A stretch of DNA of 64,000 nucleotides from Bimastos eiseni (lineage: Eukaryota; Annelida; Clitellata; Crassiclitellata; Lumbricidae). Shown here in pieces: positions 1 to 64,000 of this stretch; position 1 is the first letter of the stretch, and the number at the start of each line of letters is the position of its first letter. Location: positions 235,917 to 299,916 of the forward strand of contig OY365808.1 in assembly GCA_959347315.1 (NCBI GenBank), written 5' to 3'. Below the pieces are notes generated by a model. It was not told the origin of the DNA, searched no databases, and saw only the letters and a list, made by a program, of their open reading frames with translations. The translations under genes and the position numbers were made by a program.

Positions 1-589
1 TAAAAACTGAAAGCCAATTCATATTTGCATGCATGCACCAAATTTGACTAAAATATTTCAAACAGAACACAAATTATATCACTTTTAATGAGTGCAACCA
101 CTGATTTTTTATGGTAAAAAACATTTAACGCCGCAAGAAATAATAAAAAGCGAATTTATGAAGTCACATTTCAAGTAGTTGTAATAAACACACATCATAA
201 TTATTATTATTGAGATAAGAAATTGGAAATTATCGCATATGGAAGTCACTTTGACGTCATCTAGCATGCAGTCGATTAAATTGGTGAATAAAATTGTTTT
301 GCGATTAATCATTTTATGGTAGCATTTATAACAAAATAAACATGCGAAGGTGTCCATCACAGATAAACTGCGTATACAGACACTTCATGAATAATGAGCA
401 TGATCTTGGAGCCAAAGCTGTAATCACAGCTCACTCTGAAATCACTGGAGCTGAGCAGTTATAAAAATATGCTGTCGCATTGATGATCATAGGGGTGGGC
501 GGCGGAACGTCGTAAGGGCAGCGGAGGGCACATATCTATCGGCACCCGACCAAATATCGAGAATGATGACGAACTTGTTTGCTCACAGA

Positions 590-740
590 ATAGCAACATC
601 CGAAATCATCTCAGTACTCGGCGAAATTCAACAGAGTTGAACATCAGCCGCACGTCTGTTAAAAGAATTGCCAAAGAAGATCTAAACCTCACCGCTTTTT
701 GTCGTGTCCCTGGGCAAATTATCACCCATGCAATGGCCCC
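590..740 (+). pseudogene. Possible Tc1/mariner-like transposase HTH remnant
   Basis: A short frame reads ISRTSVKRIAKEDLNL followed by a basic/aromatic stretch and a glutamine. This resembles the second helix-turn-helix and linker of mariner-like transposases, where a run of the type 'S..SV.RI.K.DL.LK.Y' is usual. The preceding bases are open in the same frame. No DDE catalytic block follows and the frame stops at about 850. The resemblance is from memory and the match is short, so this is a weak call. Confidence 0.3.
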
Positions 741-1683
741 TACCATGCAGGTCAACAAAACTTGCCAAATAGACTCAGAATATGTGTGGCTACTGATGGT
801 AGACACAGTTGGTGAAATAATATTATATTTGCTTTATAACAATTATTTGTAAGAAGTCAATTTAAGTATCGTGTTGTGATTTTCCTACGCAAAGAGGACG
901 ACGTACGTTCGCTACTTTTATAAGTAAGTGCGTCTAGTATATCGTGCTGTGTTTTGTTCAACGTAAAAGCACCAAGTATAGGGTCTACTTCAATGGCTAT
1001 TCGACCCATAGTAGAGCACACGTGTTAAGGGTATTGACGCCCTATAGGCTTACATAATATTATGAGTAGCGGTGTGCCAATGGTGCGTGCGTTGAGATGC
1101 AGTCGCCAAACACTCTTATCTAGTTACTTAGATGATCTTAGATTGTCTTAAGAACCAACGCGGAATAAGATGCCGTTAATGACCGACTGTTGACGTAGAG
1201 TACAACCGATCATTTCTCTCTTCTTAGTCCATCAATAAATCTGTCCTCATCTGGCTCAGAGGGAAACGAATGATTGTGAATAGAGTTAAGTGCAGTTCGT
1301 TTCTGAGGGCATATCTGCGTTAGGTCTACTCTAGAGATAGCTAAAAAAAGAGGCAAAGAATGTATGGTGATTGGGAGTTTAAGGATTCCAAACGTATTTG
1401 CTTGTTATTAAAAACGATGCGTCTGATCCTTGGAGAGCTGTTATCTATCACCAACCGCTCAGCCTACATTTGACGCCAAACTTCCGTTCAATGATTTCCT
1501 ACAATGACTCGCAATTCATGACGAGCGTCAGAGATGTCAGTGTTATTCCGTTGTGATTCTGGCTTCTTCTATGATGGCTACTAAATAAATAAATAATAGG
1601 AACTGAACCCTGAGCGATTGCATAAATATTCAAAGGAGACCAAGAAGATACTAACGAGGTCACTGAGACAGTCAGACAAAGGC

Positions 1684-1992
1684 AAAGAAGAAGATGATGA
1701 AGAAGATGGAAGATGAGAAGAACAAGAAGAAAAGAAGAACAAGGAAGAGGAGGAGGAGGAGGAGAAGAAGAAGAAGATGATGAAGATGAAGATGAAGAAA
1801 AAGAAGAAGAAGATCAAGAAGAAGAAGAAGGAAGAAGAAGAAGAAGAAAGAGAAGAAGAAGAAGAAGAAGAAATAGAAGAAGAAGAAGAAATAGAAGAAG
1901 AATAAAGGAAGAAGAAGAATAAGAAGAAGAATAAAGGAAGAAGAAGAAGAAGAAGCAAATAAAGAAGTAGAAGAAGAAGAAGAAGAATAGAT
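1684..1992. repeat. GAA/AAG polypurine tract
   Basis: About 300 bases are almost purely purine on the + strand (GAA, GAG and AAG mixtures). The homopurine/homopyrimidine strand bias creates long low-complexity open frames (poly-Glu/Arg on +, poly-Ser/Leu/Phe on -). These are artefacts and not genes. Confidence 0.9.
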
Positions 1993-2130
1993 AATTGAGC
2001 TAGCCCTCGGATTGACATGCTTGGTAAGTGTTCGCGATTTCATTTTCTTAAAGGATAAACAAATGACTGGCTTTCCACCATTGGCTTCTCACTTTATAAA
2101 GGCATTTTGGCCCCGATGTTCTGTGTTGAG

Positions 2131-2371
2131 AGCGCCTGTGAATAAGCTGGTTCCAGCGACTTAGCTTTTTGGGCGCTGTTAAAATATTGAGATCACGATT
2201 ACGATTGTACACGATTATAAGTAGTTAATTCGCGAGTGGCGCTATGTATATTTCTATAGATACGATACGCTCGTAATCGTAATCGTAGGCTTATATTCGT
2301 AATCGTAATCTCAACATTTCAACAGCGCCCACAGAAGCTAATTCGAGGGAACCAGCTTTTTCACAGGCGCT
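2131..2371. mobile_element. Foldback MITE with about 80-bp terminal inverted repeats
   Basis: The left end starts AGCGCCTGTGAATAAGCTGG and the right end is close to its reverse complement (CCAGCTTTTTCACAGGCGCT). The complementarity continues inward through GGGCGCTGTT and the GATTACGATTACGA runs, so most of the element can form one hairpin. No coding capacity is seen. Related half copies lie near 26980-27062, 27786-27840 and 34348-34400. No clear target-site duplication was found, so the superfamily is unknown. Confidence 0.65.
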
Positions 2372-2414
2372 TAATCAGAACAAAATCGGAATGCAGAGGT
2401 CAAATCCTGAGAGT

Positions 2415-2684
<270 letters not shown>

Positions 2685-4180
2685 AAGGTGGTTGGTGTTT
2701 GGAGTTGAAGCAGCTAGGAAGGGAGGGCGAAGAGGGGAGATTCAGGAGAGGATTTGTTTAAAAGCAATGTCTTCAGTTTTGAGTGAAAAACCTGTGGTGA
2801 GATGGCAAGAGGTGAGGCTTTGGAGAGTTCGCAAGTCTACGATTGCTTTGATATTTGTCTTGATGTATAGATTGCTGGAGGGAGTTTATTCCTAAGAGGC
2901 GGAACTGCAGCAGCTAGCCTATATAATAGTGCGATTTGTAATTTTTTTGTGATGAGGTGACGGAAGGGCGGAGAAGTGTGAGGGTGGAAGCGGAACGAGT
3001 TGAGCGATGTGATTGAATCGTGAACAGGTGACGGAGATATGTGGGCTGCGAAGAATGGAGTGTGTCGTAGGTGAGTGAAATGACCTTGTATCCAATCCTT
3101 TCAGGTATTTTGAGCCAGTGGAGTGATTTGAGACCAGGATCGACTGATATGATGGTACTTTGGGGTTTTGTTGACAGCACGGGCGAAAACATTTTTAGTG
3201 GCTTGGAGGCGGTTTATTTGGGTGGTATCTCTACGGAGGAAAAGAGAGTTGCAGTAGTCAAATTTAACGTGAACTACTGATGTGGCGCTTGTGGATGCAG
3301 TTTTGAGGTCGAGTATGGGGCGGATTCTACGAAGATCACGGACAGGCCTAGGCCTATATCATGTTTTGAATTTCAAACGATGTCCTCTACAGCCTACAAT
3401 TGATGCAATATTCCATATAATATGTTTTGTAAAAATTGCATTCAGACCTTTATTTATTTGTCACAGCAAGGTGTTGCTGTTACGCAATAGGCCTACTCTA
3501 TAAAAATATGAAACCTTAACTCAATCATGCTTTTATGCATGTCTGTCAAGCTTGAGCCCACATTTCTTTTCACTTTCAATTTCACATTCTCTTTGGGAGT
3601 TATTTATCCAGTCAGGCACACGCTCAGCGTACAGACGGCCTCACAAATAAAATCTTAGTCTTAGACGGTGAAGGTGAAAAGCAATGTGGGCTGCATCATG
3701 TAGGCCTAGCAAAGTAATTGTAGTTGCAAATTGTAATTGTAAATGAAACATTTAAAAGCGCTTCTAAAATCAGCAGCGATCCTGATCCAAGGTAGACCTA
3801 AACAAGAAGATCTTCTAGCGCTTCTGAGACTGAAAAGAGGAGCGAACGAGGAGTTCCGCCATAAAGGGGAAGACTATTCCAGCTGGAGGGGCCTACATAA
3901 GCAAAGTTCCTTGTTAAAGAAAAAAACCAAAATTTTTCGATTTTGAGCGCTGTTGTGAAAAATACTCATATAGAGCCTAGATGTTTTGTTCGTTCTTGCC
4001 AAAATAAGTTTCTTTTGTACATGTAGGCCTACAGATGGTGCACTGGTGCGTTTGCGGACTTCTGATAAAAGAATATACTTACTCACTGAGTCTACAGTCT
4101 GCACTTGATGCAGCTATGCAATTTGCGAATGTTTTCACAAAATGTCTACATTATTCTGAGTACTTGCATTTTGTGTGACA

Positions 4181-4505
4181 TGGTGGCCGATTGGCTAGAG
4201 CGGTCGGCCCTTAACGCTCAGTGTGCGCTGAGTGAGCGGGTTCGATCCTCGGTCGAGGTGTTGCTGTCTATAGGGACCTTGAGCAAGTCCTTTGCGCACA
4301 GTTGCTCTGCAGTGTAATGCAACGTAAATCCTCGAAATTTCTCGGCGCCCACAAAAGCCACGTCAGGGAGAGCAGCTATTCACCGGCGCTATACTAAATA
4401 AAATCCGCAATAGCCAATTCTCTGGTTTCATTCCGGTGCCAGCTCAAAATCCGGGGAGTCAAGCCGAGGAGACAGCATGGTGCTAAGGTGGTAGAACATT
4501 ACAAC
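4181..4505 (+). mobile_element. tRNA-derived SINE
   Basis: The head carries an RNA polymerase III A box (TGGCTAGAGCGG at 4192-4203) and a B box (GGTTCGATCCT at 4239-4249) with tRNA-like spacing. A non-tRNA body follows, including GGGACCTTGAGCAAGTCC, a motif type common just after the tRNA head of many animal SINEs. A 5'-truncated, inverted relative of the body occurs at 56545-56720, sharing CCCACAAAAGCCA and GAGGAGACA. The right end is approximate. Confidence 0.7.
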
Positions 4506-5750
4506 TGCAGCTGCGTCTGTAGCGATGTTCCTATTAAAACCCACATTTCTTATGTATTATTAACATTATAATATGCAGTCAATGTTAATTAGTTAAATTA
4601 ATTCAGAGTTAATTAATGCCAGCCTATAAATATAATGTAAAGGCGCTATAAGATTAAATTAGACCCCTTAGTAACAGTGTTGTTGGGGAGAACTGGTCGT
4701 TTGCAATTTGACATTCAGAAGGCAATGTTAAAAGGTCTGATTTTGGCCATCGGTCGTCTGCTGGGGATTGTACGGCGGAAATGCGTTATCCGGGCTGCGA
4801 GAGTTTGCAATAAGATGTTCAGTATTGCTGGTGTTGAGAAAAGAGTCAACACGTAATTCTCAAGTTGCGAACTCTAAAAGAAGTTTTAGGAGTTCGGACA
4901 GTTATTTGACACTGGTTCGTCTAGAACTGCTGAGGGGTGCGATTGGTGTAGTGGTGAACAGTACTGTGATCGTCGAGTAATGATGGATGTATTCTCCGTG
5001 TGTAATCAGGAGTTATTTTCGTTCTCGAACTATCGGTCATGAGCGGTGGAATGCAGAAACTCTTTTCACGTTAATATAGATGGACTGAGAGATTAATATC
5101 AGCATCTATAGTGTGTCTCTTCTGACATACTTGTCAACGGAATCGAGGCTACGCAAGTATCACATTAAGTCCGCTTCATCATTCGGACGTGACGAGTGCG
5201 AGTGGAGTACGGCACAGAAACATTTGAGGTGAAGAGGCTAGAGACAACAATCATCCGAGAAGAAGCAATCGACAGAATTTATACAAAGAAAGAATCCAAA
5301 TGAACACTACAGAAATCCACTGCAGATCTGCTCCATTCCCGTGGGAGGTAGATATCTGACTTAAGAAGCGCTATTAGCTAATCTAGGCTGGCTAGGTAGT
5401 CATAAGTTAGACTAGTTCATAATCAATCTATATCTTAGAATTCTATTTAAATATTTTGCTGATTTTGACTGTTTTTGCAATATAATTGACGATGAAAGTT
5501 TGCAGTAGTTATTAATTAATTAATACTCAATTAAACTCATGAATATGTATATGAAGAGGTGTAATGGCCAAACCAAGGCAGAATAAGTTGAACTGTGTAT
5601 AAGCATCGTTACAGCGTCGTCAAAACGTGTGTGCGCTTTCGTGCAAGACTTGTCTTGTTAAAGCGCGTTATAAATACCTAGTTGTATTGTAATTTGAATT
5701 GTGATGTATTTTTATTGTAATTTATTTTGTGGACGTCGGTAGGCTATAGG

Positions 5751-6471
5751 TAAAGAATGCAATTCCGGACCATAATCATTTTTCTGAAATTTCTTCGGTA
5801 AAATTCCTGAATTATTCCTGAATTCTCATTATGAACGTATTGACCGACTATATGCCGTCAATTTCCAACAAATTCCTAACAAATTCAAATACTAATTTTA
5901 TGTCTTCTTAACTAGTATAATACCACACTGCACATGGAAGTAGCGTCGACGGTTTCACAAAGTTAATATTCAGTGAAAATGGCAAAAGAAAGAGATAACA
6001 AATTACAAACTTAAAGAACACGTCAGATGTAGCCTATGATTCACGGTACGTGTTGATGAATCCATAATGCAGCAGGCGCATGCTTCTGAAAATACGAACG
6101 CTGGAAGCATAGTGAGTCCAAGGTTTCATCACCGAGTCTGCAACCTGGAGCAGATAGGTCTAACACAGGCAATAGAAAACGCATGATCAGCTTCAAAATA
6201 GTAGCTACTTGCTATAGGTGTTCAATATAAAAAAATAAGGCCAACAGACTCCTCATCAGTAGCATTTCTGTCGTGGCGTTTGTATTTTTGTAGAGAGTTA
6301 AACTCTACAAACTTTGGAGTCATTCTGAGGGCCTTATTCAGCGTTCCCGAAATAACGGCAGAAATACAGAAAAACACGGAGAGTCTTTTTGTGCAAAGTT
6401 CATAAACCTAATAGCGCAATTATTCAAAGTTATACCTCACATGAAATATATGTCACATTTTCATATATACA

Positions 6472-6506
<35 letters not shown>

Positions 6507-6689
6507 TCATAATTATGCAAATATAATAATGTTCGGCATCTTTGTGTTTCCATGAATAACGATAATAATAATGATAATGACTGTTATTTAAACCCATAAT
6601 TTCACTTCCGAAATTCCGGGTTTCGTGCTTTAAAAATTCCAGAATTTCGGAATTTTTTAAATTCGGAAATTCCGGAATTGCAATCTTTA
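5751..6689. mobile_element. Non-autonomous hAT-like element, 939 bp
   Basis: The ends are inverted repeats: TAAAGAATGCAATTCCGGA on the left and, reading in from the right, TAAAGATTGCAATTCCGGAA. AATTCCGGAATT-type words repeat near both ends as subterminal repeats. The flanks (gctatagg and gctaaggt) are only approximately duplicated, so the superfamily is tentative. The interior has no transposase and contains a TA microsatellite. Confidence 0.55.
6474..6504. repeat. (TA)n microsatellite
   Basis: About 15 TA dinucleotides inside the 5751-6689 element. Confidence 0.95.
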
Positions 6690-7614
6690 GCTAAGGTCTA
6701 CATTCTATAGGCCCTATCTGGCGGTTGACTTGCCCGCTCTGTTGCTTGATCTTCTAGAGCTATACCGATTAGTTTAGTGTAGCTGGAGATTTTATAACAG
6801 TTGGCTTATATGATTGTCAAATTTCGTAATGAAATGCTTCTGAATCAACAATAATTTTCTGAGTTTTTCAGGAAGTATCAAAATGCTTTGCGATCTGAGC
6901 ATGCTACCGCGTACAAGTTTGTTTCCTATAAGCCTGGAGTGTATCTACTGCTTGGTTGTTGGATTTGCGTAATATATTAAAAATTTCCTTTAAAATTTTA
7001 ACCGGTAAGACGCTCTTATTATTTCAATATAATTTACCGATCATATACAAAGAAGACCACAACAACTGTTCAATATCAAAGAATTAAATGCTACTGTTGG
7101 CATTGTAGCGCTGCATTTCTTTGTCAAGGGTCACTGGAGTTCCGGGGCACGCTGGATGTCTTTGTTAACAATTTATAATCACGCATGGTTATGTGGGGGT
7201 AATATGGTAGGATAACAGTGGTACTTTATGTGACGCCCCATTTAGACAAACCAGAATATTAAGTGCCCGGGTGTTGATGTGAAGACTTCAAATATTGTGA
7301 TTGTTATTACCATAACCACAATATTGCGACCATTTATATAACGCCGTTGCTAGCAAGCTACTTCTAGGGTGATATGCAGGACACAGACCTTGGCACAATT
7401 CGCGAAGAAACTAAGTAGTAAATCATTGGTTCCTGTAATAAAAACAATGTAGTTAAATCGCCTTACTTATAGTTTCAGGGACTCCAACTTACACATAATA
7501 TTTTGGTTTGCTGATATTGGTCAGAACAAAGTACTTCCGGTGCATGATTGACACAAAGAAGTAACTTAGATGAACGTTCGTGTATATATAAAAACTACAC
7601 TAACCCTGACCCTA

Positions 7615-7895
7615 AATCGGTGCGAACGAATCACCGAAACCCAAATTCCAGAAACTGATTTTTGCCGTATCCCCGAAAGCAAAGCTGGATTGATGAAAAA
7701 TGATTCAGCTTCAAAGGAAATTGGATAGATGAAAAGAATTCATGCAGAAACTGGATTGATGAATGATTTGCGCAGTTTTGAGACAGTTAGGCATTTTCAA
7801 TAGCACATTGCTGTTTTCGGGGAATCGGGCTTTTTGGCCTTTTCAACGTTTTCGGGGATTTGGGTTTCGAGGATTCGGGTTGATCCCCCTTAACC
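7615..7895 (+). repeat. CCGAAACCC-family foldback repeat, copy 1
   Basis: An A/C-rich left end with repeated CCGAAACCCAAAT and CCCCGAAA words is mirrored by a right end of TTTTCGGGGATTTGGGTTTCG. Between them lie repeated GGATTGATGAA words and a TTTTTGGCCTTTTCAACG block. The same architecture recurs twice in tandem at 55145-55655 and in reverse at 57245-57535. There is no coding capacity, and I do not recognise the family. Confidence 0.65.
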
Positions 7896-8443
7896 AACCC
7901 TCACAACCCCTAATCGACCCTCATGACGCATAATTATAAGAAATTATAGGTTTTTAGAGTGCACATGCGCTAAAGGTTGCTAAGAGGTTTCCACACTCAT
8001 AGGTTGAGTGCAGACATAGTATTGCTATCAATCCTCTATGAAGATGTAAGGCCACTTTGATGCACAGTCACTCACCATCAGTGGTTGATGCTGTTATGAT
8101 AATTTTTTTAATACGTTTTATCATTCATAGCTAGCTTACATTAGGTATTATTTTGAATTTAAAAGTAAATTGCTAGCGTGAAACTTGAAATTTACGGAGA
8201 CTGAGCATTGGAAATTTTGACTTAAATGCCCGTGTGTAGCAATCCGACATGAAATTCAGCTAATTCCACCAATTTACTTTTGATGATGTCATCTTGGTGT
8301 AGAGGCATCATTGCTTGATGGTCATTTAGCACTTAATAAGTTATACAATAGCAAATAATGAGAATTCTTTCTTTCTGTGTTAAGCATTGTTCTCTGATGA
8401 ATTTCAATTTGTTGCCTTATTTTTAACAGATCAAATCGTTACA

Positions 8444-9322
8444 ATGTCAGAAGTGACCGATTGGAACAAACTGACGATTCCTCAGTTGAAGGAACATCTG
8501 AAGAAGCGGGGTTTGGATCAGTCTGGCAAAAAGGCAGACCTCATTGGTCGACTCGTTGTCAGTGACCAGGGTCTGTGTCTGACTGTCTTCAATCACTATT
8601 TCATCTATTGTCAAATACTTTCTGAGCTGTCAGCCAAGATGCTCTGATGTAACTCCCTTTGTTTGTTACTAAGAATGGTTGACAGTGATTTTTTAAACGA
8701 ATTATATACACCAGAATATAACAATTGATGCCAATTCTAAATACCACAACTCGTGCATATCTAAGAATATTACTTTTGTGAACTGCTCCATCCAAAGCAA
8801 GCATATGTCGCAACTCACAATTTCAAGAAAATGGCCAAAAATGACAAAACACAAAATTTTATCACCCAACTATTATAATTTGGATAAACAATAACTTTTT
8901 TTACTCGAATTTGATTCAAACTCAAAACACGCATAATTGATCCTTCGTGGCATTTTTGGCAGTTGTTTCAAAATTGTGATTTCTGACATACGCCTACTTT
9001 TGATAAAGCATCTCGTATTTAGAAATTTATATCTTCAGTGCCACTCGAAAGAAATAGTAATTGTCGTGTGTTCTAACAAGTCCATGGATTGAGTGATTTC
9101 ATTATGAAGAGACTTAGTTGGGTAGAGTTGCTCTCGGTTCCATTTCAAAGCAGAATTTCTGTAAGCTTCCAATTAATTGAGTTAATGAAAATGTTGATAA
9201 CTCGTGCTTGATGGGTTGTTTCAGCTGGTCAGGAGGAGACGAAGAAGTCAGAGGATGGAACTGGAGAGAGTCAACCAGCCAAGGAAGAGGAGGAGACGGC
9301 AGAATCAAGGGGTCAGGACTGA

Positions 9323-9361
<39 letters not shown>

Positions 9362-12300
9362 GCATTTTTGAATGCATTTGTATTGTGATCTTTCTAAAGT
9401 GAATATATTATCTTCTTTGAATTCAGATGTTGAGGAACAGATGGATACGTCTGACAATCCGAATGCCGATGAAACGACGTCCGCTGAAAATGCAATGGCC
9501 GAAGGAGAAGATTTCACTGAAAACAGTAAGATAAGGAAGATAAGATAAGGAAGGGTTTAATGCACGAGTAAGATATGTATTCAGCAAGTAACAAAATAGG
9601 TTTTCACAGCTTTTGCTGATCTTATGATTGGCAAATGTATCTGATACCCTCAAACGATTCATTGGTGACACTAATAATTATTATGCATGTTGAAAATAAA
9701 GTAAGATATCCATTTGCTTCTGTCTTGTCAGTTTGCCTTTATCTTGTGTGGCTACCTGTGTCTTGTATATCCCTCTGTGTCTTGTTGTCTGCCTGTGTCT
9801 CGTCTGTCTGCCTGTGTCTCGTCTGTCTGCCTGTGTCTTGTCTGTCTGCCTGTGTCTCGTCTGTCTGCATGTGTCTTTGGTTGTATTGTGACGATATCTT
9901 GTTATTTGTCTTTCAGTAACCTTTGAGGAATTGGAGCAGAAGAAAGACCACCAGGAACCGCAACCTGCGTTAAAGTCGACAGAGACTGAGGCCGATGACG
10001 ATGTGGTGAATGCTGGTCATACAGAGGATGGTGGAGAGGGGGGAGGAGTAGAGGCAGAGGGTGAAGGAGAGGGGAAGCAGGAGCCAACAGCAGCCGAGGA
10101 GGAGGAGGAGGAAGAAGAGGAGCCAGATGTGTCCGATCAGTTTGCCATTGATATGCCAAAGGACAGTGAGTTGCTCCTTTCTCTCATATTCTGCTCTCTG
10201 CCTTCAGTTAATGCTCTCTCTGGTCTTTGTTTTTTCCTCAACTACTTAATAAATAAAATGCTTTTAAAGTCTCTCTCTTTTTGAATAGTCATGTGATTGA
10301 TATTGAAGTGATTTTAATGTGAGCTGAAGATGTGAATAATGATTAAGAGTCAAATGAAATGGTTGATGTTTTTTTTTATGATCTGCTTTGTTTTATGACA
10401 TTAGGTTTGTTTTGTCTCTCTTTCTTTAGGAGATTGTTTCAGGCTGACGTGGAATTCTAAGAAATTCATCGTTCCATTCAGAAATGAAATCAATGCAGGT
10501 GAACAGTTTAACTTATGACTGATTCAGCCAATGCCAGTTGCAAACTGCCATAGTTATGTTGCTATAAATCATTACCAGTTGTCAGGCACCATGCATGGCT
10601 ATAAACCGATGTATTGAATTGTGATCTAAACGCCGATGGTTTACGTGTTGCGTCGTGCTTTTTGTGTAGTTGGTTGTTGAGTGATTATTCTCTAGGTCTT
10701 TTCTTCTTCTAGTTTTCACCATCAAATCGCCTCTCAGCGCTGCTCACACCTCTGCGCATAACAGCCTTTTTTAGTTGCTTGCTTGAAAGAATCTAAAGAC
10801 TTTCAATCATGATTGTCTTACTTTGTAGATCTTGTCTCGAGTTACAAGGATCGAAGTCTTCTCATTCAGCCGGTCGATCTCTCCGATCTTGGATCAGACG
10901 TTTTCAAACAATTGCTCGAAAGAACTCAGAAGTTCAGCATTGACTTTCATGACAGAACTTCAGGAAAAACAACGACAGGGTCTGTCATCTCTTCCAACTA
11001 TGGAGGCAGTGAGTCGTATGTGAGATGATGATGATGATGATCTTTGATGGACAGATTCCTAATCAGAGATGATAGCTGATGCTTTAGATCACAAATAGCT
11101 AGGAAACATCTTAAATAAAGTGGAACCCAGGTCAATGCGATAACTAAAACTAATTTAGTTGTGGCTCCATTATTATGAAATGCATAATTTGGCATTTGTA
11201 ACAAGTGAGACCTGGCATAGTCCAAATGCCAGTGAATGATAATGATCTGTTGTTGTTTTAGTCAGGTGAGGCTTCTGCTGAAGTCGCCTGCAGAGGCAGA
11301 GCAAGTGACGAAGGAGCTGAAGAGCTTTCGAGAGACGTTGTCCATTGAGAAGATGGCGTTTGAATTCAAGGAGTCTGAGGGTACGACGTCTCATCAGCAT
11401 CGCATAGTACCAGCCTTCTTTCCTCTAACAGACCTACTCACTTTGTACTCAGTCTGCATTTGCATAAAATGTCTCTTTGGTTTATGTTGCTCTACGTTGT
11501 TCGGAAGGTAGTGTAACAACATGATTACGTTTGCCATCTGTGCACTATTCTGCATTTGCAGATGAGTTTTAGCCTGAAACAGATGATTTTTAAGCTGAAA
11601 CAGATGATTTTAAGCTGAAACAGATGATTTTTAAGCTGAAACAGATGATTTTAAGCTGAAACAGATGATTTTTAAGCTGAAACAGATGATATAAAACCTG
11701 AAGTAGAGAGGTTTAAGTTCAGTGCTTAATGAGATAAAAAGAGAAGCACAGAGGACTGGAGAGATTAAATTGAATAGAGAACAGCAACTATTTAGAATGT
11801 GTCGTGAGTTGGACGCTGTCTTGGTCCATCTGATGATTGGTTGGGTGAGAAGGTGAATGTTAGGAATTATGTCGTTTCAAATGGTGAGCAATCAATCATG
11901 TTTACTTAGATGTTTGTACTGCTTTCCTCTGACTTTTTCAGATGACTTTCTGCCGATCGTTAAGAAGGAACAGCCACCAAACATAGGTTTGTCCACACAG
12001 TTGATCAACTCGATTAGTATCTTGTACGTTCGAGTGTTGATTTGAACATTGCCAGCAGAGGATCAACTAGTATTTATGCTATTTCGAAAGCTGTTCTCAG
12101 AATAAATATAAATGCATCTGGTTTCTCATTACTTTAAAGTGGGGGATCTGAGTGGGAGGTAAGAAAAGATGAGAGCTACTGGGTTGGGTGTACAAGAATC
12201 ATTTGACATTCTATGTCTTGATGAGGGATTGATCACCAGTGTTGGGCACGAGACCAAGACCGGGTGGTCCGAGACCAAGACCGACGGTCCAAGACCAAGA

Positions 12301-12721
12301 CCGATGCTCTTTTTATAAACAATTCAATCTATTAAGATGGTAAAACTGAATACCACACTTAAAACATTAATTTTGTTGTTGAAGAATACTAATCTTAATA
12401 ATGGTCCAGAAACAGTTTTACCGGCCAGTCTGAACTTTTGCGAGTTAAGCCCTTGGCTTTGGCCAGAGAATATCACACTATAAAATTACTTACAGAAGTT
12501 ACAGTATACGATTTAAGTACTAAATACTTTAAGACAAGTAACAAGTAGATAAACGTTTTGTTTGAATGATGTAGGCCTACTTGTACTCGGAATTGTAAGT
12601 TAATAGTGACTACACGAGGCTGACCATACAATTATTAGATTGTTCCAGAACCTTGAAATTTGTGAAAGCAAATTTTGAAATGGCTGGTTCCGTTGCAAAT
12701 GCAATTTTTGCCCACAGTAAC

Positions 12722-12755
<34 letters not shown>

Positions 12756-15700
12756 GTCTAAACACTGGTGTCTCTAATAGAAAATAGCCGACAAATATCA
12801 AAGAAATTGCTCTCATACGGCAAATGACAAAGAACGCTAACGTAAGACGAAGACCAATCCCAAGACTGTTCCTTTAAGACCAAGACCGACGCATCCGAGA
12901 CCAAGACCAATGGGTCCAAGACCAAGACCGAAGCCTTCGAGACCAAGACCGCAGTTTTCGGGTCTCAAGACCGTCTCAAGACCAAGACCGCGGTCTCGAG
13001 ACCACATACCTGTTGATCACACATAATCTCGGTTGGCAAATGATTCTCCTTTGTGGCTTCATCTCTGAATAATCATCTGATTTAAAGGATTTGTCTTAAG
13101 GAATGCCGATGGTTTAATGCTAACAGAAAAGCCTCTGCAAATAATATTTATTATTTATCACAGGCAAAATTGGAGAAAATCTCAAATGTTTTAGTGTTAC
13201 ATCAAATTGTGAAATAATTACTCTTGCATTTCTTGGCTGAGGTTATTATTCGCAGCACTGGCAATGCATGCGTTTAAATGTGACTGGTTGAGGGAAATCT
13301 TGTGTGAATTGTTTCCACTCAGAATTGAAAAGTGCATGATAGGGTGTTTGGTTTTGTACTCTCTATCTGATACTAGAGCAATATTTGCATTCTACGAGAA
13401 CTCATCTTCAATTCACCCATTGAACCATTGGGGTGCATTGTTTTCATTTGAATTCTACTATTGGGCCCATGTGAAATAATACTCAGATTGGGAGATGGGG
13501 AGAGGCTGTAGCAAGCCAGCTTTGCTATGCTGCTGTGGGTGCTTATAGAATAGAGAGATAGGAGTGGTCAGGAGACCCATAGAAGACATGTTGAACTCAG
13601 TTACCTTCAAATGGAAGTAGATTATTGTGAATAAGAGAGACTGATGATGTTTTCTTTAATTCTAATCTCAGTTTTTCCTCTATTTCCTGCTGTGTTTTCA
13701 GTCATTGAAGGAGGGAAGTCCTTTCATACAGTTGTTTCTATTTTGTCAATTTTATTTTAATTAAAATCTTCTTTCATCATATTTATTATTAGATAGGTTT
13801 TGGTTAACATTTGAACTGTTAAGGTTATTTGAAGAGAGATTTCGTAAAAGGCATTACTTTAAAAATCAATTGAATGTCATTTGTTTATTTGTAGATTATG
13901 TGCTTTCATGATTTCTTCTTTTGTTCTCTGACTTTTGTCTTTTTTCTTTCACTGACAATGAAATTGAAATTTTTAACAATTGAAGCAGAACATAATTGTA
14001 GTGATGACAGACCCTTAAGAAACAATGAAGTCATCAACTGATGACCTTAATTAATGATAAAACATTCTTGCTTTGTAGAGATGCTAGATGATTTTTTTAG
14101 TATGCTATTTGCCCTGATGGCAGAATTTGCCTCAATTAACTTGAGTGCTGCTGTTGTTTCGCCTGCGGCTGGTGCCTGATGCCCCCCCCCCTCCATAGGA
14201 GCTCCGTTCTATGACCAGCCGTGGCACCATGTGTGCAAATGATGATGTACAACAAGTGGTTGTGATTTACTGTTTCAGGATCAGTCGTTCAGCGTCTGCT
14301 CTTTGTTGGTAATTTACCGAGTGATGTAACTGAGGCGACTTTGAGCGAACTTTTTCCTGATGCTTTACGAGTTATTTTGCCTCATAAGGAAATCGAAGGA
14401 AATGCTGAGAATTTGGAACAGACTCCTCGGTAAAGAGGGCAAATACTCGTGACTGGGGCTTGTAGTGGCTCCATTGTCATGTCTCAATTAACTATATCTA
14501 TAAACGATGACATACATGGCCTTTCTCTAGATGAATCGGCCAATAGGAGAAGTTCTCTTTTAAGTATATTCTGTCCCATTGGAGGACAATTTCTGGCAGT
14601 AATTGTCCAGTTATAGAAGCATCAGGATTGTAATTCTAGATGAAAGTAAAAAAGACTTTCTTATCTCACCTGTCACCTCTTCTAACATTTTTAACGTTAA
14701 TCCAGGTATTCAGTTATTGCTTATCTTCTCCGTTATTGTTTTTATCTATTTTCATGCAATAGGATATGTAAGCGCTGGCTGGTTTAACATGTGCTTCAGA
14801 ACGTCAGTCTGTCTGTCTGTGTGTGTGAGGTTGGCTGCTGTGAAGATGTTATTCACTAATTAATGCGATTATCTCTTTAATTGTTGTTATGTCGGCTGTT
14901 CTTGTAGCCATGCATATGTAGAGTATGTGACAGAGGAGGAGGCAGAAGGGGCAGCCGAGACCCATAAAGAGAAGGCGTTGAATGAGGAGAAGCTCTTTGT
15001 CACAAGGGCAATTGCTGTACGGAAGGATCGATTTGGTGAGGTTCAGCCAAATCATTATGACATCCGTCCATTGTTTGTTTTGGGGATTTCATCAGCTACT
15101 TAGCTCTTCTTGTGAATGAAAGCTCTCTGCATTTCTTTCTGATAATAACCTGTTTCTTCCTCTCATCTAGCATTGTGCAATTCGTAGGCGATATCTGCAA
15201 AGGTTGTCGTCTTCGTACCCCTTTCCCCCATCCGCATTTGGAATTACTCTGCTCATTCCTATGCATGCTTTTGCTCTTCATAGATAGGATTCTCTGTTGA
15301 TCTTATAGCCTGGCCATCTGTGCAACTGATGGACCTTCTGCCATGTCCAGCCAAGATACAAACAATATTATTAACCAGTAGATTAACTGCAACACGTCAG
15401 TCAGACTCTGACATTGGCTAAAGGAAGTGATGAGTGCTTAGAGCCAAAGCTCAATTCTCATATGGCTCTGGATCTCTGCTGAGATGATTGCATTGAGATG
15501 AGTGCTTAGAGCCAAAGCTCAATTCTCATATGGCTCTGGATCTCTGCTGAGATGATTGCATTTGGTCTGAAAGTATTTCTCTTCTTCTCTTCAGATCAGT
15601 CGCTCCATTCGTTGTTGTTATGCATGTAACAAATATTCATTCTTCTTCTGTTGAGATCTGCCTCAGCCTACTTTTTATTCTTGAATCTTGAAGATATCAT

Positions 15701-18700
15701 TCGTTATTCCTTGTTCACAGACAGTCAGGTCAAAATAAAACCTGTTGAATTTGTGGGTTATTTATTACTTTGTAACTTCTGTAGCACCGGTGTCACTGTC
15801 TAGTGCACAGGGCCTCAATAGATGGCATACCCAGAGCCAAGAGGTGATTGGGTTCAAGGATGAATCTACCTGGAGGACCAGTGTGGCTGCTTCAGTGCAT
15901 TGACTATATATTTGCTCTTTATGAATCTGGTTAAACTCTTTGAATAGTTTGAATGCAATGAATACATGAGATTAGGCAACATCTTCTGCCTCACATAACA
16001 AATGCTTTGCTGTGGATCTTGCTTTCAGAATATGACTAAGAGTGCCACAGTGTTGCAGTCGTTTTTTCATAGTCATGTGTCGTAGTCTTGTGTTGGTGAG
16101 ACAGTGTTATTGTTTTCTTCTCTGAAGGTCTTCTCAGTGATAGTCTGCGTCAAATCTTTCTCGACAAAGTCCGCAAACTGCAAAGAATTCAGAAGAATCC
16201 GTACAACAAGAGCCAACACGACCTCAATGAGATAGAGAAGGTACAGCAGATTCTCCAATCTTTCTCTCTGTGTACCTGTCTCTATGTCTTGATGTCTGGC
16301 TACCTCTTTGTCTGGATATCTTTCTTGTGTCTTCAATTTTCAAGACTGAATTCCACTTGCTAGGTTAGAGCTACAGCCGACATATTCACTGTGCCCGACA
16401 TGCAATTATTCTTACATAGAATTCTATTAATTTGTTAATAAGTTTTTGAAGTGTGAGTTTCAATTTATATATTATTATTATTAAAATATGTTGAACTGAT
16501 GAGAAGTGTGTCTCTGTTGGGAGCATTTCATAGTCTTTTGTCTATTGTACAATGCATTGATTTGTTTGTCTCTGAGAATTTGACTTTGGTTTTGCAGACA
16601 ATTATTCAGACAAAGGAGAAATTGGCTTCAGACACAAAACATCGCAAGGGATGGGGAATGCTGCTCGGAAGACTCGATGAGAGTGTCATTGATAAAGAGG
16701 ATGAACCAAAGCAGATTGGAAGCATCAACCAGAGAGGGTAAAACATTGCCATCATTGTTTACCAACCCCTATCGAACCCTCTGCTCAGTATGTGACTCAT
16801 CATAATTGGCTGTTTTCATTTCTTAACTTTTCATTTCCAATCACTTGCCAGGATAATCCAACCGAACTCCCTCTTCATCCCCAGTCTTTCAGATGATCGC
16901 CAGAAACATCTCATCTCTAGAAGAGGAGAAGGAGGAGTAGTGCACTAAGCTAGTGTTGAGGCCTCCATGGCTATCATCAAGTGCTATTGGCTTCATTTTC
17001 TTGGCCTTGGCGCCTTCATATTTGGCCACACACCCATTCTTATGCATTCGATGTTTGGTAAATGTGAAGAGACATAATGGTGACCATTTGCAGTTATTAG
17101 AAGGAATTATTTGAAATCAGCTGAAGGATTCATTGTTCTCTGAGCATTTCTTCTCAGATGTTGTGTCAAGACTACTTTCAATTTCTTCTCTTATTCCTTC
17201 AGCCCCCCCCCTCTCTCCATCTTAAGCCTGGCTTCTCTTCTCCATCTTAGCAGTACTAAGGCCTTTGTTGCTTCGTTTTATGTTGCGGTACTACAGACAG
17301 AAAGTAAACGAGTTTTGTTAAATCATTTTGCTTGGAATGATTTCTCTGTTGTGTGACTAAAGCCGTTTTTATGTCTTGTCAGACGCGGTGGCAATCAGAG
17401 AGTCCGAGGAGGCAACAGAGGAGGACAGATGAGGGGAAACAATTTCCGTGGGGGACAGTCGCGGGGGGGACGAGGACAGATGGGTGGAATGATGGCAGGG
17501 TCAGCAATTCTCATCTCAATACATCTATTCTAATCACTTTTAAATAATTATACCGTATGTGGAAAAGCTACAGTCCATGGCAATCATCGATCAATCTCTT
17601 TTTCTTAAGGGTTTTTGCTTATGCAGACAGTTGGTGGATTATTGTTATCAGAGGAATCTGACATTGAAATATCAGTCACAGTTCTAACAACAAAACTGGT
17701 GAAGAAGCTGGGAGTGGAGCGTCTGTGAATGTCTTAGTAACTGGATTTTGGTTGAACATCCAAAATTCTACATTTGTCTGATGCAGATTGTAATGCTTAT
17801 GAATCATTAGAAATGTTAAGTGTCTGATGTGTATGAGGTTCGTGTGGTGACTATTCCATCTTTCACTTATTGGGAAGTTGTGTTGGATTGGGAGCTGTTG
17901 GTATGGTATGTTGTAGAATGGGAGGCAACCAGAGAGGAGGCTTTGGAGGCTACAATGCGGCTGGTGGCATGGGCTACGGAAGAGGGGGTGGATGGAACGC
18001 TGGGTATATGGGACAGTATCAGTCTTACTACGGAGCAGGAGCAGCTTATCCGACCCAGAGCTACGGAGGTTAGGATGGTTTCATCTCAAATTATTCTCTA
18101 AATAAAACACATAATTATAAAAGAATCTAAGAGTCAAACTAATTGGAAAGTGTCTGTTTTAGCAATTGCGTTCTTAGCTTTCGATAAAAATAATAGAATG
18201 CATTGTTCTTGCGAAATCGATGTCATTGGTTTGTGTTCCCCAATTTGTCGCAAATGAGCGAAGAACTCCACTTGTAGACCATGCTTTACTTCTAAAGTGC
18301 AATTCCAGATTCTTATAAATGAGAACATTTTGACAGTAATTAGCAGATATTATATGAAGAGCTCGAAATTTTAGTTGTCGTCATTATTTGAAATATCTGT
18401 CTAATAGGTTGTGTGTAAAACTAGTGAGCTACACTTTTTTTGCCATTTTGTATATTATACTAAATGTCAGAAACTAATTCTAATTAGTTCAATGCTAATT
18501 CGTCATAATCATCATCATCATCGTTGTTCAGTTGGCTTTGATTGTCGTGTTATTTTCTATGATTGTGTCAGGTGGCTACAACCAATTCTCTGGCAACAAG
18601 CGAAGAGCTTCCTATGACAACTACACTGGTGAATGGAAACGTGGCAGAGGTAGACACACCACTTGCTTCACCACTCTCCCTCTCTTTCTCTCCCCATCTC

Positions 18701-19269
18701 TCTCTTTGTCTCTCTCACTCTCTGTCTGTCTGTCTGTCTCTCTCTTTCTCTCTCTCACACACTCTCTCTCTCTCTCGCTCTAAAAGATAAAGAGGAAAAC
18801 AGAGTAGAAAGAGGAATCGAGAGAAGGCACTGTTGCTTGGTTGCTATCCAGCTGTCAGAAGAACTGCCACTGTTTCTAGCAACTCATATAGCTTCCCATT
18901 TGAAAATAGTTTGCAATTTTAAAATTGATTGTACTGGATTGAGTAGACAAGTGACGTGCGGTCGATCTCCAGAGCTTTTGTGTAAAGTGTGTTTTTTTTA
19001 TAAAAGGGACAATTTATTGTTTGTATTCTAATTTATTCACCCATTGTAGGAGTAAAACTGGGTTTTGAATACTAAATTATATTTGACTTAAATAGAATCT
19101 AGATTGAATCCAGTCATAGTTTTGAACAGTTTCTCTTGCCTGACTTTCCAGTCACTCCTAATATCAAGTGACGGTTATTTTCTAAAAGTGTATACAAGTG
19201 GAAGTGTTTGTCTAAGAGAGGGAAAACAATTTTTCTTCTCATTTTGCAGGTTCCTACCAACAATACTGA
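8444..19269 (+). CDS. SAP domain, RRM and RGG-box nucleic-acid-binding protein
   Basis: A probable nuclear RNA/chromatin-binding protein of 626 residues. Exons: 8444-8570, 9225-9311, 9427-9525, 9917-10165, 10430-10498, 10829-11015, 11262-11380, 11942-11986, 14279-14429, 14908-15035, 16128-16240, 16598-16737, 17383-17499, 17917-18068, 18572-18649, 19250-19269. All phases agree (1881 nt). Residues 1-42 are a SAP motif (LTIPQLKEHLKKRGL, then GKKADLIGRL). Residues 43-190 are strongly acidic. Residues 190-325 form an ordered but unassigned region. An RRM covers about 333-415, with RNP2 LLFVGNL at 334-340 and RNP1-like RHAYVEYV at 378-385. A basic helical stretch follows, then an RGG/GY-rich tail from 505 that ends GSYQQY. 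The order SAP-acidic-X-RGG recalls hnRNP U, but I see no SPRY/kinase-like part and an RRM is present; SAP+RRM recalls SAFB, but the tail differs. The ATG sits just after a likely 5'UTR acceptor. A hAT-like element occupies intron 8, where a further small exon could hide. Confidence 0.85.
9322..9361. repeat. (CT)n microsatellite in intron
   Basis: A CT dinucleotide run with one TTT interruption, starting about 10 bases after the exon 2 donor of the SAP-RRM gene. Confidence 0.95.
9755..9885. repeat. Minisatellite of CTGTGTCTCGTCTGTCTGC-like units
   Basis: Several imperfect copies of a unit of about 19 bp lie in the intron before exon 4 of the SAP-RRM gene. They produce only a spurious Cys/Leu/Val-rich open frame. 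Confidence 0.8.
11563..11700. repeat. 22-bp minisatellite (AAGCTGAAACAGATGATTTT)
   Basis: About six head-to-tail copies, alternating between units with four and five Ts, lie in intron 7 of the SAP-RRM gene. The first and last units are diverged. Confidence 0.9.
12237..13012. mobile_element. hAT-like non-autonomous element, 776 bp
   Basis: The element is flanked by a perfect 8-bp target duplication, ttgatcac, at 12229-12236 and 13013-13020. Its ends are imperfect inverted repeats (CAGTGTTGGGCACGAGACC and, from the right, CAGGTATGTGGTCTCGAGAC). GAGACCAAGACCG words are repeated many times near both ends, the subterminal-repeat structure usual in hAT elements. The interior is AT-rich, contains a TA microsatellite and encodes no transposase. 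It sits in intron 8 of the SAP-RRM gene. Confidence 0.85.
15429..15563. repeat. Tandem duplication, 68-bp period
   Basis: Two essentially identical copies (starts at 15429 and 15497) lie in intron 10 of the SAP-RRM gene. The near identity points to a recent duplication. Confidence 0.95.
18662..18781. repeat. CT-rich/CTGT microsatellite tract
   Basis: A pyrimidine tract of CTCT, TCTG and CACT words begins about 12 bases after the exon 15 donor of the SAP-RRM gene. Confidence 0.9.
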
Positions 19270-20690
19270 GTCCTTCCTCATTGTATTACAACATTGGACA
19301 TTGGTAAGAAGGAGTTGACCTAAGGTTTTGTGTCATTGCTCAAGAGACGAAGATCTCTGTTAACCATTAACCATCTGTTGCCCATAATTATAGAGTATAT
19401 TACTCCAATCACCAATTAATACCTACAGAACAACCATGTCCTCCCACCCAAAGACGACTTAATTTATTCCCAGATCACTGTACAAAAACATTTACTAGTT
19501 TGTTATTAATTCTATCTACTATAATGGTTCACTGTCGCTCATTTATTGTCAGATTGTATTATTTCTAAATAAACAAATATCTCATCGTCATCATATTGCT
19601 TTGCGTCTGGATGACTATGATCACCAAGGCTGTAAAAAAATCATGAACCGGGCTGTTGATCCGCGTGGTCGGGTACCCGACCGTGCTGATATTTTGTTAT
19701 TAAATTTAGGGAATTGCGCATTTTTATGGACTGTCGAGCACCCGATAATCGATTTCATTACCCAGGTAGTCTAGCCTGGGGTGGATACCTGTTGACATCC
19801 TTAATCATCACCAGATCCTTGTGTGTATCCACACCATTGATCAACGTATTCTTGTTATATGATACAATGCCATTTTGATAATACCTTTTTTTTTATTAAG
19901 TTCAAAGTTTGCATTGATGCTAGGCAAACATTTTAAAATTAATAAGTAGACTAGAAAAGGTGAGTTTTTAGCGATACTATCGACAGTTCTTGATCTGACA
20001 AATGTATATAATGCCACTCTGGCTCTGACTGCAGACAGACAGACTGATATCACTCTATGTCTTCTGTCTTCGTTTTAGGCAGCTGACACAACTGGTCCCA
20101 TTGTAAAAATTACACTCTGCCGTTGTAATGAAGACCCATGCACTGGCAGCAACTGAGAGGAGGAGAAGGGGGATCTGTTATCACGGACTGTCTACAGATT
20201 CTGTGTTTGTTTTAACCAAACGCAGCTGAACGAACTGTTTCGTTGTCTTCACCTTCTTAATTATTTCCTAACCTGTTCAGTGTAGTACAGCTTATTAGTT
20301 GCGTGCGTTTTATAGTGACTGGCGATCGTTTTAGAAACATACTGGAATTATGCTGTTGTCAATATCATACTTGTTGAAAAAATACTTAGATGAGAAAAGG
20401 AGAAAGTCCTTTTACTGTTCTTCTGCTGTCGATTTTTAAATTAAACGAGTCTGAAACATATCGTTCAGTTGTGGCTGATTTATTTGTAAACTGACGAAAC
20501 TTGTTTCAACTTCGATATTAATTTATGAAGAATGAACTTCTGTATCTACTTAGAACCAATCAACCAAAACCTCCGTTAGTCTTTGTTTCTGCTTTAGATC
20601 AATTATAAATTGTACAGAATATAGTTTGGAATGTTCATTCTCAAACGATCCATGGCACTACTAAGTGGCAAATAAAGTTCCTGATTAGTC
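19270..20690 (+). other. 3' UTR of the SAP-RRM gene with a probable intron
   Basis: A consensus donor (GTAAGA) lies at 19304, 34 nt after the stop codon. A good acceptor (CTTCGTTTTAG) ends at 20078. Splicing these gives a last exon of about 20079-20690, carrying AATAAA at 20671-20676. An earlier AATAAA at 19568-19573 could instead end an unspliced form. The junction is close enough to the stop that nonsense-mediated decay would not be expected. This is inferred from splice motifs only. Confidence 0.55.
20671..20676 (+). terminator. Poly(A) signal AATAAA
   Basis: A canonical hexamer suited to the distal 3' end of the SAP-RRM transcript. A second AATAAA at 19568-19573 is a proximal alternative. 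Confidence 0.5.
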
Positions 20691-22160
20691 ATTGATTCAC
20701 CGATCTCAAAACAGTGAATTTCGCCGTTTTGGTTATTACCTTAGTTTAGTCTAGATTAACGAATTGTGGTCATCCGTAAAAAAGCTTCGGAAGACCGGCC
20801 CTTTCCCTTGCAGATGTCCCAGGATATACTGTTGATATTAAATACCTGATTTAACACGATGCTACTAGGTGGGTGCCTTGTTACGTCTAGCATTGGCTAT
20901 AACTACAGGTAGATTCCTTGGAGGTGAATCCTACCGTGCGCACGCTCTACGGAAATGGCTGCATATATCAAATTGAGTTTTATTTTCAAAAGATTTATAG
21001 CACTTGCCCATAAAGAATGACAATAATTGCTGACATTATATGAATGAAAGTACGTTGACCACAGCACCCATGGAAATTATTTGGGATTAACTGGAGCAAG
21101 TGCAAAATAAATTGAGATTATATCCTCCAACTCCCCAAGAATAAAATTCTCAGTTTTGTGAGCAATATCAGATCACGGTTGACCAGTAATAGTCAAGCTA
21201 CACCTGTAACGTCAAACACTACTGTATGGAATGTAGTGGGGATCGAGCTCGCTTCCTCTGCTCTACACGCCAGAGTGTTGGCTATTACTCAGAAATTAAA
21301 GAACGTACGTGAGTAAAGTATTAAACTCTGACGCTGAGCCATGTGATCTAATTATATCTACGCGATGAGCTTGTTACCCCAGAAGGCGCTATAACAATAT
21401 CGTAGGTCGTATGACTGCATAGATATATAAGTTTATTATGTGTATATATAATTAAACGCATGATTAGTCGCGAGTTTGTCATTTCAATAATGCAGATACA
21501 TTTTTAGAAAATACTAGCGTCATCTTCTGACTGAATATATTATTTAAAAAAACTCTTTTGTTTCGTTATTAATTATTAATCGATTGCTTAATCAATTCAA
21601 TACATTCTCATTTAAAATTCGTGGTCTGTAGAAACACACCAGAACACCAAGCTAAAGCAAAGCTTTAGCATTTTTTACACGTGCATCAACAATCGTGTCT
21701 TGACTGCCACCGTGTTATTTATTCGCAGTTGCAAGCCTGTAACTTATAAATCGCCATTGGAAATTCAAGCCAACTACAATACAAGACAGCTAAGCATATA
21801 TAACGCGCTTTGACATACAAGTCTTCTTGCACAAAAGCGCGCTGTGCTACACTCGCGCATCACTAGCAATAACCTTTCATTAGATTTGTGTACCTCCTAC
21901 TTTGAGTTTTTAGGCTATATGCAAATAATTATTGCAATCTCCGATCACTTTCGGTAGCGATTGAAGAACAAAATCATAGCGCTATATGAAATTCTAATAC
22001 GTCATGAAAAATTGGCATGTAGTTTCATACTACATATATATTCTATAGTAATATATTATTGTTGTCTTAGTCCTTTTGCCAATTCTATGTTCGTCTTCGG
22101 TTGGTGTTCTTTGGGTTGTTCGGAAAAAGGCGAATTTTCGCACAAGTTTCACGGTTCAAA
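20691..22160. other. Intergenic, including the RNASEK promoter region
   Basis: No gene is seen between the 3' end of the SAP-RRM gene and the RNASEK ATG. An open frame at 21961-22164 runs through the presumed RNASEK 5' UTR and overlaps its ATG by a few bases in another frame; it has no domain and is not called. Confidence 0.6.
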
Positions 22161-23480
22161 ATGACGATTCCGTGCTGTGGACCGAAATGTTCTGGATTCT
22201 GTGCAATAATCAGCTTTTGGGGCATAATAATGCTGGTGAGTTATAGTTTTTAATGTTTTTTGATTAAGTCTTATGATTCGAGAGTAATCGCATCAGTTAC
22301 TCGATATTCCGGTTTGGATACTAGAATTTGGCAATCCAATCCGGTTTCGAGTGTAGTTCATGGTTACTTGACAAGGCTTGCGGAGCCGCTTAATTCAGCT
22401 CATGACTGGATGTTCTCCAGCGATGATCATTAAGTTGAAGAGGAGTGTTCTTCATGTAACTCAATATTTAACGGGGGCGGTTTTCCGCTCAGGTGACCCT
22501 CCGAACTATATTCTGCTGTGTTTTAGAAATGAGAAGCGCAGAATTAAATTGTTTAAAATCTGACTATGATTACGCCTAGGTTCTTGTAAATATAGTAAAT
22601 CGTATCTTGTAAATTAAAGTAAAACTTTTGTTACTTTTACTTAATGTTTATGTCATTTGTGCATCAAAGGTAATGTACCTTTTCCAACTGTGCCTTTCTC
22701 TCTGTCTCTCGATGTATCGTCGCCCTATCACTGCCAGTAGTGGTCGACGACCACTTTGCTCTGCATTTCATGGCGACCTGATCGTCCCTTTTGCACGCAC
22801 TTCCATAATGCAGAATCGGGGCTTCTCGGAATGGACTTCCCATAGAGCTCCATCTCCTACCTAAGAACACCTCATCTTCATTTTACGCCTCTCTTAAAAC
22901 TGTCTTTTTCAACCGAGGATTAAGCCGGGAGGGCCTCTGAGTAGATATCTTGAAGGGGCGTTATATCAAGTATTTTTGATTGATTGATTGTATATAACGT
23001 TAGACACGATACGAGGCTGTGGCCTCCAAGACACTCTTTGCCATCTGTAAGTCTGGCGAAGTAGGTCAATCGCAGCTGATTTCTTGCTTGGACACACCTC
23101 ACATATTGCCTGAACGTTTCTTTTGATGTGCTAACTTGTTCTGAAGTACTTCAACAGGCGGTGAATATTCAAGACTCTATAAAAAATTCTCTCTCTTCTG
23201 ATGTCTAAACTGTTTTGATACAATGTGTATCAATTGTGCTTATGTCTTCTAGGTTCTGTTGGGCGTATTTTTCTACATCGAATCCCCTGCCCTGGCAGAG
23301 GATCTCCCGATTGACGAGGATGTGTGGGCGGCGGGTGGCCACAACTACACGTACATCGCCTCCCTCTACAAACAGGTTGCCGTCAACTGTTGGATTGCCA
23401 CTGGAATGTATGGGGCGACATTCATCTTCTCCTGTATCATGTTGAAACTGAACATGCGCAGTGGATACTCCGCATCCTAG
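22161..23480 (+). CDS. RNASEK: Ribonuclease kappa (RNase K), V-ATPase-associated membrane protein
   Basis: A small two-span membrane protein of 100 residues. Exons: 22161-22235 and 23253-23480, with a GTGAGT donor and a TTCTAG acceptor. The N-terminus has the family's CCGPKC motif. TM1 follows (about residues 13-33, SFWGIIMLVLLGVFF), then a luminal loop containing EDLP and an N-glycosylation sequon (NYT), then YKQVAVNCWIA leading into TM2. The human protein is 98 residues with the same order and the same intron-friendly TM1. RNase K was first described as an endoribonuclease. It is also found bound to the V-ATPase membrane sector and is needed for endosomal virus uptake in human and insect cells. 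The ATG has A at -3. The intron holds a LINE 3' fragment. Confidence 0.93.
22675..22985 (+). mobile_element. LINE 3' end (L2/CR1-type RT C-terminus and tail)
   Basis: With frameshifts, the frame reads LPIELHLLP...FYASLKTVFFN and stops, matching the end of many LINE reverse transcriptases (WNSLP...LR...F...LKT.LF). The tail TTGAAGGGGCGTTATAT follows, a variant of the GGGGCGCTATATAAAT tail found at several other places in the window. It is a 5'-truncated, broken copy in the RNASEK intron. Confidence 0.7.
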
Positions 23481-24887
23481 GAACTTATGGCTCTCTGTCA
23501 CGGATAACAATATTCCAAATTGTTATCTTGCGACCTTTATCGTTGAATGGGTGATGGAGGAAATGTAGCTGAACTGACCTGTGATGAGTCTAGTATTGAT
23601 GGATCTGGATTGATAATGAATTGATGGCAGTTTATCAACAGCAATGATTCAGGTCTTGATTAATTGCCATTTCTTTTTATAATTAAGGCTGCTGTAATAC
23701 TAGCTATGACTAGGGAGTATGTTTAATAGTAGTATTTTTACTGGTTTAAAATTGACTTGTGTAAATGATTTAATGCTTCTGAATCTGTGGCACAGTTTGT
23801 AAAATATCATGAATATTTTGTGCACATTGTTCTGTAATATTTGGCATTTGATGCTGTTAGTTTTCCGATGGTTTTTTGGTTTGAGTAAGGTTTTGGTCAT
23901 AAAGTGTCATCTTCTTCGTCCGATCTGAGTGTTAAGATGTTGATGAGATGGAGAGAATCCTGGATGAGATGACTTTTAATGAGATGCCAATGTCACAGAT
24001 GCATTCCAACTCTCACCTATTCATTCGTCTCATATTGACAAATTTATGGTTATTTGAATGACATGTGTCACATTTATTTGCCTATTATCATATTGCAAAT
24101 GCAATGTTGAACCTGTAGAGAATTTATTAACTTGCATGACATATATTATATATATATATAATGAAAGAGCATTTTATGTTGAGTGAGGTGACTGGCCACC
24201 CTACCTCATAAGCTGAGGCTCAGAAAATGAAGTCGCTAACACTTGATGTCCATGGATGTCTCAAGCAAGATTAAGGAATTGCTCTTCTATAACCTCATTT
24301 GTCTTTATAATTGCGTAACCACTTTAAAGATCCATTGAGAAAGAAAATGTGTCTTTACTGACCTGATTACAGTAGTCTTAGATGATTTTAAATGTGAGTG
24401 TCATATTATTGAGTTTATCTTCATGAAATTTCAATCCAGGTTCTTTTCATTTGTTCATTTTCTGCTGTTTTACTGGTCTATGGTTTCTAAACAACTTGGA
24501 ATCAAGTATAGAATGTTAAGTGCAGTGGATTGTGTATTGTCTCTGTGACATAATCTTACACAAGTTTCTATGAGATTGAAATGCAGTCAATTGATCATTT
24601 TGAATTGAAGAGATTGTTTGTCGGCCATTGAGTAATGATTCTGCTGGGTTTGTTGTTGCTCTTCTGGTGACTCCACTGAAAGATCTTTGACCAACCATTT
24701 GGTCTCTGAAGATCGCTCTCAACAGAGAAACCTCTGTATTCAGTGTAACAGGATCTTCTGATCTACAGGTTGAAATTCAGTTGATCATATAAAATGCTCC
24801 TTTGCTGTAATTAAATTCCATTGGTCGTTGTAGATTTGAGTTCAGTTCGTGTCTTAATTTTTACAATTTTAGTTGGTCTATGCAGAG

Positions 24888-24960
24888 CAGTGTTTTCCAA
24901 ACTTTGTTCCACGGAACCCTAGGGTTCCGTGAGGTGAAGACAAGGGTTCCACTGGAAAGC
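24888..24960 (+). mobile_element. Candidate single end of a hAT-like element
   Basis: CAGTGTTTTCCAAACTTTG followed by a GTTCC/GGAAC-rich block looks like a hAT terminus of the 'CAGTGTTTCCCAA' type. A perfect 22-bp palindrome built on GGAACCC/GGGTTCC sits at 24910-24931. I could not find the opposite end or a target duplication, so this may be a decayed fragment. Confidence 0.35.
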
Positions 24961-26586
24961 TTTCAGTGTCAACAAATGGAGTCTTTTCGCATAACATCTG
25001 TGCATAACTTTATATGACAATACGGAATTCATTTATGTCATTGTCATCGACATTTGTACGATTGTTAATCTAATCTCGGCCTAAACATATACTTGTCTGC
25101 ATTCTCAGGCATCTGCAACAGCAACAGAATATGTTCAGTTTTAGACGCGGGTTCTGCAAAAAAGCTAAGGAAGGGTTAGATGGCCAAAGAAGATTGGGGA
25201 ACGTTGATGTAGAGACATCGTTAATTAATCTAATGAAACAGGTAGACGTCAAATAATTGGAATTTCTGTAGTTAAACGGAAAGTGAAGTCATCGATTACT
25301 TGTGACTTTGTTTCTCACAAAGTTCTATTATGCTGTTCATTGGTACATCGTGAAATTACTCACCCAGATAAAAGGGTGCGTCTCAGAATCTTTGTAAATC
25401 TAAAGCCTGTAGGCTTTAGATTCACAGACTATCTGACTATTAAACTATAAACCATTCCAACTATTTGCTATTCGGAAAAGACTTAAATTTTATGGAACAA
25501 GAATCATATGGTCGATTATTGTAACAAAAGCACAATTTAGTGTCGGGTCTCCTACAGGTATCAAACGGATCTGAGATGAGGTTGAATTTAACCGCTGTGT
25601 GCATACAATGCCTATTATACCAATTCCTTGATTTCAACTCTTTGAACAACAGCCATGCATCATAACTGGTGAATTCGTGTTGCGTTCTTGTTTGTACTCC
25701 ATCTTGTTTGCGCCATCTCTACCACCCATGCAATGTCCGATGCTGCAGCGTGTCGGATCATCGGATGCTGCCCTCGGCGACGAGGGATAAGCTTCTAGTT
25801 CCACTGCTCGCTGTGATATTAGGCAGCGCCATGCTTTCTTGGTTGTGAACCCTTCAATCTCCCACTTGAGCTCCGCTCTCTGCTTGCGTCTCAACCGTCA
25901 CGTTTTTACAAGTCCCTCAAGTCTTTTCTTCGGTCAGTCGTGGCTGGGTGCGCTCCTGAGTAGGGGCTCATCCACAAAGGACGTCTGCAGCGAGGGGAAA
26001 AGTATGGCTATTCGCAAAAGCAGCGCCAGAGTCTGTCATCTGACGAGATTATAGAATTGAAACGTAGTTACTTAAAGTGAATATAATGCTAGGGAGAAGT
26101 GGTGTGTTGAGAAAAGGTCGGAGGGTCAGCAATAAGGAATTCTGTTGTTGGTGCGCTGTATATTTGAGACAATTTTAAGGTACGAAAACAAGCAATTAAG
26201 GGATAAATATTCTGGTAGCCTACACTAGAACGAGCCTAATGGTTGAACGAATCAGTTTAATCGACCTCATTGACCTGAAGCCAGTTTCTACACCCAAAAG
26301 AGGATGACAAAAGTTCTCGTTTGATATGAACTAAGAAACGAAGAGTTATAAATTGACGGTGCATCATACGATTAATAATTATGAATAGTCAGAGAGTAAT
26401 TTTTGGGTTTTGCGGCGCATGCGTAAAACAAACCGAGGCAGGAATTTATCCGAAGAAGAGATGATCGTCTTATAGACGATCAGAATTATTCTTCATGCAT
26501 CTGTGCATGGCTCCAATTTTATGTCGCCTTAGATCTAGGTGTTAGCAAAAGCTGAGGCATTGTTAAAAACTGCAGAGCTGTACTGC

Positions 26587-26672
26587 TAGGCCCCCGTAGA
26601 TTATGCGAAAAATTTTCGTAAATTATCCGAAAATATGCGAAATCGAATAATCGCATAAACGACGGGGCCCTA
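26587..26672. mobile_element. 86-bp miniature hAT-like element
   Basis: The inverted ends are TAGGCCCCCGTAGATTATGCG and, from the right, TAGGGCCCCGTCGTTTATGCG. The flanks tgtactgc (26579-26586) and tgtgctgc (26673-26680) form an 8-bp duplication with one mismatch. The interior is only a few tens of AT-rich bases with GCGAAA repeats. There is no coding capacity. Confidence 0.75.
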
Positions 26673-26979
26673 TGTGCTGCAACCCAGCACGTCCACATGT
26701 GGCGGACATAGGCCTATATATAGTTAAATGCCCTTTAGTAGCCTATAGATATGAAGCGTAGCTGCGAGATAAGCAGGGTTTATCCACGACGAATAAGCAG
26801 TCACTGATCGATAGCGGCAACTTAAATAGGGTGCAATAGGGTGATGATCGAGTGGCGACACCACCTCCTTGAAAATTGCATAGTAGCCTACCCAGTGACG
26901 GTGTTGTGGCAAGGCGATTTCGGTCGTAAAGAAAAAAAACTACAGAAATCCTATGCTTATCATGACAACACACCGATTC

Positions 26980-27062
26980 GGACGTCACTCGTAATCGTAA
27001 TCTCTAAATTTTTAAAGCGCCATTTTAAGCCAAGGGCAGGGCACCAGCTTATTCACGAGCGC
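26980..27062. mobile_element. Fragment of the GCGC-foldback MITE family
   Basis: TCGTAATCGTAATCTCTAAA, then AAAGCGCC and CACCAGCTTATTCACGAGCGCC, match the right half of the 2131-2371 element. The left half was not found nearby. Confidence 0.6.
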
Positions 27063-27200
27063 CAAGCCCAGGACTGAGGATCGAGCGTGGAGAACGATTG
27101 GTCAGATGTGCAAAATGGACACTTACTAGCCCTCAGACATGATGACGCGATCGCCTTAAAACTTCTCGTTAGCCGTGCTGGGGTCGTGAGCGCGCCTGAG

Positions 27201-27231
<31 letters not shown>

Positions 27232-27322
27232 TTTAAGGGTGCTATAAAATTTTTTAATTAATTAATTAATTAACTAATAAATTATTAATGAATAATTAAT
27301 AATTAATTAATTAATTAATTAA

Positions 27323-27386
<64 letters not shown>
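27201..27386. repeat. Compound microsatellite: (TA)n, AATT-rich, (GT)n
   Basis: A TA run at about 27201-27230 is followed by an AT-rich AATT repeat at 27247-27325 and then about 30 uninterrupted GT dinucleotides at 27326-27386. Confidence 0.95.
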
Positions 27387-27393
<7 letters not shown>

Positions 27394-27785
27394 TTGTAAA
27401 CAAACCAAACAGGTTTTTCCAGCCCTGGCTGCACCAACTCTTACATTTGTTACAGACTCCCAAAACTTTCTTAAGAGCTTCGCCAATTCTCTCATTCTTC
27501 AATCTCGTCTCTTATGATTCCATCTCTGCTCCGCATATAATTAATTAGGCCTACACTCTCATCTGTCATCTGTTGCTTTCCACTCGCGACTGAAAGCCGA
27601 ACTTTACAAACTGCCATTTCCAGATATAACTATAGCTCGACCTTCTCCTACGCCTCCACATGACTATACCACAATCACCGACCAATTTTTTTAAATTTTG
27701 TTTTTTGCACCTCTGCGTGTATGGCAACCAAAGATCTAGTGCAGCACAGCGGTTACTGAATTTGACAAGCCCTCTGACTAGACGC

Positions 27786-27840
27786 AGCGCTGGCGAATAA
27801 GCTGACGCCCTGCGTTTGACTTTCGAGTGGCGCTGAAGAA
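27786..27840. mobile_element. Short fragment of the GCGC-foldback MITE family
   Basis: GCGCTGGCGAATAAGCTGACGCCC resembles the terminal repeat of the 2131-2371 element, and CGAGTGGCGCT also occurs in that element's interior. Only the left part is present. Confidence 0.5.
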
Positions 27841-28758
27841 GTTTTCAGATTGCTAATAGCAGTTGTGGTCAAAGGTCAGAGCCTGTAAGCTCCAAAGCTA
27901 CGCTTGAAAATGGGTCAACTACTCAACGTACGACATTACGAGATTGTCACCGACGCGCTGTGCGTTTAATAAGTAAATCGCACTAAATGAGATGAGAAAA
28001 GCGTCGAATAGTTGTGATATTAAGAAATGCTCAATTCTGCTCTAAGACTGGAAGTGAATAGTCGGCAACTAAGAATAGGTATATAGTCGGCCTTTTCAAA
28101 AATCGAAATCTGACCATTGACCCAATGCATTTGTCTCGTGGTAATATGGCTAGAGGTGGTGGTCGCGGTGTCTTCTCGTGATGATGACTGATTAGAATAA
28201 CTCTGTGGTTTGTGACCTCGTTTCGCGTGTCTATGGTCAAAGGTGTGTTTTAGGCTTATGGCTGAACTGTTAACGCTGTTTTATCGGAAATCTTTATCAG
28301 GAGTTGCTTAGGCGATAGACTATTTCGCGCATAATAATAACTGAAAACTGTAAGATTTTACTTTAGATTACAAATGCTTTGTTACGGCGCAGAGTGGGTC
28401 ATGAGCTGAACTGTGTTTAGCTGAGCTATATGCGTATGACGAATGCGTGAGCAAAGGACCGATTACTAGTTACGAATGGGCCGTGGACTTTCCATCGGGA
28501 TTTATCGCGACAGTCGCATATCAAGTTCCTAAGTAAAGTCTCAATTAAGGAGTTTTAGAACGACACATGGCCACTGTCTGTGTGGCGTAACGTTGCTGAT
28601 AATTGGTGAACAGCCAACCGTGTGACCATAACAAATGAAAATGACTAATTGCAAATTGTAGTTTGAATTGGAAGATAATGTAACGTTTTCAGATCGAGGA
28701 GAATGTTTAGTGGCCTTCATGACAAGATTTGTGGTTTAATTGTTGGCGGTTTAACAAG

Positions 28759-31700
28759 ATGAAGACTCAAAAGAAGGCGAGGAAAGAGAGAGAGAGCAGC
28801 TCTCCAACAAATAGTGCAACAGCATTGCCTATGCTACCACCTTGTAGAATATGTGGCGAAAAGGCTTCAGGATTTCACTACGGTGTTAATACGTGTGAAG
28901 CTTGCAAGGTAAGCATTGCATGGATGATGAGGCAAGTTGTCTCGGTGACATCTCGGCATTTTCACCTGGTGAACATGATTTCTATGTTGACATTGAAATC
29001 AATATCTTAAAACCTGTAAAATTTCAATCTAGACATAGAGATTTGCATTGTTGTTGCTAGGTATGTTTGTCTGATATCGAAATCTTTCAAGAACACCTCA
29101 CAACAACTTTTTCTCATTGGCTCTTAGACATCTTCATATCTAACATGCCTCAGATTCACATTTCCGTTCGATTTTGAATGCACTAAAAGTATTTGTAATA
29201 ATAATAATAGTAACTAGTAGTGCCATTTGGTAATTTTGAGCATTATCCAATTTTTGTTGTTGTACCAATATGAAAGATCATTTGGGAAAGTGGGGATTAA
29301 TATATGACGTTGGCTGAGAAAGAGATCACTTGTCAGCATTGGACTTGTAAACATTGTCCTTGGACTTTATGTTATCACTTAACGATGAACAGCAGTGGTT
29401 TCACAGTCACTTTTATTACACTCTTGTCATTTAAGTATTAACAAGAAATCAGGATACAAATTTAATCAGACTTTTGACCTAAAATTTATGCACTTTTATT
29501 ATAAGTATATAAAATATCGTTTAGTGGGATACAGCACATTAAAATTCCACCTCTTAGTGTTTCTGCCTAATGTGGAAATTAATGAATATGATCCTTAAAA
29601 TATCTATATATACATATGCATCACGTGTTACAATAAAGTTTATATCACAGGGATGGTGGATGGATGGAGCTTCAATAATAAGACTTAAAGATAGATAGAT
29701 CTGTGGTATTGAGGTGAAACGACTTTCTCTCTGTGACCAGGTGATAATAATTTATTCTCTACTGACGTCACTTATTCTGAGTGCATTTCTTTGGTCAGTT
29801 ATTAAAAGTTGCTGCGTCATCTAAACAGTCTGATAATACAAGATGGCGTGTATAGATTTCATGTGAATGCTGTTCTGTTTAATGGCAGGCCTTCTTTCGC
29901 CGTAACCTTGACAAGGGAAGTACGTATAGATGCATAGAGAACGGGAATTGTGAGATTCTTCCTGGTAGAAGAAATAGTTGCGCCGCTTGTCGTTTCAACA
30001 AATGTATTTCACTTGGAATGTGCAAAGAAGGTCTGTGTCAAACTATATAGAACCATTGCTTTAGAAAGGTTTTTCTATAAATTGAAGGTTCATAGTTCAT
30101 TTTTGCAGAATAAATGGTATCTTGTTTGCTCCAGAAATTATCTACAGTGTCATACAATACGTGTAATGAATGGGAAGTGAATGAAAGTGTAAATGGACGA
30201 TAGATGAAGAGACTGGAACCAGCAGTGTGTTCTTTAATATGATGATAAAGAGACTTTGAGATGTCAGTTCTTTGTGTTAATAATCCATTGCGTCTGTCGT
30301 CTGTCAATGATTTCATCATGATAATGTACTCAAAGTGGCTGGAAAAATTGTTAAAATGTTGAAGAATTTAAAGAAAATGAAGCCTTTGATTGATTTGTGG
30401 AGTATGTTAGGCATTTTGATTGTTGTCTTGTGTATCTATAAAACTTCGATTCACAAAGAGTATTAATTGGAGACACTTCCAACCTAACGAGATTAAATAG
30501 AATCAACCACGGATTGATTGGGGAACAGACGTGAAGTACAGACAAACGAAGTAGCAAAAGTGGTATTAAAAGTACCAAGCGATCTATTCCAGAAAGTTGC
30601 ACTAATCTCATAATTTCTTTACTTTAACCCTTTAGCGACAAACATGTACAAAAATGTATGGGAAAACGTATATAGCTGATCGTTAAAGGGTTAATGGATT
30701 GAAGTTGACAGTCAATGTTGCTCTAGATGATGGACTGAGGACTTAAACGCGAAGTGGTTCTGATTCGATTGTTGTATTTTAGCAATTAAAACCGGTCGAT
30801 ATACACATGAGAAGAAAGCAGAGGACATAAAAGAAGTGAAGCGATTGGAGGGAGGTGTTGCTGTTGTCGTTGAACCACTCGAATCGCCAAAGTCCTCATC
30901 GTCTTCGTCTGTGCAGATGTCTTCTCCAAATCCCGCTTCATCATTCGCTGCGAAACTAACGGACGAAGAACTGCAGGCGATTGTTGATTCCGTCGTGAAA
31001 TCTTATTGTTCGACGACACCATATAATCAGAAGTTCTTTGAGATGCTTCCTCAAAGAGAACGCAACTTCTTGGTAAGCAGACTCAGAAATATGTCTAAAC
31101 TTCCAGAAAAAAAGCTCTAACTACTTCATTCTGTAATGATGGTCTTAATAGTATGTTTAACATTGGTCCCAGCTGCATCTAGGGTCTGTGAACACCGGTC
31201 CGCCTTGGAGTTATAGTTTTCTTATATAATCTTCAATATTCTGCCTCTGTTTCGCTGAACTCTTTTGGATTATTATAACAATAATGACTGTAATGTTGAC
31301 TGTAATGCCTTTAAATGAACTGGTGAAATCTACACTTTATCGACACTTCCCAGCCATTCTTAGTGCATGCATGCCGTTTAAGTGTGTTGGTTCACACCAA
31401 CATTTATTTTGAGCATCAACGATTTGAGTTACGGACATTCCTCTTGATTACGTATACGACAGCGATCTGTTGTAATGGCTGTACCGATATGTAAGACATT
31501 GTTCTACACTTGGTCTTGGTGCCTTCTGCAGCCCTGTCCAAAGTCCTACCCTTACATCCTCACCCTCATCGCTACCTGGTGTGCCACTGCCAAGTACTGT
31601 GTGAATTCTAAGGGGCTTCTTTATCTGGCTATGTTGTGTAATTATGAGTTGATTGAAGAGGAGAATCTGATTGAATTGTAATAGAACATCATTTAAATAA

Positions 31701-33852
31701 GACAAGAGAAATTAGTTTGAGGCGCTCTGTGCACTCATTGGTCTGTGCGATGTTGGATGTCATTAGTAGTGACTGTGGTTTTTTGGTAATATTTAGGAGC
31801 AGAAAGAACTACAGCAAGAAGTGTTTGGTCCAATGAAACCGTTGCCACAAGCGGAATATGACCACATTCTCCAGACGACTGGAATAGACATCGACGGTCG
31901 GAAGGAAATGTTCCAGTCGGAAATGCCTCACATTGAACAATCCATTCGTCGGTTTATCACATTCGTTAAATCAATTCCCGGATTTTCACAGACTCCCGTT
32001 GAAGACCAGATTAGCATCATCAAAAGTTAGTTTTTGTTCATTGATTCTGCTTTCACTTTCATCTTTTGCTATTAGTATTTTTTAGTATTATATTTTTATT
32101 ACTGTGCAATTATAATTGTGAAGAGGTTACACTTGATTTTGTTCTTCAATCAAATAATATTCATGTTTTAAAATATTTTGAAACCGACAACTTGAATGAC
32201 ACTAGGTAAGAACAGTTTATATAACAGAAGTTATTCATTCTTAAATTTAAATGGTTTTCTACTATATATATATATCACAGTACAATATTGAAATCTTGAA
32301 TGAAACTATAGAAAAATACAAATACCACGGTTTCTAATTAATGTATAAATTACGGTCACGCTCATACCCATGTGGGATGAAAGATCTCTTTCAACATCAG
32401 TTCCCTCTGTTTGTTAATTCCTCTTTAATTGACCCAAGTAGAGAACCCCAGCAAGAACTTAAATGATTGAAGCATCAAAATAAACTTAAAATGTTTTGAT
32501 GATTATTATCTGAAGTTAAACTGAAATGATTGAAACCAAACTAAATGAGACCTAAAACAAAAATGATTTTTTCTGAACTAGCTAATAAACATTGCCACAG
32601 AAAAGACCAACTTGCTTTTGCGAGGCAATGGTTGTTGACAGCTGAATAATGTTGTAATTATGTAGATGGGAAGTTTGAGGCATGGATGATCATAAGTAAC
32701 GGAGCTTTCAACCCTCAGCATAAACTGTATGCCACTACAAGCGGTCGCATTGTCGGCTTTGAGGAGATGATCAGGTTCAATGACGCTGACGTCGTTGACT
32801 CTCTTTTCCAAATCCAATCACGAATTCGGAAGCTGCGTTTGACACAGGAGGAAGGGTGTATGCTCGGCGCTTTGGCAGTCATGCTCACAGGTAGAAGGTC
32901 GTCTAGATTCTGTTCAATTTTATGAAAGTGTATCAAAAGTTAATGGCCTTGACTAGATCTGGCCAAGGCTATCTTATTCAAACACTGTTCGATCATTTCT
33001 ATTTCGTACTCTTCTAGTCCTGGTCATACAATTAGATCAGAACAACTTATATTTCCAGGCATATTCATTTATCCGCTCCATTTGCCAATGGATTGGCTGC
33101 TGTTTAACGGAACTGTTCTGGAGTCTGGCCAAGCGTATAAAAGAAACTTAACCACTGATTACTTTGCTATTGCTGCCCCAACTGTACTTAATGTGTTAGT
33201 GAATCTCAACAACATCTATAGTTTTCTATACTGCGCCTAGTCTTCTCAAAGGTTTTCATAACCAATGAATTGTCTCTACCAGTATATGGCGTGAATGCCT
33301 TTGCTCTCAACTTAGCTGTTGCTTTGTCATCCACTTTTTCAAGGAATTGAGCCACAATTAATTATACTACAACTGTTAGGTAGTTTATGTAGGCATTGCT
33401 GCTGCTGGTGAAGTTTTAGCTAAAAGTTCTCCGACAAAGGCACAACAGCCTTTGTTAACAAAGTGAGTTTTTGATCTGTTGTTTTTGACTTGCATTTAGT
33501 TGTGGAGCGTAAATGAAGATGATGAGGTTTTACGTATAAATTGTAAACGATTGGCTGCTTGATCTGTGTTGGTCTTCAGTTGAGGGTGGCTCTTGTTCTT
33601 GTTGTAGATGACTGTGTCATAAAGGAAGTTGCAATAGTTGAACAGAGTCAGGACCTGCTTCTGCGCTGTTTGCTCTACTTATTCCAGAAGAACGGTTACA
33701 GTGAGATGATGCGCTTTGCAGAATCCGTCAGCTGCCTGACTGAGCTGAGAACTCTGAAGAAGTATCACCTTCAGTCAGCTGAGAATATGGTCAAAGAGTG
33801 GGTCGATAAGATCGAATTTCCTCCTCTTCTTTTCGAGATGTGGACCTCGTGA
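28759..33852 (+). CDS. Orphan nuclear receptor, NR1-like, with EACKA P-box
   Basis: A ligand-regulated transcription factor of 426 residues. Exons: 28759-28908, 29889-30030, 30783-31072, 31797-32025, 32666-32890, 33608-33852; phases agree and the sum is 1281 nt. The DNA-binding domain has finger 1 cysteines at 29, 32, 46 and 49, with P-box CEACKA, and finger 2 cysteines at 65, 71, 81 and 84. An intron splits the domain exactly after finger 1. The hinge has GRYTHEKK and a Ser-rich segment. The ligand-binding domain starts near 150. Its signature FVKSIPGF...DQISIIK is at 250-270, and the C-terminal helix 12 (PPLLFEMW, 417-424) fits an AF-2 core, so coactivator-dependent activation is plausible. 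The P-box matches that of estrogen-related receptors, but the hinge and AF-2 look more like family NR1; I cannot name an orthologue. The ATG at 28759 has A at -3; the frame extends upstream without another ATG. Confidence 0.88.
30628..30690. mobile_element. 63-bp TTAA-flanked miniature element
   Basis: TTAA duplications at 30624-30627 and 30691-30694 bracket inverted ends CCCTTTAGCGAC and, from the right, CCCTTTAACGATC. TTAA duplication and CCCTTT ends are typical of piggyBac-type elements. The left 16 bases resemble the ends of the larger element at 36527-37465. It lies in intron 2 of the nuclear receptor gene. Confidence 0.6.
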
Positions 33853-35557
33853 CAGCCAACCAACAAAGACGTCTTTCTTCTTTCTCAAGAATGAATTCAT
33901 TTGATCTTTGATCGTGCATTCCACCGTTACCCAAATTGACCCTTTAAAACATTCACCCACATAGCTCTAATGTAGGTCAACATATCTGACTGCTGCTGAA
34001 AAGCCCAGCTCATGAAGTCTTTGTGATAAGTTTTTTCTGCAATTTTGCAGATAATTTTAGGTGGATTATCTTATCAAAGTTTAAAAAGTGGCTCGACTTA
34101 TGTGCAGCCGTACTGTGGTTACATTCTGCAGAGGTATTCAATGCAGTGCACGGTCAGACAGACGTTGGTATTTAATAGCTCTACTCAAATGACTCTACTT
34201 AGATGTGGACTTCTGCATTGGGCAGGAGTACGGCCTGCCTTTGGACGACCTCCACCCCTTCCTCTAGACTTTCTAACAAATTACCCAAATGATGCCATGT
34301 GGCATTGATTATTGCACTAATCATGTGGATATTAGATGACTTGTATGAGAAGCGCTTGTGAATAAGTTGGTGCCCGGCCCTAAGCGTTTGAATTGTGCTT
34401 AGAAAGTTTGAGTTGAGGAATAATTATTATAAGGTCCTATTATCTATATTATGGCAGGTGTTGGTTAGTGTCTAAAAGGTCAGCAACGAAATGACGCCTT
34501 TAACGTCAACTATACAATTGCATAATATAATGAATCCGTTGTTTGTATGAATCTGTTGTTGGGGCCGTCCACATATTACGTACGCGGGGAGGGAAGGGGG
34601 TTTCGAATTTCGGCAATTTTGTGTGTGGGTGCGTATGGTGGGGAGGGGTTCCGAAAATATACATGCACGCAAATATAATGTGTATTTATTGTCTAATTAT
34701 GTCCACAATACAGAACATGAAAATGAGAACTGTAAACTCAATGACAGACTATATTTCTGCTTAATCAATGCTATGTAGCATTAAAACTGTTTAAAATGCA
34801 AGTATTGTTAGTGTTTTATTTCTTCATAACAGTTAAAAAATTTAAGGTGTTAAATATGATGCTTAACAAAAATAGCCTGTGGTAAAATCACTGTTTTATA
34901 TTATTTAACCTTTGCAATAGAGAGGGGGGCCTAGAGGTCAAATGTACGTATGCATGGGGTTAGGGACCCACGGATTGTACGCAGTGCAACAGGGGAGGGG
35001 GTCGAAAAATCCGATTCTTTGGCATACGTAATATATGGATGGGCCCCTATGAGTAAGATTTTGATTGGTTTGCATACGAAGTTGTCCATACCAATAAAAA
35101 ATCATTGTTAAGAATTGTTTTTCTCCCTCTTCTTCTTATGATCAGGAATCGATTATTGTTAATTAAGATATATTTTGCTAATATCAAAACGATAGAAATT
35201 CTACTATTAACGTTTTAATGTTAGTTTTAACTCTAAATACTTCTGATGATGACATGTATGCATAGGACATTGAGAAAACATGAGAAGTTGGCTTCTAAAT
35301 TGAAGGACCACGTCTCTGGTTTGTTTAAGCAAGGAGTTCAGCATACTGAAAGAGGGAAGATAAGTTGATATTTCCAAAATCGCAAGGAAGGTCCAACTAA
35401 TTATAAAACGTGACGTAAACAATTTGCAATTTAAAAAAATATTTTGTTAATGTGTTTTGCTGAATGCAAATATTGAATCTTTTGTTGTAAACTTTTAATC
35501 CATTTAAATAATAACAGAAGCTTATATAAACAATAAAAATAAGAAATGTTTGTTGGT
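33853..35557. other. Convergent intergenic interval (receptor and TTC5 3' ends)
   Basis: The receptor (+) and TTC5 (-) converge here, so both 3' UTRs must lie within it. A fragment of the GCGC-foldback family is at 34348-34400 (GCGCTTGTGAATAAG) and a foldback element is at 34560-35047. No further gene is seen; the open frame at 34045-34308 has no recognisable domain. Confidence 0.6.
34560..35047. mobile_element. Foldback DNA element with GGGGCC termini
   Basis: The left end GGGGCCGTCCACATATTACG and the right end, read inwards as AGGGGCCCATCCATATATTACG, are inverted repeats of about 25 bp. GGGGAGGG and TCGAAA words recur near both ends. There is no transposase, and the target duplication is unclear. 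Confidence 0.65.
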
Positions 35558-38500
35558 CTATTCACTCTTTGCGAGTAAAGATAGAGTTGGTGTTGCGACG
35601 CTGGAGGAACCCAACTTTCGTCCATTGACGATCAAAGATGGAGGACTGTCGACACGAATGCTGCTCAGGTGGAAACTCTGAAAAGCGACAATGAAGTTGA
35701 CACAATAATCAGGCTTGATTAAAGTGAGGTGAGGTGGGTACATTTGCATATTCAATATGGGTCCAATTTGGAATTCAGTTATGGCAATTCATATAATTCA
35801 TTCTTTCCTTTAGCTCACATCTTGTCTGGTGACAATAATAATGAAGATTCACGTAATATTTTATATATATATATATAATATATATCCAATCAGTATTTAT
35901 AGGCTGCACGTTTTGGATGAATGTGTTTCTCGGTCTAGGAGGGAGGACCTAATTGCCTCTGCTATGGTAAATTAATCACATGATGAGCAGTTCTGATTGG
36001 ACAGCTGGTATACTGCTAATTTGTGGTATTAAAAACACTCCATTATTTATATTCCGACGACCAACCTCGTTGTCTTTGTACGTAAAGTTCAACTGTTGGA
36101 AATGCGGCTGTGGAATGGCTATACTGTCGCCGATCTTAACGCCCCAACCAGAAGCAATGTTGTAGACCGTCACACCAACACAGGTCTTGCACTTGTCAAC
36201 CACACAGAAACTACTACAGAAGCATCAACAATCGCTACATCAGTCTCCGTTGTATATCTGCGCTGATGCATAAAACGCTTTTCATTGCCTCCTAAAATGT
36301 GCTTTACAAAAGACCCGAGAAATACAACGAACTTTTAAAGCAGCAGACGTTCCTCATTGGTCACATTCATTATACCGTCTCCTCGATTGTGGGTCCCAGT
36401 GTTTGGAACAGCCTCCCATCTGACCTGCGCTCTCTCCCATGCGACCTCTCTGGCTCTTTCCATAAACTTCTCAAGACTCCTCTTTGACCCAGCCTGGATT
36501 GGGGGGCCTCTTAATAGTTTTCTTAACCCCTTAAGCGACAAACCTGATTATATTCGTCCTTAACAACTAACCATCAGACGGCAAACCCGATTATAATCGT
36601 CCAATTGATTACACATACAGACATAAATACATACATATATACATGCATACGTACATAAGTATACATAAGTATACATACATACATTCAGGCACATATACAT
36701 ACATACATCCACATGAATGTATATACATATATATATGCATATATACATGGATTTATATATACATATTGTTAGATAGTGAGCCCTCATGAGCAACGGTAGA
36801 TAAAACTATCTCACACTTACCGTTGACCTTAGGGGATGGTCTAGTTGAGTGCCTGTGACCCTGTCTCTGTATGCGGGATAGGTTGATCTAGTCTTGCATA
36901 CTTTGGTTGATCCCTGCCTGTGTGTACGGTATTGGTAGGCATTGCTGGGAGAGGATATAAGGAAGTGACTTGAGGAGGTGTGTGGGAGTTTGTTGGAGTT
37001 GGTTTAGTGTGTGGTTTAGCCACATTTTTCATAACAGGCCAGTTGCCTTCTCTTTGCGTATTTTCCAGCAACTCTCGTGTATTAATTGAGCGTAGTTAAG
37101 GCTTCCGTTCCTTCTCGCTTTCGTTTGACGACGGGTGTTCTCCAGGACGAGACGCGCGTTTGTCTTTTGGTTCGTTGTACCTTCTGACTGTGACTCTTCT
37201 GTGCAAGAGAGGTTCTGCGTCGCTCGTGGAGGTTTTCTTTTGTGAGTGTTCCTTAGTTATTTGTTTTACAATATAATGTAAAAACAACCCTAGACGTTTT
37301 TGATAGAGCCTACTAAGGAACACCTAACAATATATACATACATATATACCTATATCCATATATACATACAGATATACATACATACATACATACACAGATA
37401 TGCAGATATAAATTTTCTTGCAATATAAGGGTAGGTTTTAAAAAATTTACTGGACGCTAAAGGGGTTAAAGAGGCACTATATAAATTGCATTGATTGATT
37501 GATCAGATCCAATCAAAAGATTCATCATAAATTCAAACTTCCGGTTCGTTTGCTTGACTAAGCAACAAGATTCACCAGACGACTTTATTTAATCAAGTTC
37601 TGAACAGCTCAGAAATTTACTCTTATGCAAAACAGAATTACATCATCAATAAATATACTTATTGACCTAGAAATGAAGACAAATGAAAGACAGATGAGAG
37701 ACAGATGAAAGACAAATGAGAGAGAGAGGGAGCACTTACAATGACACGGCCTCTTCTACGTTGAATGAACAGACGACTTTTCCAGTGACGACTTTATCCG
37801 AATTGATTCCAGGTTTGAGTTGGTCTAAGGCGATGTGTTCGAGAGTAACAGAAGCAGTGGAAGGAGACACCGTCTTGAAAGATCCGTCTGATGCGTAAGG
37901 ACCAAGATCAAAAGATGAGTTCAGACCGTCTGTCATCGACTGCAACTTCTTCCCAGAGATTTTACCCTTTCAAAGATCACAGAATCTCAACCATACACAT
38001 CATGTATCAGCAGCTGCAGCAGGCCTCTGTGGTTCTCTATCCTTAGAAGTGGCTCTGCAGACAGTCAGATGGGTTGTTGGCTGCTAAGAGAATCCATACA
38101 AAAGTCTACAAATGCCCAGACACTGTGTTGTCGACGTAATAAATATCCAATATGAACTTAGAAACATAGAATCAGCATCAAACTCCTTCAATTATTCATG
38201 CAAGACCTAGAGATAAACACAGTTATAACGGCCAATTTCTATGGTTCAAATAATATATGCCGAGTCTGTTCAGAAGGTCTTTCTTCTCTGAGGGCTGATG
38301 TAAAATGTTACCTTATTAATGATGAGATTGGAGAAGCCTCTCAGGTACTTTAGTAGAGTTTGCTCTTTCACCTTTGACTCTTCAAACATTGGATCGAGAG
38401 CGAGAGCACGAGAGTAGCCGATGAGAGCGTCTTCATAAGATCCTTCATATTCGTACAACTTACATCAGAAACACAAACAAACATCTACCTTCAGTCGATA

Positions 38501-38733
38501 TATACAACAAACGGGATTTTCCCTCTAATTGTCACACGGTCATCTTTATATATAATTTAGATTTTGGTTTTAGAGGTTCAATCATAGTCTGAGCAAATAA
38601 ACAAAATGAGGAAAAGTTGCTACATGACAAAAAACGATAATAATGCCTTTTGTCTAAACAGAAGAATTATTTGAAAGTGATTTGAAACAAATTGTTGGTT
38701 TGGCAAGTGCCAAAGATGAGGCTACCAATTTTT

Positions 38734-38768
<35 letters not shown>

Positions 38769-41700
38769 CACAGAGAGAGAGAGAGAGGGAGAGATAAAGA
38801 GACTCACAGTTGCTCTGTTATAATGAAGATCAGGATTTGATCTTGTGACGACATCTCTCTCCTAAAACGACAAATCAAGTGAAACAAATGATAAGAAAAT
38901 CAATGATGGCTCTCAAGAGAAAGAAGAAGAGGAGGAAGAGGAAGAAGTGGCCAATCAAGACTCAGCAACAACAGAAGCAATTAGATGACGAAAGACTATC
39001 TTAATCAGTCCACTGTTCTTCATACACACATACTCACACACACTTCACCAAATAGTTGATTGATTTCCTCTTCACCTCCTCCCTCCCCTTTACCCAATAT
39101 ACTGAGTACACTGACCAATGACAGCTCTGGACTCCTATTTCAATAGGAGGGTGGGTCACGAAGGGACCAGGAAAGCTGAAAGAGGGGACAGTTGGACATC
39201 AAAACTGAATGTGGACTAAAATTTGGAGGGGTCAAAAAATCAGTTGGAGAGGTACTGGCCCCTTCTGGCTGCCTCTGGAGATCCACCACTGGAGGCAATC
39301 GATGCTCATAGGCCAAGGCTAAGAAAATTAAGTCGCTAACACATCATAGCCTTATCTGCCTTTTAAATTAATGGCCTACCCTTCCTCCATCCCTGAATCA
39401 GGACTCTGTCTGTCTGTCATTTTTCCATAGAAGCAAAAGCGATGAAAGGACTAACGTCGTCCAACTGACCGCTTGTTTGTAGGCTGAGAAGCATTGCTTC
39501 AGAGTGTTCGGATCTTGAGTTTTGACGAAGAAGAGCGACAGATAAGCGTTGCCAAGGACAACTGAAATAGCAGAAAATAAACAGAAACATAAGAACACAA
39601 AACTAAATTATAATAATAATTATGAACCAACCAGGTAGACAATTTCCACAGAATCCAAGTATTTGGATGTACTATTGTCTCATCAATCATCGATATGTAT
39701 GGCTTAATGAGACTTAACTAAGTAATTTTAAACCTGTAATATATAAATAATAATAATATAGATTAAACCAAATTACACGATTAGGTTCTGACAAACATCG
39801 ATGAAATTATCGGTCGAATCACGAATTTTTAATTATAGTTTCAACTTTTTTAAACTATCTATTTGCATGTGTCTATTTGCCAAGGCGAATACTTCCAAAT
39901 AGTTTAAAAATTGAGATATTCGGCAGAGGTGAATGTCTGAAGTGATTTCCTAATAATAATAATAATCATCGTTTAATTTCAAAACCAACACAGTATGAAC
40001 AATTGATGACAAGTTGCTACAGGAGTCGAATTTAACTGTCGACAGGCAAGCAAGGCGCCCATTACGTTTTACATCTCATTTAACCATCACCGACGCCTAG
40101 CAAAAGAAGGACTCTGCAGGGATATGTGAATCGAACCAGATGCTCGGCTCTGTGCCCCAGTGTACTACCCGTCACTCTATGCCCCTCCCCAGAGCATCCT
40201 AGAAGCCACAGAAATTGTCCTATTGACTGACTTCAATTTATACACACATAGCATAGACATATTTGTCTGGTTGTCTCTTCATGTATCCAAGCGATGCACA
40301 ACTCAAATGATGCAGTCATAAAGAAAGAATAAAAGGTGCTGATTAAGAAGAGTTTTTTGACGTTGCTTTTGAGGGACACAGGACGATATGTTACTTAGAA
40401 AGATGGCGTTATTGTGAGTGAGTAAATGGGTAACAGATGTAACTGGTGAAGACAATTGAACAAGTGATGCCAGGTAAGTTCTTTGATGAGATGCCTTTGA
40501 GATCATTTGATGGTAATGCGTCTTAATAAGAGGGCTCATCCCAAAAGAACTCACAGGCAATTAATTAATTAATAATTCCGTAATTAAGACGTACACCAAG
40601 AAGTGCCATCCGTGACATCGAGTTGGATGGCTTCCTTGGCCAACTCAACACTTTCTTCGATTGATTTCGTTTTGTTGACTTCGTTCTTTGACAGCTGACG
40701 TCTGACCATCGAGAGATTACGAAGAGCGACTTTGGTTCTCGACTGAAAAGAAAACATGATCATTCGTCTCATCTTAAAGACTTTATCTCTAAGACATTGG
40801 GTAAAGTTAGTCAAGACGGTTATAATAAATACAAAATTAACAAATTCAATGGATAAAAAAGAAGCTTTTAGAACAGATCCTCAGTGCAAACAATTTCTGT
40901 GAAGCTTCAGATATAATGACTTCTTTTGCAGTTGAAAATCTATCACCGCAAATAAATAACCATAACCATAAATATGGTTATAAAGCAGTTAATCGTTTTG
41001 TTAAGTTGATTCAAAAAGACAACAGTTAGTAACTTATCAGTGATTTGCACTGGTCCTATGCAGGCCATTAATGTACCATCTTCATTTATTAATTCTGAAC
41101 ATTTATATAGCACCCCTTAAAGACCAGTTCTTTTATTCATTCTGCAGTTTACAGAAACAATCTGTGTACCATGATTTCTCATTTAATGACCAATATGCAG
41201 AGAAAAAGGAAGAGGAAGAAATGATTGTACATGACTGAGAGATCCTGTGAAGCAGTTGTGAGCTGATTTTATGTCTCCTTTCTTCCAGTAGGACTCTCCC
41301 AAATGAATCCACGCCTCGGACAGTCTAGGGTCGAGTTTGACGGCTTTTGACAGACACTCCTCCACCTGATGATCGAAACTTGGCAGAACGTTCAGCGCAC
41401 GACCTCTCAACAGAAGACAATCGGACTTCTTCTGAATCTCAACTGGACAGGAAAACAATGCATTGAAGCAAATGGATTCACTTAAACTGCAAAGTACCAT
41501 TAAATGAAAGATGGGGACACAGAGGGGGGCTGTACTTAGAGCAATGGGTAACATAGAGATGTGCAGAGCAGAGGAAGCATTCAATTCTCCCACAATTGAC
41601 CAGGCCTTTTTTCGCAACGGTGGCATTGGTTAAATCAAATGCATAACGTAATGAGCGCCTTGCATGGCTGCCACACATTTAAATTCGACTCCCCTAATAA

Positions 41701-42670
41701 CTTGTCATCATTCCTTCATGCTAGGGCTGTTAACGATTAATTTAATTTAAATAGTTAACTTTTGAAAAATTAACGATTAATTAAGTTAATTTTGTTTAAA
41801 TCACAAAAATGTGTATAATTACATTTGTCAAACAAATTAATGACATTTCAGTTACTGAATTTAGTTACATACAGAAAATAACACAGGTGGTTTTCTTGCT
41901 CATATTGAAGTGCTAGATCCATTTAGCCTATGCAAACAGTATGTCACAATGAATGCAATAAACGCTATCAGCATTTTCGATATTTCCGTTAGCGAATAAT
42001 TTAAATCTAAAATGTTCAAGTAATCAACCTCATATGTGTTTATATTTAAAAACTCGATTACTATCTACCGCCATATTGCAATGTATACGATTTATGTTGT
42101 TTCTTTTCAGACTTCCGGCACATGTTAGCGATGGGCGGAATAATCGATACGATTATTCGTTATAAAATATTGTAATTGTTAAAATAAATTAACAATCAAG
42201 CGATTAGTTAATCGTTAATATATAGCTCTACTTCATACTAAACTTGCAATCATATTGTGATTTGTCAGTTTGAAAATAAACGAAGATATTATAATGAAAA
42301 CACAATTCAGACAGAAATTTCATAATTCTCATTTGTGTCTGTCTTAATCCACCTCCTTCTCTGTCTCTTCTTCTCTGTCTCTTCTTCTGTCTCTTCTTCT
42401 CTCCAACTCGACACCTTCTATGATGTGTGCCCTAAAGAGGACATGACCTCTATGGTACTCCTTCCCTTTTTTGAAAATCATTTGACAATTGGAAACATCC
42501 ATAGAGACAGAGTTGCCATAGAGATGGAAAGACGAACCATCAAGTTGGTCGATGAGTGCGATCGTCTCCGCCAATCTCTTCCTCAGACTGTTTGTCTTCT
42601 CAGCTGCTTCTTCGATCGGAAACATTTCAAAATAATGATCACGGAAATGGTACAACGCGTCGACATTTTT
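35558..42670 (-). CDS. TTC5: Tetratricopeptide repeat protein 5 (Strap); N-terminal exon missing
   Basis: A TPR/OB-fold cofactor known in vertebrates as a p300/JMY partner in stress responses and as the ribosome-nascent-chain factor that triggers tubulin mRNA autoregulation. Exons in coding order: 42538-42670, 41231-41442, 40595-40742, 39470-39561, 38808-38861, 38312-38458, 37740-37966, 36066-36210, 35558-35677. Together they give 425 residues with consistent phases; human TTC5 is 440. The first exon seen gives LYHFRDHYFE near the N-terminus. TPRs follow, including LSKAVKLDPRLSEAWIHLGE, SYWKKGDIKSAHNCF, LGNAYLSLFF and EDALIGYSRALALDP. The C-terminal OB-like part has GKVVCSF, VYNIASGWGVKIGDSIAIP and LIVNGRKLG. 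The first exon begins at an acceptor in phase 0 without an in-frame ATG before conserved residues, so an upstream exon of roughly 20 codons is missing from this model. Several donors are non-consensus (GTTCGT, GTTGGT, GTACAA). Introns carry SINEs, a LINE end, a hAT-like MITE and a solo LTR. Confidence 0.92.
36606..37402. repeat. (CATA)n microsatellite split by a solo LTR
   Basis: Imperfect ATAC/CATA repeats occupy 36606-36766 and continue at 37330-37402, with a retroviral-type LTR between them. Confidence 0.85.
36767..37329. mobile_element. Solo LTR of an LTR retrotransposon, 563 bp
   Basis: The element starts TGTTAG and ends CTAACA, the classic TG...CA inverted LTR ends. It is flanked by atat on both sides; because the host sequence is CATA repeat, the duplication is compatible but not diagnostic. 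A TATA-like GATATAAGG at about 36953 suits an LTR promoter. No internal retrotransposon genes or second LTR are present, consistent with recombination between LTRs. Confidence 0.72.
38736..38800. repeat. (GA)n microsatellite in TTC5 intron
   Basis: GA dinucleotides with a few interruptions lie just after the 38808-38861 exon in transcript orientation. Confidence 0.95.
40000..40192 (-). mobile_element. tRNA-derived SINE, minus orientation
   Basis: On the minus strand a tRNA-like head (from about 40192) carries the B box GGTTCGATTCAC at 40138-40127. A body with GGTTAAATGAGATG, ACGTAATGGGCGCCTTG and TTCGACTCC follows. The same body occurs at 41631-41709 on the other strand, showing a real family. 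It lies in a TTC5 intron. Confidence 0.72.
41093..41125 (-). mobile_element. LINE 3' tail fragment
   Basis: Read on the minus strand, TTTAAGGGGTGCTATATAAA matches the tail of the LINE copies elsewhere in the window. Only the tail is recognisable. Confidence 0.5.
41513..41709 (+). mobile_element. tRNA-derived SINE, plus orientation
   Basis: This is the same family as 40000-40192. The body words GGTTAAATCAAATGC, ACGTAATGAGCGCCTTG, TTCGACTCC and AACTTGTCATCA are conserved, and the diverged tRNA-like head begins near 41513. It lies about 70 bp upstream (in transcript sense) of a TTC5 exon and abuts the hAT-like element at 41722. Confidence 0.68.
41722..42230. mobile_element. hAT-like MITE, 509 bp
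   Basis: The flanks cttcatgc (41714-41721) and cttcatac (42231-42238) are an 8-bp duplication with one mismatch. The ends are TAGGGCTGTTAACGATTAA and, from the right, TAGAGCTATATATTAACGATTAA. TTAACGATTAA-type subterminal repeats recur at both ends. It is non-coding and lies in a TTC5 intron. Confidence 0.82.
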
Positions 42671-45504
42671 CTGAAATCAAATCATCCATCGTATGATTCA
42701 TTCCCTGTGCGTAAAATCTTTGTAGCTCCTTTTGTGAAGTTCCTTACCTTTCCGCTGGAACCACTTAAATATGCGAATACGTAACTACACCAATCACAGA
42801 GACACTCCTATATTTTCAACCTACCGATTATGATTTTGCGCTGTCCAATGCTGCGCTTTATCAAAATTGACGTGGGGCCCATTCACTCAACAATTTTTTT
42901 TGAAAAAAAAATTTCTAGATTCTCTCCAAATTGGTAGGGTTAAGGAATTGGCCTTAAAAAAGGCTTCCAATGAAATATTATTTAAATTGGAGCTAATTAT
43001 ATATAATGGACTTATAAAATCGTCATCAGAAACGTACATGTCCAAATTTAGAAATGAACCTACCCTCTTGCCACCAGATTTCCACCCCTACTTGTCTGCC
43101 ACATCTCATGACAAACATTCCCAATGATTTCCCCCAGAGCACCATGGTTTCCCCTTTGCTTGATCTCCCAGATCCTGACCTGGCACTGGAATTGATCAAA
43201 GAAAGCGACTCTAGTAGACTATTTGATACAGCGCCAGTGATGACCTCGTCTTCCTTCTCTCTCTCTCTCTCTCTCAGTCTCTCTCTCGCTGTCTGTCTGT
43301 CTCTCTGTTTCTTTGTCTACTCGTAAGTTACTTGTCTGATGCCTCATTCATTAGGCATTCATTCGTTAGACATAATATTATTGGTCTTCTCCAAATCAGA
43401 TTCATAAATAATAAAAACTAAAACTTATGAAATATTAGAAGATCATTTTTACCTTAACACATTCTAGGGTTGCCATCCCTATTCTTCAATTCTTTGACTT
43501 CGATGCAAAACTGGAGTGTGTCTGTTCATCAAAAGCAATCACTCAGATAAAAAATAAACATCTGCATCAATGAAATCTTGAAATGTAACAATTTCTTCAC
43601 AGTATCCGGAGGAATTATTTAGCCCATATATATAGGCCCATATCCTGAATAAACTACTTCAGCCGTATATGTGGATCAAAGTTCAGTTAAGTTTCCATCT
43701 GTCAAACGCTTAACAACATGCATTTGATAAAACATTGATAATAGTAATAACAACAATTAATCGGTAATAGCAGTGGTGCTTGCTCAGGCTTTATATTTAA
43801 AAAAAACAGAAAACTACTGACACCGAAACGTACTGCTGACACATTTACGGGGGACAAGTTCAGTGCACAACCGAAATAATAGACAAGCAACTGCGAATTA
43901 GGACCTTCGTTATTTTAGCAGTGCAAACATAGTTTGGTCAACTTCCATCCAATTCATATCCAGACTTTTATCTGGCTACCGTCAATCATCCATTCCAGGG
44001 CTATGGTGAAACATGACGCTTTGCATATATTATTGAAGGCAAACCATTGGTGCAGCCCTAGCAGGTGAAAACATGTCCATATTATCTGACTCAAACGCTG
44101 CTTATGAAATAATTCACAGCACCTTAACTTTATTAAAATCAGTTTTACTAACCACATTTCATTTACATTTGGCCATTCGTTTATCCCAGCAACAACAAAC
44201 CACACGTCCGAAACCAATGCACGTTTTATAGCGCTATAACAAGCAACGATTTGAAGTGGCGCAGGAGCCTACCGCAAGTAGGCCTTATCCTTCATATTCT
44301 TAATACCCTATCTCTCCTAGTCTCCTCTTAAAAGCTGTGATAGTGTTAACTAAACCGTATCATCCTACAAATCATTCCACAAATTAGTCCACACTTTATC
44401 AACCTGTTTTCACGACTCAATCCTTGTGTTTCCACTCTCAAACGATAATAATAAATTAATAATTTGCGTCTATTAAATTCAAACTGAAGCGCCACATTGT
44501 GATTTAAAAAATCATATACGAGTTATTTCAAAGGCCGAATATAACTGTGCGGCAGCTGTGCAATGCGTTCCTAAGACCTACCGTTTATTTTACCGGCGCC
44601 ACCTAACGAATGAAGAATGAGGCGACATTAAGGGATCATGGCAAGGTGCTTGGGATTATCGTGATCTCTTACGAGGATGCCAAGAAATCTAGATAAGTCT
44701 GCGTTATTCCAACTGTGGCCTAAACAGTGACTTGTACAGCCTGATCAGTTATAAGTATAGTCTGGCCTGTACCTAAATTACTATTTTGTCGATCTGCATA
44801 GGCTATATCCGATAAATATATGAATCCGATCATTTAGACATTCGTTTAGGGTCTAGTGAAAATGTTCGTTTCTCAGACATAGATCGCACAGACTAATATT
44901 GTTTTGCTGCCTGCATTCGACGCTGTGGCTCTGCTTAGACATGAAGGTCAGCAGAAGTCTGATAGGGTAGAACAAAACAGCCAAGAAGACGGTTATGCCA
45001 TTGCAAGCAATTGGCAAGCTGCTTCAGCTCATATTTAGACTAGCTGTGGCAAGTTGTATTTAATAACAGGACATGGAAGGCTATAACTAAGAATTATATT
45101 AACATAGACTTTGAAAGGAAGAAGAGTGGACCTTATGGATAAAGCGCACTGAAGTTACAGACTATGAGCACTAAAACGTTTCAAGGTTAATTTAAGCAAC
45201 TGACAACTGAAGTTTCAAACATACTGGAGATCGTTTTTACACAATTCAGGGTGAATGTGAAATATTAATGCAAAACCACTTAACAACTTTCTTATTACTG
45301 CTTCCGTACTAAAGAAATACCCACTTTATACTGACTTCCATCCATTAAGCTTATTCTTAATGGCAAAATATTGGTCAATGCATAAAACTTTCTCAAAAGT
45401 TATGCACAACTCAAACAAAATTCAGTCAATTAAGTAATTTGTTGATCTTTGGCCACACTGTGTAGAACAGAGCAACAGCAGAAGTCAGAATCTTCCAAAA
45501 AGAG
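42671..45504. other. Interval holding the unseen TTC5 5' end and MRPL3 3' flank
   Basis: The missing N-terminal exon and promoter of TTC5 should lie here. I tried ATGs on the minus strand with in-phase donors and found none convincing. A good donor (AAAG then GTAAGGAAC on the minus strand, near 42750) could belong to a non-coding first exon. A CT microsatellite lies at 43258-43310. Nothing else is recognised. Confidence 0.5.
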
Positions 45505-45510
45505 TTTATT
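45505..45510 (-). terminator. Poly(A) signal of MRPL3
   Basis: AATAAA on the minus strand lies 150 nt after the MRPL3 stop codon. Confidence 0.65.
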
Positions 45511-45659
45511 TTCATAAAGAAACAGTCACCATTCAACCAAACCATTTGCTCAACCAAAACCATCTGCTTAAACAAACCATCTGCTCAACCAAACCAATCG
45601 CTCAATTAAACCATTCACTCAATGAAACCATTTGCTCAACAGATAGCTTCTGATTGGCT

Positions 45660-48600
45660 TCATTTGGACTTCTTGACTTTTTCTGTTTCTGCGATTGTAA
45701 TCGTTGGTTGGTTGAACTGGAAGAGTTCTTCATCAAACAATTCTTCGTCCTGACTCTTGTCCTCTTCCTCGTCCCCTGGAAAGAACGTTGGCATGATCGG
45801 TGGCCTCTGTTGCTGCTGCATGGCCTCGCGTCTGTACAAGAGACCCGTGTCGTAGATTCGGACGTAGCAGTGTGTCGGTCCAGGAACGTTCTGACCATGG
45901 ACGTAGATGATGTTGTACTTCGTGTTGATTCGCCAAATCTATAAAGTACCCAACAAAGTTTTTTAACAATTCTCAAATGCAGTCACTTTAGCATAGTAAG
46001 ATCATTCTAATAAGCATAAAACGGCTATTCTTGTACGAAGGCCCCTCTCGAGAGCCCTTGACACAGCAGCAGCACCAGCAGCATGGGTATTCTAATGGTA
46101 TGATTATACCATAATCAAAAGACTGTGGCTTGTGTTGATGTTTTGTGTGAGAGACACCATTGCATTACAGAAGATATAAATTTTAAAAAAGTGATTAAAA
46201 AAGACACAAAATGACGATCATTTTTCTATCAAATCACAGTTGGAGATTCAATGCATAGAACTGGAAGAAACAAGATGGAAGCCGGTGGACATTTGTTGTC
46301 ATCCTGTGTATCTTACTTTGAGTCCCCTCAACGTCGACCATTCCATTCCCATATGTCCAGGCATCTTCTTTCCTTTGAACACCTTAGATTTACCCTAAAC
46401 AGAACAAAACACAACATACTCTCTTCTTTCAATTACATAAAAGAATTGATATGTGCACAGATTTTTACCAATATCAATCCAGCTCACAATGTCCTGACAA
46501 ATCTTGATGTCACTTAAACCTTAGCTATAACAGATTTCCTCTTTATCATTCAAACAGTGAGAAAATGACGCATAACGACGTTAAACCTTCATCAAGAAAA
46601 CGATTCCACTTAATTCACCAAAGTTTAAAGCTAAGAAAGACGAAACTCTATTGAGGCATGTGTTGAATGTCTGCACCCGATCATAATTTGCTCATCGCAC
46701 ATTTTGCTTCTGTCCTTAATGCCACAGCTGTACTGGGTCACCTGTACGCTGATGACGTCCAAGCCTACTTACATCGCATGGTCTCTAATGCCTCTACTGC
46801 TGTTTGAGCAATGAGCCAAACGCTAGATGCCCTTGAGACTTGGATGGCGTCAAATCGCTTGCGACTCAACCCCCCAAAAACCCATTTTATCTGGCTGGGC
46901 ACTCGCCAGCAGCTTATGAAGCTTGATTTAACTGCCATTATTGCTGATTTCCCCCCATTGCATCTTCCTGTTGTCCGGGACCTTGGAGTCATGTTGGACC
47001 AAGAGCTCACCTCTCATATTCACCATCTTTGCCGTGATTCATACTACCAGTTGCGTCAGCTTCCCAGCGTCTTCCGCTCGCTAACTCCAGACGCCACAGC
47101 TACCCTTGTTCACACCTTCATTACTGCCCGAGTGGATTACTGTTGCTCACTCTATGCAGGCCTTCCAGCTGGGCGTTTGCGGTGCCTGGAGCAGGTCCTG
47201 CATTCTGCTGCACATCTTGTAGGACACATTCCTAAATTTGGCCATGTATCCGGCTACATGCTGGATGTGCTCCACTGGCTCCCCTCCAACAGCGAATCTC
47301 CATGTAACATCTCTTTGGTATGCCTATCTTCGTGATCTTTGTTACTCTACTTTGAGTGTACTGGGTCGCGGCTCTCTATGCTCCACTCTGGAACATGGTC
47401 CCATTGGGGTTGCGGTTGTCACCAAGGCTACACGCAGACTCATTTTATACTTGCCTTAAAACTGTTCTTTTTAAACGTGCTGAGTCGGGAGTGCTCCTGA
47501 GTAGTAGCCTTAAAGGGGCACTATATAAATCTGTGTAATGAATAATGAATAAATATGATAGTTACATTCCTGCTTGCTATCAGCATGGTAAGTAAGGCCA
47601 CTGCAAAGTCCTTCAGCTCAACTGGGTCTGTCAAAAGGAATGCAACCCTTTCTTGCTTTAAAGGATTGCAATCATCTCTTGCTTTAAAGAAATCCAATCA
47701 TCTCTTGCTTTAAAGGAATGCAATCATCTCTTGCTTCTAAGGAATGCAATCATCTCTTGCTTTAAATTAATGCAATCATATTTTATTTTAATCAAAAGCA
47801 ACTATCAATCAATACCCAAAAACATCTCTAATGACGGGATTTAGCAATGTAATGTAAGCAAGCACAGATGACAGTTGGTGTCTTCTACCCTTCCGCCTCC
47901 GATGTTTCCCGGTCTGCGGTGCCACTTGGTGGTTCCATGCGATGCAGGGCCTCCCTTGAAACCCCATCTCTTCACCACTCCCTGAAATCCATGACCGATT
48001 CTACAGAGGAAGAAAACAGCTTCAGCATCATCGGCATCTCGCAATTATTATCACTAGAAGCAGATTTCATACTGCAAAGGACTCAAACTCCTGTCCTTCA
48101 CATGTCCTCTTAGATGGCCTCTTAACTGTATGCTGTGAGCCTGTAGCCTCTTAACAGTCATATCAGATGGCCTCTCAAATGTCCTTTAAAGTAGCCTCTA
48201 TTTAGCCATCTAAACTGACCTCCAAATAATCTTCATCCCAACACAATCCTCAAAAAACTGTTCAAACGTTGCAGCATCATTTCTAACATATCATAGTAAC
48301 ATTAATCTCCACATCCTCCTCCTCCTCCTCCTCTCTTCATCATAGACCCTGTCAATCAATCTCACAGGTCACTCTGCAATCATCTGATATTGATAGGGAT
48401 GATCGAGCCGGTTGTCTCGTGACTGACTGTTAATAGCAACTATAGCAGGATGGCTCTAGTAGAAAGAAAATCAGTTTTATGAAGAGCATAACAGTAATAC
48501 AAGCATTGTGACACAACAGAATGACTTTTAAAACAAGGTTTCTAAAAGTCCAACAACTCCACTGACTCATACAAATGCATCGCACTCGACTTACGTCTTT

Positions 48601-51600
48601 GCCTGAACATCGACGTAACTTCCCACTTGGAAGTGATTCGCATATAATGGAGTTCCTAAAACAAAACACACATTTTTATGTTGGAATAATAATGGTCGCA
48701 AGCACAAGCATCATTTCTAATCTTTTACAGTTATTATCATTTGAAGGGGGGAGTTCAACTTGATAAACTGTGCAAAAACCATTAGGTAGTGATTGCATTG
48801 AGTCCCATCCCAATCGGAGCAGAAACAATCGAAGAAGAAGAAAACAAAAAAGAAGATGACTTGCTGATGAAGAGAACCTGGTTGAATAGCAGCATCCGGA
48901 GTTACGTAGAAACGCGTGAGCTTCCGTTTCGGAGGAACACCGGCCTCAGCAAACAGACCACAGTATGCTCGCGTGAACTACAGCAGCAAATCGCAAGAAA
49001 GAAATCTAAACCAAAAAGCTACAAAGCAGCTGCCACCAAACATTCATCTCCGTCTACATATGAAAAAATCATCACATCAGCAAATATCAAACTGTAGGCT
49101 CAAAAAGCTTCTTAAATAAGACACGAATGGACTTGTGAGCAAACTGATCGTACATTTAGTAGATGTTATCATCAGAAAGTTAAACAAGTGATTAAAAAGC
49201 AACTGTAATTAATTAGAAATAGTTGAGTACAATTGTTACAATGGAGACAAAAGAGAGGCACATGACATCAATACTTAAGAAGTGGTTTTTAGGTCAGTTT
49301 GTGGATATAGAAGTCCAGCTAATCGTCATTCAATGAAAAACAAAATAAGAATATCTTCAACAAGAAATCAGCAACACAAGCAAGTGTGGTTGTCCAGTAG
49401 AAAAGTCAAAAGGATGAATCTCGAAGTTGAAACAATTTCTTCGTCAACCCTCACCTTAAATGGATCAGTGCTCAGAGCACCAACGACTACAGAACCAAAT
49501 CGAGAAGACTTCTTCTTATTGTTTGCAGTGTTGTATTTGGCAAACTCCTCCGGTGGAATATATCGAATGACGTGATTATCTAAGACCTACAAAGAAAACT
49601 GACCAACGTCGTCATTTCTGCCTGTCTACTACATACATACAACTACAGTGATTTGAAAAACCTCAAAGATACTAGGAATGTTAAATGATAACCGGAATTC
49701 CGGTTACCGGTTTCTGTCATTTGCAAAACAATATTCTATTTTTTTCCGCCTTATTCTTTATCTCAAATATCCCAGATTGATTCCCATAGGAAAATGCTCA
49801 AGTACTTCGGTCAACTTCAAAGGTACAGATGCGGCTAAGTGAAATATTTCCCGTACGCGTCTTCCAACAGGGTAATTAATTGACGACAGACTTCAAAGCA
49901 CCCATTTAAACACGTAGTGTTGATGCTGTGTTGCGATATGTAATACACGAAATAACGTTCAGAGTTGTGTTATATTACAATTTACAATATTTTTCTAAGA
50001 ACACTAATAAAAATTGGTAACCGGTTTTTAAAATCCAGTAACCGGTTTGCCCCAAAAAACGGTATTAACAACCCTAAAAGATACGAAGTGAACAATGAAC
50101 TCATCACAGCAAACAACAAGAAACAGAAAATGATCAACTCACTTCATAAAATCAATCTCTAAACGAAATTACTTACAGCTACTAGCTTTCCAATTCACTT
50201 TTAAATTTGGTGATCAATTTTCAGCCACTGTATTATTGCAGGAGCATCAAGAGAAAACTAGACATTCACCCATCTAAAATAAACAGACAACTAATTGTCT
50301 AGGAGGGGGACACCTTAGACTATATGCTGAATAGATGAATGAATGAATGAATCATACTTGTAAGAGAGTTGTACAGAATTTCTCGCCATCTTTTGTCCAC
50401 TGTGGTATGACGCCTATCTTCACAGCGAGTACTCCACATCGTGACGTTCTGAATCATCAGAAAATACAATTTAGAAGTCACTGTCAGAGTCGCAGACTAT
50501 CACTATTACTCCAATGGACACCAGGTGGCACCAGGACATTCATTGTTCATTGTCATCAATCAACACCTGATCAAAAAGACTTAATAACTCTCATAAAAAG
50601 ACTCATAAATGGAATGAATTATCAGCGAACTGCCTTCCCTCTAAAGACAAAACTATGAGAGCATGGCAATTGGTGACATCGATAATTCTCCTACTGGGGT
50701 TTCAATCACAAATGTTGCGTTAAAAGGCATTAACTATCCAACAGTCAGCCATTTTGCTGTCAAACAAAGTGATCACATATATTGAGACAGCTGCTACGTC
50801 AGCAGTTACAACCATTTTGTAGGAGCAACCATTTGACCTCCAATTCAACTCCACAATGTCCAATGCTAAATCAGCCAAAGGCAAGAAGGCGATAGCTTTC
50901 TAAGAGCAAACATATAATGTGGCCAAAATTAGAAAGAGTGAAAACGAGAGAATGAAGAAGAAGAAGAAGAGGAAGAAGAGCGAACTTTGTCGTCCATTGG
51001 TTCCTCTGCCATGGTCCATCCTTCAACGGACTCTCTCTGAGTTTGTCCTTGTAGCGATCAACGACCGTCTGCTGAAGGAACTCCTCGTTCTCTGCTGTCA
51101 ATTCCTTTCTCCTCCAATAGGGAGACAGCGTTCGAATGACGTGCCATGGTCGTCGATGGCAACTGCGTTTGTTCTCACGAATGAACTGCAATTGGACGGC
51201 AGCCGCTCTGCACAAAAATCAGTGCAAGCTACAGAGAACATCTGGGACTCATTAATAATTATAGCAATTCTGCAAATACTGTTTTCACTGATTGTAAAGA
51301 TCTTCCCAACTTATGAAATGCTTCTCTGACCTCCCCTCCCATGATATCTTGACACGATTCATCTGTAGCGACTAACTGTGTTGTCAACATTGTTAATCAT
51401 AGAAAGCTAACACAACTATAATGTCTTGTGCTCGAACACCATTACCTACTATGGTGTAGAGATGGACTGAAGGGGGCTCTGAAACACTGCATGACTTAGA
51501 CTGCATAATGTACTGATGAAAACAGTCTGAATGCGTGAGATCATGCTTCTCCTTGCCCATAGTTTATCAGTGAACAACAGAAGTTCGTGACCCATTCCCC

Positions 51601-52796
51601 GATTTTGCTTAGCAACACAATCTTATTTGAGAATGAAACAGATAATTCCAGAAGTCTGAAGTGCATTACGACATTTAAGACAGAATGATTTGACAAATTG
51701 GCAAAGGACTTGCGGCCTGATGAAAACAGACAGTTACTACTTGAGTTTTGCATAAATAGCCTAGGTGCAAAGTCACCTTGGATTAGGGTTGTTAATACCG
51801 TTTTTTGGGGCAAGCCAGTTACCGGATTTTTAAAAAATGGTTTTAAACCGGTTACAATTGGTGTTCTTAGACAAAATTTTCTAAATTGTCATAAAAGTTT
51901 TGTAACACAACTGTGGATGTTATATTATGTATAACATGTCGCAAATCGCAATGCAGCATAAACAAAGTTGTCCCACACATCACACTTATTAATGCGACTA
52001 GCCATGTTGTAAAGCACCAGTTAAATTTAGAGCTGTGTACCGATTAATTGGCCGGCCGATTAATCGAGGCGATTATAAAAATATTGGCAAGATAATCGGC
52101 GCTGATATTAAAAAAAAAAATTTTCATTTTATAGTATTATTTTTAGTCTTTCAAGAGCAAAATGACTACAGCAAAATCATTGGGTCTGTGAAGGACAGCA
52201 TTCTGTTAATTTGCCATAGCGTGGGAAACTCTGGTTTCAACCAGGGCTGTTAATATCGCGATAGAGTATCGTGATACTTTGGTATGGGCGATCTTTTTGC
52301 AGTATCGCAGGGTGTATCGCGATAGTTTTGTTTGGTCAGTATCACGATACTTTTTTTAGCCAGTCATCGATACGTGATACCAATACTCTTTTCACACCGT
52401 AATAACAAATTTTATAATTTCTCTTCCACATGAAATCTTCGCGATCAAGAAATGGTGAGTAATAAATCATCGCACTCAGATTGAATATTGTCTCTTCCTC
52501 ACAGAACTGCAGGGGCAGGCATGTACCTGAATAATTTCATGCCTGTTAGATTTCAAGCCTGCGGGCTGCTAGGGTAGAACTAGTTTAAACCGGTTGCTAG
52601 AGGGGTTGTGGTCTAGGCTTATCCAGAGTAAGGAATGTGGACTGGCTGACTGACTAGATGGGACCAAGATTACTCCAGTATTCTTGAAATGGGACTGCGT
52701 GGCTGGTTGACCACTGGGCCAAAGGCTTACAGAGGTGACTGGGCAAAGCAGAAAGACAGGTGAGGGATGTGAATGAGAGAGAGAATCAGGTAGACT

Positions 52797-52831
<35 letters not shown>

Positions 52832-55800
52832 TCATCCTTGTCATGGATGCATTGTTAAATAAACTTATTACACATGCACACACCAGAAAGAGAGGTGAGA
52901 TACGGTGATACAGTCTAGAGTTGAAGAGTTAGCTTATATAGTATAGTAAGACATTTTAGCAGACGGACCACTTTATTTGGCCTGAGGTCGACGATTGCCT
53001 CAGAGTCGTTTGAAGTGGCCGCGTACAGGCTCTTTGACTCTTATAATTAAATATAGTTAGAATTGTGAGACATTGCTTAGATTGTGTTAGATAATTTCAA
53101 AGAGATATATTAATATTGCCAAATCATTGCATTTGTAGTTATTTTGTACTAATATATAGAAACCTGTCCAATCAAATGTGGCCACGCTCCAGCCAAGGTG
53201 CTTTCCCTATTGTACTAACACCATGCAGGGCAGGGGCAAAAACTTCCTAGGCTAGAACCTGGACTCAGTAACCATGAGTCCTCGCTTGACCATCGGCCTC
53301 CTGGCATATGGACCTCTGCCTGCAGTCGACCCAAGATAGGTTAGACCCTGGAAATCTAGGTCAGGGTGGGAGTTCGTCACAGAATATAAAGAATCTATAA
53401 ATAGGGAAACGATCTGATACAGTGTTTCCCCCTCTACGCACATCATTGAGTAGTAAAGTCAGTCCATATTCCATATTGAACGCTGGAGAGGTGCTCATCT
53501 CCTTTTCCTAGGCCCCTGAGCCGGCAATCGCAAGATCCTGGACATGGGGCCAGTGATATCGTAGGACTTAACCGTTTACTTCCCAGCTTACTGCTTGGTT
53601 ACAGAGGCATGTGTTCGAAAACAACTTGCCCAAGGGTCGTCGTTACACGGAGTCGAACACGCAACCGCATGCTATGCGAGCAAGCGCATTACCGATAGGT
53701 CATCGTGTAGCACGCTTGAGTATTTTTTAAAATAAAAATTTTTATAATAATTGTAGTTATTCTGATTTTTTAAGTAAGAAATACTGTTGTAATTATACAG
53801 ATCTTTGATTTGTGAAAATAATAATTGTAATTCTAGTTTACTGATTTAAACAGGAAACTTGCAAGTCAAAAAGTATTGGTAAAAGTATTGGTATTGCAAT
53901 ACTTTTAAGAAAAATTTTTGGTATTGGTATTGCAATACTTTTTTTGATGAAGTATTGGTATTGGTATCGCAATACTTTTTTCCAGCATTGTTAACAGCCC
54001 TGGCTTCTACTTCAGACCACCCAGTAACCATTGTGCTAGACTGCTAGTACCGTGGGAAAGTGTCTACAGCTGTAGCCTGTTGTGCAGAGTGAGTCATAGT
54101 GCCTGCTTAATTACCCTGGCCACAATCATGTCATTTTAGGCGAAATTGGCAAGTCGTAAAAGTGGCCTGTCTGGGGTGAGAATGGCATAATTGGCATGTT
54201 AGAAGAAGGCGTCTAGTTACATAGATTATCTTTCCTCTCCTCCGTCATGCAAGGTGGACAGCGGGCAGTGTGCCTAATCTGTATTGGCTGCCTAGGATTA
54301 GTCCCCAACTACATGTATACGTCTCCAACGAAGTAAGTGTTTGCTTCTATCACAACAATAAGCAGTAGCAGTAGGTCTATCTTTTAAAACTGGTCATCTT
54401 GGGAAACACAATGAAATAATGGGTAAAATAATCGGCTAAATAATCGGGGATCAGCAACCGAATAATCGGCAAAAAGCGATATCGGTATAATCGGCAAAAA
54501 GCGAGATCGGTACAGCTCCAGCCAAATTTATTTAAATGTTGCTTAAATGTTAATTTAAGGTTGTAGGCCTACTTATTTTGAACGGTAGCTATTCATGAAC
54601 ACATATAAAGTTGACCGGCTTGACAACCTTTTGTTCACACATAATGGTCCAGTCATCTCTCCTACTCATTAATTATTTGGCACCATTGCGTTCATCATTA
54701 CCTCGTCTATCACAATCGCGTAGCCATTGAGGGCGGGGCCGATAATTAGGCCACAGCCACCTAATGATTGACGTGACCTCCTGCTACAATGAGCGGCTCA
54801 CCCAACAGACAATCATTAATTAATGCACACCTACACCAAGCCTGCACCATCCTTCAGCCCAGACCTGACCTGTCACTCATTATTTTTCGTTTATTAAGAA
54901 TGAACTGCATGCCATATTGCATCATGCGTGAAAACAACGAAAACACACAAATAAAATTCATTTATTTATTTTTATATTTCAATGCAATAATAATAAAGAA
55001 AAAATAAAGAAATTCGAATACCGGTTTGCAAATGTCAGAAACCGGTTACTGTTTTAAAAACCGGTAACCGGTTATTGTTTAACATCCCTACCTTGGATGG
55101 ATGTCCCCAATTTCCCATAATGATTGAAGTTGCAGGGATCTTTTGGGGGGTGAGTAGCAAATCGCCGAAACCCGAATCCCCAAAACTGATCCCCGAAAAC
55201 AAAGCCAGATTGATGAAAAAGATTATGCTTAAATGGAAGCTGGATCGATGAAAACAATTCGTGCAGACAGTTAAGCGTTTTTCAATAGTACATTGCTGTT
55301 CTCGGGAAGGCCTTTTGGCCTTTTCAGCGTTTTCGGGGATTCTGGTTTCGATGATTCGGGTTGATCCCCTCTTGAGTCAACAGAAGCGGGTGCGTAGCGA
55401 ATCGCCGAAACCCGAATCCCCGAAACTGATTTCCGCCATATCCCCGAAAACGAAGCCGGATTTATGAAAAGGATTCTGCCTAAATGGAAGCTGGATGGAT
55501 GAAAAGAATTCACGCAGAAGCTGGATCGATAAATGAATTGCGCTTTTTTGTGACAGTTTAGCGGTTTTCAGTAGTACATTGCTGTTTTCGGGGAATCGGG
55601 CTTTTTGGCCTTTTAAGCGTTTTCGGGGATTCGGGTTGATCACCGCTTGGGTCAACAGAAGCGCCTGATCCCGATAAAGAGACATTATTGAATCAGAAAT
55701 CAGGATTCAGCCTGTGCTAAAGACTGGTAAATATTTAGTTGACAATTGTAACATACCGTGGCGCAATTTTTAAGTTTCTCAAAAGAGCGTTTTGCAAAAC

Positions 55801-55845
55801 ATTGCACGCTTGTGTAAGAATTAATCCACCTAAGGACGTCGCCAT
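45660..55845 (-). CDS. MRPL3: Mitochondrial large-subunit ribosomal protein uL3m
   Basis: A core protein of the mitochondrial ribosome, near the peptidyl transferase centre. Exons in coding order: 55757-55845, 50986-51207, 50358-50448, 49455-49586, 48878-48977, 48595-48655, 47889-48000, 46317-46382, 45660-45938. The sum is 1152 nt, 383 residues; phases agree throughout. Exon 1 starts at an ATG with A at -3 and G at +4. It encodes an Arg/Leu-rich, acid-free leader suited to mitochondrial import. Exon 2 has [11 protein letters not shown]. Then come [45 protein letters not shown], the uL3 core [36 protein letters not shown] and [15 protein letters not shown]. The acidic C-terminus is longer than in human MRPL3 (348 residues). 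Intron 1 is 4.5 kb and filled by nested transposons. A LINE lies in intron 7. MRPL3 is head to head with VAC14. Confidence 0.95.
46700..47545 (+). mobile_element. LINE fragment with RT palm motif (L2/CR1-type)
   Basis: In frame, [11 protein letters not shown] appears at about 46742-46774, with the YADD catalytic motif at 46745-46756. Then follow [38 protein letters not shown] and [16 protein letters not shown], the order seen in L2/CR1-group reverse transcriptases after the palm. A stop at about 46807 and a frameshift near 47290 break it. The tail TTAAAGGGGCACTATATAAA ends near 47545. The 5' part is absent. It lies in MRPL3 intron 7, antisense to the gene. Confidence 0.85.
49673..50076. mobile_element. 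hAT-like MITE, 404 bp (ACCGGTT family)
   Basis: A perfect 8-bp duplication aaagatac flanks it (49665-49672 and 50077-50084). The ends are TAGGAATGTTAAATGATAACC and, from the right, TAGGGTTGTTAATACCG. AACCGGTT and CCGGTTACCGG subterminal repeats are abundant. It is the same family as the outer element at 51784-55090, in opposite orientation. It lies in an MRPL3 intron. Confidence 0.88.
52242..54002. mobile_element. Inner hAT-like element of the nest, 1761 bp
   Basis: The ends are CAGGGCTGTTAATATCGCG and, from the right, CAGGGCTGTTAACAATGC. The flanks gtttcaac and gcttctac match at six of eight. Subterminal repeats are TATCGCGATA-like on the left and GTATTGCAATAC-like on the right. It contains a CT microsatellite (52798-52828) and a SINE (about 53500-53713). 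No transposase frame is recognised. Confidence 0.72.
53500..53713 (-). mobile_element. tRNA-derived SINE inside the inner hAT-like element
   Basis: Read on the minus strand from 53713, a tRNA-like head has the B-box-like TGTTCGACTCC, followed by ACGACGACCCTTGGGCAAG, a typical post-tRNA SINE word. The body resembles neither of the other two SINE families in the window. The left boundary is approximate. Confidence 0.6.
55145..55655 (+). repeat. CCGAAACCC-family foldback repeat, two tandem copies
   Basis: Two direct copies of about 240-260 bp, 55145-55390 and 55391-55655, share GTAGCGAATCGCCGAAACCC at the start. Inside are GGATTGATGAAAA repeats and GGCCTTTT.AGCGTTTTCGGGG, and CAACAGAAGCG ends each unit. 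The ends of each copy are inverted relative to each other. They lie in MRPL3 intron 1, about 100 bp from exon 1. Confidence 0.75.
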
Positions 55846-57008
55846 GCTGTTTCTTCAAAGGCAGCGAGGTTTCGCCACAGGCTATGTATCTAAATCGAGT
55901 CGACGTTGAGATGTACAACGCCGTTGCTGCTTACAAATCTGGATGTTCCGGTCCTGTAGCAGTGTATCTGAAAAAGGAGGGTGGTGATGCAAATGATCTT
56001 TGTTATCACACGGGATCGTTAAACTGAAATAACTAATCCAGCGAGGTGTAATGACAATAATCATAAATAATATGATATGATATCATTATAATGAGTGGTT
56101 ATCGCTAACTTTTACAGCGATAAAGTTTTTCAGTAAAATCTGTCTCATATTCGATGCATATTATAGGGCCTACTAAGTAAAGCTTCGACTACTTATGTAG
56201 ATTTGCATTTAGTCATTCCAACTAGATTTTAATTACGACTCGAATAAAAAAATTATAACCAATGCCCTCAACTTAGTATACCTAGACCCTCTGGCTCTTT
56301 GGAACGGCTTTACAAAAGATCCCCACCAATTCGCTCATCCTTTTTTCTCGTCTGTTAATAGGTTAATGATTCAACATCACCTCTTCTTGCACTCACATCA
56401 CTATCCATTCGCGTCTGAAAGACGAACACTTCAAGGCTCAAGCAATCCTATCCAGATCCCAATCCCTTTATTTTATTTTAGTAACATATTACTTTACCGG
56501 TACACGTACACGATCACCATCATCAGAGGCTACTAACATATAGGGCGGCTAGGGCCTACTATGGAAGCACCATGTTGTCTCCTCGGTTTGACCTCATCGG
56601 TTTCTGAATTGACACCTAAACGAAACGAAAAGCTTGGTTTGAATTGGCCGTAGTTAAGCTGCTTTCTCAGACATGGCTTTTGTGGGCACTGAGAAAATTG
56701 TCAAAGATTAACATTACATTGCTTTACAATATCGCTTTTCACAAGATGACGCTCTGCAGCCAATATTAACAATATCATAATTGTGTAGAATTATCTAATT
56801 GTGGTCTGTGTTTCATTGGCACCGCACATGATGGTGATGAGGCGCATTTATTATTATGTCCATGTCAGTTGATTGGATTGCAGTGTAAACAAGATTTTCG
56901 CTTTTAATTCGGATTGATTGAGATAAGAGGGCGATTACCGCAAATAGTGAAATCTGCGATTTCGTCCATATTAAATCAGATTGTGGTTTTTGTTGTCTTA
57001 CGGTGAAA
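55846..57008. other. Shared 5' region of MRPL3 and VAC14
   Basis: The two ATGs diverge across about 1.16 kb, so the promoters of both genes lie here. Part of it (56545-56720) is a SINE remnant. I see no clear TATA box tied to a start site. Confidence 0.55.
56545..56720 (-). mobile_element. 5'-truncated SINE (same family as 4181-4505)
   Basis: On the minus strand, TGCCCACAAAAGCCATG, a GAGAAAGCAGC block and AAACCGAGGAGACAACATGG align in order with the SINE body at 4345-4490. The tRNA-like head is missing. Confidence 0.6.
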
Positions 57009-60000
57009 ATGGCAGAAAAGGATTATTCGCCGCTTAGCGCATCTTGCGTTAGAGCATTGAACGACAAATTGTACGAAAAGAGAAAAGTTGCCGCCTTGGA
57101 AATTGAGAAGTAAGCAGAATTAATATGTCATCTGCAATTATTTGATATGAAATTAATTGATTTGACACTCGATCATAAAACGAAGATGAAATGAAGAAGA
57201 CATTGGTTCTCATCAACGACCGATTTCGTTTTCTATTCTTCACTCATACATTTCCTGGGATCAGCCCAAATCATCGAAACCCGAATCCCCGAAAACGCTG
57301 AAAAGGCCAAAAGTCCGCTTCCCCAAAACAAAAAATGCAGTATTGAAAAACGCTTCACTGTCTGAAAACAGCGCAATTCTTTCATCAATCCAGTTTCGGC
57401 GTGAATCCTTTTCAACGATCCAGCTTCCATTTAAGCATAATCCTTTTCATCAGTCCCGCATTGTTTTCGGGGATACGGCGGAAATCAGTTTCGGGGATTC
57501 GGGTTTAGGCGATTCGCCACGCGCCCCATTTCCTTAGCTCAGGCGTATGTTGTATCTGACGAGACTGATAATTTAAATAATACCTAGCGCAAATCGTAGG
57601 AACCGCTGACATATAACGGCTTACTTTAAAACAACGTACGTTATGCAGCTTAGACTCACAGAGTTGCTGTTGATTGCAGAATGGTGAAAGAATATATGAC
57701 AAACAACAATGCAGTTCAAGTGAAGAAACTGCTTCGTGTTCTTGGCCAAGAATTCGCTCTGGCACAGAACGCAAACAGTCGCAAGGGCGGACTGATCGGA
57801 CTTGCGGCGTCTGCCATCGCCCTTGGAAAGGTCGGGTCAGAGTTCAGGTCATTATAGGATTTTAGAATGACTCATTAAGCATTATAATGGAGGGAGTTGT
57901 ACTCAATAAACTCCCCTTTGCCATCCATCAGCAGATGTCACATGTAAGCACAACTCACCTAACACGTGTTATGTTTAACATCTTGGTACATATGTTCCCC
58001 ACGGTCAGGTTTTGATTAAATTTCAATTCAATCCTGTTTATTGTAGCAAACAGCATTCAATGCACAAACGATGCAGATGTAAAGCAAGGGCTACAAAAGG
58101 AGGTCAAAAAGGGAAGAGAATGTTAATGTAATCGTGCATTTATATAGCACCCTTTCAAGACATCTACTCAGAGGCGATCAAGAAGGTCTTCCTTTTATTA
58201 CAAACTCAACGACTGATTGTCATTGTGTGGTAGGTTGATTGTCAGGTTCATGTGTAGAGTTTAGTGGTTTGGTCTTACATAGCCTCACAGGGTCTATTCA
58301 AAGTGTCTGGTTACAAGGTCTGGTTATAGGACTTCAGAGATGAAAGTCTGAACTTATAGAGGTTGACCTTTAGGTTTGACCCTGCTTGGCCGTGACTCCT
58401 TCTAGGGTTTGTTATTGACGTTGCTTCTTAGAGACCAGAATTGATGATTGCTGATCGAAATGTTCTTTATCTGTGTGTTGTCTGTTTGTTGTAGGATTCT
58501 CCTAATTACATAAACGACCTCGTTAAACCAGTCCTCACCTGTTTCTTCGACTCTGACAGTCGAGTCCGTTACTATGGATGTGAATCGCTTTACAACATCA
58601 TAAAAGTCGCTCGATCAGCCGTTCTGCCTTTCTTCAACGACATATTCGATGGACTTAGTAAGGTAAGGATTCAGTTGCAATAGATTGAAGGCAAGTGGAT
58701 GTCTTCTTCTGACTTTTTTCAAAGTTGTCTGCTGTATATTTGCTCAGCGCTGCGTCTGTCTGTCGATGACCTTTGCATTAGATACAGGAAGTTGGAAAAG
58801 CATTGAAAGCTTGTCGAATAATAAAGATAGGCAGTCTGAAAAAGACTGGTCAGTCTATATCCATATGAAGCAGCCATTGTTTGACTGGTTGAATGGTCTG
58901 ATGGTCATCTCCGTCTCTTCTTTTACTCTTTTACCTCAGATTTCTTTTACTTTTCAGCTCGCAGCAGATCCAGACCAAAATGTTCGCAGTGGATCGGAAC
59001 TTTTGGACAAACTAATGAAGGTCTTATTTCGATTTCTATAATTATAGGAATTTATAGATTATTATCTGTTTTTGCCAATCTATGTACTTGTTCCTTAACT
59101 CACCTTTTGATTCCATTCGCAAGTGTATATATCATACTGATGCATCAAGTGGGACAGATACTTCATGACCTCATTGACCCCTTGACCTTTGAGTTAAATT
59201 CACGAAATATTTTATTTCAATGATCCAACAACAGCTGTTTAGAGATGTGTCCTCACAAAAATACAACACGCACATCCTCTTTCTTTTCCATTGCATGCTA
59301 GCTTCTAGTTATTTGATTTACCACTGTGAGGTACCTGTTGTCTGTTGTACCTGTTGTCTGTTGTACCTGTTGTCTGTTGTACCTGTTGTCTGTTGTACCT
59401 GTTGTCTGTTGTACCTGTTGTCTGTTGTACCTGTTGTCTGTTGTACCTGTTGTCTGTTGTACCTGTTGTCTGTTGTACCTGTTGTCTGTTGTACCTGTTG
59501 TCTGTTGTACCTGTTGTCTGTTGTACCTGTTGTCTGTTGCACCTCTGTTGACTGCTGAACCTGTTGTTTGTGAGTTTTGTGTATGTGAAGTATAGGTCAT
59601 TTTTCAGTTGATTAATTTGTTGTATAATCTTCATTTTCTAGGACATTGTGACAGACAGCTGTGCCTTTGATCTTGTTGCTTTTATGCCGCTCTTACAAGA
59701 GAGAATTCTTACAAAGAATCCATTCTCCAGACAATTCATCGTCTCTTGGGTCAGTCTATTGTTTCATTTCTATCTCACACTTAATAATGAAGACCTCTGA
59801 GGAATTATTCAACGTCAGGTGAATGCGACAAATGGGTCACAACAGGTGAATGGGACAAATGATGTCAAACAGATCGTCGATGTTGCTTACAAGCCATGAA
59901 GGAGAAAATGAATATGGCATTATGAGTGAGTGTCTTACTGTCTTTGATTGATTATGGCTTGATTTTATTTTTGGTTTTATTTTTATTATGGTTTTATTTG

Positions 60001-63000
60001 ATCTAATTCTGGTGCTATATGAATGCTGTCTATTCCAGGTGAAGACATTGGACACAGTTCCTGATATGGAGATGATCATTTTTCTTCCAGAACTTCTCGA
60101 TGGACTCTTCCTCATTCTGGGAGACAACAATCATGAGATACGACAAATGTAAATTAATCTAAATTATGATTAATAAACAGATTTAGGGCAGGAAGGTTGT
60201 TCCAGTTAGCACTCATTGGATAAAGAAGTCCAGCTGATTATTTGTTATCTTAGCAAACAGAACGTCTACTGGTGATGACATCAATGAACTCACTCGATTT
60301 AACCATTGTTAAGACTATCCTATTTAAATGGGGGTTGGGTTGGTAGCACTTCTGAGTAAATGTCTTGAAGGGATGCTATATAAATCCTCCAAATAAATAT
60401 AATAGAAATTGTCTGACTTTTCCTTTGGTAGAATAGAATCTATGTCTCAGAAGAGAGAGTAATTAATGTTACTTTGGCATTGGCAGTGCCTCATGGAAGC
60501 ACCTCGACCAAACATCGCCTCACATTCTCGGTTGTTGGCCCTTCCACCTCGAACACACTCCCCTTAGAGATGCGACTGTTGCCGAGTAGACGTCTTAAAG
60601 GGGTGCTATATAAATGTAGAAATGAATGTATTTGTGTGATATTGAGAGTCTGATGTCACCTGTGACAGACGTTTTGTCGTCATGTACTTTTGTGCAGTCG
60701 TAGTTTTCTTCTGTTCAGGTGCGAAGGTGTTCTCGGTGAATTCCTGCTCAACATCGGAAAGGGAAAGAGCAAAGTGGAATTCCAGTCAATGGCCAACATT
60801 CTCGTTGTTCACAGCCAATCACAGGGTCAGTCGTCAATCCTCTTCCTCCTCCTCCTCCTCTTCCGTTGCTCCTCCTCCTCCTCCTCCATTTCCTCTCCAC
60901 CTCCTCTTCCATTGCTCCTCCTCTTCTTCCATTGCTCCTCTTCCTCCTCCTCTTCCATTGCTCCTCCTCTTCTTCCATTGCTCCTCTTCCTCCTCTTCTT
61001 CCATTGCTCCTCTTCCTCCTCCTCTTCCATTGCTCCTCCTCTTCTTCCATTGCTCCTCTTCCTCCTCCTCTTCCATTGCTCCTCCTCTTCTTCCATTGCT
61101 CCTCTTCCTCCTCCTCTTCCATTGCTCCTCCTCTTCTTCCATTGCTCCTCTTCCTCCTCTTCTTCCATTGCTCCTCTTCCTCCTCCTCTTCCATTGCTCC
61201 TCCTCTTCTTCCATTGCTCCTCTTCCTCCTCCTCTTCCATTGCTCCTCCTCTTCTTCCATTGCTCCTCTTCCTCCTCCTCTTCCATTGCTCCTCCTCTTC
61301 TTCCATTGCTCCTCTTCCTCCTCCTCTTCCATTGCTCCTCCTCTTCTTCCATTGCTCCTCTTCCTCCTCTTCTTCCATTGCTCCTCTTCCTCCTCCTCTT
61401 CCATTGCTCCTCCTCTTCTTCCATTGCTCCTCTTCCTCCTCCTCTTCCATTGCTCCTCCTCTTCTTCCATTGCTCCTCTTCCTCCTCCTCTTCCATTGCT
61501 CCTCCTCTTCTTCCATTGCTCCTCTTCCTCCTCCTCTTCCATTGCTCCTCCTCTTCTTCCATTGCTCCTCTTCCTCCTCCTCTTCCATTGCTCCTCCTCT
61601 TCTTCCATTGCTCCTCTTCCTCCTCCTCTTCCATTGCTCCTCCTCTTCTTCCATTGCTCCTCTTCCTCCTCTTCTTCCATTGCTCCTCTTCCTCCTCCTC
61701 TTCCATTGCTCCTCCTCTTCTTCCATTGCTCCTCTTCCTCCTCCTCTTCCATTGCTCCTCCTCTTCTTCCATTGCTCCTCTTCCTCCTCCTCTTCCATTG
61801 CTCCTCTTCCTCCTCCTCCTCCATTGCTCCTCCTCCTCCTCCTCCTCCATTTCCTCTCCTCTTCTGCTTCTGCCTTCTCCTGCTACAATGAAGAGGTGTT
61901 ATGCTGAGGTCATTTCCAGGGGCTGAGGTTATTTTATGATCCATCTTATTCATTCATTCGTTCTTTCATTCATTCATTCAATGCAAAGTTCGATGTAGCG
62001 CCCCTTCAAGGTTACTGCTGAGGAGCGCAAATGAGTTGAGCTTTGAGCAGAGAAAAGTCAGCCATTTCTATGATCAGTTGATGCATTGCAATTGGCAAAG
62101 GAGTTTCTGGTTTGTTTCTGATGATTGGAGGAAGTGATGTGTGATGTCGTTTTGGTTGATTGCTTCTCTTTCAGATGATTTGATTCAGTTCACAGCGATC
62201 TCTTGGCTCAAGGAATTCATTCATTTGTCTGGATTGGCGATGCTTCCGTTCGCTTCTGGAATCCTTGCATCCGTTCTTCCGTGTCTCGCTTATGACAACG
62301 AATCAAAACTCAGAATCCTTTTTGGCCAATAAACTAAATAATACAGTCTATGTTTTTAATTTCATGTGACTTATTCACTGGGTAAAGGACGGTGGAAAAT
62401 GACTAATGGTCAGTTACTGAACTCGGTTCTGTGAGCACTTATGAGTCCAGAGTAAAGAACACGCCCTGTGTAATTGGTAAGCCAGAATAAAGATGAACCC
62501 AAGTGAAGATGAACCTGGGATAGAGATGAGCCCAGAGCAGAGATGTGTGTGTGTGTGTGTGTGAGTGAGTGCGTGTGTGTGGTGTATTCGAGAGATGAGC
62601 ACGCGACATGTGATGATGATGAGATGATGAAATACTTTTTTTGCTTTCATCCAATGATGACGTCAACAGATGAAGACAGACAGAGGCCTTGTCTTGGCTT
62701 TGATGCTTTTGCAGACAATTGTTGGAGAAAGTTGAGACTGTTTGATAAACTGTTCATAAGCGTGTTGGGTGGAATTGGGTGTCACGGTGGGATTGGATGT
62801 CGCGGTGGGGTTGGGTGTCATGGTGGGATTGGGTGTCATGGTGGAATTGGGTGTCACAGTGCGATTGTATGTCGCAGTGGGGTTGGGTGTCACGGTGGGA
62901 TTGGGTGTCATGGTGGGATTGGGTGTTGCGGTGGGATTGGATGTCGCGGTGGGGTTGGGTGTCACGGTGGGATTGGGTGTCACGGCGGGATTGGATGTCG

Positions 63001-63336
63001 CGGTGGGGTTGGGTGTCACGGTGGGATTGGGTATCATGGTGGGATTGGGTGTTGCGGTGGGATTGGGTGTCGCGGTGGGATTGGGTGTCACGATGGAATT
63101 GGGTGTCACGGTGAGGTGGGTGTCAGAGTGGTAGTGGGTGTCTGGGTAAATTTCATGTTATTTTCAGGAAAGTCATTAGGCATAGAAAGCAGTTGAATAT
63201 TAATTATTGATGATAAAGCTAACTGATGACGTGGGTGTGTGTGTGTGTAGATTTCTTTCTTAATTAGTCCTTAGATATACGTGAAGCGGCCAAATCCGTG
63301 AATGATGGTCTAATGAAACTTGTTCAGGGAGAAGAC
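57009..63336 (+). CDS. VAC14: VAC14, scaffold of the PIKfyve/FIG4 complex; runs off the right edge
   Basis: HEAT-repeat scaffold that holds the PI3P 5-kinase PIKfyve and phosphatase FIG4 on endolysosomes, controlling PI(3,5)P2. Exons: 57009-57109, 57680-57830, 58495-58662, 58958-59020, 59642-59749, 60039-60148, 60719-60825, 62175-62312, 63275-63336 (last donor GTAACA tentative). This gives 336 residues; the human protein is about 780, so more than half lies outside. Landmarks: [124 protein letters not shown] and [13 protein letters not shown], all in human order. The ATG has A at -3 and G at +4. Donors GTCGGG and GTCTTA are weak. The 62312/63275 junction requires a non-GT donor that fits the U12 consensus. 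Introns hold three minisatellites and LINE ends. Confidence 0.93.
57245..57535 (-). repeat. CCGAAACCC-family foldback repeat, inverted copy
   Basis: The reverse-orientation copy lies in VAC14 intron 1. It starts CATCGAAACCCGAATCCCCG and ends GGGATTCGGGTTTAGGCG, with GGCCAAAAGTCC and CATCAATCC words between. Confidence 0.7.
58130..58190 (-). mobile_element. LINE 3' tail fragment
   Basis: On the minus strand, GAGTAGATGTCTTGAAAGGG then GTGCTATATAAATGCACG match the tail of the other LINE ends. It lies in VAC14 intron 2. Confidence 0.6.
59333..59540. repeat. 16-bp minisatellite (ACCTGTTGTCTGTTGT)
   Basis: About 12 near-perfect copies lie in VAC14 intron 4. Because 16 bp is not a multiple of three, all frames cycle through the same peptide; none contains a stop, so long artefact frames appear on both strands. 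Confidence 0.95.
60283..60395 (+). mobile_element. LINE 3' end fragment A
   Basis: Ends with GAGTAAATGTCTTGAAGGG and ATGCTATATAAATCC, the recurrent LINE tail, preceded by a decayed RT C-terminus. In VAC14 intron 6. Confidence 0.55.
60484..60625 (+). mobile_element. LINE 3' end fragment B
   Basis: The frame encodes [20 protein letters not shown], comparable to the VGP..WN.LP..LR motif of LINE RT C-termini. It is followed by CGTCTTAAAGGGGTGCTATA. In VAC14 intron 6. Confidence 0.7.
60838..61855. repeat. 1-kb pyrimidine minisatellite, about 46-bp unit
   Basis: About 20 copies of a unit made of CTCCTCTTCCTCCTCCTCTT, CCATTGCTCCTCCTCTTC and TTCCATTG lie in VAC14 intron 7, beginning about 12 bp after the exon 7 donor. 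The + strand is nearly all pyrimidine. Lack of stops yields open frames of 320-415 codons in several frames on both strands, which are artefacts. Some units carry CTTCTTCCATTG in place of CTCTTCCATTG, giving higher-order alternation. Confidence 0.96.
61975..62030 (-). mobile_element. LINE 3' tail fragment
   Basis: On the minus strand, TCAGCAGTAACCTTGAAGGG then GCGCTACATCG and (TGAA)n match the LINE tail. In VAC14 intron 7. Confidence 0.5.
62766..63125. repeat. 18-bp minisatellite (GGTGTCACGGTGGGATTG)
   Basis: About 20 imperfect copies lie in VAC14 intron 8. As 18 is a multiple of three, each frame repeats a six-residue motif (for example GCHGGI), creating a false 217-codon frame from 62543 to 63196. 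Confidence 0.93.
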
Positions 63337-64000
63337 GTAACAGTCGGTCAGTCAGTGGCAATTCCCTTCTTTACGCTCATATTATCGATTGAATGTACGT
63401 GTGTTGGTGATGGCTCAACGAAACAAAACTGGTGAGAGTTGGGTCGTCTAAGAAATGAAGGTAGCACATTGAGGATGAGCAATATGAAATGGATGATGCA
63501 ATTGGTTGAAAATGAAATTACATTTGATTATGGACTGAGCAGAGATGGATGGATGGACGGACGGACGGACGGACGGACGGATGGATGGACGGACACAGGA
63601 AGAGGGTTCCAAATCTAGGTCTGGCAATCAAAAGAGTTGTTTGCTAAGAACATAGCAGTGTAAAGAAAGCAGTGTTTAGTTGTTTTTGGTCGTCCTTGTT
63701 ATCAGCATAATCAAATTACATATAGTCACTGTGTACTTATGTTTAAACAAAAGAGTAATAACAACTGTAAATTTATTCTATTCTATTTACGGATTTATGA
63801 AGCGCCTCTCACAGTACAACCTAATCAGAGGCCCTCCCAGTGCGAGAAACCCCTAGAGAAAAGAAAAGTCTTAAGAGAACGAGCAGAAACAGTTGTGCTA
63901 CTAGATAAGATTGCAGCACGAGTAACAGCAAGAAGGCTGTTCCATAGCAAAGGGTCAACAGAGGCATAGGCACGATGTTGAGCTGTGGCAGTTCTAGACT
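63337..64000. other. Right edge: VAC14 intron 9 sequence
   Basis: No further VAC14 exon is recognised before the window ends. A GGAC/GGAT tetranucleotide run lies at 63545-63594. From about 63760, TTTATGAAGCGCCTCTCAC and the following open frame look repeat-derived but match no family I can name. Confidence 0.5.

What the first reader, a model, noticed from the sequence alone, without database searches (positions are those of the whole stretch)
62300..63290. Candidate U12-type intron with a GA dinucleotide donor in VAC14
After the conserved PCLAYD segment of exon 8 there is no usable GT donor before an in-frame TAA. Homology and phase both require exon 8 to end at 62312 (one base into a codon) and exon 9 to start at 63275. 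The bases starting at 62313 read GAATCCTTT, which matches the U12 donor consensus RTATCCTTT at every position except +2 (A for T). Near the acceptor, TTTCTTAAT is close to the U12 branch consensus TTCCTTAAY, with the branch A about 12 nt before the AG and no long pyrimidine tract between. The join restores [10 protein letters not shown]. Either this is a minor-spliceosome GA-AG intron or the reference has an error at one base.
Basis: partly seen in the sequence, partly recalled or inferred. Interest (0 to 1): 0.75.

Follow-up and report, generated by a model that had tools for sequence, protein, structure and literature searches.

The report
U12 intron with GA donor, VAC14
In a probable annelid worm, one intron of the housekeeping gene VAC14 carries the signals of the rare minor spliceosome but starts with GA instead of the usual GT or AT; such introns are rare but already known, so this is a good new example rather than a new kind of thing.

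Summary
VAC14 looks single-copy with an open frame, in a probable annelid. Exon 8 ends at 62312 and exon 9 starts at 63275, phase 1. The closest homologue (82% identical, from a transcript-sized contig) has the same residue count across the join and the same Asn at the split codon. No GT starts between 62284 and 62345, and the open frame stops at 62330-62332. The donor GAATCCTTT has one mismatch to RTATCCTTT; the branch site TTTCTTAAT puts its A 11 nt from the final G; U1 complementarity is 2 of 9. The genome encodes U11, U12, U4atac and U6atac above Rfam thresholds. Gene models of other animals carry extra residues at this junction; Nymphon's NILF and an elephant shrew's NIL are what read-through of a phase-1 ATATCCTTT donor would give, so a U12 intron here is probably old. 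A published U12 intron (STX6) in this genome reads ATATCCTTT...AG, also non-standard. Best reading: an old U12 intron with A at donor position +2. Not shown: that GA is real in the species and spliced; no reads were available, so a reference error or rare allele remains possible. GA-AG U12 introns were reported in 2010 (zebrafish actr10): a new member of a known kind.

The parts
57009..60825 (+). VAC14 exons 1-7 with their introns (exons 57009-57109, 57680-57830, 58495-58662, 58958-59020, 59642-59749, 60039-60148, 60719-60825), introns GT-AG
   Evidence: assembled by hand from reading frames and homology; Vac14_Fab1_bd domain on exon 3
62175..62312 (+). VAC14 exon 8, ends one base into a codon
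   Evidence: homologue alignment
62313..62321 (+). U12-type donor GAATCCTTT (consensus RTATCCTTT; A at +2)
62330..62332 (+). in-frame TAA met if the intron is not removed
62313..63274 (+). intron 8, 962 nt, phase 1, GA-AG
62768..63142 (+). 18-nt minisatellite inside intron 8 (about 21 copies)
63256..63264 (+). branch site TTTCTTAAT, branch A at 63263
63273..63274 (+). acceptor AG, 11 nt from branch A to last base
63275..63342 (+). VAC14 exon 9 (3' end provisional)

Best explanation
VAC14 intron 8 is an old, phase-1 U12-type (minor) intron. In this animal the second donor base is A, which makes it GA-AG. Inferred mechanism: U11 snRNA pairs with the donor from +4 on, U6atac later pairs with the same bases, and U12 pairs with TTTCTTAAT (its one departure from consensus leaves a G-U pair), which puts the branch A 11 nt from AG. 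The +2 change touches only bases read by the U11-48K protein, so recognition should be weakened rather than abolished, with splicing perhaps slower and some intron retention. Shown: junction, motifs, snRNA genes. Inferred: that RNA is spliced there and that GA is fixed in the species.
For: Join preserves length and Asn of the 82% homologue P0001; donor 8 of 9, branch site 1 mismatch, 11-nt spacing, U1 match 2 of 9; U11, U12, U4atac and two U6atac genes over gathering score with intact pairing segments; predicted U11 and U6atac pairing with the GA site is no weaker than with a GU version of it; NILF (Nymphon) and NIL (Elephantulus) at this junction in gene models; published U12 intron of STX6 present here with ATATCCTTT donor; GA-AG U12 intron known in zebrafish actr10 (PMC2831892); U11 does not pair with the first three bases, U11-48K reads them (PMC3584512; PMC7367187).
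Against: No RNA or genomic reads. Three other same-length joins fit the protein profile almost as well, 1-2 bits, so the exact boundary rests on the motifs. The U11-48K zinc finger was not found (a 25-residue model in a 660-Mb genome, so weak evidence). From recall, a mutational study (Dietrich 2005, not held) found most +2 changes harmful to U12 splicing. 105 of 120 homologues carry no extra residues at the junction and say nothing about intron type.
Confidence: 0.66

Rival explanations
1. The intron is an ordinary U12 GT-AG intron; the A at 62314 is an assembly error, or a rare or heterozygous loss-of-function allele captured in the reference.
For: A T at this one base would give a perfect GTATCCTTT; 15 of the 16 donors listed for this gene begin GT, one of them a perfect GTATCCTTT (two of the 15 are provisional); no reads to check.
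Against: The assembly is long (118 contigs for 660 Mb), which suggests long reads, though their accuracy is unknown; no second copy or haplotig with another base was found; [quoted passage not shown]
Confidence: 0.22
2. The major (U2) spliceosome removes the intron through a non-canonical GA site, or uses another junction such as GC at 62325.
For: U2-like GA-AG introns exist (FGFR genes, PMC4176328; many GA-AG introns in Eurytemora and Oikopleura, PMC7072748); the GC join at 62325 keeps the frame.
Against: U1 match 2 of 9 and +5 is C; those GA sites are flanked by upstream AG, here it is CA; the GC join scores 7 bits lower and adds four residues.
Confidence: 0.05
3. The donor is broken and VAC14 intron 8 is retained or the gene is decaying.
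For: Retention meets a TAA after six codons.
Against: Apparently single copy; no stop or frame break in the 16 exons assembled (last exon and linker not fully resolved); the window's branch in the tree is not longer than that of P0001.
Confidence: 0.04

Closest known systems
GA-AG U12-type intron of zebrafish actr10 (Lin et al. 2010, PMC2831892; abstract and passages seen)
   Same: U12-type intron with GA donor and AG acceptor in an otherwise conserved gene; other species have standard termini there.
   Different: Different gene and phylum; here the state in close relatives is unknown and no transcript was seen.
STX6 U12-type intron (Lin et al. 2010, Table 2, AT-AC in fly and human; section seen), as found in this genome
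   Same: Phase 1, ATCCTTT core, branch site with one pyrimidine change, 11-nt spacing, AG end, non-standard pair of termini.
   Different: Donor AT (AT-AG) instead of GA.
U2-type GA-AG introns (FGFR genes; Eurytemora, Oikopleura; PMC4176328 and PMC7072748, passages)
   Same: GA-AG termini.
   Different: Those have U1-like flanks; this donor has the U12 core and little U1 match.

Membership tests
U12-type (minor) intron | Donor RTATCCTTT | tested here: met
   8 of 9; +2 is A. The ATCCTTT core is exact.
U12-type (minor) intron | Branch site near TTCCTTRAY with A about 11-13 nt from the end | tested here: met
   TTTCTTAAT, 1 mismatch, 11 nt; optimum 11-13 nt (PMC3584512, passage)
U12-type (minor) intron | Standard termini GT-AG or AT-AC | tested here: not met
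   GA-AG. Not strictly defining: the review passage calls donor and branch sequences the defining features, and GA-AG cases are on record.
U12-type (minor) intron | Minor spliceosome present in the genome | tested here: met
   U11, U12, U4atac, U6atac; PDCD7. U11-48K finger not found.
U12-type (minor) intron | U12-type intron at the orthologous position in other species | tested here: inconclusive
   Protein models only: NILF in Nymphon, NIL in Elephantulus. Genomic DNA of these was not available.
U12-type (minor) intron | Removal depends on U11/U12 snRNPs | not testable with these tools
   needs an experiment
U2-type GA-AG intron | U1-compatible donor flank | tested here: not met
   2 of 9 matches to CAGGTAAGT; CA, not AG, before the donor

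The most novel reading that the evidence does not exclude
In this annelid lineage the minor spliceosome has relaxed its reading of the intron ends: both introns examined here that have a U12 donor core and a good branch site show non-standard pairs (VAC14 GA-AG, STX6 AT-AG), pointing to a changed U11-48K or other end-reading factor and to many more such introns genome-wide.
Probability: 0.12. Interest if true: 0.68.

Novelty: new member of a known kind. Interest (0 to 1): 0.4.

Why it matters
If real, it is a natural test of what base +2 does in minor splicing: the U11 and U6atac pairing segments are intact, so any loss can be charged to U11-48K recognition. It also shows how gene finders extend or lose exons at such introns, and offers VAC14 and STX6 as probes for relaxed termini in annelids.

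Tried and rejected
Mini-exon: rejected, because exon 8 has no GT between 62283 and its stop and P0001 has no extra residues. Other joins of equal length (AG-TA, AA-GA, AT-AT) lose only 1-2 bits by protein profile but match no known donor and acceptor pattern. GA-AC drops two residues and 7 bits. Second copy or haplotig: none found.

More relatives by region searches: the Nymphon query returned only itself. The Elephantulus query (561 proteins, best 120 listed) gave no further NIL: of 224 proteins then held, 158 fitted a vertebrate-type junction motif, and 2 of these had extra residues, P0088 (NILS) and P0121 (RSSG, which does not spell a donor).

U11-48K zinc finger: no match. PHB2 as a further U12 control: not recognised; word matches in the fetched stretches looked like prohibitin 1, judged from recall. 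KCMF1 and LSM12 controls: not completed. Predicted U12 duplexes did not separate a U12 branch site from a U2 one, so they are not used. The first exon assembly had wrong ends and was corrected. Solved structures: 0 matches at E 0.001. Rfam scan of the window at gathering scores: 0.

Full report
What is there. The window is G000:C3:235917-299916, strand +, of a 660-Mb genome in 118 contigs. Its right end holds VAC14, read from 57009 to about 73129 (window coordinates; the part past 64000 is from L002). I assembled 16 exons; the linker between exons 9 and 10, the end of exon 13 and the last exon are provisional. Of 16 donors listed, 15 begin GT (two of them, after 63342 and 69108, are guesses in poorly conserved stretches) and one, after exon 8, begins GA. 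The gene looks single-copy: a 180-base stretch with exon 8 matches once in the genome, and the C-terminal Vac14 domain has four matches, all within one 2.3-kb stretch of the same gene. In a 22-protein tree the window's protein and its closest homologue P0001 group with the annelids Ridgeia and Owenia (support 0.96 and 0.97), so the animal is probably an annelid. That tree is rough: nemerteans fall beside arthropods at low support.

The junction. P0001 is 82% identical over the whole query and comes from a 2,586-base contig of source 'lgn', by its size a transcript (I take lgn to mean the Logan assemblies, from recall). Across the join it has the same number of residues and the same Asn. Asn or Ser stands in this alignment column in 93 of 120 listed homologues (63 and 30); both fit an A before the intron, as here. 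Three other same-length joins are only 1-2 bits worse by protein profile, so the exact boundary is fixed by the splice motifs, not by the protein alone. Reading on to the stop costs about 519 bits and skipping exons 8 and 9 about 111.

The motifs. The donor matches U12 consensus at 8 of 9 positions and U1 consensus at 2 of 9. The branch site has 1 mismatch and its A lies 11 nt from the intron end; none of the other assembled introns combines the two. With the window's own rates, such a pair at a fixed junction has a chance of about 6e-7, or 4e-6 with slack.

The machinery. The genome holds U11 (100.3 bits), U12 (119.5), two U6atac (103.1 and 100.6) and U4atac (77.1), all above Rfam gathering scores. 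U11 begins UAAAAGGGCU, U6atac carries GAAAGGAGAGA and U12 carries GAGUAAGGAA, so the parts that would pair with this donor and branch site are intact. Predicted pairing with U11 and U6atac is no weaker for the GA site than for a GU version of it. PDCD7 (U11-59K) gave two exon matches. The U11-48K finger gave none, with a 25-residue model.

Age of the intron. Of 120 listed homologues, 15 have more than seven residues between the conserved Tyr and Ile of this segment; 105 have six or seven. Ten of the 15 share one tick-type insertion (three are named: Haemaphysalis, Dermacentor, Amblyomma), so events are far fewer than sequences. In Nymphon striatum the extra residues are NILF, then A; in Elephantulus edwardii NIL, then S. 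A|ATATCCTTT read on in phase 1 gives N-I-L-F. This is what a gene finder may do when it cannot use the real donor. In the window the same read-through gives R-I-L-F. The effect can be seen inside this genome: exon 1 of STX6 reads on as EETI-NIL-stop through A|ATATCCTTTAAG. The other insertions do not spell a donor that I can recognise, apart perhaps from NLLF in P0055. I could not see the DNA of Nymphon or Elephantulus, so this is inference.

A published control. STX6 intron 1 of the fly is U12 AT-AC in fly and human (PMC2831892, section with Table 2 seen). Here (C5:21999094-22000239) a gene with the STX6 N-terminal domain has a perfect ATATCCTTT donor, branch site TTCTTTAAC with branch A 22000228, and an AG acceptor giving Ser-Ile-Val-Glu at the join, which agrees with human STX6 as I recall it. 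So it reads AT-AG here, another non-standard pair; U12-like AT-AG sites turned into GT-AG by A-to-I RNA editing are on record in human (PMC4176328, passage), so the odd pair may vanish in RNA. That way out does not exist for GA. A second gene with this domain on C2 has a GT donor without U12 consensus. VAC14 intron 14 has a perfect GTATCCTTT but a poor branch site (3 mismatches), and a 31-nt minisatellite begins at its +4 position; I leave its type open.

How it would work. U11 does not pair with the first three intron bases; U11-48K reads them (PMC3584512 and PMC7367187, passages). An A at +2 therefore spares the snRNA helices and should weaken only this protein contact. I expect splicing to occur, possibly slowly. 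This is inference, and against it stands a mutational study that I know only from recall (Dietrich 2005, not held), in which most +2 changes were harmful; Lin et al. remark that no splicing data contradict GA-AG.

What is known. Lin et al. 2010 report one GA-AG U12 intron, zebrafish actr10, among six unambiguous non-canonical cases (PMC2831892). A 2021 review lists GA-AG among rare minor termini (PMC8199999, passage). [quoted passage not shown] U2-like or unassigned GA-AG introns are also known (PMC4176328, PMC4528330, PMC7072748, passages). VAC14 with 'U12-type intron' and with 'minor intron' gave 0 papers; a wider search found 219 papers with at least two of five terms, and the 40 listed hold no VAC14. 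Supplementary tables and intron databases could not be searched, so VAC14 may well be listed there.

Verdict. A U12-type intron at this place: very likely. A true, fixed GA donor: more likely than not, unproven. It is a new member of a known rare kind. The most interesting open lead is whether this lineage tolerates odd U12 ends widely; two introns, one of them given to me because it looked odd, are too few to say.

Noticed in passing
L017:3095-4240 (G000:C5:21999094-22000239): STX6-domain gene with a perfect ATATCCTTT donor and an AG acceptor 11 nt after the branch A: AT-AG in this genome, AT-AC in fly and human according to Lin et al.
   Followed up: partly
L019-L020 (G000:C2, around 34860589-34862157): A second gene with the STX6 N-terminal domain has a phase-1 intron at the corresponding place with a GT donor that lacks the U12 consensus, perhaps a converted intron.
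   Followed up: partly
L002:6067-6233 (window coordinates 69950-70116): VAC14 intron 14 starts with a perfect U12 donor GTATCCTTT, but a 31-nt minisatellite (about 5 copies) begins at its +4 base and the branch site is poor.
   Followed up: partly
window 60844-61865, 59331-59571, 62768-63142: VAC14 introns 4, 7 and 8 carry large minisatellites (16-nt unit; 46/164/210-nt C+T-rich unit; 18-nt unit).
   Followed up: no
VAC14 homologues P0027, P0029, P0030, P0034, P0036, P0037, P0040, P0043, P0052, P0068: Ten tick-type VAC14 models share an insertion like ESPPHAHAAD at this intron position, while Ixodes (P0016) and Ornithodoros (P0024) lack it, which suggests an altered or alternative splice site in hard ticks.
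   Followed up: no
L009 and L010 (G000:C13 and C1): Two U6atac genes of nearly equal score on different contigs, nearly identical in sequence.
   Followed up: no
L002:391-1467, minus strand: A 358-residue reading frame that looks like a reverse transcriptase of a non-LTR element, judged by eye, lies in the long VAC14 intron 9.
   Followed up: no
window 57403 (+) and 55476 (-): GAATCCTTTTC also occurs in two other places, in stretches with similar translated peptides, probably copies of one repeat; not splice sites as far as seen.
   Followed up: no
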